In this document: piece after piece, positions 1-64,000 of the stretch | How the letters are laid out: every line of letters begins with the position of its first letter | Numbering within the stretch: the stretch's first letter is position 1 | From: an uncultured Bacteroidales bacterium | GTDB taxonomy: Bacteria; Bacteroidota; Bacteroidia; Bacteroidales; Paludibacteraceae | DNA length: 64,000 bases | Assembly (NCBI GenBank): GCA_900316845.1 | Contig: ONEG01000003.1 | Coordinates: 52,814 to 116,813 of the forward strand | Reading direction: 5' to 3' | Position numbers and translations under genes: made by a program | Notes under the pieces: generated by a model | Seen by the model: the letters and a program-made list of their open reading frames with translations, nothing else | Told to the model about the DNA's origin: nothing | The model's database searches: none

Positions 1-2
1 GC

Positions 3-1136
3 GTAGGCTTGACAGCGCAGAATTATGCGTACTGGTTACATGAGAAGGGGCACGATGTGAGTGTCATCACCCCTTATGCTCCGAACTCACGTGAGGTGAT
101 TGAGGCGGCCGAATATCCGATTTATCGCTATACCTCGATTCCCATTCCTTTCCGCCATCCGTACCGATACGGACTTCCCTATGTGGATGCTTTCTTCTGG
201 CGGCATTGGAAGAAACTGAAGTTTGACTTGGTACACGCGCATTGCCCGTTTACTTCGGGCAAGCTGGCTTACAACGCTGCGCAGCAACAACACATCCCGA
301 TGGTGGCTACCTTCCATTCCAAATACCGTCAGGACTTTGAGCATAATGTGCCCAATAAGAAAATTGTGGAATGGATGGTGAAGCAGATCATCACCTTTTT
401 TGAGAAAGCAGATGAGGTGTGGATACCGCAGGCCGCCGTAGAGCCGACTTTGCGTGAATACGGGTACAAAGGTCACGTGGAGGTGGTGGAGAATGGTAAT
501 GATTTCTACACGCCTTCTGCTAAAATCGAAGTGATGCGCGCTGAGATGCGGGAGGAGTTGGGACTTCTGCCTGATGAAACAATGTTGCTTTTCGTAGGAC
601 AACATATTTGGGAGAAAAACATCGGGTTTATCCTCGATTCCCTTGCGCTCATCAAAGATAAGCCCTTCCAACTCTATATGGTAGGAACGGGTTACGCTGT
701 GCGGGAGATCCGCCATAAGATTCACGAACTCGGCCTCTCGCACAACGTGACGATGTTAGGAAACATTCATGACCGCGAGCGCCTGAAGCGAATCGATGCA
801 GCGGCTGATTTGTTCCTCTTCCCGTCGCTGTATGACAATGCCCCTTTGGTGGTACGCGAAGCGGCTGCGATGCACACACCGGCTGTAATGCTGCAGGAGA
901 GTACTGCAGCAGAGGTGATCAGACCGGACGTCAACGGATTCCTCACCGCCAACGATATTCACGTCTATGCCGACAAGATCATTTGGCTGATGGAGCACCC
1001 CGAGGTCATCAAACGGGTGGGCGACAAAGCTTCTGTGACTATCTCACGTTCGTGGGAGAATGTCATCGAAGAAGTGCTCCTCCGCTATCGGGATATACAA
1101 GAGAGCTATAAATTGAAACACGGTATAATAGTATGA
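3..1136 (+). CDS. GT4 family glycosyltransferase, 5' end cut by window
   Basis: This is a GT-B fold glycosyltransferase of family GT4 that transfers a sugar from a nucleotide donor, probably to a lipid or envelope acceptor on the inner face of the membrane. The frame is open to the left edge. The residues VGL just before the TTG at 9 fit the usual GT4 N-terminal glycine loop, so that TTG is internal and the true start lies outside the window. Visible marks are VHAHCPF near residue 75, the FVGQHIWEKN segment that opens the C-terminal donor domain near residue 197, and PLVVREAAAM, the donor-binding glutamate region. The last four bases overlap the next gene (ATGA), so the two are translationally coupled. 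The next two genes are membrane proteins, which points to glycolipid or surface-polymer modification. Acceptor and sugar cannot be read from sequence. Confidence 0.9.
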   Translation, partial: VGLTAQNYAYWLHEKGHDVSVITPYAPNSREVIEAAEYPIYRYTSIPIPFRHPYRYGLPYVDAFFWRHWKKLKFDLVHAHCPFTSGKLAYNAAQQQHIPMVATFHSKYRQDFEHNVPNKKIVEWMVKQIITFFEKADEVWIPQAAVEPTLREYGYKGHVEVVENGNDFYTPSAKIEVMRAEMREELGLLPDETMLLFVGQHIWEKNIGFILDSLALIKDKPFQLYMVGTGYAVREIRHKIHELGLSHNVTMLGNIHDRERLKRIDAAADLFLFPSLYDNAPLVVREAAAMHTPAVMLQESTAAEVIRPDVNGFLTANDIHVYADKIIWLMEHPEVIKRVGDKASVTISRSWENVIEEVLLRYRDIQESYKLKHGIIV

Positions 1137-1489
1137 CAACAATGGTGCTTCTTATGCTCCTGCAGACAGCGATGCTGGCTTTCAGTCAGGTAGCATTAAA
1201 ATTAGCTATGGAGGGACTCCGCTGGGAGTGGACTTGGTCCTTCATATGGCATAATGTGATCTGTAATGCATGGCTGATGATAGCCGTTACCCTGATGATT
1301 GGAGCGAACCTCTTCTGGCTTTGGATGCTTCATAAATATCCTTTGTCGCAAGTGTATCCGCTGACGAGCCTTGGTTTTATCTTCGGCATGCTCTCCGGAT
1401 GGCTCATTTTCCATGAGCAGGTGGGTTTTATGCAATGGTTAGGTGTGATGCTTGTCATCGCCGGCTGTTTTTGTATCGCTAAAGTTTGA
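1133..1489 (+). CDS. small EamA/SMR-like four-helix membrane protein
   Basis: A 118-residue protein with four predicted membrane helices (about residues 2-22, 35-60, 68-90 and 95-117), the size and layout of small multidrug-resistance or ArnE-type half-transporters of the drug/metabolite superfamily. The segment YPLSQVYPLTSLGFIFGMLSGWL corresponds to the conserved proline-glycine helix of EamA proteins (shown only to place it). It overlaps the upstream glycosyltransferase by four bases and is followed within about 20 bases by an LtaS-like gene. By analogy with ArnE/ArnF it may flip a glycolipid or help move the product of its neighbour across the inner membrane. That role is inferred from context only. 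Confidence 0.8.
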   Translation: MTTMVLLMLLQTAMLAFSQVALKLAMEGLRWEWTWSFIWHNVICNAWLMIAVTLMIGANLFWLWMLHKYPLSQVYPLTSLGFIFGMLSGWLIFHEQVGFMQWLGVMLVIAGCFCIAKV

Positions 1490-1508
1490 AAATTGATTGT
1501 TAAAGAAT

Positions 1509-3248
1509 ATGAAGAATAACGAAGGAGCCAAATTGGAGCGCGATTATTTCCGCGCATGGCTCGCTAAAGGAACCAATGCTTCGTGGGTTGTTTTCGGCCT
1601 TTTCACGTTGCTGATTTTCTCGCAAACACTGCTCTTTGACCATTTTGCCTTCCGTGAGCTGGCTCTCCAGCCGAGTGCGTTAGGTTACGTGGCGAAGCTG
1701 TTCAGCAAACTCGGTGCCGCGATGTTTATTGCTGCGTTCACCTTCCTTATGAAGGACAAACGATGGCTCATTTTCCTCTCGATAGTCATTGATACATGGT
1801 TCGTGGCGAACCTCATATATATGCGCAACAACCACATTCTGCTGGATGCGGAGGCCTTTAATATGTCCGGCAATCTGCACGGCTATTTCTGGTCTGTACT
1901 CATCTATATTGAGTGGTGGATCGACCTCTCGTTCTACGCTTTGACAGCACTATTCTGTATTATCTTTGCTTTCACAACGACCAGCGAGCGCAGTTTCTGG
2001 GCATGGTTGGGAATGACCATCATCTCCGTCGGGCTGCGGCTTTCGGGCGAAGCCATTTATGTGCACGATATCAACCGCGCTATGGAGGAGCAGTATATCA
2101 AGTACGATGCGGTGCCTTTCATCCGTGAGCACCGTGAACCGGTCTATGGTACCGATTTCCCGACCACGGTAGCCAACACCAGCGTGCTCTATTCGCCGCT
2201 CTATATCGGCTCGGACTACTATCTGATGGTCAAGGATATCCAACCTGACCGTCCGCTGACCGCCTGTGACGAGCAGATGATGAAGGTGCTGGATAATGGT
2301 ACGGACTCGGCTACCTTGCAATCTCCGCTTATCATCATCCTGCTGGAGAGTTTGGAGAACTGGGTCTTGACACCTCAGATCATGCCGAACCTCTACCGTC
2401 TGGCGCAAAACGACCATTCGTTCTACGCGAATCATTTGCATACCCAGATCGTGGGAGCGCCCTCGGCTGATGGCCAGATGATCATCAATACCGGCCTCCT
2501 ACCCATTAACGCGGGAGCTACCTGTCTCCATTACCCAAAGAATACCTATCCGGCGATCATGAAATTGGCACCGGACAGTGCGGTTTGCCTCCTTCCGCAC
2601 GATACTTGTGTTTGGAACCAGACGCAGATGTCGCCCGCATACGGATATGACACCACGATCATTTACTGCGACATTGATACCATCCTCTTCCGGAAGCTCG
2701 ATACACTCGTGGATCAGGGATGGCGTTATATACAGTGTATCACCCAATCTACACACGCGCCGTTTATGAACGAGAAATACTCGTCGCTCGAATTACCGGA
2801 TAAAATGCCATGGGTGATGCGTAATTTTATTCGTGGATTCAATGCGCTGGACGATGGCTTGGGCTATTTCATCCGCAAATTGGAGACCGACCCTGTTCTG
2901 CAGCAATACACGATAGTCATCACCGGTGACCATCGTATTCTCCATTATGAGAAACGCAACCAGATGCAGTCGTTCTCCGATAAGCATGGCTTGGGTCTGC
3001 AGCCTTCCGACGATCGCCTTCCGCTCATCATCTATTCGCCGAAAATCACAGGCAATCCCCGTTATACCAAAGATTGTTACCAGATGGATATCTATCCTAC
3101 CTATCAATCATTATTGGGCATCGAGGACTACCGCTGGCATGGATTTGGCATCAACCTCTTGGATACTACGCAGAAACGCCTCATCTATCAAGATGAAGCG
3201 TTCCCCTTGTCCGATCGTTTGATTCGGAATAATTATTTCCAGCGGTAA
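1509..3248 (+). CDS. LtaS-like sulfatase-fold phosphoglycerol/phosphoethanolamine transferase
   Basis: A membrane-anchored member of the alkaline phosphatase/sulfatase superfamily. I chose ATG 1509 over the TTG at 1497, which adds only four residues. Five hydrophobic helices fill residues 25 to 185. A periplasmic catalytic domain follows, with the opening strand LLESLEN (about 278-284), a GAPSADGQ segment (about 316-323) where the nucleophilic Ser/Thr of LtaS-type enzymes lies, and the metal-binding TGDHR (about 472-476). Such enzymes move a phospho-alcohol headgroup from a phospholipid onto a lipid or polymer. It is the third gene of the GT4/EamA-like/LtaS-like operon, which suggests decoration of an envelope glycolipid. 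Substrate is unknown. Its 3' end overlaps the convergent gene at 3233 by 16 bases. Confidence 0.8.
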   Translation: MKNNEGAKLERDYFRAWLAKGTNASWVVFGLFTLLIFSQTLLFDHFAFRELALQPSALGYVAKLFSKLGAAMFIAAFTFLMKDKRWLIFLSIVIDTWFVANLIYMRNNHILLDAEAFNMSGNLHGYFWSVLIYIEWWIDLSFYALTALFCIIFAFTTTSERSFWAWLGMTIISVGLRLSGEAIYVHDINRAMEEQYIKYDAVPFIREHREPVYGTDFPTTVANTSVLYSPLYIGSDYYLMVKDIQPDRPLTACDEQMMKVLDNGTDSATLQSPLIIILLESLENWVLTPQIMPNLYRLAQNDHSFYANHLHTQIVGAPSADGQMIINTGLLPINAGATCLHYPKNTYPAIMKLAPDSAVCLLPHDTCVWNQTQMSPAYGYDTTIIYCDIDTILFRKLDTLVDQGWRYIQCITQSTHAPFMNEKYSSLELPDKMPWVMRNFIRGFNALDDGLGYFIRKLETDPVLQQYTIVITGDHRILHYEKRNQMQSFSDKHGLGLQPSDDRLPLIIYSPKITGNPRYTKDCYQMDIYPTYQSLLGIEDYRWHGFGINLLDTTQKRLIYQDEAFPLSDRLIRNNYFQR

Positions 3249-4045
3249 CCGATTCCTAAAGAAATAGCCTGCGGATAGATCACCGCGTCCGCTATCTTTT
3301 GGCCTTTCATCTCGCTGTAGAAACCGGCGATGTCTGAGAGGCTGACCTTGTAGTGAAAGTTAATCTGAATGCCTATCGGAAACTCGTATCCGGCCGTGGC
3401 GCAGATACCAAAATGGTTGTTGTGTAAACTGTAGAGCCGGCTGTAGTCTTCATTTTCCTCCGCGTAGCGGGCTGGAAGCGGGTTCGCGGTGGATGCCTGG
3501 GATTGCGAAGTTTCATCGGCGTTTTTATACCGCGATATATTGCTTGCAAAGGTGAAATGGGTGAAGATGCCGCCGCCGAACTGAGCATAACCTTTCTGCA
3601 TATTCCCGAATCGGCCTAAGAAATACACAGGTATATCTATGCCGAATGACCACATTCCATTGTACTTGAATACATCAGGACCTTCTTTTACGGCAAAATG
3701 GTTCTGCGTAGCCGTAAAAATCACCTGCGGCTGAATAGCAAAGTGCTTGATGATACTGAAATCCATAAATCCTCCGAACTCACCGCCGATACGCATGTAC
3801 GAACTCATCGTGTTATGATCCCTCGTGATGATGAAATTGCTGAGGTTGGCACCCGCCAGCAATCCGCCGGATACGATACGCGGCAGTTTCTCTTGGTCCA
3901 ATGAATCCAACAACCGCTCGGTGTCGAATTCTACTAACTTCGCCTTCGCTTCGTCCAGCGACTGCTGTATCTTGATATCTCGGCTCTGCGCCGTTAGGCT
4001 GAGCGACAAGGTCGCAATGCCCAAAAGAAATAATACTCTTTTCAT
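3233..4045 (-). CDS. outer-membrane beta-barrel protein (PorT/OMP_b-brl type)
   Basis: A 270-residue secreted protein with signal peptide (about residues 1-19, cleavage after LTA), a short charged helical stretch (20-55), then alternating amphipathic strands ending in GIGYRWK, an aromatic C-terminal strand typical of small outer-membrane barrels. Features such as GGLLAGANLSNF at the barrel start are common in the Bacteroidota PorT-like barrel family. It lies 3 bases downstream of the DUF5686-type gene, so the two are co-transcribed and both act at the outer membrane. No specific substrate or partner can be read from the sequence. Confidence 0.75.
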   Translation of the reverse strand: MKRVLFLLGIATLSLSLTAQSRDIKIQQSLDEAKAKLVEFDTERLLDSLDQEKLPRIVSGGLLAGANLSNFIITRDHNTMSSYMRIGGEFGGFMDFSIIKHFAIQPQVIFTATQNHFAVKEGPDVFKYNGMWSFGIDIPVYFLGRFGNMQKGYAQFGGGIFTHFTFASNISRYKNADETSQSQASTANPLPARYAEENEDYSRLYSLHNNHFGICATAGYEFPIGIQINFHYKVSLSDIAGFYSEMKGQKIADAVIYPQAISLGIGYRWK

Positions 4046-4048
4046 GGC

Positions 4049-6883
4049 TTATAGTGAGAATCTGAATGTTATCTTTACGCCGTTCCTACCCCATGCACCG
4101 ATCTTTCTGCGGCCGTGAATCATTACCGGCTGACCGTTTTCATCCACTGCCGGTTGGAAACCAAGCGTCGGGTTATTGGGATTAATAGGCTCCATTTTCT
4201 GGATCAGGTACGGCAACTCGTAGTCGTTGTACGTGATACGGCGGATATAATCGATGCGGATGAATTTGAAGATATTTTCAAATCCCGCAGTGATCTCCAT
4301 ATAGGGTAGTTTGCCGATAGGCGAACTCGTGCGATAGCCGTCTTTGATATATCCGTTGTTGTCAAACGCATTCTGCACGTCGTCGTTCTCCCATGGGGTA
4401 TGCGGGAAGTCATACAGACCGTTTGTGCCCTCCAGGTACGGGTTGTTCTTCTTCGTCAGACCACCGTAGATACCGCTGAAACTAACTACACCGCGCAGTT
4501 TAAGCTTGTTGATGCCCGGTATTCGGTTCAAGATCCAGCCTTTGAAATAGTAGGTGGCGTATAGAGCTACGTATTCATCCATCATAAACTCCATCGGCTT
4601 CATCTGGTTAAACGCGCGCTGAGCCAGGAAGATACTGGTACTCGTCTGAGGCATGTAGAGCTTGGTGAACGGCGCTTTCTGCCATAACATACCCGTCTGT
4701 ACACGCAAATCAAGGTGACCGAAGGCCGAGAACCAGAAACGTTTGTCAAAGAGGAACTCCGTCCTGTTATAAATGAAACCATCGCCACCGTTGTGCCGGT
4801 CGTCCAAATAACCCACATAGTGCGTTAATCGGAATGTCGGTGCATCTTTTTCTATCGCAAACGGACTGCGGATACCCATTCGGTCGATATAAATCCGGCT
4901 TCCGGGGGAGTACTCTAACTCTACCATTCCCTCGTAATTGCGGTACGAACCAATATCGGTAACCGACTTACTCCAACTCGAGTCTGCGTTCATCGTCCAA
5001 TCTACCTTGTGGTAATTCAGTACGCCCGCAGCCTCGTTATTGGTAAAATCAAAGGAGGTGCGGATGGATAGTTTGTTCCGCCATTCTTTCATGTATTCCG
5101 CTTTCGTGTGGAAGACGTACTGCGCGAATGGCATCGTCGGCGTGCTCGTCGGGATGGAAGCCAAAATATGGTCGCGACGGATGATATCTGTGTTCTGACC
5201 CGGTTCCTCGACATCGTATTGAGCGCTCACCTGAATATGATGCCTCAGTCCGTCGTACGGCTGGCTCTTATGTTTGTCGAACGTCCATACCAGCGTCGCA
5301 TTATATTTCGGACGCAGATCGGTCGTACCGAAGGCTACATACCCGCGGAAGAAGAATTGGTCGTGAAGACGCGCCGTACTGGTACCGCCTACGCGAAGAC
5401 GCACGCCCTCTAACTTGTTCCAACTCACGAAATTATAGATTGGTCCGAAATCGAACTTGCTCTCGTCCAAGTCTCTGGCAGGAGTCGTAGCCACATATTC
5501 GGAAGTGATGGCATTGACGGCCGCAACCATACTCGCTATACTTGGGTTATCCGTCGCCTCACGTACCAGGTTATACACCGAACTCTCGTACCACGTCAGC
5601 GGCTCCGGACGAAGCGTGTCCCAGGCTGCCGCACCGAATCGTTGCGCCGTCGAGTCGTTCGTCTCCACCTCGTCGGCGGTGAGCGATGAGAACGTCTCAC
5701 GGGGAATAGGCGTCTCCAAATCCCAATCCGTGTAGATCTTCGTCTGGCGGGCTAACATACCACGTTTGTTGTTCAGAATATAGAATTTCGCGTAAGTCGT
5801 CGTCCTGTCAGGAGCCCATGTTCCGTCCTCTAACTGCTTGTAACTATGTTCCACAGAGTAGTTGCTCACGAAATTGAGGTTGATATCCGGCGGCACGTTG
5901 ATCGCGTATTTCTTCAGACGGAAAGTACTATCATTGACGATATACAGGTGACCCGTGAAACCGTAACTCTCCGAGTTCACCGGTACGAACGCCAAGTCGA
6001 TACACGGGTAACCATCGACCATGATGGTATCCATGATATAGTACTGGTAGAACGTCACCGCAAGGGTCGAACTAAGCGGCGATACGAATCGGTTGAACAG
6101 CAGATTCATGCTGTTGTCGTTGATATCTACGTCTTTGAAAATAGCGTTCACGTTCTCTTGAAACGAACCCTGTGACACCAGATCTTCCACTCCGAAAACG
6201 CGTTTCTTCTCCAGAATCTTCTTCTCGCGGTGGGGCTTACGCTGGTAGTATTCGGAGGTCAGGTGCTCCCGGATACTCACCGTCACGTTCGGATACACAC
6301 CCGTCGTGTCCACATATTTCTGGATGAAATTGAACTTCTTCCAGAACGGCTTCTCCCAATTAACTTTGATATTATCCAGCGCAAAAGACATTCGGCTATA
6401 ACTCTTTGCCGTGTATTGATCCTTGGAGGTAACGTAGAACGAGTCCTTACGCGCAATCACGTTCTTGATCAGCTCTACCGCAGGATTGCCCTTTCGTTTG
6501 TATTCGCGCTTACGGTTCTTCGGCGTCACCACGATATCTTGCAATCCATATACGTCAGGCTTCAACTTCACCTTCACGTTCTTGCGGTTCTGACCCTTAC
6601 GCAGCGTCAACATCTCCGTCTTGTAGCCTAACATCTGAAAATTCAGCGTGTTATAACCTGCGCTGTTGCTAATCGTGAAATTGCCGTCTATATCGCTGGT
6701 CGTACCCACCTCCGAAGGAATCATTCCTTTGTTGGTGGTCGACTTCAAGAAGTATATCTGTACGAACGGCAGCGTCTCACCGGTATCGCCATCGACTACC
6801 GTTCCCGATATACTCGTCACTTCCTGTGCCATTACCATCCCGGCTAAGCACAAGAATAAAAATATGTACCTTAATTTCTTCAT
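4049..6883 (-). CDS. DUF5686/carboxypeptidase-regulatory-like outer-membrane protein
   Basis: A 944-residue protein with signal peptide (1-19), an N-terminal carboxypeptidase-regulatory-like beta-sandwich (about 24-108, with GTVVDGDTGETLPFVQIY), and a long DUF5686-type region beginning near KRKGNPAVELIKNVIARKD. The last 400 residues are rich in aromatic amphipathic strands and end in KITFRFSL, as expected for an outer-membrane barrel. Family members are usually annotated as carboxypeptidase-like regulatory domain proteins; no enzyme activity is established. It begins 43 bases after the DAHP synthase gene on the same strand, without a visible promoter, so it may be read through from the dcw-side transcript. 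Confidence 0.85.
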   Translation of the reverse strand: MKKLRYIFLFLCLAGMVMAQEVTSISGTVVDGDTGETLPFVQIYFLKSTTNKGMIPSEVGTTSDIDGNFTISNSAGYNTLNFQMLGYKTEMLTLRKGQNRKNVKVKLKPDVYGLQDIVVTPKNRKREYKRKGNPAVELIKNVIARKDSFYVTSKDQYTAKSYSRMSFALDNIKVNWEKPFWKKFNFIQKYVDTTGVYPNVTVSIREHLTSEYYQRKPHREKKILEKKRVFGVEDLVSQGSFQENVNAIFKDVDINDNSMNLLFNRFVSPLSSTLAVTFYQYYIMDTIMVDGYPCIDLAFVPVNSESYGFTGHLYIVNDSTFRLKKYAINVPPDINLNFVSNYSVEHSYKQLEDGTWAPDRTTTYAKFYILNNKRGMLARQTKIYTDWDLETPIPRETFSSLTADEVETNDSTAQRFGAAAWDTLRPEPLTWYESSVYNLVREATDNPSIASMVAAVNAITSEYVATTPARDLDESKFDFGPIYNFVSWNKLEGVRLRVGGTSTARLHDQFFFRGYVAFGTTDLRPKYNATLVWTFDKHKSQPYDGLRHHIQVSAQYDVEEPGQNTDIIRRDHILASIPTSTPTMPFAQYVFHTKAEYMKEWRNKLSIRTSFDFTNNEAAGVLNYHKVDWTMNADSSWSKSVTDIGSYRNYEGMVELEYSPGSRIYIDRMGIRSPFAIEKDAPTFRLTHYVGYLDDRHNGGDGFIYNRTEFLFDKRFWFSAFGHLDLRVQTGMLWQKAPFTKLYMPQTSTSIFLAQRAFNQMKPMEFMMDEYVALYATYYFKGWILNRIPGINKLKLRGVVSFSGIYGGLTKKNNPYLEGTNGLYDFPHTPWENDDVQNAFDNNGYIKDGYRTSSPIGKLPYMEITAGFENIFKFIRIDYIRRITYNDYELPYLIQKMEPINPNNPTLGFQPAVDENGQPVMIHGRRKIGAWGRNGVKITFRFSL

Positions 6884-6926
6884 TCTGAACTTATTATCTC
6901 TTATCTCTTATCTTTCGGCTCTTAGC

Positions 6927-8033
6927 TTACTGCTGTCTCAAACTCTCTTCGTGTATCAATTTTAATACCTCTTGCGCAAAATCGGCAGATAACCCATTCT
7001 CCTTTGCAAAATGCGCTACTTGTTCGCTCAACTGTTGGAACCGTTTGGGTTGCAGCGGGGCTACGTCATGCGCTTTCTTCCATTTCCCGATTCGCCGGCT
7101 GACGTCCATTCGCGCCGCGATAGTATCCCATAATCGCTCATCTAACTCATCTATCTCCGCACGGAGCCAGTTGAGTTCGGGGTCGTTTATACCCCTCGGT
7201 GCTCCAAAACACGGCAACGACACGGTATCGGGACGGAATCGGGTGGGAGTTAAATCAAGGGTATTGCTTAATTCAGCAGGCGTAATCTGCTGCTTGGCGT
7301 CAGATAAAGCTTCCTCCGGCCGGCAATGAACTTCTACCATTGCACCGTCCAGACCCAACTCCTCAATCTTCTTCATCAGCTCCGGCACGCGTTTTGCATC
7401 GCCGCTCATGTGACTCGGATCCAACAACATCGGTATATCCGGCCTTGCCAACCGTACCGCGTGCGCCATCGCCCAACACGGCTGATGACCACAACCGCGA
7501 TGAACCGCAATCACCGGTACACCCGTCTTCTCCAACCGCTCGATATTCCCGATCCACAATCCCGCATCGTTATTCACCGGATTCTTAATCAGAATACCTT
7601 TTAATATCGTCTTGGTCTGTGTGCTGTCAGGCGAAGCCGGTCTGTGTTCTGTCAGGCGTAGCCGGTCTCCTATCGCTGTTGCAATCTCTTGCACAGCGAT
7701 GGGATTCGCAGACGACCTGGCGCCTATCCACAAATAATCCACTCCCGCTTTCAAGGCCGCCTCTACATGTTCATGCGTCGCCACCTCCGTAGCAATCTCC
7801 ATCCCATAACGTTCCTTAACTTCCTTGAGCCACTCCAGCCCTTCTTCTCCCACACCTTGAAACGTGTGCGGGCTCGTGCGCGGTTTCCACACGCCCGCGC
7901 GAAAAATAAAAGACCATCGCGCATCAATGCGCGATAAAGCCTCTGCGGTCTCAAGCACCTGCTCGCGATTCTCCGCCGAACAGGGACCTGCTATGTATAT
8001 CTTCCCGATGATATGTAGTCTTGATTCTTTCAG
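6927..8033 (-). CDS. bifunctional DAHP synthase / type II chorismate mutase, non-canonical start
   Basis: Combines phosphoenolpyruvate and erythrose 4-phosphate to DAHP (first shikimate step) and, through a C-terminal chorismate mutase domain, converts chorismate to prephenate. The class-typical AGPCSAEN motif, with the metal-binding cysteine, is encoded at about 7977-8000. HRGC, LLDPSHMSGD and VEVHC mark the rest of the barrel. The last 80 residues form the AroQ-like helices, beginning RAEIDELDERLW. The first GTG, at 7958, lies downstream of AGPCSAEN and would remove it. Upstream, the frame to the preceding in-frame TAA has no ATG, GTG or TTG. Initiation must use CTG (8033, given here), ATC (8009 or 8012) or ATT (8078, overlapping the lipoprotein stop). 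About 11 residues (RPASPDSTQTK region) come from a repeat inserted in frame. Confidence 0.85.
   Translation of the reverse strand: MKESRLHIIGKIYIAGPCSAENREQVLETAEALSRIDARWSFIFRAGVWKPRTSPHTFQGVGEEGLEWLKEVKERYGMEIATEVATHEHVEAALKAGVDYLWIGARSSANPIAVQEIATAIGDRLRLTEHRPASPDSTQTKTILKGILIKNPVNNDAGLWIGNIERLEKTGVPVIAVHRGCGHQPCWAMAHAVRLARPDIPMLLDPSHMSGDAKRVPELMKKIEELGLDGAMVEVHCRPEEALSDAKQQITPAELSNTLDLTPTRFRPDTVSLPCFGAPRGINDPELNWLRAEIDELDERLWDTIAARMDVSRRIGKWKKAHDVAPLQPKRFQQLSEQVAHFAKENGLSADFAQEVLKLIHEESLRQQ
7620..7671 (-). repeat. 25-bp direct repeat (two copies) inside the DAHP synthase gene
   Basis: Two copies of a unit beginning CTGTCAGGCG at 7624 and 7649, each with a small hairpin core (GGC-GAA-GCC and GGC-GTA-GCC). 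They encode the polar stretch EHRPASPDSTQTK. The unit resembles the intergenic GGTCTTT-TTCTTTCAGC repeats at 8022, 9893 and 58378, so it is probably an in-frame insertion of that family. Confidence 0.7.
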
Positions 8034-8075
8034 CGAAGCGGTCTTTGTTCTTTCAGCGGCTTCGCCGCGGTCTTT
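8022..8075 (-). repeat. GGTCTTT/TTCTTTCAGC hairpin repeat before DAHP synthase
   Basis: Two units read on the plus strand as TTCTTTCAGC-GAA-GCGGTCTTT and TTCTTTCAGCGGC-TTC-GCCGCGGTCTTT. The repeat occupies exactly the place where the DAHP synthase start codon and leader should be, between the lipoprotein stop (8074-8076) and the catalytic N-terminus. It may have replaced the original start. Confidence 0.7.
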
Positions 8076-8526
8076 AATACGTTATCTGCATGTGGAAATA
8101 CATCTCATCCGGCTTCCAACCCGGCTCATACGCGTAGTCTGAGTTAGTCACATAGACAATCACATAACCCACACCCACCTCGTAATCTGTACGCTGCGTG
8201 TAAAAATCGCCCGTTCCTTCGTCCTGCATGAAACGGAACTCCGGCAACTGAATCAAGAACGCGTCTTTGGTGCCGGGGTTGTACTCGTGGCTCATCGTCC
8301 AGGATCCGTAGTCGTAGATGTACTCCGTGATTTTGTTCGTCTCGTAGTAGTAGCTGTACCAGCCGTTCGTCTCGTCAAAAGCCCACGCGCTCTGAGGTAC
8401 ATGGAAATCGACGTTCACCTTGTTAAACAGACATGGCTCATTGACCACTTTCGTGCAGCTGCTCAAACCGATTATCACGACTGCCATCAGCGCGAAAAAC
8501 ACACTTTTTTTCATCATTGTTTTCAT
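8074..8526 (-). CDS. small lipoprotein of unknown function
   Basis: A 150-residue protein with a clear lipoprotein signal (charged MKTMMKKS, hydrophobic core, lipobox LSSC at about residue 24), so it is anchored in the inner or outer membrane. The mature part is rich in Tyr, Trp and acidic residues with no family I recognise. It lies between murD and the DAHP synthase gene and has its own promoter (8546-8577), so it starts a new transcript inside the cluster. ATG 8526 is used; the ATG at residue 4 or 5 would serve equally well. Confidence 0.75.
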   Translation of the reverse strand: MKTMMKKSVFFALMAVVIIGLSSCTKVVNEPCLFNKVNVDFHVPQSAWAFDETNGWYSYYYETNKITEYIYDYGSWTMSHEYNPGTKDAFLIQLPEFRFMQDEGTGDFYTQRTDYEVGVGYVIVYVTNSDYAYEPGWKPDEMYFHMQITY

Positions 8527-8545
8527 AATTGTACAATTTTGCGTG

Positions 8546-8577
8546 CAAAATTACTACAATTTTTGCATATATGCAAA
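8546..8577 (-). promoter_or_regulatory. Bacteroidota promoter for the 8074-8526 lipoprotein
   Basis: On the minus strand TTTG (8577-8574), then 20 bases, then TAATTTTG (8553-8546), the -33/-7 spacing of the Bacteroidota primary sigma factor. The spacer begins CATATATGCAA, part of the extended box seen at many promoters in this window. Confidence 0.75.
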
Positions 8578-8608
8578 TTTTATTGTCTTTTTTCTTTATT
8601 TAGCACCA

Positions 8609-9892
8609 TTAAAGCTTCCGAACCGCCTCCATAAACTGCTCACCCCGGTCCTCATAACTCTTAAAGAGGTCGAAACTTGCGCAACACGGACTCAGCAACA
8701 CAGTGTCGCCTTCATGCGCCGCCTCATAAGCCCCTTGAATAGCGTCATGCAGGTTGTCCGTGTCGATGATATTCAGCCCGAAACCGCCGAAATGTTCTCT
8801 TAACTTCTCATTATGCAGCCCCATGAATACCAAGGTATGGCATTTCTCCTTCACCAGCTCGTCAATCTCGCTATAGTCGTTGCCCTTATCCTTTCCTCCT
8901 AAAATCAACACGGTTGGCGTAGTCATACTCTCCAATGCGTACCAGCAGCTGTTCACATTCGTCGCCTTCGAGTCATTGATCCATCTCACGCCGCGAACCG
9001 TCGCTACGTATTGCAGCCGGTGCTCAACCCCCTGGAAAGTCTTCAGACTCTCGCGGATAATCTCTTTCTTGATTCCCACTACATTCGCTGCAATGGTTGC
9101 TGCCATCGAGTTCAGCACATTATGCCTTCCCTTCAGCGCCAACTCCTCTTCGCTCACCGGCAGCGGATTCGGGACACTGAATCCGTACGGATAAAGCGTC
9201 GCACCCAGCTGAATCTTCTTCATCTCCCGGTCGATCACGGGATCTTCTGCCCAGTAAATGAAACTATCCTCCTTCGTCTGATTTCTCGTGATACGGAACT
9301 TCGCATCGACGTAGTTCTGGAACTTATAGTCGTACCGATCCAGGTGGTCCGGCGTGATATTCAGCAAGATGGCGACATCCGCCTTGAAGTCGTACATGTT
9401 GTCCAGCTGGAACGAACTCAACTCTATCACGTAGTAGTCGTGGTCCTCATGCGCCACCTGCAGCGCCAGCGAGTTGCCGATATTGCCTGCCAGACCCACA
9501 TTCAGACCTGCCTGTTTCAAGATATAGAAAATCAACGAAGTGGTGGTCGTCTTGCCGTTTGATCCGGTGATACAGATCATCTTCGCATTTGTATATCTCG
9601 ACGCAAACTCAATCTCGCTGATAATCGGCGTACCTTGTGCCTGCAGTTTCTGAATCAGCGGAGCCGTCAGAGGTATACCCGGCGATTTAACTACCTCGTC
9701 GGCGTTCAGAATCAACTCCTCACTGTGCTTTCCGTCTTCCCATGGAACCCCGTTCTGGTCCAGCAGCGCGCGGTACGGTTCGCTGATCATCCCGCAGTCG
9801 CTTACAAACACATCAAACCCCTTTTCCTTTGCCAGAATGGCAGCACCACTACCGCTCTCTCCGGCTCCCAACACTACGATACGCTTATTCAT
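8609..9892 (-). CDS. murD: UDP-N-acetylmuramoyl-L-alanine--D-glutamate ligase
   Basis: Adds D-glutamate to UDP-MurNAc-L-Ala in the cytoplasm during peptidoglycan precursor synthesis, using ATP. The protein is 427 residues. It has an N-terminal dinucleotide-like fold (VVLGAGESGSGAAI, residues 6-19), the Mur ligase P-loop TGSNGKTTT (109-117), the central ELSSFQL and NITPDHLDRY segments, and the C-terminal SPCCASFD...RGEQF signature. It is downstream of mraY in the dcw order. The usual next genes (ftsW, murG, murC, ftsQ, ftsA, ftsZ) are absent; the lipoprotein at 8074 follows instead. Confidence 0.97.
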   Translation of the reverse strand: MNKRIVVLGAGESGSGAAILAKEKGFDVFVSDCGMISEPYRALLDQNGVPWEDGKHSEELILNADEVVKSPGIPLTAPLIQKLQAQGTPIISEIEFASRYTNAKMICITGSNGKTTTTSLIFYILKQAGLNVGLAGNIGNSLALQVAHEDHDYYVIELSSFQLDNMYDFKADVAILLNITPDHLDRYDYKFQNYVDAKFRITRNQTKEDSFIYWAEDPVIDREMKKIQLGATLYPYGFSVPNPLPVSEEELALKGRHNVLNSMAATIAANVVGIKKEIIRESLKTFQGVEHRLQYVATVRGVRWINDSKATNVNSCWYALESMTTPTVLILGGKDKGNDYSEIDELVKEKCHTLVFMGLHNEKLREHFGGFGLNIIDTDNLHDAIQGAYEAAHEGDTVLLSPCCASFDLFKSYEDRGEQFMEAVRKL

Positions 9893-9955
9893 TTTTGTCT
9901 TTATTCTTTTAGTGTAACGGTCTTTATTCTTTCAGCAGGCTTTGCCTGCGGTCCT
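9893..9955 (-). repeat. GGTCTTT/TTCTTTCAGC hairpin repeat between mraY and murD
   Basis: This gap of about 63 bases is almost entirely repeat: TTCTTTTAGTG-type and TTCTTTCAGCAGGC-TTT-GCCTGCGGTC units. The second has a perfect six-base stem with a TTT loop. It is the same family as 8022-8075 and 58378-58434. Confidence 0.65.
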
Positions 9956-11227
9956 TTATCTTATCTTCAACGTCAAAATGGTGATTGCCGCCAGAATCAG
10001 CGTCACGATGCAAAAACGCAGCACGATCTTCGTCTCGTGGTGCAGATTCTTGCTGCCCTTAAACACAATCGAACAGGTCGGATCATTCTTCAGCACCTGC
10101 TCCACACTCGTCCGGAAATGATCATGGAACGGCGTCCGCTTCCAGATCCGCACATGTTGTCCGCGTTTCTTATAGTACTTATACACCTGCGTCTGCAGAA
10201 TTACACTCACGCTCTCCATAAGGAATATTCCGCACAGTACAGGCACCATCAGCTCCTTGTGGATCACCATTGCGCAAACGCCGATAATTCCGCCGACTGT
10301 CAGACTTCCCGTATCGCCCATGAACACTTGCGCCGGGAAACCGTTAAACCACAGATAACCCACTAACGCACCCACAAATGCCGCCATAAACACCACCAAC
10401 TCTTCGCTGCCGGGGATGTACATCACGTCGAAATACTCCGCCCAAACGACACTGCCGCTCGTGTACGCTAAAATCAGCAACGCCACGCCGATAATCGCCG
10501 AGTTGCCGGCGCACATGCCGTCCATGCCGTCGTTCAGGTTCGCGCCGTTACTTACCGCCGCTACTACAAAAACCGTCAGGATCACGAAGAAAATCCATCC
10601 GAACCGGTACTTATTGTTCTCGCCGGTCCAACTGAACAAATCCGCATAGTTGAAGTTATGGTGCTTCACAAACGGAATAGTCGTTTGCGTGGATTTGATC
10701 TCCGGCGTCTTCTCAACGACTACCACATTGTTCTCTATATGACTCGTCACCACCTCATTCATACTCACCGCCGGGCAGAAACGCAGCGTCAGACCCACAA
10801 TCAGACCCAAGCTCACTTGCCCTGCAATCTTTATCCATCCGTTCAGACCGTCTTTGTTCTTTTTGAACGTCTTGATATAGTCGTCCGCAAAGCCCAGAGC
10901 CCCCATCAGAAGCGTCGTGACGAGCATCAGAATCATATAGACATTCGTCAACTTGCCTAATAGCAGACACGGAATCAGAATCGCCGCAATGACAATCAGA
11001 CCTCCCATCGTCGGCACGCCTTTTTTCGCTACATTGAACGGATCGGTCTTCTCGTCCCGCTGCGTCTCAGAAATATGATGACGCTTCATGAAATTGATAA
11101 ACCGGTCGCCAAACCAGATACTTACGAGCAGTCCGATGACCCCCGCTAAAATAGCCCTGAACGAGATATAGGTGAACAACCGCGCACCTAAAACATCGCT
11201 AAAATGGGTAAATAATGAATAAAGCAT
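9956..11227 (-). CDS. mraY: phospho-N-acetylmuramoyl-pentapeptide-transferase
   Basis: Transfers phospho-MurNAc-pentapeptide to undecaprenyl phosphate at the inner membrane, forming lipid I. At 423 residues it has the extended length usual in Bacteroidota. Recognisable parts are GVPTMGG with the preceding helix, the catalytic aspartate cluster LGFADDYIK, NGANLNDGMDGM, GDTGSLTVGG, and the C-terminal RTPFHDHF histidine motif. About ten hydrophobic helices span the protein. It sits between murE and murD, 46 bases after murE. Confidence 0.97.
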   Translation of the reverse strand: MLYSLFTHFSDVLGARLFTYISFRAILAGVIGLLVSIWFGDRFINFMKRHHISETQRDEKTDPFNVAKKGVPTMGGLIVIAAILIPCLLLGKLTNVYMILMLVTTLLMGALGFADDYIKTFKKNKDGLNGWIKIAGQVSLGLIVGLTLRFCPAVSMNEVVTSHIENNVVVVEKTPEIKSTQTTIPFVKHHNFNYADLFSWTGENNKYRFGWIFFVILTVFVVAAVSNGANLNDGMDGMCAGNSAIIGVALLILAYTSGSVVWAEYFDVMYIPGSEELVVFMAAFVGALVGYLWFNGFPAQVFMGDTGSLTVGGIIGVCAMVIHKELMVPVLCGIFLMESVSVILQTQVYKYYKKRGQHVRIWKRTPFHDHFRTSVEQVLKNDPTCSIVFKGSKNLHHETKIVLRFCIVTLILAAITILTLKIR

Positions 11228-11273
11228 GACGCGATATTTCTTAATTTTTAATTCTTAATTTTTAATTTTTAAT

Positions 11274-12722
11274 TTACAAGTGTTTCCGCACTTGTTCGTG
11301 GTCATCAAAATGGTGCTTGACTCCCTTGATAATCTGGTAGTCCTCATGGCCTTTGCCTGCCACCAGAATCACATCGCCTTTCTGCGCCAAGGTACAAGCC
11401 GTCTGGATAGCCGCCTCGCGGTCTTCGATAACCAACGTACTCCTGAGTTCCTCTTCCGTCAGACCGGCTTTCATATCATTCAGGATAGCTGCCGGCTCTT
11501 CGTCACGCGGGTTATCGCTCGTCAAAATCAACTGCTCGCTGCCCTTCTTCGCAATCTGCGCCATCATCGGTCGTTTACCCTTATCCCGGTTACCGCCGCA
11601 ACCGACCACAGTAATCAGTTTGGCGCCTTCCTTCTTGATTTCCCGGATCGTCTGAATCACATTATCTACCGCGTCCGGCGTGTGCGCATAATCGACAATC
11701 GCCGTCCAGCCTTTCGGGCTTCTGATGGTCTCAAAGCGACCGTTAACCGGCTTTAACGTACTCAGCACACGCAGCACCTCCAACTCCTCAAATCCCAGAC
11801 ACAGCGCCGCGCCGTAGATACACAGCAGGTTGCTGACATTGAACCGCCCCACCAGCGGCACGAAAACCTCTTTGCCGTTGATACTCAGCATCATCCCCTC
11901 AAATCCTTCCTCCAAAATCTGTGCCTTATAGTCCGCCAGCGAGCGGGTGGAGTAGGTCTTCACTTCCGCTTGGCAGTTTTGCGTCATCACCAACCCATTC
12001 TTGTCGTCTTTGTTTGTCACCGCAAAAGCACTCTTCTTCAACCCGTCAAACAACCTTTTCTTCGTGTCCCGATAGTTGTCAAAAGTCTTATGGTAGTCGA
12101 TATGATCCCTCGTCAGGTTGGTAAACAGCGCCCCGTCGAAATCCAGCCCCGCTATCCGTTCTTGTGCGATGGCGTGTGAGCTCACCTCCATAAACGCGTA
12201 CTCGCAACCGGCATCCACCATCCGTCTCAGCAATCCGTTCAACTCTATCGCGTCCGGCGTCGTATGGGTCGCAGCCACCGCCTCGTCCTCGATATAATTG
12301 ACCACGGTGGACAGCAGTCCTGCCTTATGTCCTAACGCCCGAACGAGCTTGTACAGCAAGGTCGCGATGGTCGTCTTGCCGTTCGTACCCGTCACGCCAA
12401 CCAGCGTCAACGCCTTACTCGGCTCGCCAAACCACTTGCTCGCCAACAATCCCAACGCCTTATCCGTATTCTCAACCAAAATATAGGTCACGTCCTTCGC
12501 ATCGTGCATGAATGCACGATCACTCAGTACCACCGCCGCTGCCCCTTTTTCGACACAACCATCAATGAACGTGTGGCCATCTACTGCTGTGCCGACTTGG
12601 GCAACGAATAAGTCACCTTCTCCAATCTTTCGGCTGTCAAAATGCAGACCCTTGATCTCTTTGTTCGTCTCGCCGATCACCTCAATCGGCTCAATTACTT
12701 CCAATAATTTGCTGAGTATCAT
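11274..12722 (-). CDS. murE: UDP-N-acetylmuramoyl-tripeptide synthetase, meso-DAP type
   Basis: Adds the third stem-peptide residue to UDP-MurNAc-L-Ala-D-Glu. The P-loop is VTGTNGKTT (about 110-118), the N-terminal uridine-binding region contains HFDSRKI, and the C-terminal substrate loop reads SDNPRDEEP. The DNPR motif is the marker of meso-diaminopimelate rather than lysine specificity, so this organism should have meso-DAP peptidoglycan. Length 482 is normal. It follows the ftsI-type gene after 53 bases; the 46-base gap to mraY is a run of TTTTTAATT-like short repeats. Confidence 0.97.
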   Translation of the reverse strand: MILSKLLEVIEPIEVIGETNKEIKGLHFDSRKIGEGDLFVAQVGTAVDGHTFIDGCVEKGAAAVVLSDRAFMHDAKDVTYILVENTDKALGLLASKWFGEPSKALTLVGVTGTNGKTTIATLLYKLVRALGHKAGLLSTVVNYIEDEAVAATHTTPDAIELNGLLRRMVDAGCEYAFMEVSSHAIAQERIAGLDFDGALFTNLTRDHIDYHKTFDNYRDTKKRLFDGLKKSAFAVTNKDDKNGLVMTQNCQAEVKTYSTRSLADYKAQILEEGFEGMMLSINGKEVFVPLVGRFNVSNLLCIYGAALCLGFEELEVLRVLSTLKPVNGRFETIRSPKGWTAIVDYAHTPDAVDNVIQTIREIKKEGAKLITVVGCGGNRDKGKRPMMAQIAKKGSEQLILTSDNPRDEEPAAILNDMKAGLTEEELRSTLVIEDREAAIQTACTLAQKGDVILVAGKGHEDYQIIKGVKHHFDDHEQVRKHL

Positions 12723-12775
12723 AAATCGTCAATTATTTTCGATATTTACATCCGCCTGTTTAAACTACTGTTTAT

Positions 12776-14572
12776 TCACCTTTTTACTAATTTACGTTCG
12801 CCGTCTCGATAAACGTAGCACCCCGTGTACGCCATCGTCTTCTCAGCAATCACTCGCACCGTACTGCCGCAATCCATTCCCGCGTCATACGGGTACTGCG
12901 GATCCTCAATCATGCAGATACACGTGTACTGTGGATTCTCCTCCGGGAAGTACCCCACAAAAGTCATTCGGTGGTGCTTGCCCGAGTACCCTCTGCCGGG
13001 GATGATCAACTGCGCCGTACCGGTCTTGCCGGCGATATTCACGAGTTTCGATTGTGCTTTCCGGCTCCACAACTTCGCCGCCGCGGTACCCAGATGATCG
13101 TCCCAAACGACGTCATGCAGCGCCCCTTGTATATCTCGCAAAGTGCTCTTTCCGCAAATCGACGACTTCACCACTTCCGGCCGAAAACTCTTCTCCACTT
13201 CGCCGTTCTGCTGCACCGCCGTCACTAACATCGGCCGCATCATCCGTCCCCCATTAGCAATCGCGTTATAGAACATCAGAATCTGCATCGGACTCAGCTC
13301 CACCGAGTAGCCGTAACTCATCTTACTCAGCGTCACCGTGTCCCGCGGAACCTCAATCCTCGCTTTGTCGGCTCCTGGAATCTCGCAATAAACGCTGTCC
13401 AGCAGTCCCATCTTCTCAATCCGCCTCACAAACTTTCGTGCCGAACCTTCATAACTCCGCGTGATCAGCTTCGCCAGCGCGATATTCGAAGACACCGCCA
13501 ACGCACTTCTCACCGTCAGAATCGTGTCCATCGGGTGCGCGTCGGTATGCGTCACAGAGAAATATTTCCATGGCGTCCGACTAACCGCCACCGTGTCGTC
13601 TATATCAATCTTCCCGTCGTCCAGTGCCGCCACCAGAGCAATCGTCTTAAACGTCGAACCCGGCTCTACACGCTGCACGGCGTGGTTCTGCGCCTCATAA
13701 TACTTGCCGTCTTCTTGCGACCGGTCCAAGTTCGCAATCGCGCGAATATAACCCGTCTGCGTTTCCATCAGAATAGCGCAACCCCATTTGGCGTTTCTTT
13801 CCGCCGTCTTCGCCAGCAACGCGTTCTCCACGATATCTTGCAAGTTGGCATCAATAGTGGTTTGGATATCTAATCCGTCCTGCGCCTCTTCTACCGTCAC
13901 GGACTCATAACGGCCGCCGATCTTCTGAATACTACTCATGCCGTCCAGACCCCTCAACTCCTTGTCAAAGCCCTTCTCCAGACCCGAGTTTCCACTTCCG
14001 CCTTCGCCGTAAATACCACCTATCGTACGGCTTGCCAGACCTCCGTAAGGCTTGATCCGCCGATGCTGGTCTTCAAAGAAAATTCCGCTCTTATACTTGC
14101 CTTTTTTGATGAGCTTGTTCTCCTCCAGAGCCTGCCGCTGCAGATAATTGATGCGGTTCTCGCAAACCCGCAAGCGTTTTTCTCCATGCCGGTAAGCCCC
14201 AACAATCTTCGCCTTGTACTCCGCTGCACTCTTATCCCCGATAATCGTCGCCAGATCCAGCGCCAGCGTGTCGATATGTTTGTTAAACAACTCCCCGTTT
14301 TTCTCGTGCAACGCGGGCACGCGTGTATCCATATATATATAATACTGCGGCATACTGCTCGCCAACAACCGCCCGTTGCAATCCAAGATATTCCCCCTCG
14401 TTGCAGGAATAGGCCTGTTCGTCGGCACTTGTTTCTCTGCCACCTTCAACCACTCGTCTCTCTCCACCGCCTGGATATACACGATCTTCACGAGCACAGC
14501 TACAAAACCCAAAGCGATCACGATGAATATCATCGCGAACCTCCATACTGTATTTCTCTGCTCGTCACTCAT
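12776..14572 (-). CDS. ftsI: class B penicillin-binding protein (septal transpeptidase)
   Basis: A transpeptidase that cross-links septal peptidoglycan in the periplasm, anchored by one N-terminal helix (about residues 11-33). The dimerisation/pedestal domain follows (RGNILDCNGRLLA near 60), then the catalytic domain with STFK (306-309), SSN (361-363) and KTGTA (516-520). At 598 residues it ends soon after the transpeptidase domain; many Bacteroidota FtsI homologues are about 700 residues with a C-terminal PASTA domain, and none is visible here. Its place between ftsL and murE supports the FtsI assignment over a paralogue. Confidence 0.93.
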   Translation of the reverse strand: MSDEQRNTVWRFAMIFIVIALGFVAVLVKIVYIQAVERDEWLKVAEKQVPTNRPIPATRGNILDCNGRLLASSMPQYYIYMDTRVPALHEKNGELFNKHIDTLALDLATIIGDKSAAEYKAKIVGAYRHGEKRLRVCENRINYLQRQALEENKLIKKGKYKSGIFFEDQHRRIKPYGGLASRTIGGIYGEGGSGNSGLEKGFDKELRGLDGMSSIQKIGGRYESVTVEEAQDGLDIQTTIDANLQDIVENALLAKTAERNAKWGCAILMETQTGYIRAIANLDRSQEDGKYYEAQNHAVQRVEPGSTFKTIALVAALDDGKIDIDDTVAVSRTPWKYFSVTHTDAHPMDTILTVRSALAVSSNIALAKLITRSYEGSARKFVRRIEKMGLLDSVYCEIPGADKARIEVPRDTVTLSKMSYGYSVELSPMQILMFYNAIANGGRMMRPMLVTAVQQNGEVEKSFRPEVVKSSICGKSTLRDIQGALHDVVWDDHLGTAAAKLWSRKAQSKLVNIAGKTGTAQLIIPGRGYSGKHHRMTFVGYFPEENPQYTCICMIEDPQYPYDAGMDCGSTVRVIAEKTMAYTGCYVYRDGERKLVKR

Positions 14573-14573
14573 C

Positions 14574-14870
14574 TTATTTTGTCCTGTTTATGGCGGTATT
14601 CCGCCTCTTTATTTGTCCTGTTTGCGGGGCCTTAGCCCCGTATTTTTTTCATCGTCCATTCCGCCGGATGTTATCCGGCTGTCCTTCTTTCTTGTTTTCG
14701 TCGTCCATTATGCCGGATGTTATCCGGCTGTCCTTCTTTCTTGTTTTCGTCGTCCATTATGCCGGATGTCATCCGGCTGTCCTTCTTTCTTCTTTTCATC
14801 GTCCATTGTGCCGGATGTTATCCGGCTTCCCTCCCCTTCATGGGGAGGGTTAGGGTGGGGTTCTTATTTT
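14574..14870 (-). repeat. palindromic repeat array between ftsL and ftsI
   Basis: The 291-base gap holds six consecutive units. Unit 1 has the hairpin GGCGG-TATT-CCGCC and unit 2 CGGGGC-CTTA-GCCCCG. Units 3 to 6 carry GCCGGAT-GTT/GTC-ATCCGGC separated by near-identical linkers of about 33 bases (plus strand TGTCCTTCTTTCTTGTTTTC). The last unit runs into CCCTCCCC-TTCAT-GGGGAGGG followed by TTAGGGTGGGG. The final 75 bases recur almost unchanged inside rsmH at about 15870-15945. No gene is visible in the array. Confidence 0.9.
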
Positions 14871-15178
14871 ACCTTCACCGGCGGTACCCGGTTTTCCTGC
14901 AGCTCACTTCCGTTCTCCTTCAGTACCTCTATCACCTGGCTCTGTCTTGTGCTATTCGTCAGCTGCGCACTAATCGTCATGTACCGGAACTTGGCGTCCA
15001 GCATCTCTTTCTTTGTGTCCGTCAACCGGTGTTGTTGTTTGGCAGACTGATAACCCGTCAGAATATACAAAAAGACCAGACCCACAATCAACCCTATCAG
15101 CGGGTATTGTTCTCTGATCTTCTGGCTCCGCAGCTTATCGCCGTTCAACCAACTCTGTATGTCATGTACATCTGCCAT
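14864..15178 (-). CDS. ftsL: FtsL-like cell division protein
   Basis: A 104-residue bitopic membrane protein: cytoplasmic start (1-25), one membrane helix (about 26-44, LIGLIVGLVFLYILTGY), then a periplasmic coiled-coil-like stretch (50-90). FtsL homologues diverge strongly, so the call rests on size, topology and position between rsmH and ftsI, where ftsL lies in Bacteroidota dcw clusters. It would link FtsB/FtsQ-type partners to the FtsW-FtsI synthase. The last codons touch the palindromic repeat array. Confidence 0.8.
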   Translation of the reverse strand: MADVHDIQSWLNGDKLRSQKIREQYPLIGLIVGLVFLYILTGYQSAKQQHRLTDTKKEMLDAKFRYMTISAQLTNSTRQSQVIEVLKENGSELQENRVPPVKVK

Positions 15179-15198
15179 CTTCTTATTTTTTCATTGCC

Positions 15199-15248
15199 CT
15201 CATCCTCTCGTTTTCATTCGCCCCTCCTCATCCTCTCGTTTTCATTCG
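15199..15248 (-). repeat. 22-bp direct repeat (two copies) between rsmH and ftsL
   Basis: Two identical copies beginning CTCATCCTCTCG at 15199 and 15227, with a period of 28 bases. They sit just left of the branched structured element. Confidence 0.8.
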
Positions 15249-15381
15249 AAGCCCTCCGCCTTTGGCGGACAATCAGTTTATGCCCTCTCGGGGGCGTGTT
15301 TTGGCGAGGGGACGCCAAAACTAGAAGGCAGGGGGCCGATACCCCGAAGGGCATAAACGCTATCCGAATGGCTTTAGGGCT
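15247..15381. other. branched palindromic element with AGGGG loops (copy 2)
   Basis: The core 15276-15358 closes with GTTTATGCCCT / AGGGCATAAAC (15276-15286 with 15348-15358), then TCGGGG / CCCCGA. Inside are two hairpins: GTTTTGGCG-AGGGGA-CGCCAAAAC (15298-15321) and GGC-AGGGG-GCC (15327-15337). An outer shell adds TCCGCC-TTT-GGCGGA (15255-15269) and GAAGCCCT / AGGGCTTC (15247-15254 with 15374-15381), the right arm of which includes the stop codon and last codons of rsmH. The architecture matches 54097-54250. Function is unknown; see findings. Confidence 0.75.
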
Positions 15382-16516
15382 TCGCCTTTTTCTCTGCGAC
15401 CCGCAACTTCGCACTCCGGCTACGCGGGTTCCGTTCTACTTCATCGTCACTGGCCACACGGCCCTTTTCGATAACATCAAACGGAGTAATCGCGTTTCCG
15501 TAAAAGTCCTTTTCTATCGTCCCTTCTAAATTCCCGCTTCGAAAGAAATTCTTCACCAACCTATCCTCCAACGAGTGGTACGTCAGGATCGCTATCCGCC
15601 CTCCGGGCTTCACTAAATCCCGTGCCGCCACCAGCATCTCTCTAAGCGCCCCCATCTCATCGTTCACCTCTATCCGCAGCGCCTGAAACAGTCTCGCCAG
15701 ATCCTTCTTGTACTGCGCCGGTATATCCAGCTCTATTATACCCGCCTTTTCTTCGTCCTGTTCACGGGTCTTTAGGCCTGCGTTTTTCTCTTCTTCTTTT
15801 CCGCGGGATGCCATCCCGCCGTTTCCTTCGTTCTGTTCGCGGGTCTTTAGCCCCGTGTTTTTTTCATCGTTCATTGTGCCGGATGTCATCCGGCTTCCCT
15901 CCCCTTCATGGGGAGGGTTAGGGTGGGGCTGGGCTTTTATGTTCAGCGCCGCGTTAATCAACTCCTCCGTCCGTAAAATCGGCTTCTGAGAACGGGCCTT
16001 GCATATATTCCTTGCGATGCCCCTCCCGTTCTTCATCTCGCCGTATAGCCAGAAAATCTTCGCTAACTCCTCCTCGCTGTACCCATTGACTATATCCGCC
16101 GCCGTGCGTTTCGCCGTCTGGTTCATCCGCATGTCTAACGGCGCGCTGAACCGAAAACTAAACCCTCGCTCCGGACAATCGAAATGGTGAAAACTAACCC
16201 CTAAATCTGCCAGCAACCCGTCAATCTCCTTCACCCCGTAATAATCCATCCAGTTCCGCAGATACCTGAAGTTCGAATGCACAAACGTCCATCTCGGATT
16301 ATCTATGAATGCCGCTTCTCCGTCTTCCTTCGCATTTTCATATGCCTCTATATCTTGATCGAATGAGTACAAATGTCCGCTTTCGAGCCTCTCCAATATC
16401 GCCCTGCTGTGTCCTCCGCCGCCGAAAGTGACATCCACATACACCCCGTTCGGCTTGATCGCCAAACCCTCTATCGTCTCTTTCAGCATCGCCGGTATGT
16501 GGTAAATCTCTTCCAT
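15374..16516 (-). CDS. rsmH: 16S rRNA (cytosine1402-N4)-methyltransferase with repeat-derived insert
   Basis: Methylates N4 of C1402 in the 16S rRNA decoding centre, using SAM. Motif I is TFGGGGHS (30-37). Other matches are LLADLGVSFHHFD (101-113), GFSFRFSAPLDMRMN (118-132), ALRIEVNDEMGAL (279-291) and LTYHSLEDRLVK (311-322). At 380 residues it is about 70 longer than usual. The surplus is residues 196-261, a charged low-complexity segment between the helical domain and the second half of the methyltransferase fold. It is the translation of palindromic repeats also found in the nearby ftsL-ftsI gap. A purine-rich leader precedes ATG 16516. Confidence 0.95.
   Translation of the reverse strand: MEEIYHIPAMLKETIEGLAIKPNGVYVDVTFGGGGHSRAILERLESGHLYSFDQDIEAYENAKEDGEAAFIDNPRWTFVHSNFRYLRNWMDYYGVKEIDGLLADLGVSFHHFDCPERGFSFRFSAPLDMRMNQTAKRTAADIVNGYSEEELAKIFWLYGEMKNGRGIARNICKARSQKPILRTEELINAALNIKAQPHPNPPHEGEGSRMTSGTMNDEKNTGLKTREQNEGNGGMASRGKEEEKNAGLKTREQDEEKAGIIELDIPAQYKKDLARLFQALRIEVNDEMGALREMLVAARDLVKPGGRIAILTYHSLEDRLVKNFFRSGNLEGTIEKDFYGNAITPFDVIEKGRVASDDEVERNPRSRSAKLRVAEKKAKP
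15736..15945 (-). repeat. palindromic repeat cluster inserted in frame in rsmH
   Basis: The coding insert contains CGGGA-TGCCA-TCCCG, CGGGT-CTTTA-GCCCCG, GCCGGAT-GTC-ATCCGGC and CCCTCCCC-TTCAT-GGGGAGGG followed by TTAGGGTGGGG, in the same order and with the same linkers as the last units of the 14574-14870 array. It is read through without a stop and yields repeated peptide words such as GLKTREQ (twice). Confidence 0.9.
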
Positions 16517-16588
16517 TTTTTTGTTTTCCCTTTTTTCCCCTTTTCCTTTTTTTATTCCCCTTTTACAGTCTATTTATTACTCAAAAGG

Positions 16589-16622
16589 GGGTGATTACCG
16601 GGTGATTAGCGGGTGATTACCG
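16589..16622. repeat. three 11-bp tandem repeats between mraZ and rsmH
   Basis: GGGTGATTACC, GGGTGATTAGC and GGGTGATTACC follow each other at an exact period of 11 bases, about one helical turn, in the 138-base gap. The spacing suits binding of a protein on one DNA face, but no known operator matches. Confidence 0.75.
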
Positions 16623-16654
16623 CGTCATTCCTATAACGTTACTACTCTGTTGCT

Positions 16655-17116
16655 TCAGTCGCGATCTCCGTTTTTCTTCATTTTAGCCCGCAGTCTTGCC
16701 GCCAATTCGGTCTGACTCAGACGTTTCTCTGCGAATTTCTCCGGTGCCCACAACGCAAAGCGGTTCAGCATGCCGACAAACAGCACATCCTGCTGCGCAC
16801 CGATGGTCTCCAGATTCTTCTTCTGCAACAAAATACGTCCCTGACCGTCCATCTCCATATATTCCGCGTCGGCCATGAACTGCATCAAAATCAGCTGATC
16901 CTCCGGATCCCACTCATCCAATGCCTGCCTTAACTGCTCTACCTTCTCGTTCCAAACTTCCTCCGGATAGAACATCAGACACTCGTTATCCGTGTCTCTC
17001 CGCATCACAATGCGCTTGGATGACGTCTCCGCCAAAATACGACGATAAATAGCCGGAACGAATATACGTCCCTTCTCGTCCAACCGTCCGTCTATATTTC
17101 CTACAAAAGTCTGCAT
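16655..17116 (-). CDS. mraZ: MraZ, dcw cluster transcriptional regulator
   Basis: A 153-residue protein with two SpoVT/AbrB-like MraZ folds (residues 5-50 and 80-125). MraZ forms ring oligomers that bind repeats upstream of its own gene and, in Escherichia coli, represses the dcw operon. Conserved parts are GRLDEKGRIFVPAIYR (10-25) and MEMDGQGRILL (91-101), each with the DxxGR core. It is the first gene of the minus-strand dcw cluster; a promoter lies about 85-100 bases upstream and candidate MraZ repeats farther up at 17354. Confidence 0.97.
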   Translation of the reverse strand: MQTFVGNIDGRLDEKGRIFVPAIYRRILAETSSKRIVMRRDTDNECLMFYPEEVWNEKVEQLRQALDEWDPEDQLILMQFMADAEYMEMDGQGRILLQKKNLETIGAQQDVLFVGMLNRFALWAPEKFAEKRLSQTELAARLRAKMKKNGDRD

Positions 17117-17201
17117 ATTGATGTTTTTATTCTGTGCTCTGCCAGTATTCTGCCAGTTATCTGTTTATACTTGGTATTCTATATTCTGTACTTCTTCAAT
17201 T

Positions 17202-17216
17202 TCGGGCACAAAGTTA
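17202..17216 (-). promoter_or_regulatory. probable mraZ (dcw) promoter -7 box
   Basis: TAACTTTG on the minus strand (17216-17209) fits the TAnnTTTG box and would start transcription near 17202, giving a leader of about 85 bases. The -33 position holds GTGG instead of TTTG, so the promoter is weak by consensus or needs help. Confidence 0.5.
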
Positions 17217-17353
17217 CAAAAAAAAAATGATATACACCACATTTCCCCACAAAAAAATTTTTCAATTGTTTTATCAACATCTTTTTAACATTTTCAAACA
17301 CGTAATAACGCGCGTAAAATCAGTAAATTACGAGTGTTATTAACATTTTATGC

Positions 17354-17378
17354 AAAAGTGGGGCAAAATGGGTAAAAT
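17354..17378. promoter_or_regulatory. candidate MraZ-binding repeats
   Basis: The plus strand reads AAAGTGGGGC then AAAATGGGTA, two units at a period of 10 bases, which fits both the TGGGN-N5 repeats bound by E. coli MraZ and the AAAGTGK-N3 repeats of Mycoplasma. They lie about 240 bases upstream of mraZ and point away from it. Confidence 0.45.
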
Positions 17379-17456
17379 AATTTCAGTATCCTTTCTGTCC
17401 TCCTGTTTTTTCTAAAATCTGTCATTTTGCACTCGCCCCGAGTCTGCGTAAAAGCA

Positions 17457-17489
17457 CAAAAAAATGAGCTCGGTTACCCGAACTCATTT
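17457..17489 (-). terminator. intrinsic terminator of the SusCD-peptidase operon
   Basis: On the minus strand a ten-pair stem with one mismatch (ATGAGTTCGG / CCGAGCTCAT, loop GTAA) is followed by TTTTTT, about 22 bases after the stop of the C10 peptidase gene. Confidence 0.85.
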
Positions 17490-17510
17490 CTCTTTCTTTC
17501 ATAAGAAGTC

Positions 17511-18602
17511 TTATTCAATCCGTTGACCTTGTACGGTATAAACGCGGTTATTGCGGATAATTACCACCTGTCCGTTGCGCAGCTCTTTGGTAGCTTTGCT
17601 TTCGGACTCGACTGCATCAATCGCCTGGTAATTATTCGGATAGATATTGAGCACTACTCGTTGGTTGGTGTTGGAGTAGTTATCGCCGTCCGGTTCCAGC
17701 AAGAACAGCAGGTACCAACCGTTATACTGTCCGTTCCAACCCCAGTTAACGTGGAATCTGGTCATCGTGTCCCCGTCGTCATAACGTATGGTCCTATAAC
17801 CGTCTAATACAAACGCATGACCGCCGCTGGTTGCAGTGCCGGCATAAAGTACCGGAAAGCCTTTTTGGAATTGTCCCTTCAGGTTCTCTGTCCAATCGTC
17901 CCAGTTAGGCGAGTCAGACTCGTAGTACTTCATGTTGGGCGTGTAGCCGAAATTGTCCTTTAGTGCCTTATACGAATTGGAGATATACGATCCACTGCCG
18001 GCATTGTCGTAATTCATGTTCACCGACGCGCCACAGGCCAGCATCAGGTTGGCAACCGCTGCTCCCTGATCCGGGGTGTATCCGCTAAATCGAGAATAGG
18101 TCTCCAGCATATTGTCCCAATCGAACGGATGATCTGCAAATTGGTAAGTCGCGGCGCCGCTGGAAGAGGTGTACGTTGCTGAACCGGTTCCTACTTGCGG
18201 GTATTTCCAGTAGCGCATCACCTGAGCCATAGCCGTTGCTACACAACCGGTCACAGCGCGAGCTCCGTTGATAATAGGACAAAAGTCATTATACGGGGTG
18301 CCTTGGTCATATTCGATATTCCCCAATAACGGCGCTACGGAGTCAATGATCTCCGATGAGAATTTGATAAATGCGGCATTTCCTTTCTCTACTGCTTCGT
18401 ATGAATCCAGGAAAGAACGTACTTCGGCAGGCATGTGCTCGATGTCCACTTCGTGATCAAATTCAGCAAGAACAATCGCTTGCTCACCGGTACTTTTCAC
18501 TATACTATGTCCTCCTACATTCTCTATGGTGTAAGGGGTGGTGGCCATGACTGTCATCGCGGATAAAACCATGGTCATTGTTAATGATGCGATTTTTTTC
18601 AT
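17511..18602 (-). CDS. secreted C10 (streptopain-like) cysteine peptidase
   Basis: A 363-residue secreted thiol peptidase; ATG 18602 gives the signal peptide MKKIASLTMTMVLSAMTVMA, while an upstream ATG at 18662 would add 20 residues inside the M6 gene. A short propeptide (about 21-95) precedes the papain-like domain. The nucleophile is Cys120 in TGCVATAMAQVMRYW, the histidine is His262 in GGHAFVLDGY, and NWGWNG (286-291) matches the tryptophan loop of streptopain. The C-terminal 25 residues (LRNGQVVIIRNN...YTVQGQ) match the ends of three secreted proteins at 40743-50296. Eight bases separate it from the M6 gene, so the two peptidases are co-transcribed. Confidence 0.9.
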   Translation of the reverse strand: MKKIASLTMTMVLSAMTVMATTPYTIENVGGHSIVKSTGEQAIVLAEFDHEVDIEHMPAEVRSFLDSYEAVEKGNAAFIKFSSEIIDSVAPLLGNIEYDQGTPYNDFCPIINGARAVTGCVATAMAQVMRYWKYPQVGTGSATYTSSSGAATYQFADHPFDWDNMLETYSRFSGYTPDQGAAVANLMLACGASVNMNYDNAGSGSYISNSYKALKDNFGYTPNMKYYESDSPNWDDWTENLKGQFQKGFPVLYAGTATSGGHAFVLDGYRTIRYDDGDTMTRFHVNWGWNGQYNGWYLLFLLEPDGDNYSNTNQRVVLNIYPNNYQAIDAVESESKATKELRNGQVVIIRNNRVYTVQGQRIE

Positions 18603-18609
18603 ATACGTT

Positions 18610-20976
18610 TTAATTATAGATGAACTTAGTCCACAGGTCTTTTCTGGTGAACTTGTTTTCATATAGTTTAATCAGATACAGATGTCCTTTCTCCAGTTTG
18701 TCCACCGGTATCTCCGGGTTGATTGACCCGTAATCCAGCAGTTTGGTATATATCATCTGTCCTTCCGGGGTGTACAACCCCATTACTATCCCGTAGGGGA
18801 GGGGAGTCTCTGTCCAGACCAGATACCGGCCGTCTTCGGTCTTTACTACCGGTAAGCGACTTCCTTTTCGCTCGGAAAGGGTGTAGGTCGTGATTTCTTT
18901 TTTCGGAGAAATATTCTCCAAACAACTCTTATGCTCCGCCGCTTCTACGCTCACCCGGTAGGCAGTTCCTGATTTCAGACCGTTAAAGATAGCGGATGTA
19001 TTGGGATGTACCACTTCGCGGCGCTCAATCTTAGTCGTGTCCTGATAGAGGGTGACGTAGTAATGTTCAGCATCCTCCACTTCAGACCATACGACGCGGA
19101 AATCATTAGCTGATTGCGCCTCGGCATATACCGTATCAACGGCGGTGATGTACACCGGTCTCGGGGCGATGCCCGCCAATGAGAGAAGCTGGTACTCCGT
19201 ACTATCAGCGCTAAAGATCGATATCCGCCCTGAGTTGATAGAGCAACTCTGGCGTGTCGGCGCATAGCGGATATGGAGCGGACGGCTGTACGTGCCATCT
19301 ATGACGGTGTCCGTGATCGTCTCGCCGGAACGACTCCAGGTCTCCCCGTCCCACGAGAACTGGTATTGTCCCGTGGTGGAGATGATGATCCGGTCGGAAG
19401 AGAGGTTCTGACCATGGATGGTCACCACCTGCTCGTCGTAATTAACTTCCCCGCGCACGTACGTACTAATAAAGGTGCGTAACGTGTCCGGCATAAGGTA
19501 TAGTGGATCATCTTTCGGCTTGCCGACTGTGAATGCCACCTTCTTGTCTTTCCGCTCGTAGATATTCGTCAAGCGGTATGATGTCAGTTTGTTCCCGTTA
19601 TTGAATGTCGGTGTAAAGGTCGTTATACCCGCCGTTCCCGGATAGGTATCCGATGCCTGAGACTGCGTCGGTTGCGTGTTATACGCCTCCACTATATCGT
19701 AGCCTAAGGGAACAGAGTTGTTAAAAGTATTGTAGTTCCATTTGTTCTTAGAGAACGTGATATGCGAAATCAGCAATCCCGTTCCCGGCAGACTGGAACT
19801 GATGGTATCCCATCCCTCTCGCTGCCGGTTCTCTATCATGAAATACTCTGACGGAGAAGGGTTTAAGGGATTGAGATTATGCTTGGTGGCGGAGAGGATA
19901 TACGCTTTGTTGGTCGTCTCCAACGATCCCAGTACGCATTTTCCCGGTGAGTTGAGCTGCTCCGGTGTCAGCCAACCTAGTACAAACCGCTCGAAAGCGG
20001 AGCAAACCGGCGGGGTGCGGGAAGTGTTGTTATAACAACCCGAACACATCAAATCCCAGGTACCGACAGTATAGGCCATGCCATTCTCTGTATTGTACAA
20101 ATCCGGAAGACCCAGTACATGACCGAACTCGTGGCAGAAAGTACCGATATTCGCCATGTTTTTGCCGGCATTGCCGCGCAATTCAGAGATCATCAGATAG
20201 CTGTATAAGGCTTTGCCGCTCACATATGTGGGTGACCAGATGACACTTTGGTGCGGCCATATACTCGAGGCGCTACCGCCTTCCGCTTCGTTGTGACCTG
20301 CGGTAATGATTCCCACTAAATCAATGTACCCGCTTTGGGTGTTGTCGTAGGGACTGAAGTTTACGCCATCCGCTTCTGCTAACTTGGCGGCCTCTTTCAC
20401 CATATCCTGCGCGTTCTTCGTGCTGGAAGTCTTTGTGTTTCCGCCGTAATACGCCTCGTCATGGGATAAGGTATAGGGACCGTACACATCAAACTGAATA
20501 TCCAGAGCGCCGTTGGAGGATGCCAGATAGTAATCTCTTACCGATCCGGTCGAGCCGTTGGCGGAATAGTGGTTTTCGTTGAAAAGACGGGTGAATTTCT
20601 CAACGGGGTTATCCAGTACAAAACTCTTGTCTGTATATTGCGTCAAGAGTACCACCACGCGTACTTTTCCCTTTGCCGGGAAACTTGGCGAGGCAGATGT
20701 TTGTTGATGAACTCTCCTTTGTTGGGCGGCACGCCGTACTTCGGATAAGTTATCTTTTCGTTCGGCGCGACGGAATCCATTTTCCTCCTTTATCCAGCAA
20801 TTCCCCGTTTGGTCCTCGTACCATGAATAAAACTCATCGCCTCGAAGGGTGAGTTCTATAGATTGTCCTTCGGTAGTCTGAGCTCCGAAGAATGCTTGTT
20901 GCGCCGGAACAGCCAATACCGTCCTACTCACCGTCGTGAGCAGGATCAGTATTGCTATGTTCCTGAATTTACGCAT
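18610..20976 (-). CDS. secreted M6-family metallopeptidase
   Basis: A 788-residue zinc peptidase of the immune inhibitor A (M6) type. Order: signal peptide (1-22), short pro-region, catalytic domain (about 100-420) with HEFGH (282-286) and the following LGLPDLYN that supplies the third ligand, a beta-sandwich segment (about 490-590), then a fibronectin III-like domain (about 600-690). The end resembles a type IX sorting domain in form (LYTPEGQ ... LEKGHLYLIKL), though with 15 extra residues after it. It lies in the operon with SusC/SusD, a BIG2 lipoprotein and a C10 peptidase, so it probably cuts proteins outside the cell to feed the SusCD importer. Confidence 0.9.
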   Translation of the reverse strand: MRKFRNIAILILLTTVSRTVLAVPAQQAFFGAQTTEGQSIELTLRGDEFYSWYEDQTGNCWIKEENGFRRAERKDNLSEVRRAAQQRRVHQQTSASPSFPAKGKVRVVVLLTQYTDKSFVLDNPVEKFTRLFNENHYSANGSTGSVRDYYLASSNGALDIQFDVYGPYTLSHDEAYYGGNTKTSSTKNAQDMVKEAAKLAEADGVNFSPYDNTQSGYIDLVGIITAGHNEAEGGSASSIWPHQSVIWSPTYVSGKALYSYLMISELRGNAGKNMANIGTFCHEFGHVLGLPDLYNTENGMAYTVGTWDLMCSGCYNNTSRTPPVCSAFERFVLGWLTPEQLNSPGKCVLGSLETTNKAYILSATKHNLNPLNPSPSEYFMIENRQREGWDTISSSLPGTGLLISHITFSKNKWNYNTFNNSVPLGYDIVEAYNTQPTQSQASDTYPGTAGITTFTPTFNNGNKLTSYRLTNIYERKDKKVAFTVGKPKDDPLYLMPDTLRTFISTYVRGEVNYDEQVVTIHGQNLSSDRIIISTTGQYQFSWDGETWSRSGETITDTVIDGTYSRPLHIRYAPTRQSCSINSGRISIFSADSTEYQLLSLAGIAPRPVYITAVDTVYAEAQSANDFRVVWSEVEDAEHYYVTLYQDTTKIERREVVHPNTSAIFNGLKSGTAYRVSVEAAEHKSCLENISPKKEITTYTLSERKGSRLPVVKTEDGRYLVWTETPLPYGIVMGLYTPEGQMIYTKLLDYGSINPEIPVDKLEKGHLYLIKLYENKFTRKDLWTKFIYN

Positions 20977-20996
20977 GTTGAATCTTCTTTATATTA

Positions 20997-21037
20997 CTAC
21001 AATACCACGTGCAAGAGTCCTGCCCGTGGTGTTGTAG
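20997..21037 (-). other. intercistronic hairpin in the SusCD-peptidase operon
   Basis: CTACAACACCACG and CGTGGTATTGTAG (minus strand) pair with one mismatch around a 15-base loop. No T-run follows, so it is not a simple terminator. It sits in the 84-base gap between the BIG2 lipoprotein and M6 genes and could tune the ratio of importer to peptidases. Confidence 0.6.
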
Positions 21038-21060
21038 TCATAGTGTTTTGGTAAAAAATA

Positions 21061-22305
21061 TTACTTTCTTACCTTGATACTTTTAGCACGGTTGAGTTGC
21101 TCCTGGAGACGAGCTTTCTGATCCTCGCTCAGCACTTGCATCTCGATGTAACGCGGCTGTTTAGCACCCTTGCGAGCGGCAACCTTAGCAGGTACGTTAT
21201 ACTCGTACTTGTAGCTCTCGCCGAAATGAACCTTGCTGTCCAGGAGGTTGATAGCCTCTTCCGTCTCCTGGAAGTGAGCGCCATACTGATAGAACTCGAA
21301 GGTCGTTGTGTCAGAAGCAAACTTCAGCTCTTGAGCCTGGAGTTGGTATGCATCTACGCTACACATGTATTTGGAAGCTTTGTAGTCGCCGCCGAACTCC
21401 AACCAACCCTCACCGAAGTACAGGTCAGGAATGTAAGAGGAGAAGTAACCATCGCTCGCATATCCTTCTTCGGTCGTGTGGTACTCGAACATGGTCAACT
21501 TTGCACCCGATACGAAGGTAGCTGCCTTCTGCAGATCCATGCTTGCTTTTGTCTTGTCTTCAGCAATGTAGTAGTCTTGGATGAAGGCATTGATGCTGTT
21601 GGTGAAGTTAACCTCGTCAAACGAAGCCGGTCTTCCTACCTGATCCGTGCTGTCCGGATACTCGTTGCTGATAGCCCAGTCGCCCAACACGAAGATGGTA
21701 CCGCTACCACCGTTTGCCCATTTCGGAGCCCAATAGAACGGAGCCTCGAACTCAAGGATACCACCCTTGCTTGCACCGGTCAGGCCTTCCTCACCGTAGT
21801 AGAAACCTTCCGTGAAGACCATTACGTTGCAAAGTACTTTCTTTGCTACGAAGTACTGGTCACCCCAGCTCTCGCTACGGAGTGTATCCAGCTTGTCGCT
21901 GTACGTGGTATCATAATCATATATGAATGAACCCGTGAAGCTAAGTGTCTCGTACTCCGATTTTACACTTACCTGGCAGGTACTGCTCAAATCTCCGTGT
22001 TTAGCGGTAATGGTAGCCTCACCATAACCAACAGCGGTTACAGTACCATTCGTGCTGACGGTAGCTACGTCGGTGTTGGAGCTGCTCCATTCTACAGCTA
22101 CGTTTGCACCTTCCGGTTTGGTCAGAACAGCCAGACGAGTGGTCTCGCCTACTGCCAAAATAAGCGTAGAAGGCTTAACGGTAAGACTGGTGATTTTGGT
22201 TTCACTTCCACCTCCACCACTCGGGTTCTTGTCATCTTTACAGCTCGTGAATGTGAACGCTACTAATGCCGTAGCGATCAGAGAGAAAATAATACTCTTT
22301 TTCAT
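21061..22305 (-). CDS. SusCD-linked surface lipoprotein with BIG2 domain
   Basis: A 414-residue lipoprotein (lipobox FTSC at about residue 22) with a Gly/Ser spacer and one bacterial Ig-like BIG2 domain (about 37-116, with WSSSNTDVATVSTNGTVTAV). A domain of about 290 residues follows that I do not recognise. Position directly after susD is where PULs often carry a surface glycan- or peptide-binding lipoprotein, so a cell-surface binding role beside the importer is likely. The C-terminal 25 residues are strongly basic (RLQEQLNRAKSIKVRK). Confidence 0.8.
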   Translation of the reverse strand: MKKSIIFSLIATALVAFTFTSCKDDKNPSGGGGSETKITSLTVKPSTLILAVGETTRLAVLTKPEGANVAVEWSSSNTDVATVSTNGTVTAVGYGEATITAKHGDLSSTCQVSVKSEYETLSFTGSFIYDYDTTYSDKLDTLRSESWGDQYFVAKKVLCNVMVFTEGFYYGEEGLTGASKGGILEFEAPFYWAPKWANGGSGTIFVLGDWAISNEYPDSTDQVGRPASFDEVNFTNSINAFIQDYYIAEDKTKASMDLQKAATFVSGAKLTMFEYHTTEEGYASDGYFSSYIPDLYFGEGWLEFGGDYKASKYMCSVDAYQLQAQELKFASDTTTFEFYQYGAHFQETEEAINLLDSKVHFGESYKYEYNVPAKVAARKGAKQPRYIEMQVLSEDQKARLQEQLNRAKSIKVRK

Positions 22306-22352
22306 AATTTCACAATTTTTAATAGTTATTAAATGTTATTTTGATCTCTCAA

Positions 22353-24062
22353 TTAGTCATCCAGATGCGGATTGTAATTGGTTTCCGAAGCAGGAATCTG
22401 CATCGTATATGTTGTTTCGTCATCATAGGAAATCTCCGAGCCTGGACTGAAAGAGTGGTTGGCTCCACGGCGAACTTTCTCCTCCGTTTTTCCTGTCTTT
22501 TCGTTTTTGTGTTTATACAAATGACTTGTCAGACGGCGGAAGGTCTGCAGGCCGTATCCCTCGCCCCATAACTCAACACGCCAGTTCAGGATAAGAGCTT
22601 CTGCGAACTTTGCCTTATCGGTAGATAAACTCGTTTTGTAGGTTGCATAATCCGCTGCGGCCGTCTCTACCTCCGGATCAATACGCTGGTCCGTGATGTT
22701 GGTCAGGTACATGGCGGCGGAGTCTAAGTTGTCTAAGAAATAGCATGCTTCCGCAGCAATGAGATGCATTAACTCTATACGCATAAAGACGTTGTCGCTC
22801 AACCACTCACGGTCGATATTATCCGTTGCGGTGGAATTCGGGTTCTTAGCAGAGAAGAATTTCTTGTCAGGACACAATGCATAGGTTTGATTCGCCGTTC
22901 CGTCGTTGAACCATTTTTTACGGATATCCCATGACGGCAATTCCTCATACAGACCTTTGTCTATCGCCTTTGTACCGCCTACCCAAGCATAGGAGTAGGA
23001 GTGAATATCCACGTGACCTTGGAAGGATGCCAAACCTCCGGTGGTTTCTACCGTTACGTCTTGACCCCACATCCAGGACTTGTCCTGAATATTGTTGAAG
23101 CCATTCGTTAATACCGTGCTATTCGGGATGATCTCATGCTTATGCGCATTGATGGCATCGTCAGCGTACTTCAAGGCTTTACGCATCGGTTCCGCTAATA
23201 GAGGATCGGAGCTGGTCATACCGAACTCTCTTGCGCGGTTGAGGTAGAAATACGCCAATATGCCTCGTGCTACGTTGATGTCCACCTCCAACTTACTGCT
23301 GCCTTCGTATTGTTGTGCAAACGCATCGTAGAATGCAATCGCCGTGGTAAGGTCTTTGTCAATGAGTTTATAAACCTCGTTAAGCATTGCAAGCGGTTGT
23401 GCGCCGTCGTTCATGTTGTCCTCATTGTACATCGGGAAACACGGATAGTTCGTCAGGTTGTAACCTGCCTGGAAGAGGTGATCTACCGTCGGAACAAAGA
23501 AGCGTACCAGATTGGAGTAAACAAATCCACGCATGGTCAATGCCTCTGCGTAATAAATGCCGCTGATGGAGTCGTTCTCGTCATAGTGATAAATCACTTT
23601 ACCCTCGCCATCTACTACGGACAATCCTTTGTTCGGCATGCCGTATTTCTCTATATTGCTCAACAACGTGGTTTGCGTCTTGATGGTCGCCAGAACCATA
23701 TTGATGTTACGCAACATGCCGTAGTAGTAGGACCATAAGTATCCACTACGATTGGCGCGAGTCAACTGGCGTTCGTCGTACGAGAACCATCCGTAGGACT
23801 CGTCCGTCAGCGCCATGTCGCCGCAGAGCAGGTCACCGTACATATCAATGGAGCGCTGACCAAACACATCGTGGTTGGCTCCGCCTGTAGCGTACAACAT
23901 CGAGTACACACCGCGCATCGAGCCCTCTAACCGGTTGCTCAATTGGTCGTATTGTTCCTGTGTCAGGGTACCGCCTACAGGGGGTTGATCCAGGAAATTG
24001 TCACAGCCGGCAAAGCATACTGCAGCTGTTAATACAAGCAATAATTTAAAACTATTTTTCAT
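22353..24062 (-). CDS. SusD/RagB family substrate-binding lipoprotein
   Basis: The surface lid of a SusCD importer, 569 residues, lipobox AGC at about residue 19. After the lipid anchor comes DNFLDQPP, the usual SusD start, and TPR-like helices containing RGFVYSNLVRFF and ARGILAYFYLNRA. The C-terminal substrate-binding half contains NWRVELWGEGYGLQTFRRL, the late conserved segment of the family. It starts 23 bases after susC. Presence of two peptidases in the operon suggests peptide or protein ligands, as for RagB of Porphyromonas gingivalis, but the ligand is inferred. Confidence 0.95.
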   Translation of the reverse strand: MKNSFKLLLVLTAAVCFAGCDNFLDQPPVGGTLTQEQYDQLSNRLEGSMRGVYSMLYATGGANHDVFGQRSIDMYGDLLCGDMALTDESYGWFSYDERQLTRANRSGYLWSYYYGMLRNINMVLATIKTQTTLLSNIEKYGMPNKGLSVVDGEGKVIYHYDENDSISGIYYAEALTMRGFVYSNLVRFFVPTVDHLFQAGYNLTNYPCFPMYNEDNMNDGAQPLAMLNEVYKLIDKDLTTAIAFYDAFAQQYEGSSKLEVDINVARGILAYFYLNRAREFGMTSSDPLLAEPMRKALKYADDAINAHKHEIIPNSTVLTNGFNNIQDKSWMWGQDVTVETTGGLASFQGHVDIHSYSYAWVGGTKAIDKGLYEELPSWDIRKKWFNDGTANQTYALCPDKKFFSAKNPNSTATDNIDREWLSDNVFMRIELMHLIAAEACYFLDNLDSAAMYLTNITDQRIDPEVETAAADYATYKTSLSTDKAKFAEALILNWRVELWGEGYGLQTFRRLTSHLYKHKNEKTGKTEEKVRRGANHSFSPGSEISYDDETTYTMQIPASETNYNPHLDD

Positions 24063-24085
24063 TTTTATTTTCCTTTCCTCAACTA

Positions 24086-27000
24086 TTAGAATTGTACTTT
24101 AATACCGCCCATAATCGTGGAGAGCGGAGTATATTGATACGTGTCCGAAGAACCTGCGTAGGAGGTCATCGGGTTGTAACCTTTGCGAGCCGTAGCGATA
24201 GCCAGATTATCTCCCGTTACATAGAACTCCAGAACATTCATCTTTGCTTTCTCGATCAACTTCTTCGGGAACTTGTAACCGATACGCACGTTATATAACG
24301 AGAAATAGGAGTTGGAGATGAGGAATCGGTCGGAGATGCTGCTTGCATACTTGTCATCGCCGTTAGATAGACGAGGTACACCGGCGATACCCTTATCCGC
24401 GATAGCTTGTTTCTCCGCTGCCGACATCTGTGCCGACCAAGCCTGACGCATATCTACGTGCCAGTTCGTCTTACCTACGCGCTCCGACTGCATCAAGGTG
24501 GCGTACTGGTAATCTACACCATAACCGCCGATACGATACGGACACATCACAGAGAGCGAGAAACCGTAAGCCTCGAAATCAATACCTAAACCTCCTTCGA
24601 GCGCGTACTCGGCAGACTTGCCGTTGTAGTCGCTACCGGCGTACGGATATTGGTCGGTTGTAGTCGTTTTGATGACTGCATCCGGGTGTTGCTCGCGATA
24701 GAGGTAGACGTTGCTGATGTAGTTGTTTCCTTTCTCACCACGTGCACGGCGCTCAGCGGCACTCGTGTAACCGAACGAACCTAATTTCTCATCGTAGTAA
24801 CCTACGTACAGGGCTTTACCGGTCTCGGCGTCCACACCTGCGTATTGGGTAATATTGTAGTCATACAAGGAGTGACCTTTCGTAATACCACCGTTGTACA
24901 ACATCTCCGTTTCGGTGTTGATATCGGTCGGCAAACTCAGCACTTTGTTATGGTAATGACCACCCGTGAGACGGATATCCAACTTGACGTTACGGGTATC
25001 AACGGCATGTGCCTTGAGTTGGAACTCAACACCGTTGTTGGACATCGAACCACCGTTCACCCAGGTGCTGGAGTAACCTTGCGAAGAAGCCGTATATTGA
25101 GGCATCAACAGATTGTCGGTGTATTTCCAGAAGTAATCCAACTCTACGTCCAAGTACTTATTGAGGCTGAATTCCAAACCGAGGTCGATGACCTGCGTAC
25201 GCTCCCAAGTGATGTCTTTTGCACCCTTGTAATCCCATACGTAACCCACTTCGCCGTCCACGTTCTCAATCGAGTATTGGTCGGAGTAGAGGTAGTTGTC
25301 GATACCCTGGTTACCGTTCATACCCCAGCTGATACGGAACTTACCGTTCTTGAGCCAATCCGATGCATCGGAGCTCTCGATGAACTGCTCGTTGGTGAAT
25401 TTCCAGGAGAAACCGACCGAACCGAAGTGACCCCAGCGGTGACCCTTAGCGAACTTAGACGAACCATCGGCACGATAGTTAGCGGTAACGCCGTAACGCT
25501 CGTTATACCAGTAGCTTGTGTTGACCAACCAGCTATCCAATGTGGTGATGGTAGTGTTGGAACCTAGATAAGACATCTGTACGGCGTTGGACAACTCCAA
25601 TACCGAAGGACCGGTAGTAGCAGCCACGTGGTTCATACCACCAGCCATGTATCCTAGGCGATAGTAGTTGGTCTCGTGCAGAGCGTACATATCCAGCACG
25701 TGGTCGCCGAAGGACTTGTTATAAGACAACTGCTCGATCACGTCAAAAGCAAAGATATTGTACTGTCCCTTTCCAATACGACCGATACCTGCTGCGTCAC
25801 CGTAGAAGGCGTTCGTATATTCGGAATTGGTGGCGCCCAAATACTGGAAACCGCCGACTACTTTCAGTTTCAAGCCCTCGTAGAGGGTGAATTCCAACTC
25901 AGCGTTGGTAGCCACCTGGTGTTGGATGGTGTTATCGCGGTCCCACACGAGCGAACCGGCAGGGTTGATACCGGAACCATAAGCACGACCCCATCCCTCG
26001 TACATACCATAGTCAAACATAGGGCCTCCGGTCTTCGGATCGATGAGGATATATCCGTTGCTGTTAATCGTTCTGCTGGTGATACCGTTTCCGTAGGAGT
26101 ACATACCTGCGGGGATAGTACCCGGTCCGTTCTTCACGTCTCCGTACACATAAACGGGGTAGATAGGCGGAGTCTCGTTCACGAACGCGAAACCATTGTT
26201 CATGTTCGAACCCTGACCTGCCGCATTCATAGAGGAGTATGCGTACGAGATGTTCATCGATCCTTTCATCCATTTTTTGGGGCGGTACTCGATGTTGGAA
26301 CGCGCCGTGAAACGGTCGTAGTCAGATCCGATATAATAACCCTCGTCTTTGAGGTAACCGAACGATACGAAGTAGGATGCCTTCTCCGAACCACCGGATA
26401 TACGTACGGTAGCGTCGGCTTTCTGGCCTACACGGAAGATGGCTTTTTCCCACGAGATCATGTCGCGGTACTGCTCCTTGAGCTGAACGTCCGAGTTGAA
26501 CTTGCCGGTATAACCATTGATCAACTCCACGCCCGTTTTATCCCAGAGGTTGTAGCCGACAGGAAGGCCCTTCTTAGAGAACAAGTTGTCGTTAACAGCT
26601 TTGATCAGAGCGTCTTCTGATATGTACGAACCATTGAGGGAGTTATAGATAGATTGCCATGACATCTCTACGTATTCCTGCGGGTCGGTGATTACATCGT
26701 ACATCGGCAGCCAGTGGGTGTTAGCACCATACTTGAGGTCGATGTCGATTTTCGCATTGTCGCCGTTCAAACTACCTTTCTTTGTGGTGATGACGATGAC
26801 ACCGTTGGCACCACGGCTACCATACAAAGAGGTAGCGGTAGCATCTTTCAGAATAGTGGTCGAAGCGATGTCGCCCGGATCGATGGAGGAGATGTCTCCT
26901 GCCTGATACGGGATACCGTCTACCACGTACAGCGGCGTGCTGCTAGCGTAGATTGAACCGATACCGCGGATACGGATGGATGCGTTGGTACCCGGCTGAC

Positions 27001-27451
27001 CGGATGAGTTAACTACCTGTACACCGGCTACCTCACCTGCCAGCGCCTTTGTTACCTCAGACGGGCTCTTCTTCTCGATGTCCTCTGCATTTACCGCTAC
27101 AGCCGAACCGGCGAACGAACCCTTGCTGACATTACCGTAACCGGTAACGACTACCTCTTGGATCACCTCGCTGTTCTCCGACATGGTGATACGGAGGTTC
27201 TTACCGGCAGCTACCTCCTTGGTAGCCATACCTACATAACTGATAACCAAAGTCTTCACAGACTCCGGTACCTCCATCTCGAACTTACCGTCGTAATCCG
27301 AGATAGTACCCTGTGTGGTACCCTGCGCCTGAATGCTGGCACCGATCACCGGCTCACCATCCTCATAGACTACCACACCGCTTACTTGTTTCTCCGCGAA
27401 CAACCCAATGCTCATCGCGGCAAGAAACATAAGTGTTAAAATCTTCTTCAT
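24086..27451 (-). CDS. SusC/RagA family TonB-dependent transporter
   Basis: An outer-membrane active transporter, 1121 residues. Order: signal peptide (1-19), carboxypeptidase-like regulatory domain (about 22-95, GVVVYEDGEPVIGASIQAQGT), TonB box region with the SusC signature QEVVVTGYG (about 97-105), plug domain (about 110-225, with RIRGIGS and TILKDATATSLYGSRGANGVI), then a 22-strand barrel ending in GGIKVQF. With the SusD at 22353 it should form the lidded importer. It is the first gene of a five-gene operon and has a strong promoter at 27555-27586. Confidence 0.97.
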   Translation of the reverse strand: MKKILTLMFLAAMSIGLFAEKQVSGVVVYEDGEPVIGASIQAQGTTQGTISDYDGKFEMEVPESVKTLVISYVGMATKEVAAGKNLRITMSENSEVIQEVVVTGYGNVSKGSFAGSAVAVNAEDIEKKSPSEVTKALAGEVAGVQVVNSSGQPGTNASIRIRGIGSIYASSTPLYVVDGIPYQAGDISSIDPGDIASTTILKDATATSLYGSRGANGVIVITTKKGSLNGDNAKIDIDLKYGANTHWLPMYDVITDPQEYVEMSWQSIYNSLNGSYISEDALIKAVNDNLFSKKGLPVGYNLWDKTGVELINGYTGKFNSDVQLKEQYRDMISWEKAIFRVGQKADATVRISGGSEKASYFVSFGYLKDEGYYIGSDYDRFTARSNIEYRPKKWMKGSMNISYAYSSMNAAGQGSNMNNGFAFVNETPPIYPVYVYGDVKNGPGTIPAGMYSYGNGITSRTINSNGYILIDPKTGGPMFDYGMYEGWGRAYGSGINPAGSLVWDRDNTIQHQVATNAELEFTLYEGLKLKVVGGFQYLGATNSEYTNAFYGDAAGIGRIGKGQYNIFAFDVIEQLSYNKSFGDHVLDMYALHETNYYRLGYMAGGMNHVAATTGPSVLELSNAVQMSYLGSNTTITTLDSWLVNTSYWYNERYGVTANYRADGSSKFAKGHRWGHFGSVGFSWKFTNEQFIESSDASDWLKNGKFRISWGMNGNQGIDNYLYSDQYSIENVDGEVGYVWDYKGAKDITWERTQVIDLGLEFSLNKYLDVELDYFWKYTDNLLMPQYTASSQGYSSTWVNGGSMSNNGVEFQLKAHAVDTRNVKLDIRLTGGHYHNKVLSLPTDINTETEMLYNGGITKGHSLYDYNITQYAGVDAETGKALYVGYYDEKLGSFGYTSAAERRARGEKGNNYISNVYLYREQHPDAVIKTTTTDQYPYAGSDYNGKSAEYALEGGLGIDFEAYGFSLSVMCPYRIGGYGVDYQYATLMQSERVGKTNWHVDMRQAWSAQMSAAEKQAIADKGIAGVPRLSNGDDKYASSISDRFLISNSYFSLYNVRIGYKFPKKLIEKAKMNVLEFYVTGDNLAIATARKGYNPMTSYAGSSDTYQYTPLSTIMGGIKVQF

Positions 27452-27554
27452 TGCTTGTTATAATTTGTTAATTGTTGTTTTCTATACCCCTTTTCTCGCG
27501 CGTATGTATGCATAAATTTAAGGATACGCTCACGCGCACAAATGAAAAATCGCG

Positions 27555-27586
27555 CAAAGTTACAACAATTTTTCGATATGACCAAA
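27555..27586 (-). promoter_or_regulatory. promoter of the SusCD-peptidase operon
   Basis: Minus strand TTTG (27586-27583), 20 bases, TAACTTTG (27562-27555). The start of transcription near 27548 leaves a leader of about 95 bases before susC, long enough for post-transcriptional control. Confidence 0.8.
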
Positions 27587-27624
27587 TTATTTGGAAGAAA
27601 AATGCAAAAAAAAATGTTTTTGTA

Positions 27625-28896
27625 CTATTTGTATGTCAAAATGTAACGATTTTGCGCCAAAAACAAATCATTTGCAACGTCAAAAAGTTCTTCGGATGTC
27701 GTATTTGCTATTTTTTCGAAAGTTTGCTGCCAATCTGGCGCAGAGCTATGGTATAACATTGACTTTGCCATAGCGAGTGCGGCGTTTTCCTGATTTTGCG
27801 CGGAGATGGCTAATTGTCCTCGCAGTTGGATGAGTGCGTGGCGGAGTGCGGAAGGCGTGAGTGGCGTCTCGCGCAGTTTGTCCAGCTCTTTTTGCACCAA
27901 CGCCAGACTTTGTGTGTAGTCCTCCGGGTCGCACGCCCAATAGATGCACCAGTAGCCGGTGTCGGAAAGGGGTGTATAGGTCGATTCGACGGTGTAAACG
28001 AGGCCCTTGGACTCGCGCAGCGAGAGGTTGAGCCGGCTGTTGAGACTTCCGCCGCCTAAAATATTATTGAGCAAAAACATTGCTAATTGCCTTTCATGTC
28101 CCAAATGATAGGCTTTTCCGCCCATCATCGCGTGGACCTGGTGGGTGTTTTTTCGGTAAGAAACCTCGAACTTACAGGGGCTTTGACCGTCGGTTGACTG
28201 TCGGTTGACCGTCGGTTGACCGTCGGGGTTGGGCGTGTTTTGAGGTTGGATAGGAAGTGAGCCAAATTCTTTTTCGGCGAGGCGGAAGATTTTCTCGGGT
28301 TTGACGTTTCCCTGGCAGAAGACCACCATTCGCTCAGGTGTGTAGTGGGTTTTCATCCATTCGAGCGGGTAGGAGGGTTTGGAAGAGATGTGTCGAAGCG
28401 TCTTTTTAGTGCCTAAAATGGGCATCTCGAGGCTGGAACCGGCGAAGACGAGGCTCTCGAAATCGTCGTAGATGAGTTCGGACGGGCTGTCGTTGTAGCT
28501 CTCTATCTCATCCATAATGACCATCCGCTCTTTGTCGGTCTCCTCTTTTCTGAAAGTGGGTTCCCAAATCATCTCTGCGATAAGATGCAGCGTGAGTTGG
28601 ACGTGTTCGGCAAGGATGGCGGCATAGAAAGTGGTCTCCTCTTTAGTCGTATAGGCGTTAATCTCTCCTCCGATCCCTTCGATGGCATGGATGATCTGGC
28701 GGGCGGAGTGATGAGCTGTGCCTTTGAAGACGCAATGCTCGATATAGTGCGCCATGCCGTTTTCTTCGGGAGTCTCGTGTCGCGTTCCTGCGCCGACCAT
28801 CACACCCACGTACGCGACGGGAGAAGGTGTCCAACGATGGACGATTTTGACGCCATTTGGCAAAATATGATAAAAAGTTTGCGAATTTTCTTGCAT
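27625..28896 (-). CDS. M16 family zinc peptidase
   Basis: A 423-residue pitrilysin/processing-peptidase-like enzyme. The inverted zinc motif HYIEH is at 50-54 (third ligand probably in the ETTFYAA-YESYND region near 105-125), preceded by GVMVGAGTRHE and followed by FKGT. The second half is the non-catalytic M16 domain (GGGSLNSRLNLSLRESKGLVYTVES, split here only to show the R-x-Y pair). No signal peptide is visible, so it acts in the cytoplasm or is exported by another route. The -33 box of the tRNA promoter overlaps its start codon region. I see no minus-strand TAnnTTTG box for it. Confidence 0.92.
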   Translation of the reverse strand: MQENSQTFYHILPNGVKIVHRWTPSPVAYVGVMVGAGTRHETPEENGMAHYIEHCVFKGTAHHSARQIIHAIEGIGGEINAYTTKEETTFYAAILAEHVQLTLHLIAEMIWEPTFRKEETDKERMVIMDEIESYNDSPSELIYDDFESLVFAGSSLEMPILGTKKTLRHISSKPSYPLEWMKTHYTPERMVVFCQGNVKPEKIFRLAEKEFGSLPIQPQNTPNPDGQPTVNRQSTDGQSPCKFEVSYRKNTHQVHAMMGGKAYHLGHERQLAMFLLNNILGGGSLNSRLNLSLRESKGLVYTVESTYTPLSDTGYWCIYWACDPEDYTQSLALVQKELDKLRETPLTPSALRHALIQLRGQLAISAQNQENAALAMAKSMLYHSSAPDWQQTFEKIANTTSEELFDVANDLFLAQNRYILTYK

Positions 28897-28921
28897 AATT
28901 CAAAATTTCTTCGTACCTTTG
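28890..28921 (+). promoter_or_regulatory. promoter for tRNA-Leu
   Basis: CTTG (28890-28893), 20 bases, TACCTTTG (28914-28921). Transcription would begin near 28928 and give a leader of about 120 bases before the tRNA. The spacer begins CATAATTCAAA, a variant of the extended box. Confidence 0.75.
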
Positions 28922-28941
28922 CACGCTTTTTCCTTCGGGGC

Positions 28942-28976
28942 CCCCGGAACAAACCAACGAAGTGTTTGTTGTGGGG
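28942..28976 (+). other. hairpin in the tRNA-Leu leader
   Basis: CCCC, a 2x2 internal loop, and AACAAAC pair with GTTTGTT and GGGG around a nine-base loop (CAACGAAGT). The rest of the leader (to 29048) has only an 11-codon open frame (MSDEVASRIEP) and no recognisable gene. Confidence 0.5.
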
Positions 28977-29048
28977 AGAGCGTAGCGCAAGGCGAAAATT
29001 CATATGAGCGACGAGGTCGCGAGTCGTATTGAGCCTTAGCGTAAGCGA

Positions 29049-29131
29049 GCGGCATTGGCGGAATTGGTAGACGCGCCAGACTTAGGATCTGGTTCCGCGA
29101 GGAGTGAAAGTTCGAGTCTTTTATGCCGCAC
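29049..29131 (+). tRNA. tRNA-Leu (anticodon UAG)
   Basis: An 83-base class II tRNA. Acceptor GCGGCAT pairs with ATGCCGC. The anticodon stem CCAGA/TCTGG encloses the loop CTTAGGA, giving anticodon TAG (reads CUA and probably other CUN). A long variable arm (TTCCGCGAGGA) and a T-arm with GTTCGAGTC follow. CCA is not encoded (the 3' sequence is ACAA). It has its own promoter and terminator. Confidence 0.97.
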
Positions 29132-29134
29132 AAC

Positions 29135-29157
29135 GGGTCAGCAATGACCCGTTTTTA
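29135..29157 (+). terminator. intrinsic terminator of tRNA-Leu
   Basis: CGGGTCA-GCAA-TGACCCG (perfect seven-base stem) followed by TTTTT, four bases after the tRNA end. Confidence 0.93.
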
Positions 29158-29208
29158 ATTTACAATGTATAAATCACAATTTACAAAGGGATTTTAGAGG
29201 ACGCTTTG

Positions 29209-30027
29209 TTAATTGTTAATTGATAATTGTTCATTGGCTTTGGCTTCTTGCCAGAGCGCTTCCATTTCATCGATGGACATGTCTTTGAGGTCGCGTCCTT
29301 GCTCTTTGGCGCGTGCTTCGAGGTAGTTGAAACGGCGCATGAACTTGAGGTTCGTCTGCTCGAGGGCATTGTCCGGGCGGATTTTGTATAAGCGCGCGGC
29401 GTTGATAAGGGCGAAGAGGAGATCACCAAATTCCGCTTCAAGGGATCCGCCAAACTTGGCGGATTCATCTGAAGAGCGCATTTCGGCTTCGAATTCGGCT
29501 ATTTCTTCTTTCACTTTTGCCCATACGTCTTCGCGGTTCTCCCAGTCGAAGCCGACGTTCGCCACTTTGTCCTGGATGCGGTATGCCTTGACGAGCGAAG
29601 GCAGACCATCCGGAATGCCTCCTAAGACGGTCTTGTTGCCGCCTTTCTCTTTGAGTTTGACCTGCTCCCATAGATGGCTGACATCTTCGGCATTCTTTGC
29701 CGCTTCGTCTCCATAGACGTGCGGGTGACGGAAAATGAGTTTTTCGCAGAGCCGGTTGCAGACATCGGCTATATCAAAGTCGTTCGTCTCGGAGCCCATC
29801 TTGGCATAGAAAACGACGTGGAGAAGCACGTCTCCAAGTTCTTTGGAGATCTCCGTCATATCGTGGCGGGAGATGGCGGTCGCCAGTTCGAACGTCTCCT
29901 CGATGGTGTTCTGACGGAGGGAATCAAAGGTCTGTTTGCGGTCCCACGGGCATTTCTCCCGGAGGTCGTCCATGATATCTAACAGCCGTCCGAAAGCGGC
30001 TAATTGTTCTTCGCGAGTGTGCATCAT
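29209..30027 (-). CDS. mazG: nucleoside triphosphate pyrophosphohydrolase
   Basis: Hydrolyses (d)NTPs, including non-canonical ones, to NMP and pyrophosphate, a housecleaning role in the cytoplasm. The 272-residue protein has two MazG domains. The first contains CPWDRKQT, EETFEL and ELGDVLLHVVF (E-x2-E ... E-x2-D metal sites). The second contains EIAEFEAE and EFGDLLFALINAAR. Between the helices of the second domain the stretch RSSDESAKFGGS is encoded by a perfect DNA palindrome (29445-29464) and may be another in-frame insertion. ATG overlaps the lpxH stop by four bases. Confidence 0.95.
   Translation of the reverse strand: MMHTREEQLAAFGRLLDIMDDLREKCPWDRKQTFDSLRQNTIEETFELATAISRHDMTEISKELGDVLLHVVFYAKMGSETNDFDIADVCNRLCEKLIFRHPHVYGDEAAKNAEDVSHLWEQVKLKEKGGNKTVLGGIPDGLPSLVKAYRIQDKVANVGFDWENREDVWAKVKEEIAEFEAEMRSSDESAKFGGSLEAEFGDLLFALINAARLYKIRPDNALEQTNLKFMRRFNYLEARAKEQGRDLKDMSIDEMEALWQEAKANEQLSINN
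29445..29464 (-). repeat. perfect palindrome inside mazG
   Basis: ATCCGCCAA-AC-TTGGCGGAT, a nine-base stem with a two-base loop, sharing the TCCGCC/GGCGGA core with the hairpin at 15255-15269. It encodes part of an extra loop in the second MazG domain. Confidence 0.6.
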
Positions 30028-30812
30028 GGTTCGTAGTTATGAAGGGTCAGATTGCCGTGGTGATCGAGTTTGGCGTAGGTCCATTGTTTGAAACAGTCGC
30101 CGAGGATGATGACGCGGCTGCCGGACGGGATCTGCAGGTCGAGTTCGATATGCCGATGGCCGAAGATATAGTAGTCGCGGTGGGTGTTTTGTTTCTCTTG
30201 GTCTTTGGCAAAAAGCACCAGTTCTTCTTTGTTCTCACCTTTGTACGGACAGGGGTTTTCGAGCTCTTTGAGGCGGCTTTTCTTCGCCCATTCGTAGCCG
30301 AGTTTGTTGCCCCAAGCCGGCGGCAGCGCGCGGAAACAGAACTGCAGGAACGGCGAGCGGAAGATCTCACGCAGTTTCATGAACCGCTCGATCTGTTTCT
30401 TGACGTCTTTGGGGTAGAGTTTCTCCCAGTCGGACGGCAGTAGCCCGTCGCCGTGGGCGAGGTAGATTGCCTTGCCGTAACGGAGGATGGTACATGGCTC
30501 GTAATGGATCTCAGCGCCGGTCAGTTCTGCCAGACCGCCGAAGGTCCAGAGGTCATGATTGCCGGTGAAGAAATGGACGTGAATGCCTTTTTTGATGAGT
30601 TTGCGTATCTCGCGGCAGAAGGGGTGATATTGATGTTTGCTTTTGTCGTGGATGTAATACTCCATCCAGAAATCGAACATGTCTCCGAGCATGTAGATGG
30701 AGACGGCGTCCTCACTCATCTTCTCAAGGAGGTTGATGAGTTTTTTCTGGTGCGCCCAGCCTTTCTCGATGGCCAGGCTGCCTAAATGTGCGTCGCTTAG
30801 GAAGTAAATCAT
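30024..30812 (-). CDS. lpxH: UDP-2,3-diacylglucosamine diphosphatase
   Basis: Cleaves UDP-2,3-diacylglucosamine to lipid X and UMP in lipid A synthesis, at the inner face of the inner membrane. It has the calcineurin-like metal sites in order: DAHLG (7-11), GDMFD (about 43-47), GNHD (about 84-87), HGDG (about 120-123) and GHRH (about 222-225). At 262 residues it is of the LpxH type used by Bacteroidota. It overlaps mazG by four bases and follows the paaD-like gene by 28 bases, so all three share the promoter at 31205-31236. Confidence 0.9.
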   Translation of the reverse strand: MIYFLSDAHLGSLAIEKGWAHQKKLINLLEKMSEDAVSIYMLGDMFDFWMEYYIHDKSKHQYHPFCREIRKLIKKGIHVHFFTGNHDLWTFGGLAELTGAEIHYEPCTILRYGKAIYLAHGDGLLPSDWEKLYPKDVKKQIERFMKLREIFRSPFLQFCFRALPPAWGNKLGYEWAKKSRLKELENPCPYKGENKEELVLFAKDQEKQNTHRDYYIFGHRHIELDLQIPSGSRVIILGDCFKQWTYAKLDHHGNLTLHNYEP

Positions 30813-30840
30813 TTATGATTTCAAATTTATGATTTCAAAT

Positions 30841-31155
30841 TTACAGGAAGCCGAGTTCGAGTTTGGCTTCTTCGCTCATCATATCCTTGGTCCATTCGGG
30901 TTCAAAGACGATGTTGACGTTCACGTCCTTGATGCCCTCTACGGAACCCACTTTCTGGCGGATGTCCTCCACCAGAAAATCGCCCGCAGGGCAGGAAGGC
31001 GCCGTAAGCGTCATGGTGATATCACATGTGCCATCTTCCTTGATATCAATGCCGTAGATGAGTCCGAGGTCATACACGTTGACCGGAATCTCCGGGTCGA
31101 AGACGGTCTTGAGCATCTTCAGGATGGCTTCTTCTGTCTCTAAAAATTCATTCAT
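30841..31155 (-). CDS. PaaD/SufT-like (DUF59) iron-sulfur maturation factor
   Basis: A 104-residue MIP18-family protein. Conserved parts are VFDPEIPVNVYDLGLIYGI and TLTAPSCPAGDFLVEDI, with the family cysteine, and the C-terminal FEPEWTKDMMSEEAKLELGFL. Family members help mature Fe-S clusters. I chose ATG 31155; the longer frame to 31326 runs through the promoters and its extra residues fit no family. It heads the operon paaD-like/lpxH/mazG. The gap of 28 bases to lpxH is a duplicated ATTTATGATTTCAA word. Confidence 0.88.
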   Translation of the reverse strand: MNEFLETEEAILKMLKTVFDPEIPVNVYDLGLIYGIDIKEDGTCDITMTLTAPSCPAGDFLVEDIRQKVGSVEGIKDVNVNIVFEPEWTKDMMSEEAKLELGFL

Positions 31156-31204
31156 TTGTTGTACCTTTCGTCGTTGCGTTTGCTTTCCAGCCGCAAAACG
31201 GCTG

Positions 31205-31236
31205 CAAAGGTACTGCTTTTTTTTGACATATGCAAA
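31205..31236 (-). promoter_or_regulatory. promoter of the paaD-like/lpxH/mazG operon
   Basis: Minus strand TTTG (31236-31233), 20 bases, TACCTTTG (31212-31205). A GCCGTTTTGCGGC hairpin lies at the transcription start. It is divergent from the promoter at 31253. Confidence 0.8.
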
Positions 31237-31252
31237 TATTTTCGTATTTTCA

Positions 31253-31284
31253 TTTGCGTATATGAAATATTTTTTGTACCTTTG
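31253..31284 (+). promoter_or_regulatory. promoter of the short SusC/SusD pair
   Basis: TTTG (31253-31256), 20 bases, TACCTTTG (31277-31284). Only 16 bases separate its -33 box from that of the divergent promoter, so the two may influence each other. Confidence 0.8.
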
Positions 31285-31317
31285 CAGGCGATTTATCATG
31301 AGAAACTGAACGTACCA

Positions 31318-34002
31318 GTGAGACACACCATTCCGATAGTACTATTGATGCTTATGCCGTTTGTGGCACGGGCGGAGCGGATCGATCCGGCGGTTTCCGA
31401 GACCGACACGCTGAAGGTGGAGACGTCGCGGCGAGGACATTTGATTAACTCGCTGGATGTGCTGAACGGTCAGACGGCGGGTGTGACGGTGGGTTCGAAC
31501 ACGAATCCGGAGGCGATGCTTTCGTCCGTCCGAGTGCGCGGCAACCACTCCTTGACCGGGGGTAACGAACCGCTTGTGATGATAGACGGCATGTCGTCCG
31601 ATCTGCGGACGTTAGCTACTATTTTTCCGGGCGATATAGAAAGTTTCACTATACTGAAGGATGCCGCTCAGACGGCTCAGTACGGAGCCCGCGGCGCGGC
31701 GGGTGTGATCGAAGTTCGGACACGCCGCGCCGCGGAAGGGAAGATCCATGTCTCGTACGCGGGTAATATAGGTTTCGCGCACGCGGACAAGTTCCTCAGG
31801 ATGCTGAATGCGGACGAGTACCGAGAGCTGGCGGGCAGCCGCGGTATGAAGATCGTGGACGGCGGCAGTTCGACGGACTGGCAGCGGGCTATCATACGAA
31901 CGGGTTTGGTTCATAATCATCATATTGCCATCGGCGGGGGAACGGAGACCAGCAGTTATCGCGGCGCGATCAGTTATAGCCAGAACAACAGTATCGTCCG
32001 TGAGAGGGGGACGCGCAATCTGACCGCGAAAGTGGATGTGACGCAACACATGCTGTCCAAACGGCTGACGTTCGATCTGGGTCTGTTCGGCGCGCTGGGA
32101 CATAACCAATACCTGAACGACGTGCAGAAGACGTTCTATTCGGCCGCGGCATTCAATCCCACTTTCCCTAATGAACGCAACGCTTCGGGCGGTTACAGCG
32201 GCTATGCGGACGCGAGCCAAGTAAACCATCCGATGGGTCTGCTGGACATTCAGAAGCACAACGAGGCGATGCATTTCAACACGCATCTGCGGATCAAAGG
32301 CGATATCGGCTACGGTCTGACGGCTGCGATTTATGGCAGTTACAGTTACGATGCGGACGACGAGAGCCATTTCTATCCGACGTATATGGAGAGCACGGGC
32401 AAGGTCTATCGCGAGGCGGGGAAGAGCCATGTATGGCTGACGAATATCGTGCTTCATTACGGGCACGAATGGCAAGGTTCTCACCGGCTGGAGGCGGATG
32501 TGCTGGGCGAGTTACAAGGTCGGACGCTGACGGGTTTTCACACAACGATCAACCGCTTGGCGTCCAATGCGTACGGGTACGACAATATATCCGTGGGTGC
32601 ATTGCGTCTGTGGGACGGCAGTGGCAGCAGTTATGAGCATCAGCGGATGGCTTCCGTCATGGGGCGCGTCAGTTACACGGCTCTGAACCGCTATACGATC
32701 ACTTTATCAGCTCGCGGGGATGCCAGTTCGGTAGCCGCGAAAGGGCATAAATGGGGTTTCTTCCCTTCCGCCAACATCGCTTGGGACATGAAGAACGAGT
32801 CGTGGCTGCGGGACGAAGAATGGCTGACGCGGCTGAATATACGCGCCGGCTGGGGTCTGTCCGGTAACTTGGGAGGTATCGCGGCTTATCAGTCGCTGAG
32901 GCTGATGACGCCGACCGGTATCACGGAGTCGGAAGGTCTGCCGGATGTGATATTGGGTATCGCGCGTAACGAGAACCCGAACCTGACGTGGGAGAAGACG
33001 CAGACGGCGAATGTGGGGATGGAGTGGGGATTCTGGAAGAACAGGGTGGTCTTTACCGCGGATTATTACTACTCGTATATCTACGATATGCTGTATAACT
33101 ACACGATGCCGGTTCCGCCGTTTATCTACGACAAGATGCTGGCGAACCTGGGCAAGATGCAGAACCAGGGTGTGGAGATCGGTTTCGGTCTGGCGGCAGT
33201 CCAGACAAAGGACTGGGGGCTGAATATCGGAATTAACTTGACGTGGCAGCAGAACAAGTTGCTTTCTCTGAACGGTTATTACGAGAACGAGTATCTGACT
33301 GCTCCGACTTATACGCCGATTGCGTCGGTCAACGGCGCGGGTCTGCACGGCGGCAACACGGATGTGGTGTACCAGATTCCGGGTTATTCGCTGGGTGTGT
33401 TCTATCTGCCGCATTGCACGGGTCTGACGACGACCTCTACGGGCGAGCGGGTGTATGAGATTGAGGACTTGGACGGCGACGGTTTTGTGGACTTGTCGGA
33501 CGGCAGCGGCGACCGTCGTGTGTGCGGTCAGGCGACACCGAAAGTGCTGTTGGGCAGTAATATCTCCGTCCGGTACAAACAGTTTGACCTTTCGATTCAG
33601 CTTAATGGCGCTTTCGGGCATAAGATATACAACGGAACGGCGCTCAGTTATATGAATATGGGTTCAATGCCGTATTACAATGTGATGAAGGATGCGAGCG
33701 AGCGCAATATAGACGACTTGACGGTGACGGACTACTGGCTGGAGCGCGGGGATTATGTCAATATCGACTACTTGACATTGGGGTGGACTTACCAGCCGTC
33801 AGAGGCGGCGCGTCAGCGCAAATACCAGCTTTCGGCGCTGCGGCTCTCCGTTTCGGTCAATAATCTGGCGACAATAACAAGTTATTCGGGGCTGACGCCG
33901 ATTATCAACAGTACGGTGATTAACAATACCTTAGGAGTGGACGACAAGCGTTCGTACCCGGTGAGCCGGACGTATAGTCTGTCGCTGCAAATACAGTTTT
34001 AG
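31318..34002 (+). CDS. short SusC-like TonB-dependent transporter without regulatory domain
   Basis: An outer-membrane receptor of about 895 residues. GTG 31318 gives a short signal peptide (IPIVLLMLMPFVARA) and lies 34 bases after the -7 box; the frame stays open farther upstream, but that would precede transcription. The N-terminal carboxypeptidase-like domain of most SusC proteins is missing: the mature protein opens with about 25 residues and goes directly into the plug (LNGQTAGVTVGS, SVRVRGNHSL, FTILKDAAQTAQYGARGAAGVIEV). The barrel ends SLSLQIQF. The SusD partner follows after 2 bases. Local GC is higher than in the neighbours. No enzyme or sensor gene accompanies the pair. Confidence 0.9.
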   Translation: MRHTIPIVLLMLMPFVARAERIDPAVSETDTLKVETSRRGHLINSLDVLNGQTAGVTVGSNTNPEAMLSSVRVRGNHSLTGGNEPLVMIDGMSSDLRTLATIFPGDIESFTILKDAAQTAQYGARGAAGVIEVRTRRAAEGKIHVSYAGNIGFAHADKFLRMLNADEYRELAGSRGMKIVDGGSSTDWQRAIIRTGLVHNHHIAIGGGTETSSYRGAISYSQNNSIVRERGTRNLTAKVDVTQHMLSKRLTFDLGLFGALGHNQYLNDVQKTFYSAAAFNPTFPNERNASGGYSGYADASQVNHPMGLLDIQKHNEAMHFNTHLRIKGDIGYGLTAAIYGSYSYDADDESHFYPTYMESTGKVYREAGKSHVWLTNIVLHYGHEWQGSHRLEADVLGELQGRTLTGFHTTINRLASNAYGYDNISVGALRLWDGSGSSYEHQRMASVMGRVSYTALNRYTITLSARGDASSVAAKGHKWGFFPSANIAWDMKNESWLRDEEWLTRLNIRAGWGLSGNLGGIAAYQSLRLMTPTGITESEGLPDVILGIARNENPNLTWEKTQTANVGMEWGFWKNRVVFTADYYYSYIYDMLYNYTMPVPPFIYDKMLANLGKMQNQGVEIGFGLAAVQTKDWGLNIGINLTWQQNKLLSLNGYYENEYLTAPTYTPIASVNGAGLHGGNTDVVYQIPGYSLGVFYLPHCTGLTTTSTGERVYEIEDLDGDGFVDLSDGSGDRRVCGQATPKVLLGSNISVRYKQFDLSIQLNGAFGHKIYNGTALSYMNMGSMPYYNVMKDASERNIDDLTVTDYWLERGDYVNIDYLTLGWTYQPSEAARQRKYQLSALRLSVSVNNLATITSYSGLTPIINSTVINNTLGVDDKRSYPVSRTYSLSLQIQF

Positions 34003-34004
34003 TC

Positions 34005-35648
34005 ATGAGACCGACATATCGACATATCGAGTTACCGAGATTCCGAAGATTCTTATTTATGCTGCCGGTGGTGGTTCTGATGAGTGCGTGCGGTTTTCTG
34101 GACGAAGATCCGTATTCGGGTCAGCCGCAGGAGAAGGTGATCACATCTGCGTCGGCGTTGTACCAGCAGGCGGTTCTGTCGCTGTATAGCCATATAGGCG
34201 GCAGCACGGACGGTTACGGGCTGCAGGGAACGTACCGCGGCGTGTATGATCTGCAGACTTTTGCGTCCAACGAAGCGATCATTCCGGTGCGCGGCGGCGA
34301 CTGGTGGGACGGCGGTCTGTGGGTGGATCTGCACGAGCATACATGGACGGTTGACAACGAGTGCTGCGAGAACTCATGGCGGTATCTGTTCCAACTCGTG
34401 GGGCTGTGCAACTATTCGCTGTCGCTTCTGGACGAATACGGATATCTCTTGACCCGGGACCAGTCGATGAGTTATAACGCCGAGGTGCGTGCGGTGCGCG
34501 CGATGGCGTATATGTACCTGCTGGATCTGTTCGGGCGCGTGCCTATAGTGACCAAAATAACCATGCCCGTGCATGATATCTACCAGTCCGAACGGAGCGA
34601 AGTGTTTGATTTCGCATGGGATGAGATGCAGATGGCATTGCTCTACCTGCCCGACGAGCGCAGCAACAGCCGCGGCGAATACTACGGTCGTGTGACCAAG
34701 CCTGTAGTTCATTTTATGCTGATGAAAATGGCGCTCAATGCGGAGGTTTGGCGCGATGACGACTGGACGGATGAGGTGCGACCGGACGGCAAGACCATCC
34801 AACTGCCCTGCGGCGAGGCTGGAGAGAAAAACGCGTGGGAGGCGGTCAATTTCTACGGTCAGCAGATACTCAGTTCCCAAGCCGGATATGTGCTCTGCGA
34901 GAGCCAGTTGAACTGTTTCTCGACGTACAACGAAGACGCGACGGAGAATATTTTCACCATTCCGATGGATCCGAATGTGTATCGGAATAGGTTCAAGAAC
35001 CTGTTCCGCAGTCTCCATTACCAGCACGCCGCGGCGATGGGTTACGGCGGCGAGAACGGTTCTTGTGCAACCCAGGAGACGCTGGATGTGTTCGGTTACG
35101 GCACGAACCATCCGGACTGCCGTTTCCCGACTACTTTCTTCTCAGGCATCGTCCATGTGCGGGGAGTCCCGTTGGTGCTTTCGTCCGGCGATACGCTGGT
35201 TTATTATCCCCGCGAGGTGCAAATGAACCTGACGGGCAGTCCGTATGTGGCGACGGCAGGCGCACGCATGAGCAAGTATGCGCACGACCCGGGAACGATC
35301 TTCGACGGTCAGTTGCGCAACAGCGATATTGTTCTCTTCCGTCTGGCGGACGTCTATCTGATGATGGCAGAGGCGAAAGTGCGCAACGGCGAAGACGGAC
35401 AGACGGAGTTCGAACTGGTTCGTCTGCGCGAAGCGATGGCGCTCAACCAGACGATCGAACCCCGCGATGCGACACTCGAAAATATCTATTATGAGCGGTG
35501 GATCGAACTGATGTGGGAAGGCTGGCATCGGCAGGATCAGATCCGCTTCGGCAAATTCGACTTAGATCCCGGTCTCTCTGTTTTCCCCATTCCCCAAACA
35601 GCTCTGCAGACCAACGGAAACCTGAAGCAGAACAAAGGCTACGAATAA
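34005..35648 (+). CDS. SusD/RagB family lipoprotein
   Basis: Partner of the upstream short SusC, 547 residues. A charged N-terminus (about 16 residues) precedes the hydrophobic core and lipobox LMSAC; the mature protein starts CGFLDEDPYSGQPQEKVI, the family pattern. SusD landmarks are RAMAYMYLLDLFGRVPIVTK, the mid-protein NEDATENIFTIPM, RLADVYLMMAEAKVRNG, and YYERWIELMWEGWHRQDQIRFG. The ligand is unknown; no glycosidase, sulfatase or peptidase gene adjoins, which leaves the substrate class open. Confidence 0.94.
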   Translation: MRPTYRHIELPRFRRFLFMLPVVVLMSACGFLDEDPYSGQPQEKVITSASALYQQAVLSLYSHIGGSTDGYGLQGTYRGVYDLQTFASNEAIIPVRGGDWWDGGLWVDLHEHTWTVDNECCENSWRYLFQLVGLCNYSLSLLDEYGYLLTRDQSMSYNAEVRAVRAMAYMYLLDLFGRVPIVTKITMPVHDIYQSERSEVFDFAWDEMQMALLYLPDERSNSRGEYYGRVTKPVVHFMLMKMALNAEVWRDDDWTDEVRPDGKTIQLPCGEAGEKNAWEAVNFYGQQILSSQAGYVLCESQLNCFSTYNEDATENIFTIPMDPNVYRNRFKNLFRSLHYQHAAAMGYGGENGSCATQETLDVFGYGTNHPDCRFPTTFFSGIVHVRGVPLVLSSGDTLVYYPREVQMNLTGSPYVATAGARMSKYAHDPGTIFDGQLRNSDIVLFRLADVYLMMAEAKVRNGEDGQTEFELVRLREAMALNQTIEPRDATLENIYYERWIELMWEGWHRQDQIRFGKFDLDPGLSVFPIPQTALQTNGNLKQNKGYE

Positions 35649-35723
35649 CTGCCATTTTGGCAGAAAAAAGCTCATGGCATGAGATTTGTTCAGAAAAAAT
35701 CGGCATGACGGCATAACGTCATG
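35649..35723. promoter_or_regulatory. three consecutive palindromes upstream of htpG
   Basis: CTGCCA-TTT-TGGCAG (35649-35663), CTCATG-G-CATGAG (35671-35683) and CATGACG-GCATAA-CGTCATG (35704-35723) fill the 110-base gap, the last two each preceded by CAGAAAAAA. No TAnnTTTG promoter and no CIRCE element is visible. They may be operators, an RNA structure at the htpG leader, or, for the first, the terminator of the susD gene. Confidence 0.5.
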
Positions 35724-35758
35724 ACGACATGACGAAATTTTTAAACAAAACATATACT

Positions 35759-37705
35759 ATGAGCAAAGGTAATATTGGGGTAACGAGTGACAATATATTC
35801 CCCGTCATTAAGAAATTTTTGTATTCGGATCACGAGATCTTTTTGCGTGAGTTGATTTCCAATGCCGTAGATGCGACGCAGAAATTGAAGACGCTGTCGT
35901 CGGTCGGCGAAGTGAAAGGCGACCTGGGCGATTTGCGTGTACGCGTGTCTATAGATAAGAATAAGAAGACCTTGACGGTCTCGGATCACGGAATCGGCAT
36001 GACCGCTGAAGAGGTGGACAAATATATCAACCAGATTGCGTTCAGCGGCGCAGAGGAGTTTGTCAACAAATACAAAGACAAGACCGAGGCCATCATCGGA
36101 CATTTCGGTCTGGGCTTCTATTCCGCATTCATGGTCAGCAAGAAAGTGGAGATTTTCTCGCTGAGCTACCAAGAGGACGCGAAAGCCGTTCATTGGAGCT
36201 GCGAAGGCGATCCGGAGTACACGATGGAAGAGACCATCAAAGCCGAGCGCGGAACGGATATCGTGCTGCATATCGACGATGAGTTCAGCCAATATCTGGA
36301 GGACGCGACGATAGAGGGCTTGCTGAAGAAATACTGCAAGTTCCTGCCGGTGGAGATTGCTTTTGGCAAGAAGAAAGAGTGGAAAGACGGCAAAGAGGTG
36401 GAGCTGGACGAAGAGAACATCATTAATGATGTTAATCCTGCATGGACGCGCAAGCCGAGCGAGTTGAAAGACGAAGATTACGACAAGTTCTATCACGAAC
36501 TCTATCCGATGCAGTTTGAGGAGCCGTTGTTCCATATCCATCTGAATGTGGATTATCCGTTCAACCTGACGGGAATCCTGTATTTCCCGAAGATCAAGAG
36601 CAATCTGGATGTACATCGTAACAAGATCCAACTGTACTGCAATCAGGTTTATGTGACGGATGAGGTGGAGAACATCGTGCCGGAATACCTGACGCTGTTG
36701 CATGGTGTGATCGACAGTCCGGATATCCCGCTGAACGTGAGCCGTTCTTATTTGCAGAGCGACAATAATGTCAAGAAGATCAGCGGGTACATCACCAAGA
36801 AGGTCGCTGACAAACTCATGGAGCTGTATAAGGCTGACAAAGAGGAGTTTGCGAAGAAATGGGACGATATCAAGATGTTCATTCAGTTCGGTATGCTGAC
36901 CGACGAGAAGTTCTACGAGAAAGCGAAGGATTTTGCGCTGCTGAAGAACCTCGACGGCAAGTACGCGACGCTCGATGAATACAAGGCGCAGGTGAAGGAC
37001 GCGCAGACCGATAAAGACGGCAATCTGGTACTCCTTTATACCAACGATCCGGACGCACATTACACCTATATCGAGCGTGCGAAGGCGAAGGGGTACGACG
37101 TACTGCTGATGGACGGCGAGTTGGACGTACATTGTATGTCGCAAGCCGAGCAGAAAGCAGAGGATAACAAACTTCGTTTCGTGCGGATTGATAGCGACAC
37201 CATCGAGAACTTGATTAAGAAGGAAGACCAGGCGAAGGATACGTATTCCGCCGAGCAGAAAGAAGGACTTAGAAAGGCCTTTGAGGGCTTGCTGCCGAGT
37301 GCTGAGGATAAGTTGCGTTATACCGTCACTTGCGAGGCTGCGGCTGCGGATGCGCTGCCAGTCTTCCTGACGCAGAACGAGTTCATGCGCCGAATGAAAG
37401 AGATGAGCGCGCACCAGCAAGGCATGAGTTTTTATGGCCAGATGCCGGACAGTTACAACCTTGTTGTGAATACGGCTCACCCGCTGATTCAGGAACTGGC
37501 GGCGAAAGAGAGTAGCGAGCAAGTGAATGAAGAAGTGGAGAAAGACGGCAAGAAAGAGACGGTCGTTAAGACGGTTTATAAGCTGGAAGGTGAAGACGAG
37601 AAGATCAAACAGCTGATTGATATTGCTTTGCTGGCGAGTGGACAACTGAAAGGCGAAGCGCTCGCGAAATTTGTCAACCGAAGTGTCGATTTGTTGAAAG
37701 GTTAA
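35759..37705 (+). CDS. htpG: molecular chaperone HtpG (Hsp90)
   Basis: ATP-dependent cytoplasmic chaperone, 648 residues from ATG 35759 (an upstream ATG at 35729 would add ten residues lacking similarity). The GHKL ATP-binding domain has ELISNAVDA, SDHGIGM, and IGHFGLGFYSAF; the middle domain has FHIHLNVDYPFNLTGILYFP and LNVSRSYLQSD; the C-terminal dimerisation domain is the last 140 residues. There is no hsp operon around it. The three palindromes in its leader may carry its control. Confidence 0.97.
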   Translation: MSKGNIGVTSDNIFPVIKKFLYSDHEIFLRELISNAVDATQKLKTLSSVGEVKGDLGDLRVRVSIDKNKKTLTVSDHGIGMTAEEVDKYINQIAFSGAEEFVNKYKDKTEAIIGHFGLGFYSAFMVSKKVEIFSLSYQEDAKAVHWSCEGDPEYTMEETIKAERGTDIVLHIDDEFSQYLEDATIEGLLKKYCKFLPVEIAFGKKKEWKDGKEVELDEENIINDVNPAWTRKPSELKDEDYDKFYHELYPMQFEEPLFHIHLNVDYPFNLTGILYFPKIKSNLDVHRNKIQLYCNQVYVTDEVENIVPEYLTLLHGVIDSPDIPLNVSRSYLQSDNNVKKISGYITKKVADKLMELYKADKEEFAKKWDDIKMFIQFGMLTDEKFYEKAKDFALLKNLDGKYATLDEYKAQVKDAQTDKDGNLVLLYTNDPDAHYTYIERAKAKGYDVLLMDGELDVHCMSQAEQKAEDNKLRFVRIDSDTIENLIKKEDQAKDTYSAEQKEGLRKAFEGLLPSAEDKLRYTVTCEAAAADALPVFLTQNEFMRRMKEMSAHQQGMSFYGQMPDSYNLVVNTAHPLIQELAAKESSEQVNEEVEKDGKKETVVKTVYKLEGEDEKIKQLIDIALLASGQLKGEALAKFVNRSVDLLKG

Positions 37706-37752
37706 AACGTTAAAACGTTAAAACGTTAAGCTGTTAAATTGTTAAGCTGTTA
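37703..37752 (+). repeat. short tandem word repeat after htpG
   Basis: GTTAAAAC is repeated three times at a nine-base period, followed by GTTAAGCT and GTTAAATT variants. This degenerate word repeat is of the same style as others in the intergenic gaps of this window. Confidence 0.75.
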
Positions 37753-37755
37753 GAA

Positions 37756-37786
37756 ATGGGCTCTCGGGAGAGGGCTCATTTTTTTT
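37756..37786 (+). terminator. intrinsic terminator of htpG
   Basis: ATGGGCTCTC / GAGGGCTCAT ten-pair stem with two wobble pairs and loop GGGA, followed by a run of T to 37786. Confidence 0.85.
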
Positions 37787-37891
37787 AATATAATATGTAC
37801 ATAAATATAAAATTTGTGCCAAAAATTATGTACTATTTTTAAGATTTTAACAAAAATAATAAAAAATGAGCACTTTCTCTTAAAATTTGAT

Positions 37892-37923
37892 ATTGTGTAT
37901 GTCGGAATAAAGCAGTAATTTTG
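37892..37923 (+). promoter_or_regulatory. promoter of the TonB receptor / PCMD locus
   Basis: ATTG (37892-37895), 20 bases, TAATTTTG (37916-37923), giving a leader of about 25 bases before ATG 37956. The region 37787-37955 is AT-rich and shows nothing else. Confidence 0.7.
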
Positions 37924-37955
37924 CACCCGAATTTGAATATAAGGTACAAATTATA

Positions 37956-40736
37956 ATGAATCACAACAAAATTTCTCTATTTTTTCTTATGTTGATGTGC
38001 ACTTTGTGCACATATGCGCAGACGTCGGGTGGGGTGCACATGACCGAGGTTTCCGGCGTCGTTACAGATTTTCAGACCCGTGAGCCGTTGATCGGCGTAA
38101 CGGTGTGCGATAAGAACGATCCGTCGAAAGGTACCGTAACCGATTTCGACGGACATTATACGATTTTGGTAGATACCCGCAAGCCGACGATGCTGAGTTT
38201 CTCGTATGTGGGCTATGACACAGAGACGAGGTCGGTTAATTCTCTGACGAAAGTGCTGAATGTGCCGTTGCTGACGCATAATGAGATTCTCGACGATGTC
38301 GTTGTGACGGCAGGGCGTTTTGAACAGAGGTCAACGGATGTGACGGTTTCGATGGAGGTGTTGAAACCTCAGGCGCTTCGCAGCCAGGCCCCGACGGATC
38401 TGTCGGCGACTTTACAGACACTGCCGGGTGTGGAGATTATCGACAAACAGCCTTCTATCCGAGGCGGCGGAGGATGGACGTATAGCGTCGGAAGCCGTTG
38501 CCAGGTGTTGATGGACGGTATGTCGATTCTGAATCCGAAGACCGGTGAGATCAACTGGAATAACGTGCCGCTGGAGAACGTCGGCCAGGTGGAGGTGATC
38601 AAAGGTGCTTCGTCGGTGTTGTATGGTTCATCGGCGCTGAACGGTGTGATCAATGTGCGTACGCAACGTCCGGGCGTGAAGCCGGAGACGAAGATCAGCG
38701 GTTATGTGGGAGTCTATGATAATTATAAGGATTACGCGTACACGGGCGCGCGACTGCCGTTGTATTACGGCGCAGAGGCTTCGCACTCCAGACGAGTAGG
38801 CAATTTCGATGTCTCTGGCGCTATCAGCGGCTTTAAGGACGAGGGATTCCGCCAGCAGAGTTTCAATGATCGTGTTCGTCTGGGTGGAAATCTGACGTAC
38901 CACCAGCCGATGGAGGCAGGCAAATATATGACGATGGGAGCAAATATGAATTACGTTGCTAACCAATACGGTGATTTCTTCATCTGGCGCAGCCCGAAGG
39001 ATCCTATTCATCCTTCGCCGCTGACTAACATGGGACGTAAGGAGCACAACTTTAATATTGACCCGTTCTGGAACTACGATAACGCGGACAATGGTACTTC
39101 GCATAAGATCCGCGCACGTTTCTATCTGACGTCTGACAACCTGACGACGCCCTCTGCGACGATGAGTACGGAGGAGTTGGCAAAATGGGCTGTGCAGAGT
39201 TTTGACTTGGGAAAAGTGAAGGGCAAGTACGACGAGTTCAAGGGTTATACGGATGGCGGAATGAGCACGGAGGATGCGCTTATCCTGACGTTCAAAGATG
39301 TCGCTATTCCGGTAATGAACGAGGACTGGCTTGGGGCAGTGAAGAGCGGTATTGACCTGGTACAGAATGGTTTAGGTTATACGGGAACGATAGCGGAGTT
39401 GCAGGACGCAGTAGCTTATGCGATGCATCTGTTAGCGAACAACGACCCGACAAGGCCGGAGTTGACGTACAACGGCTATCTGGATTATCAGTTTGCCAAA
39501 CAATGGAACTCGGGCGTTCGTCTGACGGCCGGCGTGAACTGGAATCATATCACGAATACGGCGAATATCACCGGTACGCACCATACGGATAATGTAGCGG
39601 CGTACTTGCAGTACGACCACCGCATCGCCGACAAGCTGTCGCTGAGTGCAGGAATGCGTCTGGAGTACTACCGGATGGACGACCATTATAAGGAGGCAAA
39701 TATCCAGATCGGCAAATGGCTCTGCCCGGTTCGTCCGGTGTTCCGCGCTGGTCTGAACTGGGAGATATACAAAGCGGGATTCCTCCGCGCGAGCTTCGGT
39801 CAGGGTTATCGTAACCCGTCTATCACGGAGAAATTCGCCCGCAAGGATATCGGCGGCGTAGGTGTCTATCCGAATCACGACATCAAGCCGGAGTCGGGCT
39901 TCAATGCGGAGATCGGCTACAAGCAACTCTATAAGTTCGGCCCGATTACCGGTACGCTGGACGTAGCAGCCTTCTATACAGAGTATAGAGATATGATTGA
40001 GTATCAATTCGGTTTGTTTAAAAACTCCGATTTCACGATGATCAACTCGATGGACGACGTCATCGGCGAGGCTCAAAAGATGATCGACGATATCAAGACC
40101 ACCAAATCGCTGAGCAATGCCGGTATCGGTATCGGTGCGCAGTTCGTGAACGTCAACCATGCACGTATCTACGGCGCCGAGATCAGCACGGCAGGTAAGG
40201 TAGATATCCAAAAAGAGATGGGTCTGCGTTACTCCATCGGCTATACCTTCACGGAGCCGGAGGATCTGGATAACGAGAAACGTATCGAGGAGGAGAAGAC
40301 CTATACCGATCCGTTGCAGATGAAGAACAAATCCAATGATTCCAAGTATCTGAAATACCGCAACAAACACTCCTTCAAGACCACGATCGATTATAATTAC
40401 AAGTGGTTGTCGCTGGGTATCAATATGATGTACCGCAGTAAGATGTTGGCGGTGGATTATATCATGGTGGACGAGCGTGAGAAGGCAGAACCGGATCTGA
40501 TGGATTATGCCCGTAAGTTCATCTTCGGTTATGAGGATGGCGTGTCGCTGCACGACTACTGGATGGAGCATAACAAAGGTGTCTTCACGATGGATCTGCG
40601 CGCTGCGGTACGGTTCAAAGAGCACGTGGAGGTTCAGTTCCTGATCAATAACCTGCTGAATACGGAGTACAGTTACCGTCCGATGGCTCTGGCGGCTCCG
40701 CGTACGTTCGTGTGCAGAATGAATATCACGTTATAA
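37956..40736 (+). CDS. TonB-dependent receptor (non-SusC type)
   Basis: A 926-residue outer-membrane receptor: signal peptide (1-21, ending CTYAQ), carboxypeptidase-like regulatory domain (about 30-110, with GVVTDFQTREPLIGVTV), TonB box region DDVVVTAGR, plug (about 125-235, SSVLYGSSALNGVINV), and a barrel of 22 strands ending in CRMNITL. In the barrel RASFGQGYRNPSITEKFA followed by NHDIKPES corresponds to the FRAP...NPDLKPE region of siderophore and haem receptors. No SusD partner is present; instead two calycin/PCMD-like secreted proteins and a giant repeat protein follow, 6 to 12 bases apart. A metal or haem ligand is plausible but unproven. Confidence 0.93.
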   Translation: MNHNKISLFFLMLMCTLCTYAQTSGGVHMTEVSGVVTDFQTREPLIGVTVCDKNDPSKGTVTDFDGHYTILVDTRKPTMLSFSYVGYDTETRSVNSLTKVLNVPLLTHNEILDDVVVTAGRFEQRSTDVTVSMEVLKPQALRSQAPTDLSATLQTLPGVEIIDKQPSIRGGGGWTYSVGSRCQVLMDGMSILNPKTGEINWNNVPLENVGQVEVIKGASSVLYGSSALNGVINVRTQRPGVKPETKISGYVGVYDNYKDYAYTGARLPLYYGAEASHSRRVGNFDVSGAISGFKDEGFRQQSFNDRVRLGGNLTYHQPMEAGKYMTMGANMNYVANQYGDFFIWRSPKDPIHPSPLTNMGRKEHNFNIDPFWNYDNADNGTSHKIRARFYLTSDNLTTPSATMSTEELAKWAVQSFDLGKVKGKYDEFKGYTDGGMSTEDALILTFKDVAIPVMNEDWLGAVKSGIDLVQNGLGYTGTIAELQDAVAYAMHLLANNDPTRPELTYNGYLDYQFAKQWNSGVRLTAGVNWNHITNTANITGTHHTDNVAAYLQYDHRIADKLSLSAGMRLEYYRMDDHYKEANIQIGKWLCPVRPVFRAGLNWEIYKAGFLRASFGQGYRNPSITEKFARKDIGGVGVYPNHDIKPESGFNAEIGYKQLYKFGPITGTLDVAAFYTEYRDMIEYQFGLFKNSDFTMINSMDDVIGEAQKMIDDIKTTKSLSNAGIGIGAQFVNVNHARIYGAEISTAGKVDIQKEMGLRYSIGYTFTEPEDLDNEKRIEEEKTYTDPLQMKNKSNDSKYLKYRNKHSFKTTIDYNYKWLSLGINMMYRSKMLAVDYIMVDEREKAEPDLMDYARKFIFGYEDGVSLHDYWMEHNKGVFTMDLRAAVRFKEHVEVQFLINNLLNTEYSYRPMALAAPRTFVCRMNITL

Positions 40737-40742
40737 AAGCTT

Positions 40743-43529
40743 ATGAAAAAGATTTTTACTACAGTTATAATGGCCTGCGTGCTGGCGGTCTCTGCGATGG
40801 CAGTGACGGTCAATGAAGTATCGGGTGTGTACAAAGGCACGCTGAATATCGGTGGCACTTCGTACTCCAATAAAGAGGTCTATGTCCTGCCGGGTACAGG
40901 GGGAAGCTTCACGACGCTGATAGTGCCTTCAGTAGCATTCAGTAGCAAGTGTGCCGACCTCGTACTGGTAGATATGGTACTAAATAATAATGGTACACTG
41001 TCATCAGGTTGCGCAGCTACGTATGTCAAGTCAATCAGTGCCTCTTCTCTCTCAGAGTCATCCATGTCGTTCACGATGAGTCTGACAACTCCGTCTCATC
41101 CTGTATCTGTGACAATGACTTTCGACGGCGAAAAAGTGACAAAACGCAATTATGAGCTTAAGAATGGTGGCTTCGAGGGGGATTGGAGTAATGGAGAACC
41201 GTCCAAATGGCATTCTTTCCCTACCGCGACGGGTCTTTTTTCCGGATTCGTGAACGGTACAGATCAGATCTCACAGAGCACGGATGTCCGCCCCGGAACC
41301 ACAGGTTCACACAGCGTAAAGATTCAGACCAAAATAACCCTGGGCGCGAAGGGTAATGGTAACTGTACGAACGGGCAGATCAATGCCGGCTCGAAGACAG
41401 CTACTGATGCCAGTGGTAACTACAACTTCTCCGATCCTTCCAATAACGGCTATAATACAGAGTTCGTTGGTCAGCCGGATTCGTTGGTGTTCTGGGCAAA
41501 ATATATCCCTGGCGGCGGAAGCGTTACGGATAATTCCAATAAAGCTCGTGCAAATGCGGTCATTACGCAGAATGCACGCTACCAAGATCCGGAGACCGGT
41601 TCGTATGGATCGGTCAAGGTAGGTAACGCGGCGATTAACTATTCTGCCACCAGCTCGAAGGGCTGGCAGCGCCTCTCTACACCGTTTGTTTATACTTCGT
41701 TAGATCCTAAGACGGCGGCCTATATCCTGGTTACTTTCTCTTCCAATGCTACTCCGGGCGGCGGTAACTCGAGCAAGAACAGCCCAGATGTCGTTTATCT
41801 TGACGATGCGGAGATCATCTATAACCACGCGTTGCAGACGTTCAAGATGGGTAATAATACTATCTCTTTCTCGAACGGTCATGCCAATACAACTGCAGAG
41901 TTTAGCGATAGCGATTATAGTTTTACGGCTACGACGAACGGCAAGGCGGCTAAGTCCTTCATCGGCTTTGATGCGGAGCACAATCAGGTACTTGTCTATG
42001 TAGTAGCAGATAGCTACTCTCAGGCAAAAGCATACTCCGTTTATACGCTTCAGATGGCAGAGCCGGTTCGCGATACCGAATATGCTTATTCGGCAACGAC
42101 CTGCGCTAATGAGCCGTATTCGGATGAGTTGTTCACGAACTTGACCGAAGCAAAAACGTACACGACTCGAATCCCGAACACGAGAGGCGGCGACTCGATT
42201 ATTACGCTGACTCTGAATGTGTTGCCGGTTTATGCTTTCCCTGTCGAGGAAGCGACGATAAAGATGAACGAGTCTTACACATGGCGCGAGAAGAGTTATC
42301 AGAATCTCACACCGGGCGTATATACCTTTGCTGACTCGCTGCAGACGAAAGCCGGTTGCGACTCCGTCTATACGCTGACGCTGAACGTGGAAGCCATTCC
42401 GTATCTGATCGAAGAAAGCATGAGTGCTTGTCAGAACGAAGGGGCCGCTTGGCGCGACAAGACGCTGAATACCAATGAGTCAGGTACGTTCGTTGTGTAT
42501 GACTCGCTGGTATCGAAATACGGCATGGACTCCGTCTATAAGCTGACGCTGAGTGTGCTGCCAGTTTATACCTTCCCGGCAGAAGCGGCGATGAAGATGA
42601 ATGAGTCTTATACATGGCGCGAGAAGAGTTATCAGAATCTCACGCCGGGCGTATATACCTTTGCCGATTCGCTACAAACGAAGGCCGGTTGCGACTCCGT
42701 CTATACGCTGACGCTGAGTGTTCAATCAATCGGTTATTGGTATGAGGAATCTCTGAGCGCCTGCGTAAACGAAGAGGCAGAATGGCACCACAAAGCCCTT
42801 CCTACCGCGACAGAAGGTACATTTGTGCTTTATGATTCACTCCAATCGATTTACGGCATGGACTCCGTCTATAAGCTGACGCTGACGGTTCACCCCATCT
42901 ATCTGTTCACGGAGGAGAAATACGTCAACGAAGCCAATCTGGAATGGCGTGGCAAGACAATCCAAGACCTGCCCAAACGCGAAGAGCCGTATCTGATCTA
43001 CGATTCGCTGACTACCCAATATGGTTGTGACTCTGTCTATCTGCTTCGCTTGCATGTATCTGACATTCCTATCACATACGGCAGCTTTTCTGCGGAATGT
43101 TGTGGAGGTGAGTTTATCCTCTTCGATGGAGTAGAGTACAGAGAGTCGTTTGGCGGCGATGTACGTATTTCTGAGAAGAATATCTACGGCGGTGACTCCA
43201 TCGTCCATGTAACTATTATCGTCTTCCCGTCGTATTACATAGAGGAAGAACTGACGATCGTTGCAGGCGAGGATGTCAAATGGGAATACTATGAGTTGAG
43301 CCCGCTCCCGATCGGCTCCATGACGCTGAAGGCGGAGTATTGGTCCGACGATTTCTGCGACTCCATCCGAGTACTAAACCTCACAGTTATTCCTGAGCCT
43401 ATCGTTACGGGTATTTCGAATACCGGCTCGGGAAAACGAGTTGCCCGCAAAGTGCTGTATAACGGAAAACTCTATATCATCCGTAAGGATGAACACATAT
43501 ATGATGTTTTAGGTAAAAAAATCAAATAA
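40743..43529 (+). CDS. secreted calycin-like/PCMD protein with GCDSVY repeats
   Basis: A 928-residue secreted protein. Order: signal peptide (1-20); calycin/lipocalin-like domain (about 22-130, EVSGVYKGTLNIGG); PCMD-like jelly-roll (about 133-360, from NGGFEGDWSNGEPSKWHSF to VVYLDDAEIIYN); a linker domain (360-440) shared with the next gene; six to seven repeats of about 60 residues, each ending in (G/M)(C/M)DSVY(T/K)LTL; and a C-terminal tail KVLYNGKLYIIRKDE...YDVLGKK. It begins 6 bases after the TonB receptor, so the proteins act together. PCMD stands for putative carbohydrate metabolism domain and its ligand is not established. Two repeats are nearly identical in DNA (42261-42384 and 42594-42717). 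Confidence 0.75.
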   Translation: MKKIFTTVIMACVLAVSAMAVTVNEVSGVYKGTLNIGGTSYSNKEVYVLPGTGGSFTTLIVPSVAFSSKCADLVLVDMVLNNNGTLSSGCAATYVKSISASSLSESSMSFTMSLTTPSHPVSVTMTFDGEKVTKRNYELKNGGFEGDWSNGEPSKWHSFPTATGLFSGFVNGTDQISQSTDVRPGTTGSHSVKIQTKITLGAKGNGNCTNGQINAGSKTATDASGNYNFSDPSNNGYNTEFVGQPDSLVFWAKYIPGGGSVTDNSNKARANAVITQNARYQDPETGSYGSVKVGNAAINYSATSSKGWQRLSTPFVYTSLDPKTAAYILVTFSSNATPGGGNSSKNSPDVVYLDDAEIIYNHALQTFKMGNNTISFSNGHANTTAEFSDSDYSFTATTNGKAAKSFIGFDAEHNQVLVYVVADSYSQAKAYSVYTLQMAEPVRDTEYAYSATTCANEPYSDELFTNLTEAKTYTTRIPNTRGGDSIITLTLNVLPVYAFPVEEATIKMNESYTWREKSYQNLTPGVYTFADSLQTKAGCDSVYTLTLNVEAIPYLIEESMSACQNEGAAWRDKTLNTNESGTFVVYDSLVSKYGMDSVYKLTLSVLPVYTFPAEAAMKMNESYTWREKSYQNLTPGVYTFADSLQTKAGCDSVYTLTLSVQSIGYWYEESLSACVNEEAEWHHKALPTATEGTFVLYDSLQSIYGMDSVYKLTLTVHPIYLFTEEKYVNEANLEWRGKTIQDLPKREEPYLIYDSLTTQYGCDSVYLLRLHVSDIPITYGSFSAECCGGEFILFDGVEYRESFGGDVRISEKNIYGGDSIVHVTIIVFPSYYIEEELTIVAGEDVKWEYYELSPLPIGSMTLKAEYWSDDFCDSIRVLNLTVIPEPIVTGISNTGSGKRVARKVLYNGKLYIIRKDEHIYDVLGKKIK
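42261..42717 (+). repeat. recent internal duplication in the GCDSVY region
   Basis: Two blocks of about 124 bases (42261-42384 and 42594-42717) differ at only a handful of positions, at a period of 333 bases, far more alike than the other repeats of the protein. A recent duplication or gene conversion is indicated. Confidence 0.8.
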
Positions 43530-43541
43530 ATTATTACAACA

Positions 43542-45098
43542 ATGAAAAAAATCTTTACAACTCTTTTTGCCGGGCTGATGATCTCGGCGCAAGTAATGGC
43601 AGTATCTATCATGGATGTCTGCGGTAAGTATGACGGCACTCTGTTGCTCGATTCAGAAGAATATCCGGGCAGCGAAGTGTACCTTCTTCCGGGTGTGACG
43701 GACAACACCCTCACATTTGTTCTGCCGGACTTTAAATACAACGGTGTAAGTCTGGGAAGCATTGTTCTGCCGAATATCACGATGTCGGAGGATGGCAAGT
43801 TCTCGATTGAGGAGACTACTCTCTATCTGCAAGTTTTGCTGGAGCTGCGTGCGACTATCAATATTTTGGCTTCCTATGAGGAAGGTGGTAAGACGTACAC
43901 ATCGCAGGCTACGGAGAGTGAAGCAGGTATTGTATTGCAGATTGCGGAGCCTACAACCCTTCCGGAACCGATTATCGTTTGTTTCGCAGGAGATGCTGTT
44001 CGCTCGAACAACTATGCTCTGCCGAACGGTGGTTTCGAGGGTGCTTGGACCAATAACGAGCCGCAAGGCTGGCATTCGTTTGTTTCGGCTACCGGAGATT
44101 TAGCTATTATGGTACAAGGCAATACAGACCAATTTGTTCAATCTAACCAAGTTCGTCCGGGTTCCAATGGCGCTCATAGTGCACTCTTGTCGTCAAAGAC
44201 AATGCTTAAAAAAATTAACGCAAATGGCAACTGCACCAATGGTCGTATCAATGCCGGTTCTGCTACTGCAGCCGATGCAGAGAAAAACTATAACTTCTCC
44301 GATCCCGCCAACGAAGGCTTCAACACTCCGTTCCAAGGTCGTCCGGACTCCATCGTTTTCTGGGCTAAGTATATCCCCGGTGACCGCGATGCAGCAAATG
44401 AAGCGAATCAAGCACGTATGAGTACGATTATTACCACCAACGCCCGCTACCAAGATCCGGAGACCGCTGACTACTCGGAGATCAAAATAGCTCAAGCAGC
44501 GATTAACTATTCGGCTACGGCTTCTCTTGGCTGGCAACGTATCTCCGTGCCGTTCAGCTATGTAACCGAGAATTCCGACAAAGAGCCGGCTTATATCCTC
44601 ACGACCTTCACGACCAACAAACTGCAAGGTGGCGGTACCGGAACAAGTGAACATCCGGATTCCGTCCTTCTGGACGATGTAGAGTTGATCTATAACAACC
44701 ATCTTCTCTCTCTTACCCGCGGCGATGAGGCTATCACTTTTGATGGTGTGTCCTATAAGATTAACGAGACCTACTGCGACTCCTGCGGTATTTTTGAAGG
44801 TGTTGAAGATGGTGTTTCAGCAGAGTCGTTCTTCGCTTATGATGCACTTCATAAATGCGTCTTCGTTTATGTAGTGGCTGATGATTATGCACAATTCGGC
44901 AAATATAATGTTTACCGTATTGACTTCACCGATACGAATGCCGAGGGTACTTCGCTTGATCCGAAGGAGCCTGAGATACAGGGCATCGAGGAAACTATTA
45001 CTCACGAAGCGCGCTTCGAGAAAGTGCTGATCAACGGTCAGCTTTTCATCCGCTCCAACGATGCGTGGTATAACGCATCCGGCGTGCGCGTTAAATAA
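43542..45098 (+). CDS. secreted calycin-like/PCMD protein, short paralogue
   Basis: A 518-residue paralogue of the previous protein: signal peptide (1-21), calycin-like domain (about 22-150, DVCGKYDGTLLLDSEEYPG), PCMD-like domain (about 165-385, with NGGFEGAWTNNEPQGWHSF, NCTNGRINAGSATAADA and SVLLDDVELIYNN), linker domain (385-465), and the tail KVLINGQLFIRSND...YNASGVRVK. It lacks the GCDSVY repeats entirely. It lies 12 bases after the longer paralogue and 8 before the giant protein, in one transcript with the TonB receptor. Confidence 0.75.
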   Translation: MKKIFTTLFAGLMISAQVMAVSIMDVCGKYDGTLLLDSEEYPGSEVYLLPGVTDNTLTFVLPDFKYNGVSLGSIVLPNITMSEDGKFSIEETTLYLQVLLELRATINILASYEEGGKTYTSQATESEAGIVLQIAEPTTLPEPIIVCFAGDAVRSNNYALPNGGFEGAWTNNEPQGWHSFVSATGDLAIMVQGNTDQFVQSNQVRPGSNGAHSALLSSKTMLKKINANGNCTNGRINAGSATAADAEKNYNFSDPANEGFNTPFQGRPDSIVFWAKYIPGDRDAANEANQARMSTIITTNARYQDPETADYSEIKIAQAAINYSATASLGWQRISVPFSYVTENSDKEPAYILTTFTTNKLQGGGTGTSEHPDSVLLDDVELIYNNHLLSLTRGDEAITFDGVSYKINETYCDSCGIFEGVEDGVSAESFFAYDALHKCVFVYVVADDYAQFGKYNVYRIDFTDTNAEGTSLDPKEPEIQGIEETITHEARFEKVLINGQLFIRSNDAWYNASGVRVK

Positions 45099-45106
45099 AT
45101 CATCGT

Positions 45107-48100
45107 ATGAAAACAAACTTATTTTCTAAGTTTATCGTCATGCTCACCGCTCTTGTAGCGATGGGCATGAGCGGTAATGTATGGGCAGGACAAGCTTACG
45201 TCTATGCTTATTCCTCTCCGCAACAGGGAGGATACGTTTATGTAGGGACCGAAGTGGGGGCTCCGAGTTCATTCTCTAAAACAAAGGATGATGCTACCAT
45301 TGGGGGATTCATGTCCAGTGGTGATAAGACTTTCTATTTGTATTATCAGGCCAATGATGGTTATAAATTCCAGAACTGGTATAAAACCAATCAATCCAAC
45401 TATGATAATGCCACGACGGTTACGAATACAAGTGATTTGACGGCACAGGGTCAGCAGGTTAAACAATCAGCAACAGGTATTGGCGCTCAAAATTCGTATT
45501 ATGCAGCTGTATTCACTCCAATAACCTATACAATGATCTTTCATGGAAATGGAAATACAGCAGGCAGTATGGCTAACCAGACCTACTATTATGATGCTCA
45601 GCAGGCTCTTCGTAGTAATGCTTTTGTGAATAGTTACACAATCCAATACGATGCTAACGAAGGAACTTGTGCTCAGACGGAGGAAACCTGTGCTTATACT
45701 TTTCTTGGATGGGCAGGAACAGCAAATGGTGAGGTTATTTATTCTGATGGGCAAGTGCTGAAAAATCTCACTACCGTTGAAGGGACCCAGTATGATCTAT
45801 ATGCTATCTGGCAACCGCAAACAATTACTCTTCCGGAACCTACTCGCGAAGGTTTCTTATTTGATGGTTGGTACGTTGGTGAAAATTGGGTAGGAACAGT
45901 AGGTACGGTTATTACTCCGACCGAAGATATGCAACTGACCGCGCATTGGGCAGAGAGACTCACGCCTATCTTTGTACTTGATGATGCTGAAATAGAATTG
46001 GAGCAGACGGCACATCTGATTATGGATAATGTAAGTAATCCCACGATTGAGATTGCTCCTGAAGGAATAGTGTCATTCAATGCAGAAACAGGCGCATTAA
46101 CGGCATTGCAGGTAGGAACAGTAACTATTTCTGCTACTCAGGAAGAGACAGAGACTCTGTCTTACAAGCATGAGGAACTGACACTTACTGTTACCAAGAA
46201 AAATCCGATGCTGATTATTTTGATGGAAGGAGTAGCCCGTACTTCAATGTCTGCTTATCAGGGATCAACGGTAAGCGTAGAGATTGAAAACTCTTCAGAT
46301 GCAGAAGTTGTCGTGTCTAATGTCAGCGGTGCTCAATATGCGTCTTATGCGAGCGGAGTGATGACAGCCGGCTCAGTAGGTACTGCCGTATATCGTGCAG
46401 CTGTCGCAGAAACAGATACGTATCAGGCAAAGACTGTAGAATTCAGCCTTACTGTGATCGCAAATAATTCTCACCTTCCGGTAAATGATCAATCATATAC
46501 TCTCGGTAATGGTTCAGCAACTGACTGGACCCACAAATATGTCACTCTCTCTTTCCAAGGAGTACCTGATAAGTTGTCTTTTAACTATGCTTATATATAT
46601 CAAGTAGAAGGTAATATTGGTAATCCGACATTAAATTTTGATCAATTGGATGGGGCTGCACAAGCGGTATTATCATTAGGCGGTTATAGTGATGCTCGTA
46701 AGGGAGTGGGTAACACTCACATGCTTTATGTTGAAGAAAGCGCAGATGGTAATACATGGACGACTATCTGGACAAATGACGATGCTTCTAATATGGATAC
46801 TCATGCTTCTGGTGATATTCAACTCTCCAGAGCAACGCGCCATTTGCGTTTCCACCACTCTTGTAACTTCTCGAATTCCTATTCGAATATAAAAGTTACA
46901 GAACTCAAGTATGTAGAAGATCCTGTACCCGCATCCATAGACTTTGGTACTGCGGTGATTAATACGGGTGAGGTAACCAAGACCTCTCTCATCAACTGGT
47001 GTAATATTTCAACACTGAATGTAACTTGCTCTAACCCTCGTTTTACTGTTACTCCGACTTCCTTTGGTAATTTCGATACATACGGATCTCAGACCCTGAC
47101 GATAAGTTACACCCATACTGGCGAAACGGGTCTTAATGAAGGCGATATTATTATTACCAATGGTGTGGATACCAAGACAATTCATGTATCTGCAACTACT
47201 TCCAAGCGTCAGCAGACCATTGAGTGGAATGCAGACCTGGCGGCAACCGGCTTTGCGATGAATACGGGTGAGCAGTACCCCGATGCATTGATTCCTGCAG
47301 TAGCTACGGCTACCAATGGAGAGCGTGTAACTTTCACTTCCGACAACCCTGAGGTGATTGAGGTCATCGCGGATACTGCTTTATTGGCTAAGGCGGTTGG
47401 TACGGTAAATATCACCGCTTATCAGGCAGGTGATAACGAGTACGACGAGGTTTCCGATACGAAGCAGTTCGTAGTGACCGAGTTGCTTAAACAGATGATT
47501 ACTTGGGAGCAGAGTTTCTTAGGTCTGTTGACGACCTCGGAGCCTGTTGCTTTGACCGCGACAGCTACCAGCGGCGGCGAGATTGTATATAGTTCTGCTG
47601 ATGAGAATGTCGTAACGATCGTTAATGGCGTGCTCTCTGTAGTAGGTGAAGGTGAGACATATATCACTGCATCGCAAGCCGGAGGCGAGATCGACGGTCA
47701 CGAGTATCTGCCGGTAGAGTTGCGCAATTACGTTATTGTGCGTAACCCGGCTTCGCAGTGCAACGGCATGGCTCTCGTTCAAGCATCTTTGACGCTTAAT
47801 GGAAGCAAAAAGGAACAGGTCTATGATCTTTCCGGTATTCCCGCTGTGCTGACCTTTAACGCTCGTCACGGGGAGAAAAGTAGTAGTACGTGGGGTAGTG
47901 CGACCTATTCTGCTTTCATCGTCGAGCAATATATCTATCAAGACGGTTTATGGGATTGGCACGAGGTATATAATAATGTTGTTGGAACGAGCGATACGCC
48001 GTCCGGTAATATTACGCTGGATGAGTCTGCTACCAGACTGCGTTTACGCACGTTGGAGACAGGAACAGACCACACCATTTCGGATATCCGTGTCAGCCGT

Positions 48101-50296
48101 GCTAAGTTCCTCCGTGCTGATTTGGCAGAGATTAACGATAATGCGGAGTTCAACGCTACGTGGACAAAGAAGATTACTGTTTCTCATTCCAATATCGACC
48201 TCATGACTCTCTCTACTACGCAGGGATTGTTCACGCTGAGCCAGGCTACTCTCGGCGAGGGTTGTGATGATTTCAGTGACGATGAGTTTATCGTCAGCTT
48301 CACTCCGCATGAGAAGAATGTAGATTTCTATGACACCATCGTTATCACGGATAACAAGGAGAATCCTTCTACGCACCGCATCCCGGTACATATCTTCACA
48401 ACCGGTCTCAACCAGATTATCAATGACTTTGAGTTGCCGGCATCGTGCCTGACGACTGATGTGTTGGAGCCTTTCCATGCCACGGCTACGAGCGAATTAG
48501 AGGTAGCTTATCTGTCTTCCGACAGCGCTATCGCCTATGTGGATGAGAACAAGCAACTGATTATCCTTACTGCCGGTACGGTTTCCATCACCGCCTATCA
48601 GGCCGGTGACAACCGTTATGAAGCGGCTTCGGATGCCAAGAAAATAGAGATTCAACTGACACCGACCACAATTATTGAAGATCCGCAAGCTACGGAGATC
48701 GCTGCCGGTCAGGCGCTCTCTGTGTCTAAACTCTCAGGCGGAGAGGCTTCTGTAGATGGTTCGTTCGCATGGCAGACGCCGGAGGTCATTCCGGAGGCTG
48801 GCGAGCAAACTTATACCGTCATCTTCACGCCGGCTAACCCGGCTATCTATGCCTCGGCTTCGACCGAAGTAACGGTGCATGTAGAGAACGGTCAAATAGC
48901 TCAGACCATCATTTGGGATGACATCTTCCCGGAGTTGTTCTACTACGGTATGAGCTTCGAGATGACGGCTACCGCTTCGTCGGAGCTGCAGGTAGTGTAC
49001 ACCTCTTCCGATGAGTCTATCGCCCGAGTAGAGGGCACGACGCTCATCCCTGTATCTGCCGGCACGGTAACTATCACAGCAACGCAGGCGGGCAACGAGT
49101 TCTATTTAGCTGCAGAGCCGGTAGAGAAACAAGTAGTCGTTTCTCCTATACCTACCACCTACGGTGAGTATAGTGCTTCTTTCTGCGACGGGGACTCGGT
49201 GGAGTTCTCCGGCAAGTGGTACACGGCTGCTACTGAGGAGGAGGTTACGGTATCGGAGAAGAATATCTACGGCGGTGACTCCGTCGTTACCTTCACGGCT
49301 ACCGTTCTGCCACGTCATTTCTTCGCTGAGGACACCACCATCAATATGGATGAGCCGCTCGTATGGCGAGAGAAGGAATACGGTCTCTTGACTCCGGGTG
49401 CGTACACCTTGTATGACTCGCTCAAGAATATCGACGGTTGCGACTCCGTCTATGCGCTGCAGCTGACTGTGAACGCTATTCCTTATCTCATCCAAGAGGT
49501 CGCTACGGCTTGCCAGAACGAAGAGGGCGAGTGGCGTCTGAAGACGCTGCCTACCCATGAGGCAGGTGCCATCATCCTCTATGACTCGCTGCAATCGCAG
49601 TACGGTACGGACTCCGTTTATGAGTTGACCCTCACTGTTTATCCTTCCTATGCGTTCGAGGACGAAGCGCAGACTATCTACGTAGGTCAACCGGGCGTAT
49701 GGCGTGAGATCGACCTCAGCCTGATACCTGTAGGCGATACGATCCTGACAAAGGTCTATACTACCGTTACGGAATGTGACTCCGTCTATACGATGCATCT
49801 CACCGTGAACGAAGCACCGGCTACTTATGGTGTCGATTCGATCTACATCTGCGGCAGAGGAGAAGTTGCTTTCTATGACAACGTAGAGTACTCCAAACCG
49901 AGCAAAACGCCGCTGACGGTGACATTAAGCACCCCGAATCAGTTCGGCGGAGACTCCATCGTCGAGTTATGGGTACTTGCTTCCAATAAGTATGAGATGA
50001 GTTTCAGTAAGACCATCACCGCAGGAGCCGAAGAAGCATGGCAGGATATCGACCTCAGTCTTATCCCCGCGGGTGACACGACGCTGACGGTGATCTATCC
50101 GACGATCCATGGTTGTGACTCGACGCTTATCCTCAACCTGACGGTACTCAGCCCAGTTACAACGGGAATTAATACAATTCAGGAAAATACTCGCTCGGCG
50201 GAGAAATTCTTCCTCAACGGGCAACTCTATATTCGCAAGGACGAGCGGTTATACACCCCGCAAGGAGCCTTGATCGAAACGAAGAAAGAGGACTAA
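45107..50296 (+). CDS. giant secreted repeat protein (InlB_B, BIG2-like, GCDSVY repeats)
   Basis: 1729 residues. Signal peptide (1-27). An N-terminal domain of about 115 residues is followed by Listeria-Bacteroides InlB_B-type repeats (about 145-285, with DANEGTC, FLGWAGTANG, FDGWYVGENW, LTAHWAE). Several BIG2-like and related sandwiches then contain ITAYQAGDN, ITASQAGGE and ITATQAGNE. Two discoidin-like blocks (about 465-605 and 885-1005) contain YVEESADGNTWTTIW and FIVEQYIYQDGLWDW. The last 380 residues are GCDSVY-type repeats as in the 40743 gene, and the tail is FFLNGQLYIRKDE...YTPQGAL. Composition is more AT-rich in the first half. Likely a surface-exposed adhesin or scaffold acting with the TonB receptor; no catalytic motif seen. 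Confidence 0.8.
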   Translation: MKTNLFSKFIVMLTALVAMGMSGNVWAGQAYVYAYSSPQQGGYVYVGTEVGAPSSFSKTKDDATIGGFMSSGDKTFYLYYQANDGYKFQNWYKTNQSNYDNATTVTNTSDLTAQGQQVKQSATGIGAQNSYYAAVFTPITYTMIFHGNGNTAGSMANQTYYYDAQQALRSNAFVNSYTIQYDANEGTCAQTEETCAYTFLGWAGTANGEVIYSDGQVLKNLTTVEGTQYDLYAIWQPQTITLPEPTREGFLFDGWYVGENWVGTVGTVITPTEDMQLTAHWAERLTPIFVLDDAEIELEQTAHLIMDNVSNPTIEIAPEGIVSFNAETGALTALQVGTVTISATQEETETLSYKHEELTLTVTKKNPMLIILMEGVARTSMSAYQGSTVSVEIENSSDAEVVVSNVSGAQYASYASGVMTAGSVGTAVYRAAVAETDTYQAKTVEFSLTVIANNSHLPVNDQSYTLGNGSATDWTHKYVTLSFQGVPDKLSFNYAYIYQVEGNIGNPTLNFDQLDGAAQAVLSLGGYSDARKGVGNTHMLYVEESADGNTWTTIWTNDDASNMDTHASGDIQLSRATRHLRFHHSCNFSNSYSNIKVTELKYVEDPVPASIDFGTAVINTGEVTKTSLINWCNISTLNVTCSNPRFTVTPTSFGNFDTYGSQTLTISYTHTGETGLNEGDIIITNGVDTKTIHVSATTSKRQQTIEWNADLAATGFAMNTGEQYPDALIPAVATATNGERVTFTSDNPEVIEVIADTALLAKAVGTVNITAYQAGDNEYDEVSDTKQFVVTELLKQMITWEQSFLGLLTTSEPVALTATATSGGEIVYSSADENVVTIVNGVLSVVGEGETYITASQAGGEIDGHEYLPVELRNYVIVRNPASQCNGMALVQASLTLNGSKKEQVYDLSGIPAVLTFNARHGEKSSSTWGSATYSAFIVEQYIYQDGLWDWHEVYNNVVGTSDTPSGNITLDESATRLRLRTLETGTDHTISDIRVSRAKFLRADLAEINDNAEFNATWTKKITVSHSNIDLMTLSTTQGLFTLSQATLGEGCDDFSDDEFIVSFTPHEKNVDFYDTIVITDNKENPSTHRIPVHIFTTGLNQIINDFELPASCLTTDVLEPFHATATSELEVAYLSSDSAIAYVDENKQLIILTAGTVSITAYQAGDNRYEAASDAKKIEIQLTPTTIIEDPQATEIAAGQALSVSKLSGGEASVDGSFAWQTPEVIPEAGEQTYTVIFTPANPAIYASASTEVTVHVENGQIAQTIIWDDIFPELFYYGMSFEMTATASSELQVVYTSSDESIARVEGTTLIPVSAGTVTITATQAGNEFYLAAEPVEKQVVVSPIPTTYGEYSASFCDGDSVEFSGKWYTAATEEEVTVSEKNIYGGDSVVTFTATVLPRHFFAEDTTINMDEPLVWREKEYGLLTPGAYTLYDSLKNIDGCDSVYALQLTVNAIPYLIQEVATACQNEEGEWRLKTLPTHEAGAIILYDSLQSQYGTDSVYELTLTVYPSYAFEDEAQTIYVGQPGVWREIDLSLIPVGDTILTKVYTTVTECDSVYTMHLTVNEAPATYGVDSIYICGRGEVAFYDNVEYSKPSKTPLTVTLSTPNQFGGDSIVELWVLASNKYEMSFSKTITAGAEEAWQDIDLSLIPAGDTTLTVIYPTIHGCDSTLILNLTVLSPVTTGINTIQENTRSAEKFFLNGQLYIRKDERLYTPQGALIETKKED

Positions 50297-50303
50297 ACAA
50301 AAG

Positions 50304-50337
50304 AGAAGCGGCCATCAAAACGGTCGCTTCTTTTTTT
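50304..50337 (+). terminator. intrinsic terminator of the TonB receptor locus
   Basis: AGAAGCGGCC / GGTCGCTTCT ten-pair stem (one G-U), loop ATCAAAAC, then TTTTTTT, 8 bases after the giant gene. Confidence 0.9.
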
Positions 50338-50359
50338 ATGCCTTGCGCAAAAACCTTGG

Positions 50360-50968
50360 TTATGCCTTGCGCTCTACTATCTCGTCGAGGAATCCGAGTT
50401 GGATGGCTTCGTCTGCCTTCATCCATTTGTCACGGTCGCAGAGCGTCTCGATCTGATCAATCGTCTGACCGCTGTTCTCCGCCAGCACCTTATACAGGTC
50501 CTGCTTGAGGTTCTCCATCTCTTTGAGGTGGATGGCCTGGTCCTTGAAGGTCGAGTAGCCGATGCCGGAACTGGGCTGGTGGATCATGAACCGAGAGTAG
50601 GGAAGTGCCATACGGTGACCTTTCTCGCCGCTCGAAGCAATCACGGCACCCATGCTGGCTGCCAGACCCAGAACCGTCGTATAGACCGGCGATTTGATAA
50701 ATTTCATCACCGAGATCAACTCCAGACCCGAGTAGCACTCGCCGCCTTGCGAGTTGATGTACAGGTTAATCGGATCGTGGTTCACCGAGTCCAGAAATAG
50801 CAGCTGAGCCACTAACGTGTCCATTGTGTCACCTACTACCTCACCGCTCAAAAACAAGATGCGGTCCATCATCAAACGGCTGAATACATCGAGTTGAGTG
50901 ATGTTCAGCTGTCTTTCTTCAATAATGTAGGGGTTGTATAACCGCCCGTCAATTTTGTTCTCTTTCAT
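50360..50968 (-). CDS. clpP: ATP-dependent Clp protease proteolytic subunit
   Basis: Serine protease subunit that forms the tetradecameric chamber used with ClpX/ClpA, in the cytoplasm. From ATG 50968 it has 202 residues; Ser105 (GLAASMGAV) and His130 (FMIHQPSS) are present and the third residue is probably Asp181. Longer frames upstream only read through the repeat at 50969-51000. The usual neighbours tig and clpX are absent. It follows the aminopeptidase P gene by 35 bases, so it may share its transcript. Confidence 0.96.
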   Translation of the reverse strand: MKENKIDGRLYNPYIIEERQLNITQLDVFSRLMMDRILFLSGEVVGDTMDTLVAQLLFLDSVNHDPINLYINSQGGECYSGLELISVMKFIKSPVYTTVLGLAASMGAVIASSGEKGHRMALPYSRFMIHQPSSGIGYSTFKDQAIHLKEMENLKQDLYKVLAENSGQTIDQIETLCDRDKWMKADEAIQLGFLDEIVERKA

Positions 50969-51002
50969 ATAATTCGTCATTCGTAATTCGTCATTTTTAA
51001 TT
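50969..51002 (-). repeat. AATTCGTCATT word repeat between aminopeptidase P and clpP
   Basis: AATTCGTCATTCGTAATTCGTC-type words fill the 35-base gap. The same words occur in frame inside the neighbouring peptidase gene at 52512-52547. Confidence 0.75.
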
Positions 51003-51003
51003 C

Positions 51004-52851
51004 TCATTCCCCGACCTCCAGTGCCGCGCACTTCCGTGCCAGGAACTTCCGCTCTTCTTCGTTCAGCAGCGGACTAACCTCTTTATAGACGCGTACGTGA
51101 TAAGCGTTCAGCCAATCTATCTCGTCCTCCGTCATCAGGTTCATCTCAATGAGACTCGTGTCGTAGAAACACAGCGTCAGCGTCTCGAACGTCAGCCATT
51201 CGTCTTCCGTCGTCGTCGCTTTCGTCTGTTTGGCAGGAATGACGGTGATCAGGTTCTCCGTGCGGATGCCCCATTGACCGGTGCGGTAGATACCCGGTTC
51301 GTCGGAGATGATATGGCCTACCTCTAACGGGGTGGGGTTGTTATCCGTGCGCACGTTCTGCGGCCCTTCGTGACAGCCTAAGAAATGTCCTACGCCGTGA
51401 CCCGTGCCGTGACCGAAAGTGATGCCGGCTTGCCACATATACTGCTTCGCTAATGCGTCCAACTGGTTGCCTCTGGTGCCACGCGGGAAACGTGCTGTCT
51501 GCAGCGCTATGTGTCCTTTGAGAACGTAGGTGTAGTCGAGTTTCGCCTGTTGCGGGATCCGACCGCCGAGCCATACCGTACGGGTGATGTCCGTCGTGCC
51601 GTCGAGGTACTGACCGCCGCTGTCGAGCAGGAGCATACCTTCTTTCTTTACCTCTGCGCAGTGCTCTTTCGTCGCTGCGTAATGCACAATCGCACCGTTA
51701 CCTTGATAGCCGGCTATCGTGCCGAAGCTCTCCTCCACGAAGTTCTCTCCCATCGCCCGGAACTCATGCAGTTTCTCCATCAGATCCCATTCGGTCCTTG
51801 GCTGTTGGAACGCCTCTTCTTCAAGCCACTTGAAGAATCGTGTGAGTGCGGCTCCGTCCTGGCGCATCGCTATCCGCTCGCCCTCTAACTCCACGGCGTT
51901 CTTCTTCGCCTTGTCAACGAGTATCGGGGATTGAATGTTCTTGGCCTTGGTCCTTGGTCCTTGGTCACTTGGTCCTTTATCTATCGCTTCATACAGCGCC
52001 TCATTGACCTTCGCACCGTCGTAGAAGATAGTGCCTCTCAGCCCGTGGATATACTCGAATACCGCCTCGTATGGCTGTACGTTGATGTTATTGAAATCCA
52101 GGTAGTTCTGTGCAGCGCTGTCGATCTTCTCCGGGTTCACGAACAACGTACATTTGTCTGCCTCTAACACTACATAACTGATTACCACGGGGTTGTACTC
52201 CACGTCGTAGCCGCGGATGTTCAGCAGCCATGCTATCTCGTCTAATGCGCTGACAATCAGCGCATAATCTTTCGACTTTTGACTTTCGACTTTCGACTCC
52301 AAACTCTCGCGCATCCTCGCGAGTTTGCTCTCCACTGTCTCTCCTGCAAAATCCGCAGAGTAAGGATAGAGCTTGTCGCTCGGGATAGCCGGCCTGCCTT
52401 CCGTCCAGATGGGCTTGATCAGATCCACGCTCTTCACGCCGATGCCTGCCTCTGCGAACTTCTCTTTCCATTCCTTGAAGTCATTGACGCTGAACATTTC
52501 GGGGTTTACGCCAATTCGTAATTCGTCATTCGTAATTCGTAATTCTCCACAGAGCCACTCCGCCACGCTCGGACAATCGATATCGCTCTCGCGCATCAAC
52601 TCAATCGTGCTGTCTTTGAGTTCGATACCGGCCTGCAGGTAGTACCGGCTGTCGGTCCATAATAATGCGCGGTCGAGAGTCACGACCATCGTGCCGCTCT
52701 CTCCGTTGAAACCGCTCAACCACTGCATCTCACACCAGTGCGAGGCCATATATTCGCTTGCATGCGGGTCATTGCCCGGTACTACGTATGCGGCTAATCC
52801 TTGCTCATGCATTTGAGCACGCAGCGCCGCTAATCGTTCTTTCACATTCAT
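51004..52851 (-). CDS. pepP: aminopeptidase P (M24) with three repeat-derived inserts
   Basis: Removes N-terminal residues before proline; a cytoplasmic metallopeptidase of 615 residues from ATG 52851, with two creatinase-like N-terminal domains and the C-terminal pita-bread domain. The metal ligands are visible in order: LDSGGQYLDGTTDITR (two Asp), GHGTGHGVG (His), DEPGIYR (Glu) and TENLITV (Glu). Three short polar segments are translations of intergenic-type word repeats: near residues 102-113 (ELRITNDELRI), 183-194 (ESKVESQKSK) and 291-303 (KGPSDQGPRTKAK). All keep the frame and lie in surface loops of the N-terminal domains. The promoter is 52870-52900. Confidence 0.94.
   Translation of the reverse strand: MNVKERLAALRAQMHEQGLAAYVVPGNDPHASEYMASHWCEMQWLSGFNGESGTMVVTLDRALLWTDSRYYLQAGIELKDSTIELMRESDIDCPSVAEWLCGELRITNDELRIGVNPEMFSVNDFKEWKEKFAEAGIGVKSVDLIKPIWTEGRPAIPSDKLYPYSADFAGETVESKLARMRESLESKVESQKSKDYALIVSALDEIAWLLNIRGYDVEYNPVVISYVVLEADKCTLFVNPEKIDSAAQNYLDFNNINVQPYEAVFEYIHGLRGTIFYDGAKVNEALYEAIDKGPSDQGPRTKAKNIQSPILVDKAKKNAVELEGERIAMRQDGAALTRFFKWLEEEAFQQPRTEWDLMEKLHEFRAMGENFVEESFGTIAGYQGNGAIVHYAATKEHCAEVKKEGMLLLDSGGQYLDGTTDITRTVWLGGRIPQQAKLDYTYVLKGHIALQTARFPRGTRGNQLDALAKQYMWQAGITFGHGTGHGVGHFLGCHEGPQNVRTDNNPTPLEVGHIISDEPGIYRTGQWGIRTENLITVIPAKQTKATTTEDEWLTFETLTLCFYDTSLIEMNLMTEDEIDWLNAYHVRVYKEVSPLLNEEERKFLARKCAALEVGE
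51941..51979 (-). repeat. CCTTGGT word repeat inside pepP
   Basis: TTGGTCC words at a seven-base period (GGCCTTGGTCCTTGGTCC and variants). It is read in frame as DKGPSDQGPRTKAK and corresponds to the third insert of the protein. Confidence 0.75.
52270..52303 (-). repeat. CGACTTT word repeat inside pepP
   Basis: TTTCGACT / TTTTGACT words at a period of eight to nine bases, read in frame as ESLESKVESQKSK, the second insert. Confidence 0.75.
52512..52547 (-). repeat. AATTCGTAATTCGTC word repeat inside pepP
   Basis: Four AATTCGT / CATTCGT words at an eight- to nine-base period, read in frame as GELRITNDELRI, the first insert. The same words form the gap before clpP. Confidence 0.8.
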
Positions 52852-52869
52852 AGTCCTAAAATTTTGCTG

Positions 52870-52900
52870 CAAAATTACGAAAATATTTTGATATATGCAA
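52870..52900 (-). promoter_or_regulatory. promoter of pepP
   Basis: Minus strand CTTG with TTG at 52900-52898, 20 bases, TAATTTTG (52877-52870), about 20 bases before ATG 52851. The spacer begins CATATATCAAAA. Confidence 0.78.
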
Positions 52901-52918
52901 GGAAGATGCATTTTTTTT

Positions 52919-52950
52919 CTTGCGTATTTCAAAAAAAAGTTGTACCTTTG
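52919..52950 (+). promoter_or_regulatory. promoter of the 52992 membrane protein
   Basis: CTTG (52919-52922), 20 bases, TACCTTTG (52943-52950), divergent from the pepP promoter. An almost identical sequence with a damaged -7 box (TACTTCGG) occurs about 1 kb downstream, near 53964-53995. Confidence 0.78.
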
Positions 52951-52991
52951 CGGCCGCAAAGGCTTTTGGGCAAATTTAGGAGGATTCAATT

Positions 52992-53540
52992 ATGACGGAA
53001 GCGATTGGTAATGAGAAAAATAATTATACTTTTAGCCGCAAAGATGGGTTGTTTTTGAATTTTGATGTGATAGCCCATTTAGTAATTTACTGGCCATTAA
53101 TGGGATTAGGTCCGTATATGGTCATCTCGCATCCCAATGTATACACGATACTCTTATGTATTCTGATGTGCTTATTACTATTATTCTCTTGCGTTTGTTT
53201 GCACAATAGATGGCTACTATTTAAATATGAAGAAGATACTACATTATCAATAGATATAGAACAACGAGACATAATCTATAAACATAATGACAGAGCCATA
53301 GGATTTAGTTTAAATGATATAGTAGAATGGTACTGGAATGGGTATGATATTGACCTATATGGTACTTATGCAGAGATCATAGAAATAAGGCTCAAGAACG
53401 GAGAGAAAATTATTGTGTCCAATGGTATAGGTCCCGTTGTTGATTTCTTTCGCGAAAATTGGAAAGAATTGGGGTTGCCAAAAGGTAAGCAAAGTTCCTG
53501 TTCTTTGAGCTCGTACATAAAAGAACTGAAGAATTGGTAA
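52992..53540 (+). CDS. two-helix membrane protein of unknown function
   Basis: A 182-residue protein with two close hydrophobic helices (about 25-47 and 50-72) and a C-terminal cytoplasmic domain of beta-strand character (about 76-150), a layout like bacterial PH-domain membrane proteins, though I cannot confirm that family. It is clearly lower in GC than its neighbours. An unusually strong Shine-Dalgarno sequence, AGGAGG, lies 8 bases before ATG 52992, rare for this phylum and consistent with foreign origin. It is monocistronic, with a promoter and the terminator at 53582. Confidence 0.75.
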   Translation: MTEAIGNEKNNYTFSRKDGLFLNFDVIAHLVIYWPLMGLGPYMVISHPNVYTILLCILMCLLLLFSCVCLHNRWLLFKYEEDTTLSIDIEQRDIIYKHNDRAIGFSLNDIVEWYWNGYDIDLYGTYAEIIEIRLKNGEKIIVSNGIGPVVDFFRENWKELGLPKGKQSSCSLSSYIKELKNW

Positions 53541-53581
53541 ATGAGAGGACAGAAAAATAATTTTAAAGATTCCGAGAAAAA

Positions 53582-53616
53582 CAGACCTACGAAACTTAAT
53601 CGTGGGTCTGTTTTTT
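53582..53616 (+). terminator. intrinsic terminator of the 52992 gene
   Basis: CAGACCTACGA / TCGTGGGTCTG (eleven pairs, one G-U) followed by TTTTTT. Confidence 0.92.
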
Positions 53617-53645
53617 ATTTAATAACTCTTAAAAAATCAATCATT

Positions 53646-53696
53646 ATGCCTCCCAAAAAGAAAGCCGATAAAAGAAAAGAAGCAAAAGAAAATTAA
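53646..53696 (+). CDS. possible 16-residue lysine-rich peptide
   Basis: ATG CCT CCC ... TAA encodes MPPKKKADKRKEAKEN, half of it Lys/Arg. It follows a terminator, has no recognisable promoter or ribosome site, and may simply reflect a poly-purine tract. Listed because the region otherwise lacks genes. Confidence 0.2.
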   Translation: MPPKKKADKRKEAKEN

Positions 53697-53699
53697 AAA

Positions 53700-53893
53700 G
53701 AAAAAAAAGGTGTTACGTAAAGGTGTTACATTATGTACCACCACCTTTTGTACCACCAATAATTAAATCTTAAGTCTTAAGTCTTTTCTCTGTTATGGTT
53801 AAGTCATTCCCGTAAGATGGTCACGCGATGCTCGCTTTCTGAACACGACCATCACGGGATCATCTGCGGAGGAACACATGAGAACACTCCAAC
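53700..53893. other. non-coding stretch with direct and inverted words
   Basis: Holds AAGGTGTTACGTA twice (from 53708) facing GTACCACC twice (53735 and 53750), then TTAAGTC words. Near 53810-53862, CCCGTAAGATGGTC could pair with GACCATCACGGG to form a long-range stem. No gene is recognised. Confidence 0.4.
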
Positions 53894-53950
53894 AAAAAGC
53901 CCTCTTCAGGCAAAGAGGGACCTCAGGCGGCCCTTCGGGGACGCTTTTTT
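53894..53950 (+). other. branched hairpin element with A/T-run ends
   Basis: AAAAAGC (53894-53900) pairs with GCTTTTT (53943-53949) around two inner hairpins: CCCTCTT-CAGGCA-AAGAGGG and GCGGCCC-TTCG-GGGACGC (imperfect). The eight-T tail could make it a terminator in the plus direction. It is followed by a promoter copy with a damaged -7 box (53964-53995), and then CTACGG/CCGTAG and TTGCG/CGCAA hairpins up to about 54060. No gene is recognised; open frames here look like read-through of repeats. Confidence 0.5.
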
Positions 53951-54096
53951 TTCGATTTTCCTTGCATATGTCAAAAAAAAGTTGTACTTCGGACATCTGC
54001 CTTACCTACGGTAATTTCCCCGTAGCTACGTTCGCATCTTGCGGTGCATACGCAAATCCTGCGCTTTTTTGCTTCCCGCGTCATACTTCCGCTGTG

Positions 54097-54250
54097 GATA
54101 ATTAAAGAGCCTAAGTTTTACTTACGTGAGTATATGCCCCGTAGAGACCGTAGTTTCCGTGCAGGGGGCACGGACGGAAGGGCGCGTTGGGGACGCGCGG
54201 TCTCCGAGGGGCTTATACTCCACGCAGTGCCCTACGGCTCTTTAATTATC
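54097..54250. other. branched palindromic element with GGGG loops (copy 1)
   Basis: A 15-base perfect terminal inverted repeat (GATAATTAAAGAGCC 54097-54111, complement 54236-54250) encloses a second helix made of CGTGAGTATA / TATACTCCACG, GCCCC / GGGGC (54136-54140 with 54208-54212) and GAGACC / GGTCTC (54144-54149 with 54199-54204). Inside stand two hairpins, CCGTGC-AGGGG-GCACGG (54157-54173) and GCGCGT-TGGGG-ACGCGC (54182-54198). The same shape occurs at 15276-15358. No protein gene fits here. It could be a structured RNA or a mobile palindromic DNA element. Confidence 0.75.
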
Positions 54251-54289
54251 GCGAAATTTCATTTCGCCAAGCAAAAAATCGCAGAAAAA

Positions 54290-54321
54290 TTTGCGTATGT
54301 GCAATTTTTGTTGTACCTTTG
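54290..54321 (+). promoter_or_regulatory. promoter of the 54361 / M23 gene pair
   Basis: TTTG (54290-54293), 20 bases, TACCTTTG (54314-54321). The leader is about 33 bases. Confidence 0.8.
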
Positions 54322-54360
54322 CAGCCGTTTTAGGAACGTATCACTTAAATTTCAAGAGAA

Positions 54361-56025
54361 ATGGCAAAATATAAATGGAGTTTTGCGAACGTAGGCGGCG
54401 TGACGCGCGTACGCATTCAGTCGGCAGAGGACATCCGTCATCTCGGTGAGTTGGACAAGAAGATGTGGACCGTTCTGTCCTGCCCGGTCAATGGTTTGGA
54501 GATCAGCAGCGACTCGTTGAGCCTCATGGACGTCGATGGCGACGGCAAGCTGCGTGTGAAGGAGGTGATCGCTACGGCGGACTACCTCTGCGGCGCATTG
54601 AAAGACCCGAAGACGCTCTTCGAGCAGAGCGACACGATTGCCATAGAGAACATCGCCGATGATGCGGTTAAAGCGGTAGCGGAGAAGATAGCTAAGAGCC
54701 AAGAGCCCGGAGCCGAGAGTATCTCTCTGGCGGAGGTTCAGGCGGCGATTGACGCTGTGAAGATCGAGAAGCAGGCGGTTCCTGCAGCCCCGTTTGAGGC
54801 AGATGTCATTGCAGCCTACAAAGAGAAACAAGCCGAATACGCTGCGTATTTCGAGCAGGAGAAACTGCAGAAACTCGGTTTGGCGGTCATTCCCGAGGAG
54901 ACCCCGAAGCCCGGCATGACGGAGAAGAAATTCAATGAGATGGGTGCGCAGATAGCAGAGTGGGAGGCAGCCAAAGCGGCTGCAGAAACGGCGAACGCCG
55001 ATGCTCTGGCGGCTGCCAAAGCGGAGTTTATGCCGCTGCGCAAGTTGTTACTCCTTCACCGCGATTTCTACCGCTTGCTGCGTAACTTCGTGACCTTCGA
55101 GGACTTCTATGATTATAATAAGAAGACCATCGCCTCGTTTGAGGCAGGAACGTTGATCATCGACCAGCGTGCATGCCACCTCTGTATGCGTGTGAACGAT
55201 CCCGCCAAGCACGATGCACAGGCACCGTTGAGCGGCATCTACCTACTGTACTGCAACTGCGAGAGCAAGAAACTCGGTAAGTCCATGGCGATCGTTGCTG
55301 CCATGACGCAAGGCGATATAAAGAACCTGAGCGTCGGCAAGAACGGTGTGTTCTACGACAATGAAGGTAACGACTACGACGCTACGGTGACGAAGATCAT
55401 CGATAACCCGATCTCTATCCGCCAGGCGTTCTGGACGCCGTACCGTAAGTTCGGCAACTGGATAGAGGAGAAGATCAACAAATCCGCCGCAGAGAAAGAC
55501 GCTAAGGCTTTTGACGACATGAAGACGAAGGTCGAGACGACGAAAGTGGAAGGCGCTCCTGCAGAGGCACCGAAACCTGCGTTCGACATCGCTAAGTTCG
55601 CCGGCATCTTCGCAGCCATCGGTATGGCATTAGGCATGATCGGTACGATGTTAGTGAGCGTAGCGAAAGGATGGGTGACCCTCACATGGTGGCAACAGAT
55701 ACTCGTCTTTGTGGCTATCCTGCTGCTCATCAGCGGCCCGAGTATGATCATGGCATGGCTCAAGCTGCGCCGTCGTAACCTCGCTCCGGTACTGAACGCC
55801 AACGGCTGGGCAGTCAACGCAGACGCCCTGATCTCCGTCATCTTCGGCCGTACGCTGACCGAGCAGGTGAATTTCCCGATTGTCAAAGCGCCGAAGATCA
55901 AAGGCGATATGAGCACCGCTAAGAGATGGTACATCGGTATAGGTATAACTTTATTGGTATTAGTTTGTTTATGCGTTATTTTGCATCTTTGTGGCTTCTG
56001 CTTCTGCTGTTTCTGCTTCCATTAA
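54361..56025 (+). CDS. membrane protein with EF-hand-like motif, unknown function
   Basis: A 554-residue protein with no signal peptide. Residues 56-68 (DVDGDGKLRVKEV) match a calcium-binding EF-hand/dockerin-like loop. A helical, Ala/Glu-rich region (110-225, likely coiled coil) is followed by a mixed domain containing CHLCMRVNDP and YCNCESKKLG. Two membrane helices lie near 410-460 and one at the C-terminus (about 525-550). The tail is extremely cysteine-rich (CGFCFCCFCFH) because its last 55 bases overlap, in another frame, the leucine-rich signal peptide of the next gene. I do not recognise the family; similar proteins may be annotated EF-hand domain-containing. Confidence 0.75.
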   Translation: MAKYKWSFANVGGVTRVRIQSAEDIRHLGELDKKMWTVLSCPVNGLEISSDSLSLMDVDGDGKLRVKEVIATADYLCGALKDPKTLFEQSDTIAIENIADDAVKAVAEKIAKSQEPGAESISLAEVQAAIDAVKIEKQAVPAAPFEADVIAAYKEKQAEYAAYFEQEKLQKLGLAVIPEETPKPGMTEKKFNEMGAQIAEWEAAKAAAETANADALAAAKAEFMPLRKLLLLHRDFYRLLRNFVTFEDFYDYNKKTIASFEAGTLIIDQRACHLCMRVNDPAKHDAQAPLSGIYLLYCNCESKKLGKSMAIVAAMTQGDIKNLSVGKNGVFYDNEGNDYDATVTKIIDNPISIRQAFWTPYRKFGNWIEEKINKSAAEKDAKAFDDMKTKVETTKVEGAPAEAPKPAFDIAKFAGIFAAIGMALGMIGTMLVSVAKGWVTLTWWQQILVFVAILLLISGPSMIMAWLKLRRRNLAPVLNANGWAVNADALISVIFGRTLTEQVNFPIVKAPKIKGDMSTAKRWYIGIGITLLVLVCLCVILHLCGFCFCCFCFH

Positions 56026-56987
56026 ATGCGCAGAACACAGCGGCTGAGGAGTTACCGCTCGATACGCTCGCTGCAGATAGCGAGGGCGACGAGTTAGAGG
56101 AATTGGACGATCTGGATGTCCGAGCATCCCAGTTACCGGAGTGTCTGGCAGGGCTTTTTGCCCACGACACACTGATCTTAGGCTGCGACCTGGAGTTGTT
56201 ACCGCAGAAGATCATCGTCCGTACCAAAGACGGCGATGTCGTCTATAAATTGGCACCGCAGTTCCTTCTGGATACGATGCTCATCAACCATCACCCTGCG
56301 GATAGTATCTATCGGCGTATATGGACGGACGAGCGCGTCAATCCCTATGGGACGATGTTCGACAGCCTGAAGGAAGATGTACATGTCCCGATGGCGGGTT
56401 TCCGTTTGCCGGCTCCGGGGTATGTGACGAGTCCGTACGGATGGCGTCGCAGCAGGATGCACAAGGGTACGGATATCAAGGTACAGGTGGGCGATTCTAT
56501 TCGCGCGGCATGGGCAGGTCAGGTACGTATCGTAGGATGGGATCCACGAGGGTACGGGTATTTCGTAGTGCTGCGTCATGAGAATGGTCTGGAGACCGTC
56601 TATGGGCACTTGAGCCGGCCTTTGGTGGATGAGTACGAAGCTGTACCGGCGGGGTATGTCATCGGTCTGGGCGGTAACACAGGTCGTTCAACCGGCAGCC
56701 ATCTCCATTTCGAGATCCGCTACCTCGGCGAAGCAATGAACCCCGCTAACCTCATAGATTTTACGACGGGTGAGTTGCGTAACAAAGAGGAGTACGTCAT
56801 CGGCATCAAAGCCATGAAACAGGCGCGTGCCGAGCAGGCAGCGATGAAGTACCATAAGGTGCGCTCCGGCGACACGCTCTCCGGCATAGCCCGCAAGTAC
56901 GGTACGACGGTGAGGAAGCTCTGTCAGCTCAATAAGATCAAAGAGACGAAAGTCCTGCAAATAGGACAGAAGATACGAGTAAGATAA
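55971..56987 (+). CDS. M23 (LytM-type) peptidase with C-terminal LysM
   Basis: A 338-residue secreted peptidoglycan hydrolase or activator. ATG 55971 yields the signal peptide (about 1-21, ending LNAQ); an in-frame upstream ATG at 55926 would spoil it. An acidic linker precedes the M23 domain with SPYGWRR, HKGTDI (first His and Asp ligands) and HLHFEIR (last His ligands), so the zinc site is complete. The C-terminal 45 residues are one LysM (YHKVRSGDTLSGIARKYGT). It overlaps the previous gene by 55 bases and ends adjacent to convergent rlmH. Confidence 0.92.
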   Translation: MRYFASLWLLLLLFLLPLNAQNTAAEELPLDTLAADSEGDELEELDDLDVRASQLPECLAGLFAHDTLILGCDLELLPQKIIVRTKDGDVVYKLAPQFLLDTMLINHHPADSIYRRIWTDERVNPYGTMFDSLKEDVHVPMAGFRLPAPGYVTSPYGWRRSRMHKGTDIKVQVGDSIRAAWAGQVRIVGWDPRGYGYFVVLRHENGLETVYGHLSRPLVDEYEAVPAGYVIGLGGNTGRSTGSHLHFEIRYLGEAMNPANLIDFTTGELRNKEEYVIGIKAMKQARAEQAAMKYHKVRSGDTLSGIARKYGTTVRKLCQLNKIKETKVLQIGQKIRVR

Positions 56988-57458
56988 TTATTCATGGTGG
57001 TATGGCTCGTTCCGAAGAATGGTCATCGCGCGGTAGATCTGCTCGATGGCCATTAATCGTATCATCTGGTGGGAGAAAGTCATCTGCGAGAGGGACAGTT
57101 TTCCGTTAGCCCGCTCATAGACGGCGGGGCTGAAGCCGTACGCGCCGCCGATGACAAGCGTCAAGTCACGACCCGAACCCATCTTCTTTTGCAGGAAATC
57201 CGCAAACTCAATGGAGCGGAACTCGCGGCCGTGTTCGTCTAACAGCCAAACATCCGCAGAAGGCGTCAGCCACCGCAGAATTTCATTGCCTTCCTGCGTT
57301 TTTATCTGTTCCATGCTGAGTGCCTTGGCGTTTTTGATATCAGGGATAACGACCAATTCAAACGGCACATAATGGCTGAGCCGTTGCCGGTAGTCGTCGA
57401 TGAGTGAGACCAGCCGCCCGTCCGTCGTTTTGCCGATTACAAGAAGGGAGATTTTCAT
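56988..57458 (-). CDS. rlmH: 23S rRNA (pseudouridine1915-N3)-methyltransferase
   Basis: SPOUT-fold methyltransferase that methylates the pseudouridine at 1915 of 23S rRNA. It has 156 residues, the family length. Conserved parts are LLDEHGREFRSIEFADFL (72-89), VIGGAYGFSPAVY (SAM knot), and the C-terminal LSLSQMTFSHQMIRLMAIEQIYRAMTI region followed by PYHHE, the family ending (segments named to place them). Last gene of the minus operon that starts at 60415. Confidence 0.97.
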   Translation of the reverse strand: MKISLLVIGKTTDGRLVSLIDDYRQRLSHYVPFELVVIPDIKNAKALSMEQIKTQEGNEILRWLTPSADVWLLDEHGREFRSIEFADFLQKKMGSGRDLTLVIGGAYGFSPAVYERANGKLSLSQMTFSHQMIRLMAIEQIYRAMTILRNEPYHHE

Positions 57459-57466
57459 GACACCGG

Positions 57467-58396
57467 TTATAATAGTTTATCCTGGTCTTTTTTATATAAG
57501 TTGGTGGAGTCGGTGTCTTGGAAATAGTACACGCAGTCTTTGTGCCACGTGAACTTGTAGATCGCCATGTGTTTGAACAGCCCGTCAAAGCCGGTGATGC
57601 CGGTATAATAGGTGTGCCCTTCCTCAAACTCGCAGGTAGATTGTATGCCGTCATTCTCGGTTGCTTTCACGCCGTAAAAGACATCGGCCATTTGGGGATA
57701 TTCGAACATTTCCTCTTCCCAGTTGTAGAAGAAGGGAAGCGGAGTTCCCCATTCCGCAATTTCCGAGGTGAGTTCGAGACTGTCTTTGGTGAGAGTGATG
57801 AAGGGATAGCGTGAGTTGATATGACCGAGCGTGTCCACAGGGTAGATATAGTCCCATATGCCCCTCACACGGTATTCAAAACGAACCTCTACGGTGGATG
57901 TTATGGAAGTCTTGATATTCTCCAGAACCAGTTTGCCGACAGGTTGCATTGTTTCCGGGTCAACGGGGAAAGCAAATACCCAGTAGTCAGAGTAGGGTGT
58001 CAGCCCCGTAAAGAAATGGGTTGTATGGCCATATTGGAGCGAGTGGCTGGCAAAGGGCGCTACGTTGAACTCTTTGTTACGAAGTAGGCCGTTACGCCAG
58101 ACGAGGTACTCGGCGTATGCGCTATCCAGCGCCAGTTGCATGAATTGCTTGGAGTTGGTTATTGGGTTATAGTCCTCCCACGGCTCGCAGATAGCAATGA
58201 GATAATAAGCATCCTTGTTGGTTGAGTACTCACACTCAATGAAGCCCGAAGATACATTCATGATATTCATGTTTACTTCCACATCCTTCGTCTCGTAGTT
58301 CGCCTCCGTATTGCACGAGGGAGTAAGGAACAAGGAATAAGGAATAAGGACTAAAATGATTAGTCGATTCCATATAAGTCTTTTGTCTTTGAGCAT
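57467..58396 (-). CDS. lipoprotein of unknown function with repeat-derived signal peptide
   Basis: About 309 residues from ATG 58396. An alternative ATG at 58438 overlaps the upstream stop (ATGAGAAATAA) and would add 14 residues encoded by the GGTCTTT repeat. The lipobox is LTPSC. Its hydrophobic core is encoded by the tandem GGAATAA-type repeat at 58321-58352. The mature part may contain two beta-sandwich segments of the kind found in DUF-type surface lipoproteins (for example VNMNIMNVSSGFIECEYS and YRVRGIWDYIYPVDT), but I do not recognise the family. It stands between an alpha/beta-hydrolase lipoprotein and rlmH. Confidence 0.75.
   Translation of the reverse strand: MLKDKRLIWNRLIILVLIPYSLFLTPSCNTEANYETKDVEVNMNIMNVSSGFIECEYSTNKDAYYLIAICEPWEDYNPITNSKQFMQLALDSAYAEYLVWRNGLLRNKEFNVAPFASHSLQYGHTTHFFTGLTPYSDYWVFAFPVDPETMQPVGKLVLENIKTSITSTVEVRFEYRVRGIWDYIYPVDTLGHINSRYPFITLTKDSLELTSEIAEWGTPLPFFYNWEEEMFEYPQMADVFYGVKATENDGIQSTCEFEEGHTYYTGITGFDGLFKHMAIYKFTWHKDCVYYFQDTDSTNLYKKDQDKLL
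58321..58352 (-). repeat. GGAATAA tandem word repeat in a signal-peptide coding region
   Basis: AAGGAACAAGGAATAAGGAATAAGGAC: the word AAGGA(A/C) recurs at a seven- to eight-base period. Read on the minus strand it encodes VLIPYSLFLT, most of the hydrophobic core of the lipoprotein signal. Confidence 0.75.
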
Positions 58397-58434
58397 AGCG
58401 GTCTTTACTCTTTGAGCGAAGCGGTCTTTATTTC
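58378..58434 (-). repeat. GGTCTTT hairpin repeat at a gene junction
   Basis: Two units TTTGAGC-ATA-GCGGTCTTT and TTTGAGC-GAA-GCGGTCTTT span the junction of the esterase stop (58428) and the next lipoprotein start. Same family as 8022-8075 and 9893-9955. Confidence 0.7.
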
Positions 58435-59759
58435 TCATATTTCTTCCTTTCTTCCTCTTCTTTGGCTAACAGTTCTTGTACGGTATAGATAAACCTGAGA
58501 CACGTCATCACATGACCGCCGTAGTGCCCGAAATTATAGGTGATGTTGGCATCCTTCCAATGCGACCGGGCATGTGTGGCGTTGGTGTACGGCACCGTCT
58601 CGTCGTCTATGGAGTGCATCATATAGACCGATGCTTGGGGATCCCAGTCGTAGGCGGTAATGGAGTTCAGGGTCATGGCTTTGTACAGCTCCGCCACTTT
58701 TTCCGACTTCTGCTCCATCGCCTCGTCGGTCAGCAGCTCGTGGGTCACTTTGGTCCCGATCAGTTGGTTGATCTGCGCGGAGGTGAAACGTTTGCTGTTG
58801 ATCCATTCGTCCATATGCTCGCAAAGGAAGGGTTTCATCATATCCGATAGTTCCATGTTTAGTTTGTTGCCCTTGATCATGCCCTGCAAAACCAACGGCA
58901 CGGCGACCGGATAGCCGGCTGTGTCGGTGGTGACGAACCGCTCGTAGGTCGCCTTTACGTCATATGGACCGCCGCCGGCAAACACGCGGTGGAGCATGAT
59001 ATGATCAATGCTGTTCGCGTTGCTGTATTCGGTTTCTATCAGGTACTGAACCGCCATGGTGGTAGCCCCGCCCTGACTGTAGCCCATGAGATCCAGACTG
59101 GGGTCGTCCGCGCTCCTGCCGACTGCCTCCAGCCACGGCTTGACAGCCAGATACATATCCACTACGTTGTGCGCCGTTAAGTCCATTACAAGGTACGGAT
59201 GTACCTCCTGTGCGGTCACGCCGTAGCCGATGTAATCGGGGATGATCAGCCCGTAACCGGAGTTGACCAACACGCCCTCCAACGAGAAGCAATTACTGGG
59301 TGCCTCGGCGTTGGAGCAAACGGTATAGTGGCTCACGAGGATCATGCGTTTGGGGATTCCGTTCTTGGGAAGCATCACTTTGCCGGATAGCGTAATCGGG
59401 TTGCCCTCGATGTCGATGCTTGGGTAGGTGCCGACGATCTCGATGATCTTGTTCTGGTTGCCCCATTTCAGCAGTTCCTGCAAGATAGCCGCGCCGGTAG
59501 CGCCTGTCGTGCGTCGGACGGCGCGTGCATCATTTGTTTCCTGAGCCTCGTTGTAGTCCATCGCCGCCGTGCCGTCAGGCAGGTAGCAGTTGTACGGCAG
59601 CCCCTCCGACAGATCCGTCTCATGCTGACCGATGACGCGGAACTTCAGGCCTTTGGCGGCTTCGATATTGGCGAAGTCCACAACCTCATCGTCCCGGAAC
59701 TGACACGCGCTCATCGCTACGACGAGGAGGAGTAACAGTGTATATCGGAATTTTTTCAT
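58428..59759 (-). CDS. alpha/beta-hydrolase lipoprotein (esterase/lipase-like)
   Basis: A 443-residue lipoprotein (lipobox MSAC at about residue 19). The hydrolase fold has the nucleophile elbow GYSQGG (about 232-237), a probable acid in HSIDDETVPY and the catalytic histidine in FGHYGGH, so the triad looks complete. The segment DYIGYGVTAQEVHPYL fits secreted lipase-like esterases. The charged tail EEEERKKYEK ends the protein. Start and stop of neighbours overlap (1 base with the upstream gene, 11 with the alternative downstream start), showing tight coupling. The natural ester is unknown. Confidence 0.85.
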   Translation of the reverse strand: MKKFRYTLLLLLVVAMSACQFRDDEVVDFANIEAAKGLKFRVIGQHETDLSEGLPYNCYLPDGTAAMDYNEAQETNDARAVRRTTGATGAAILQELLKWGNQNKIIEIVGTYPSIDIEGNPITLSGKVMLPKNGIPKRMILVSHYTVCSNAEAPSNCFSLEGVLVNSGYGLIIPDYIGYGVTAQEVHPYLVMDLTAHNVVDMYLAVKPWLEAVGRSADDPSLDLMGYSQGGATTMAVQYLIETEYSNANSIDHIMLHRVFAGGGPYDVKATYERFVTTDTAGYPVAVPLVLQGMIKGNKLNMELSDMMKPFLCEHMDEWINSKRFTSAQINQLIGTKVTHELLTDEAMEQKSEKVAELYKAMTLNSITAYDWDPQASVYMMHSIDDETVPYTNATHARSHWKDANITYNFGHYGGHVMTCLRFIYTVQELLAKEEEERKKYEK

Positions 59760-60415
59760 TAGAATCGCGCTCCTATACTTACGTTCATAATTCGTGAAGA
59801 AGCCATATAGATGGCGTTGGCGTTTTTGAGGGCATACAAGCCGCCGAGGTCAAACGCCCAGAACCATCGGTCGTAGTTGGCAGAGACGCCCACGAGGGTG
59901 AAGTTCACCGCTGCGCCGACAGCCGTATGATGCCCTTTGCCATCGACCTCCGTACCGCCGTTGATATCCATACCGACGCCCAGACCCGAGTATATATTGA
60001 CATTCGGGTGGTGGAAATACGTGAAGCGGATGGTCGGCATAATGACGAGGTTGTAGAAGTAGTTCTTCTTGTCTCTCGTCAGCTCTGTCCCCTGGCCGTT
60101 GCGGGTGACGACATCCCATCCCACTTCGCTCATGTCTATCATTCCGCCGAGCGAGAACCAGTGTTTGAAGCGGTATTGGTACTCCGCCCATACATGCTGG
60201 TTATGGCGGTAACGCTCTTTGTACTGGTACGTCGCCTCCGCCGGCATCGTCCGCGTGATAGACGTCGGGTTATGCCAAACGAGGCTCTCGAAGAGCTGGT
60301 CGCCCCAACCGATACGGATTTCGTTGCGGCGGTTCACATAATCCCATTTGGTCTCCGCCGATACCATCATCGAGAGGCAGATAAGAGACAAAAGAAGAGT
60401 TATTTTCACTTTCAT
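59759..60415 (-). CDS. small outer-membrane beta-barrel protein
   Basis: A 218-residue secreted protein: signal peptide (1-20, ending VSA), then eight or so amphipathic strands (for example HVWAEYQYRFKHWFSLGGMI, NVNIYSGLGVGMDI) and a C-terminal strand SIGARF. First gene of the operon with the esterase, the lipoprotein and rlmH, driven by the minus promoter at 60420-60450. No specific function recognised. Confidence 0.78.
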   Translation of the reverse strand: MKVKITLLLSLICLSMMVSAETKWDYVNRRNEIRIGWGDQLFESLVWHNPTSITRTMPAEATYQYKERYRHNQHVWAEYQYRFKHWFSLGGMIDMSEVGWDVVTRNGQGTELTRDKKNYFYNLVIMPTIRFTYFHHPNVNIYSGLGVGMDINGGTEVDGKGHHTAVGAAVNFTLVGVSANYDRWFWAFDLGGLYALKNANAIYMASSRIMNVSIGARF

Positions 60416-60419
60416 GCCG

Positions 60420-60450
60420 CAAAATTACAGAAAAATTTGCATATATGCAA
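60420..60450 (-). promoter_or_regulatory. minus promoter of the beta-barrel/esterase operon
   Basis: TTG (60450-60448), 20 bases, TAATTTTG (60427-60420). Its -33 region is the left half-site of a palindrome, TTTGCATATATGCAA, shared with the divergent nadC promoter. Confidence 0.78.
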
Positions 60451-60467
60451 GAAAATTTGTAATTTTG
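60436..60467 (+). promoter_or_regulatory. plus promoter of nadC
   Basis: TTTG (60436-60439), 20 bases, TAATTTTG (60460-60467), leader of about 14 bases. It interlocks with the minus promoter, so RNA polymerase can hardly occupy both at once. Confidence 0.8.
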
Positions 60468-60487
60468 CGCCATAAATTGTAAAAATT

Positions 60488-61378
60488 ATGGAAAAGCAAG
60501 AACTTCGTAAGCTGATTGCTATCTGGTTTGAGGAAGATATCCGCGATGGCGATCATACTTCGCTCAGTTGTATTCCTCCGACCCAAATGGGCTGTCAGCA
60601 ACTCATTATTAAGGATACCGGCGTGCTCGCAGGTGTAGAGGTGGCGAAAGAGATCATCAATTATTTTGACCCCGAATGCCGGGTAGAGCAGTACCTCCAC
60701 GACGGCGATCATGTGAAGCCGGGCGACATAGCGTTTAAGGTCTATGGCAAGGAGCTGTCGCTTCTGCAGATCGAGCGCACGATGCTCAATATCATGCAGC
60801 GCATGTCCGGCGTAGCGACGACCGCGCATAAGTATCAGAGTTTGATTGAGGACACCGGTTGCCACGTGCTCGACACCCGTAAGACCACGCCGGGCTTACG
60901 GTACCTGGAGAAAGAGGCAGTGGCGCTTGGCGGCGGCATGAACCATCGCATCGGGCTCTTCGACATGATCCTACTCAAGGACAATCACGTGGATTTCGCC
61001 GGCGGCATCACTAACGCCCTCACGCGTGCACGCGATTATTTAAAAAGGAAAGCAGAAGAGGGACAGAAAGAGCGTTTCCTGAATATGAAGATAGAGATTG
61101 AGGTACGTAATTTCGACGAGATTAACGAAGCCCTTGCGACCGGTATACCTGATCGTATCATGCTCGATAACTTCACGCCGGAGAAAACCAAAGAGGCAGT
61201 AGATCTTATCCGCGCGTGGGAGCGGTCAGCCGGCAGACACATGGAGATTGAGTCCTCAGGCGGTATTACGATTGATACCATCCGCTCGTATGCAGAGCAG
61301 GGAGTGGACTTTGTTTCTGTAGGTGCCTTGACGCACAGCTACAAGAGCCTTGATATGAGCTTCAAGGCGGTGAAGTAA
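60488..61378 (+). CDS. nadC: nicotinate-nucleotide pyrophosphorylase (carboxylating)
   Basis: Quinolinate phosphoribosyltransferase: quinolinate plus PRPP gives nicotinate mononucleotide in de novo NAD synthesis. At 296 residues it has the usual length. Conserved segments are EDIRDGDHTS (about 18-27), ERTMLNIMQRMSGVAT, DTRKTTPGLR (substrate-binding Arg/Lys), GGGMNHRIGL, KDNHVDF, IEVEVRNFDE-type strand, MLDNFTPE, and ESSGGI. nadA and nadB are not in the window. It stands alone on its transcript or with the kinase gene that follows after 32 bases. Confidence 0.97.
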   Translation: MEKQELRKLIAIWFEEDIRDGDHTSLSCIPPTQMGCQQLIIKDTGVLAGVEVAKEIINYFDPECRVEQYLHDGDHVKPGDIAFKVYGKELSLLQIERTMLNIMQRMSGVATTAHKYQSLIEDTGCHVLDTRKTTPGLRYLEKEAVALGGGMNHRIGLFDMILLKDNHVDFAGGITNALTRARDYLKRKAEEGQKERFLNMKIEIEVRNFDEINEALATGIPDRIMLDNFTPEKTKEAVDLIRAWERSAGRHMEIESSGGITIDTIRSYAEQGVDFVSVGALTHSYKSLDMSFKAVK

Positions 61379-61410
61379 AGGCATGATTGCCGAAAGTTGC
61401 AAAGACGTTT

Positions 61411-62229
61411 ATGACTAATAACGATTTTTGGAAACATATAGAGACAATTATTGCCCAAGGGTTCGATGCTCATGGGCTTAAACAACTGGAACAATATGCA
61501 GAACTTTTTATCTCATGGCGGCTTGTTTATCAACGATTTTCACCGCTCGAACAGCATGGCTGCGCAGCGGGAGGTAGCAATCATGTCATTGCATCCTTAC
61601 TCGCGGGAGCAGGTATTGACCCAAGTAGCCTCTCTGCGCCGGAAGGCAGTTTCCAAAGAGAGTGCGAATGCGCAGAGACGCAGGCAAACCGTATAGAGCA
61701 GTGGGCAAAGACAGTCGGCTGCTGGATAGACGATGTGGACAAAAGCCTGCCGTCTTTATTGGGCGAACAGATAGCCGAAGGCGGCGAAGCACATGTGTAC
61801 TATAAAGGCAATACACTTGTCAAATCTATCGGTTTGGATTATTATATCCTGCCAGTTTTGGCACTCGACCGTATCAGTCTGCACAATGCCTATTTCCCGG
61901 AAACACGCCTCAATGTATTGGGTTTTGGACGCACGAGTGAGGGAGATTTTCAGGTCATTGTAGAGCAACCTCACATCCAAGGCGAACAGATGACGGATGA
62001 GGAAATTCAACAGTTTGCAGAACGAATGGGTTTTGAACTCCGCAATCCGCGTAACTGGACCTATACCACGCCGGAGATTTATCTGAGCGACTTGCACGAC
62101 GAAAATGTAATCAAGTCCGTCAACGGAAATGTGTTTGTGATTGACTGCGACATCCGTATCAATACGCCCGAACTCAAACTGGGAGGTATTCGCCAATTAA
62201 CAACTGAAGTAGAATTTATAACTGAGTAA
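61411..62229 (+). CDS. polyvalent-type (mobile element) protein kinase-like domain
   Basis: A 272-residue protein from ATG 61411 (a TTG at 61387 is weaker). The N-terminal part contains a GCAAGGSNHVIASLL segment that precedes the kinase domain in proteins of this kind. The kinase fold follows: a glycine-loop-like GEQIAEGGEAHVYYKG with lysine in LVKSI, LHNAYFPET, VIVEQPHIQG (hinge), and a catalytic loop DLHDENVI with VIDCDI as the metal-binding loop. This matches the kinase domain known from polyvalent proteins of phages and conjugative elements. Here it is free-standing and low in GC. Target unknown; possibly a remnant or a conflict-related protein. Confidence 0.75.
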   Translation: MTNNDFWKHIETIIAQGFDAHGLKQLEQYAELFISWRLVYQRFSPLEQHGCAAGGSNHVIASLLAGAGIDPSSLSAPEGSFQRECECAETQANRIEQWAKTVGCWIDDVDKSLPSLLGEQIAEGGEAHVYYKGNTLVKSIGLDYYILPVLALDRISLHNAYFPETRLNVLGFGRTSEGDFQVIVEQPHIQGEQMTDEEIQQFAERMGFELRNPRNWTYTTPEIYLSDLHDENVIKSVNGNVFVIDCDIRINTPELKLGGIRQLTTEVEFITE

Positions 62230-62234
62230 ATTGT

Positions 62235-62376
62235 GCCCTTTAGGGCTAAGAATCATCGTCCCTCTCCGAGCGGTGCTTCCGAGCACTTTGGAAAAAGGAT
62301 AAAGACAAAACAAGACATAAAGACAAGCGCAAAGCGTTGCGCTAACATATTGTTAAATTAAAGCGTTTACACGCTT
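62235..62376 (+). other. run of four perfect hairpins
   Basis: GCCCT-TT-AGGGC (62235-62246), GTGCT-TCCG-AGCAC (62273-62286), GCGCAA-AGCG-TTGCGC (62327-62342) and AAGCGT-TTAC-ACGCTT (62361-62376) follow each other downstream of the kinase gene, with AAGACA words between. None has a T-run. No gene is visible. Confidence 0.65.
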
Positions 62377-62385
62377 GTTCTCTGA

Positions 62386-62596
62386 CTAGTCGGAAATGTA
62401 GGAAGTTTCACAATTAGTTATTCAGAAAAACAAGTAAGTAGATGCTCACGAGTGTAAGACTCGCCCACACTATTGGATTTTTCTGATAGTGTGTTGGCGG
62501 ATATATACACGGCGCGAGTTTCTGTTTGTATATCTGATAACTAAGGCATTTCCTACAGCCTCGACTAGCGGATAACAACAGTTATTCGCGTTTTTT
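62386..62596 (+). ncRNA. candidate structured leader or small RNA with terminator
   Basis: The outer helix is CTAGTCG / CGACTAG (62386-62392 with 62562-62568) and TGTAGGAA / TTCCTACA (62397-62404 with 62550-62557). A second helix is TTAGTTA-T-TCAGA / TCTGATAACTAA (62414-62426 with 62533-62544). Inner hairpins are CGAGT-GTAAG-ACTCG (62449-62463) and CACACTAT / ATAGTGTG (62466-62493). ACTCG can pair instead with CGAGT at 62515-62519, and GATATA (62500-62505) with TATATC (62529-62534). It ends in an intrinsic terminator, 16 bases before a GT32 gene. It matches no RNA family I know. Confidence 0.55.
62568..62596 (+). terminator. intrinsic terminator just before the GT32 gene
   Basis: GCGGATAAC-AACA-GTTATTCGC (nine pairs, one G-U), a G, then TTTTTT. 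Its position before the start codon suits attenuation or the end of a separate RNA. Confidence 0.85.
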
Positions 62597-62611
62597 GTGT
62601 ACGTATAGCTT

Positions 62612-63340
62612 ATGATACCTAAGATTATTCATTATTGTTGGTTTGGCGAAAAAAGCATTCCTGAACATTTGCAAAAGTATATGCAAACTTGGAGTCAATG
62701 TATGCCCAACTGGGAAATCCGTGAATGGAATGAACGAAACTTCACTATAGAGCATGCTCCGTTATATGTGCAGCAAGCCTATAAAGCAAGAAAATATGCT
62801 TTTGTGAGCGATTATGTTCGCTTGGTTGCATTGGAGCAATTTGGCGGAATATATCTTGATACAGATGTTGAAGTTCTCAAGTCATTCGAACCATTACTGC
62901 AAAATATAGCTTTTATGGGGTTGGAAGAATCGTTAGCGCATTTACCGGGTACTTGTGTCATGGGATGTGAACCTCATTCTATTTGGGCAAAAGAAATGCT
63001 TCACACATACGATGATGCTGTCTTTGTGATGCCCGATGGTTCTTACGATTTAACAACAAATGTGCAAAGAATGGGGAAAGCCTTGTGCCAAAAGGGATTT
63101 ATACCATCTTGTAAGGAGCAATATTTAGAGGAGTTAGGATTGCATATCTATACGCATGATTACTTTTCGCCTATTACTTCCACACGTGTTATGCGCCGCA
63201 CGAACAATACTTATTCCATACACCATCTGGAGTCAAGTTGGCATGGCAAAAAAAGTACAAAATGGTATAAAGGTACTATTTATTACGAGGTAGTAAATTT
63301 TCTAATACAAATTAAACGCAAATTGAAAGGGATAGACTGA
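62612..63340 (+). CDS. GT32 family glycosyltransferase
   Basis: A 242-residue cytoplasmic glycosyltransferase of the GT32 (capsular polysaccharide / Och1-like) type. It begins MIPKIIHYCWFG, the family opening, has the SDYVRLVALEQFGGIYLDTD region with the DxD metal site (Asp83, Asp85), and ends in a basic tail (QIKRKLKG). It probably adds a sugar to a surface polysaccharide or glycolipid. AT-rich composition, the mobile-element kinase on its left and the IS on its right suggest a transferred fragment of a polysaccharide locus. Overlaps the next start by 1 base. Confidence 0.9.
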   Translation: MIPKIIHYCWFGEKSIPEHLQKYMQTWSQCMPNWEIREWNERNFTIEHAPLYVQQAYKARKYAFVSDYVRLVALEQFGGIYLDTDVEVLKSFEPLLQNIAFMGLEESLAHLPGTCVMGCEPHSIWAKEMLHTYDDAVFVMPDGSYDLTTNVQRMGKALCQKGFIPSCKEQYLEELGLHIYTHDYFSPITSTRVMRRTNNTYSIHHLESSWHGKKSTKWYKGTIYYEVVNFLIQIKRKLKGID

Positions 63341-63681
63341 TGACACAAAAATCGTTTATTGTTATTATAGGCGAATACTCACCCGAGTTATCATGTGTTC
63401 GCGAAGTTATGGATGCTTCAGAAGAAGCAGAAATAAACTTTTTTGACATGCCTAATATAGGCAGTAAAGATACTGTAGAGCGTGTTAATGAACAACTCCT
63501 TATACACCATTATGCTCAATTATCCGAGTTTGAAATACAAGTAAAACAATACATTAGGGATATTGTCGCTCTTGGAGCCGAAAAACACTATTTTTGTAAG
63601 TCTAACGGCAAACACAACAATATACTTGAGTGTATTAAAAGAGGATTAGAAATGTACAGCATAAAATATAAGGAACTATAA
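63340..63681 (+). CDS. small protein of unknown function downstream of GT32
   Basis: A 113-residue soluble protein with an early beta strand (SFIVIIGEY), helices rich in Glu/Lys and a Cys-containing centre (EKHYFCKSNGKHN). TGATG overlap with the GT32 stop means coupled translation, so it likely serves the same surface-polysaccharide job. No family recognised. Confidence 0.7.
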   Translation: MTQKSFIVIIGEYSPELSCVREVMDASEEAEINFFDMPNIGSKDTVERVNEQLLIHHYAQLSEFEIQVKQYIRDIVALGAEKHYFCKSNGKHNNILECIKRGLEMYSIKYKEL

Positions 63682-63860
63682 CCTTTCTGTTACTTTTCAT
63701 TTAGGCGACCATTTCGCAATCATCGTGGACGTGACCGTAAGATGAGTAATACACTCCATCTACCTGTCTAAACCGTTCGCATTACGTTCGCATCCTGTAC
63801 GTGACCGTAGGATGCCTATGTCCCGAGGCTATAAAATGTTAAAGGTTAAAAGTTAAAAGT
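63682..63860. other. non-coding stretch before the IS end
   Basis: Contains GACCGTAAGATG and GACCGTAGGATGC words, a GCATCCT / AGGATGC hairpin (near 63790-63815), and AGGTTAAAAGTTAAAAGT word repeats at 63843-63860. No gene or promoter is recognised. Confidence 0.4.
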
Positions 63861-63914
63861 ATGCGATTTACAAAATACATAGACATTCGTCCTGAAAAAG
63901 TTGTCTTATCCTGA
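63861..63914 (+). pseudogene. 17-codon start of a gene apparently cut by the IS element
   Basis: ATG 63861 reads MRFTKYIDIRPEKVVLS and stops at TGA 63912, which lies inside the IS end (TCCTGAAAAAAG). The N-terminus looks like that of a real protein and the remainder may lie beyond the element, outside the window. Too short to assign. Confidence 0.35.
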
Positions 63915-64000
63915 AAAAAGTAGACACATTTAGGAACACTAAAATGTCTACATTATGTATCAAAGAGGCAAAAAAAAGTTTACTCGTGAAGAACGGATGA
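63901..64000 (+). mobile_element. left end of an IS3-like insertion sequence (truncated by window)
   Basis: TCCTGAAAAAAGTAGACACA resembles the terminal repeats of the IS150 group of IS3 elements, and an ORF with an OrfA-like start follows. GTAGACA (63920-63926) and TGTCTAC (63945-63951) form an inverted repeat before the ORF. CCTGAAAAAGTTGTC just outside (from 63891) resembles the same end, so the insertion may have targeted a look-alike sequence. The exact boundary cannot be set without the right end. Confidence 0.55.
63956..64000 (+). CDS. transposase OrfA-like protein, 3' end cut by window
   Basis: Begins MYQRGKKKFTREERM and runs off the window. A basic start with an F-T-x-E-E-R pattern is typical of the helix-turn-helix OrfA proteins of IS3-family elements. 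Only 15 codons are visible. Confidence 0.5.
   Translation, partial: CIKEAKKSLLVKNG

Follow-up and report, generated by a model that had tools for sequence, protein, structure and literature searches.

Is a palindrome whose stems change while their pairing is kept a structured RNA, or is it a piece of DNA that moves? The question is raised by two places in the window, the whole 64,000-nucleotide stretch of an uncultured Bacteroidales genome analyzed here. A first-pass annotation had described a perfect 15-base terminal repeat around hairpins with loops AGGGG and TGGGG at 54097-54250 (copy A), and a closing helix around hairpins with loops AGGGGA and AGGGG at 15276-15358 (copy B). Both are present, and in neither case did any of 200 shuffles fold as well. 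The fold of copy A beat all 200 with z -3.3 on the + strand (54090-54236) and z -7.8 on the - strand (54105-54250), the two pieces being trimmed differently at their ends. The fold at 15276-15358 gave z -5.0 and -5.7.

Two palindromes and their dispersed family

The features of copy A and its surroundings are listed below.

54097..54250, no strand assigned: copy A, a class A branched palindrome closed by a perfect 15-bp inverted repeat, GATAATTAAAGAGCC / GGCTCTTTAATTATC
54128..54222, + strand: class A core with a three-way junction, matching model R2 at 107.8 bits (G000:C17:106941-107035), copy A being one of the 15 sequences used to build R2
54156..54174, + strand: hairpin TCCGTGC-AGGGG-GCACGGA, loop at 54163-54167
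54182..54198, + strand: hairpin GCGCGT-TGGGG-ACGCGC, loop at 54188-54192
54251..54267, no strand assigned: side hairpin GCGAAAT-TTC-ATTTCGC adjoining copy A
54065..54072, no strand assigned: outer A/T layer of copy A, with left arm TTTTTTGC and its pairing partner GCAAAAAA at 54271-54278
53982..54317 (approximate limits), + strand: larger repeated cassette of ~330 bp enclosing copy A
53962..53991, + strand: promoter-like TTGCATATG ... GTACTTCG, reading into the cassette
54290..54321, + strand: promoter-like TTTGCGTATG ... TACCTTTG, located at the cassette's right end, before the gene at 54361

The stem of the side hairpin is altered yet paired in other copies (GCGGTAT..ATACCGC, GCAGAAT..ATTCTGC). 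Copy B and its neighbors have the following features.

15247..15384, - strand: copy B, the class B long form, with arms CGAAGCCC / GGGCTTCG, at the rsmH-ftsL junction
15272..15364, + strand: class B core, matching model R1 at 92.6 bits (G000:C17:68085-68177), copy B being one of the 22 sequences used to build R1
15298..15321, + strand: hairpin GTTTTGGCG-AGGGGA-CGCCAAAAC
15327..15337, + strand: P3 hairpin GGC-AGGGG-GCC, the site of nested copies at other loci
15255..15269, + strand: left side hairpin TCCGCC-TTT-GGCGGA
15359..15372, + strand: right side hairpin GCTAT-CCGA-ATGGC, with the variant GCTAT-CTGC-ATAGT at other loci
15374..16516, - strand: rsmH (MraW family, PF01795), the upstream neighbor of copy B in the sense direction
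14864..15178, - strand: ftsL-like gene (PF19579), the downstream neighbor in the sense direction

The stop codon of rsmH (15374-15376) falls within copy B. Beyond the limits given at first pass, copy B extends outward to 15247-15384, and copy A is embedded in the larger cassette.

A BLAST search with both window sequences across 101 congeneric genomes returned further copies with different stems. Among the copies listed, the folded relatives repeat one plan, a closing stem, a junction and two short hairpins with G-rich loops, with arms outside. Each window copy represents one class, A or B, of a single dispersed family. We aligned 22 class B cores (alignment A1) and 15 class A cores (A2) freely with MAFFT and built from them the covariance models R1 (class B) and R2 (class A), applied at a cut-off of E <= 0.001, with E-values that are rough. 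The covariance-model search, which the first-pass annotation had suggested, found class B in 30 of the 101 genomes and class A in 23, giving 41 carriers by hand count. In the window's own genome, full-length matches number three for class B and two for class A, both window copies included, so the two copies first noticed are real but belong to a larger set. Copy number is low, at 1-9 per genome and model at E <= 0.001. The models gave 96 (R1) and 50 (R2) matches, summed by hand, with one place common to both; 122 places were analyzed, and ~23 weak, partial or contig-end matches were omitted.

The loops, which had been called conserved and fixed, are G-rich but variable (AAGGGGTA, CATGGGG, TTGGG etc.). 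GGG stands in both loops in 87 of 122 copies, in one loop in 22 and in none in 13, compared with 3, 26 and 93 among shuffles (one per copy). Many partial copies resemble deletions within palindromes. Some individual copies are unusual. Close to the end of its contig, the class A copy at L066 2260-2339 has its AGGGG loop interrupted by another sequence, perhaps the end of an insertion sequence. Among the copies listed, a class B copy (L201 1750-1871) and a class A copy (L266 1188-1304) share an extra hairpin, GGTGTCCCCGCTnATCGGGGAAACC, within the core, which suggests an exchange of hairpin modules.

Across the order, R2 matched one of 295 genomes, the window's own (the genomes listed include two of the same family and one of the same genus); the search with R1 covered the 101 genomes of the genus. 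An exact class B motif occurred in 43 stretches in the genomes of 84,980 species, all of them Bacteroidales MAGs. The titles of these records read Paludibacteraceae, Bacteroidales or uncultured Bacteroidales, and the sites that they name are ruminant gut. One scan of viral contigs gave 0 exact matches to this motif. As far as searched, the family is confined to one genus of Bacteroidales. Rfam, searched with the whole window at the gathering score, returned only a tRNA and left the elements unmatched, and a search of seven loci gave no relevant match at E <= 1.

Alleles, nesting, arms and orientation

The rsmH-ftsL junction was surveyed at 30 loci of the 97 genomes with an rsmH match and could be read at 29. 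An element is present at three of these 29 junctions (the window's genome, G091 and G018) and absent from the other 26, among which G075, G069 and G087 have other long spacers. In G022, whose ftsL is 98% identical, 7 nt separate the aligned ends of rsmH and ftsL. Two further observations concern this junction. A tandem 28-nt repeat (CCCCTCCTCATCCTCTCGTTTTCATTCG type) adjoins copy B at 15191-15246 of the window, with more units in G091. The RsmH of the window's genome carries an in-frame insert of ~70 residues (residues ~190-262, window ~15731-15949) that reads PHPNPPHEGEG... and includes two repeats with GGGGCTAAAGACCCGCGAACAG / AGGCCTAAAGACCCGTGAACAG. The DNA of this insert contains several perfect hairpins; G091 and G018 span it as well, and in most other genomes listed the matches break there.

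At the second window site, the cassette of copy A stands between a -33-like and a -7-like element ahead of the gene at 54361, which we take to be parts of its promoter on the basis of the Bacteroidetes -33/-7 consensus. The ortholog of this gene in G022 lacks the cassette and has a single uninterrupted promoter-like stretch, which is probably the older state. The region upstream of the G091 ortholog (L302) holds one half, the right, of a palindromic repeat of a different kind. In L302, L086, L089 and L099, a further palindromic insert (AATAGAATTTATTCTATT type) is flanked by two promoter-like halves similar to the ones around the copy A cassette.

In near relatives, then, a given site was seen both occupied and empty, the presence/absence pattern that the first-pass annotation had proposed looking for. 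Among the loci listed, a single junction holds class A, class B or nothing in different species in two sets (L007/L080/L157 and L072/L078/L201/L199). Copies also sit inside one another. In the second copy at L210 (G088), the inner hairpins are replaced by a whole other element relative to the ortholog L039 (G087), with flanks that are 96% and 93% identical. Read by eye, further nested states occur at least at L214, L218, L219 and L229, and several times over at L349. The left part of the outer copy in nested cases stops near the base of the P3 hairpin. Short repeats flank the elements (GAAAAA at rsmH, GTAC..TT.G at the promoter), with extra changes at the junctions; such changes also adjoin the element when the first L210 copy is compared with the near-empty L039 (flanks 95-96% identical). 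No enzyme, excision or clean target-site duplication was found at the loci and genomes compared. The 122 copies form 87 site clusters and include orthologs that do not represent new insertions.

Two other arrangements were considered and set aside. Half copies were read for an autonomous, gene-bearing version, and a half copy on contig C49 of G022, fused to a gene body (its start in L105), looks like a rearrangement. At L070 and L071, class A copies that share an orientation are spaced 0.7 and 1.6 kb apart beside small genes, as in a gene-cassette array, but elsewhere copies lie between housekeeping genes. These two loci also hold, between their genes, other palindromes that share GTGATGCAG / CTGCATCAC arms, and their contigs carry what we take to be a VirE/D5-like gene and a DUF5675-like gene.

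The arms outside the core are mostly locus-specific: they are partners within a copy and differ between copies. Own arms paired well (score >= 8) in 53% of 121 copies, compared with 4.9% when arms were mixed between loci. Good pairing was found in 77% of 43 class A copies and 40% of 77 class B copies, and class B arms exceeded mixed arms modestly (median 6 versus 5). Insertion of an element into the loop of an older, unrelated palindrome could produce such arms, but no palindrome of that kind stands in L274 or L157, the empty alleles of rsmH-ftsL and of the L007 site, and we rejected this origin for both sites. The arms therefore arrived with the element or after it.

Copies show a biased orientation relative to genes. 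With ORFs of >=100 aa, called by length alone as in all of these counts, 53 copies have both flanking neighbors directed against the G-loop strand and 18 have both directed along it (binomial p 4e-5, kinship of sites ignored); neighbors are convergent or divergent in 26 copies, and one side is unread in 25. Of 122 copies, 44 have the stop of an ORF of >=200 aa near the core on the sense strand (opposite the G-loops), and 4 have one on the other strand; counted by site cluster, the figures are 32 versus 4 of 87. The stop bias shrinks as the ORF cut-off is lowered, to 48 versus 12 at 150 aa and 63 versus 37 at 100 aa. At 150 aa, it is 10 versus 3 of 43 class A copies and 38 versus 9 of 78 class B copies. 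Start codons alone, sense versus other strand, number 54 versus 56 (100 aa), 41 versus 29 (150 aa) and 33 versus 19 (200 aa). A stop and a start of ORFs of >=200 aa are both in range in 24 copies on the sense strand and in 0 on the other. Copy B conforms to this rule, its genes running opposite to the G-loop strand, whereas copy A breaks it, with neighbors co-directional on the + strand.

Covariation, candidate enzymes and rival explanations

Compensatory stem changes are usually taken as proof of a functional RNA, and class B shows them almost without G-U pairs. Kept double changes were seen in 11 of 19 consensus-fold pairs in A1 and 10 of 23 in A2. When 79 class B rows (A3) and 44 class A rows (A4) were aligned to R1 and R2, 95.1% and 96.7% of cells paired, bearing out the early claim of altered stems with kept pairing in a constrained branched plan. 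Double changes affected 18 of 19 pairs in A3 (344 cells) and 18 of 23 in A4 (182 cells). The covariation score of both alignments, sought as the annotation had advised, was reached by 0 of 500 shuffles, and the signal was lost when the partner was shifted by 1-3 columns. The number of further pair types in A3 was no higher than in shuffles (261 of 500 reached it).

A G-U pair on one strand is an A-C mismatch on the opposite strand. Scarcity of both is therefore expected where complementarity is kept in DNA and not in one RNA strand. The G-U share of class B (A3) was 0.9%, compared with 12.4% for RNase P RNA of the same genus (the best 30 of 84 genomes with a match), and the ratio of one-sided to two-sided changes was 0.02 compared with 0.28. 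In the free alignments, G-U pairs made up 1.2% in A1 and 8.5% in A2, where 24 of 28 G-U cells lie in two nearly fixed U-G columns; re-aligned rows gave 1.0% (A3) and 3.3% (A4). Under the model structure, G-U accounted for 13 of the 1409 pairs of A3 and for 76 of the 954 pairs of A4, the latter largely in two nearly fixed U-G columns. Class A changes under the same structure were 36 one-sided and 182 two-sided, close to the RNase P ratio; with RNAalifold columns the class A values were a G-U share of 2.4% and a ratio of 0.10, and re-aligned they were 3.3% and 0.18. Folds of single sequences contained 7.7% and 4.5% G-U (two strands), compared with 12.1% for RNase P, a smaller gap in the same direction. 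As judged from these alignments, the covariation of class B points to DNA rather than to one RNA strand; the argument is weaker for class A because of its G-U counts under the model structure. Junction residues are conserved in A2, and template switching by itself does not account for them. Template switching in replication can create, repair and fix stems in one event, according to one study (PMC8794818).

We surveyed the 101 genomes for candidate enzymes. Y1_Tnp matches occur in 30 (25 above the family cut-off), the window's genome included. By hand count at E <= 0.001, 13 of 41 carriers and 17 of 60 non-carriers have one (Fisher p 0.83). Of the 40 listed Y1 loci, the 20 that were searched with R1 and R2 gave no significant copy (best E 0.6). 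No genome had an integron integrase above the TIGR02249 cut-off (0/101), and weaker tyrosine-recombinase matches occur in all 101. One Y1_Tnp-like protein is unusual: L126 1213-2472 (G000:C21) encodes 419 residues with a weak match and a long extra C-terminal part, and the gene directly before it resembles Wadjet JetD. A relative of this protein occurs at L129 (G018), between genes that resemble parts of a type I restriction system.

Taken together, the dispersed copies, the occupied and empty alleles, nesting, stem turnover with kept pairing, locus-specific arms and biased orientation lead us to favor, by somewhat better than even judgment, a family of small, non-autonomous, mobile DNA palindromes that form cruciforms and are moved in trans by a putative enzyme. 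The first-pass annotation had offered a non-autonomous DNA element as one of its two readings. Each copy would fold into a branched hairpin, with a closing stem, a junction and two hairpins mostly with GGG(G) loops, and the putative enzyme would recognize this folded shape and its G-loops rather than a fixed sequence. New copies may insert at the ends of genes and into P3 of copies already present. Template switching on the hairpin, selection for the extruded shape or a combination of the two could make and keep the locus-specific arms. Either the way in which the strand is exposed during insertion or counterselection of the reverse orientation in mRNA could underlie the orientation bias. The full form of this scheme, in which a recombinase or transposase binds the extruded G-loop hairpin and inserts it one way at gene ends and P3 while template switching rewrites the arms, is tentative, and we hold it to be less probable than its negation.

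A cis-acting structured RNA of operon mRNAs, transcribed directly after the stop codon and serving to protect the mRNA end, to process the transcript or to couple a gene to the following one, would fit the biased orientation and the position behind stops with the next gene soon after (24 versus 0 copies), as well as the strong covariation, the conserved junction residues, and the G-U pairs and one-sided changes that class A retains. We nonetheless regard it as unlikely: class B nearly lacks G-U, unlike RNase P RNA of the same genus, the same junctions are empty in relatives (26 of 29 at rsmH-ftsL, and others too), whole copies are nested within others, the elements have no Rfam family, and the start-codon bias by itself is weak (33 sense versus 19). 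The related early suggestion of an RNA whose G-loops bind a partner loses ground for the same scarcity of G-U in class B (weaker in class A), and also because the G-loop strand lies mostly opposite the genes. The copies could instead be immobile, functionless relics of ancestral palindromes, with complementarity kept by template switching, which can create stems in one event as noted above, and with absence explained by deletion, of which the many partial copies have the look. That account is improbable, however, given that empty is the majority state at rsmH-ftsL, that whole copies lie inside others, that loops and junctions recur across loci, and that orientation is biased. Recognition of the hairpins by a Y1 tyrosine transposase of the genus, in the manner of REP/RAYT or IS200/IS605 and also raised at first pass, has in its favor the Y1_Tnp matches in 30 genomes and the likeness to REP repeats, extragenic palindromes of which some families sit inside longer palindromes (PMC3733652). 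It is very improbable, since Y1_Tnp is unassociated with carriers, the 20 Y1 loci searched of the 40 listed gave no significant element, and the GTAG tag is not kept. By eye, 9 of 15 class A rows have GTAG ahead of the inner core, and before P3 class B has GTAG in 10 of 22 rows, GTCG in 10 and another sequence in 2. PMC3733652 describes GT pairing as frequent in GTAG repeats, whereas it is rare in class B.

With class B stems covarying almost without G-U pairs, the family offers a natural test case for separating DNA-level from RNA-level covariation, and for weighing template switching against shape-specific recognition as the keeper of palindrome complementarity. It could also aid the study of DNA recognized by shape and not by sequence, in carriers that are so far mostly ruminant-gut bacteria, and it represents a self-nesting, gene-end-biased repeat in a bacterial order.

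Comparison with known systems

The family resembles REP, BIME and REPIN sequences in being small, extragenic, palindromic and non-autonomous, with low sequence constraint on the stems and an occasional place within other palindromes. It differs in size and build, with a branched core of ~95 nt plus arms compared with a REP hairpin of 20-40 nt, in lacking a fixed GTAG or CGTC tag and any association with RAYT, in its biased orientation relative to genes and in its few copies per genome. MITEs of bacterial insertion sequences are likewise short, palindromic, non-autonomous and mobile; the arms of this family, unlike theirs, mostly differ from copy to copy though paired within a copy (53% versus 4.9% between loci), and an unsystematic look brought up no parent insertion sequence.

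In integron attC sites, shape is kept while sequence varies, and the sites stand behind a stop codon in fixed orientation. The shape of the present family also outlives its sequence, and its copies, too, are often found behind stop codons. However, the carriers have no integron integrase above the cut-off, and the copies are single and lie between housekeeping genes. BOX/RUP, ERIC, RU-1 to RU-3 and the Rickettsia palindromic elements are interspersed palindromic or structured intergenic repeats, and we know of none among them that combines a branched core bearing two G-loop hairpins with stems that turn over by Watson-Crick changes and copies nested in one another. Among the records listed by our literature searches, no such self-nesting, gene-end-biased family appeared for Bacteroidales. 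The defining features of REP and attC that were tested are absent from the family, which belongs among the small dispersed palindromic repeats.
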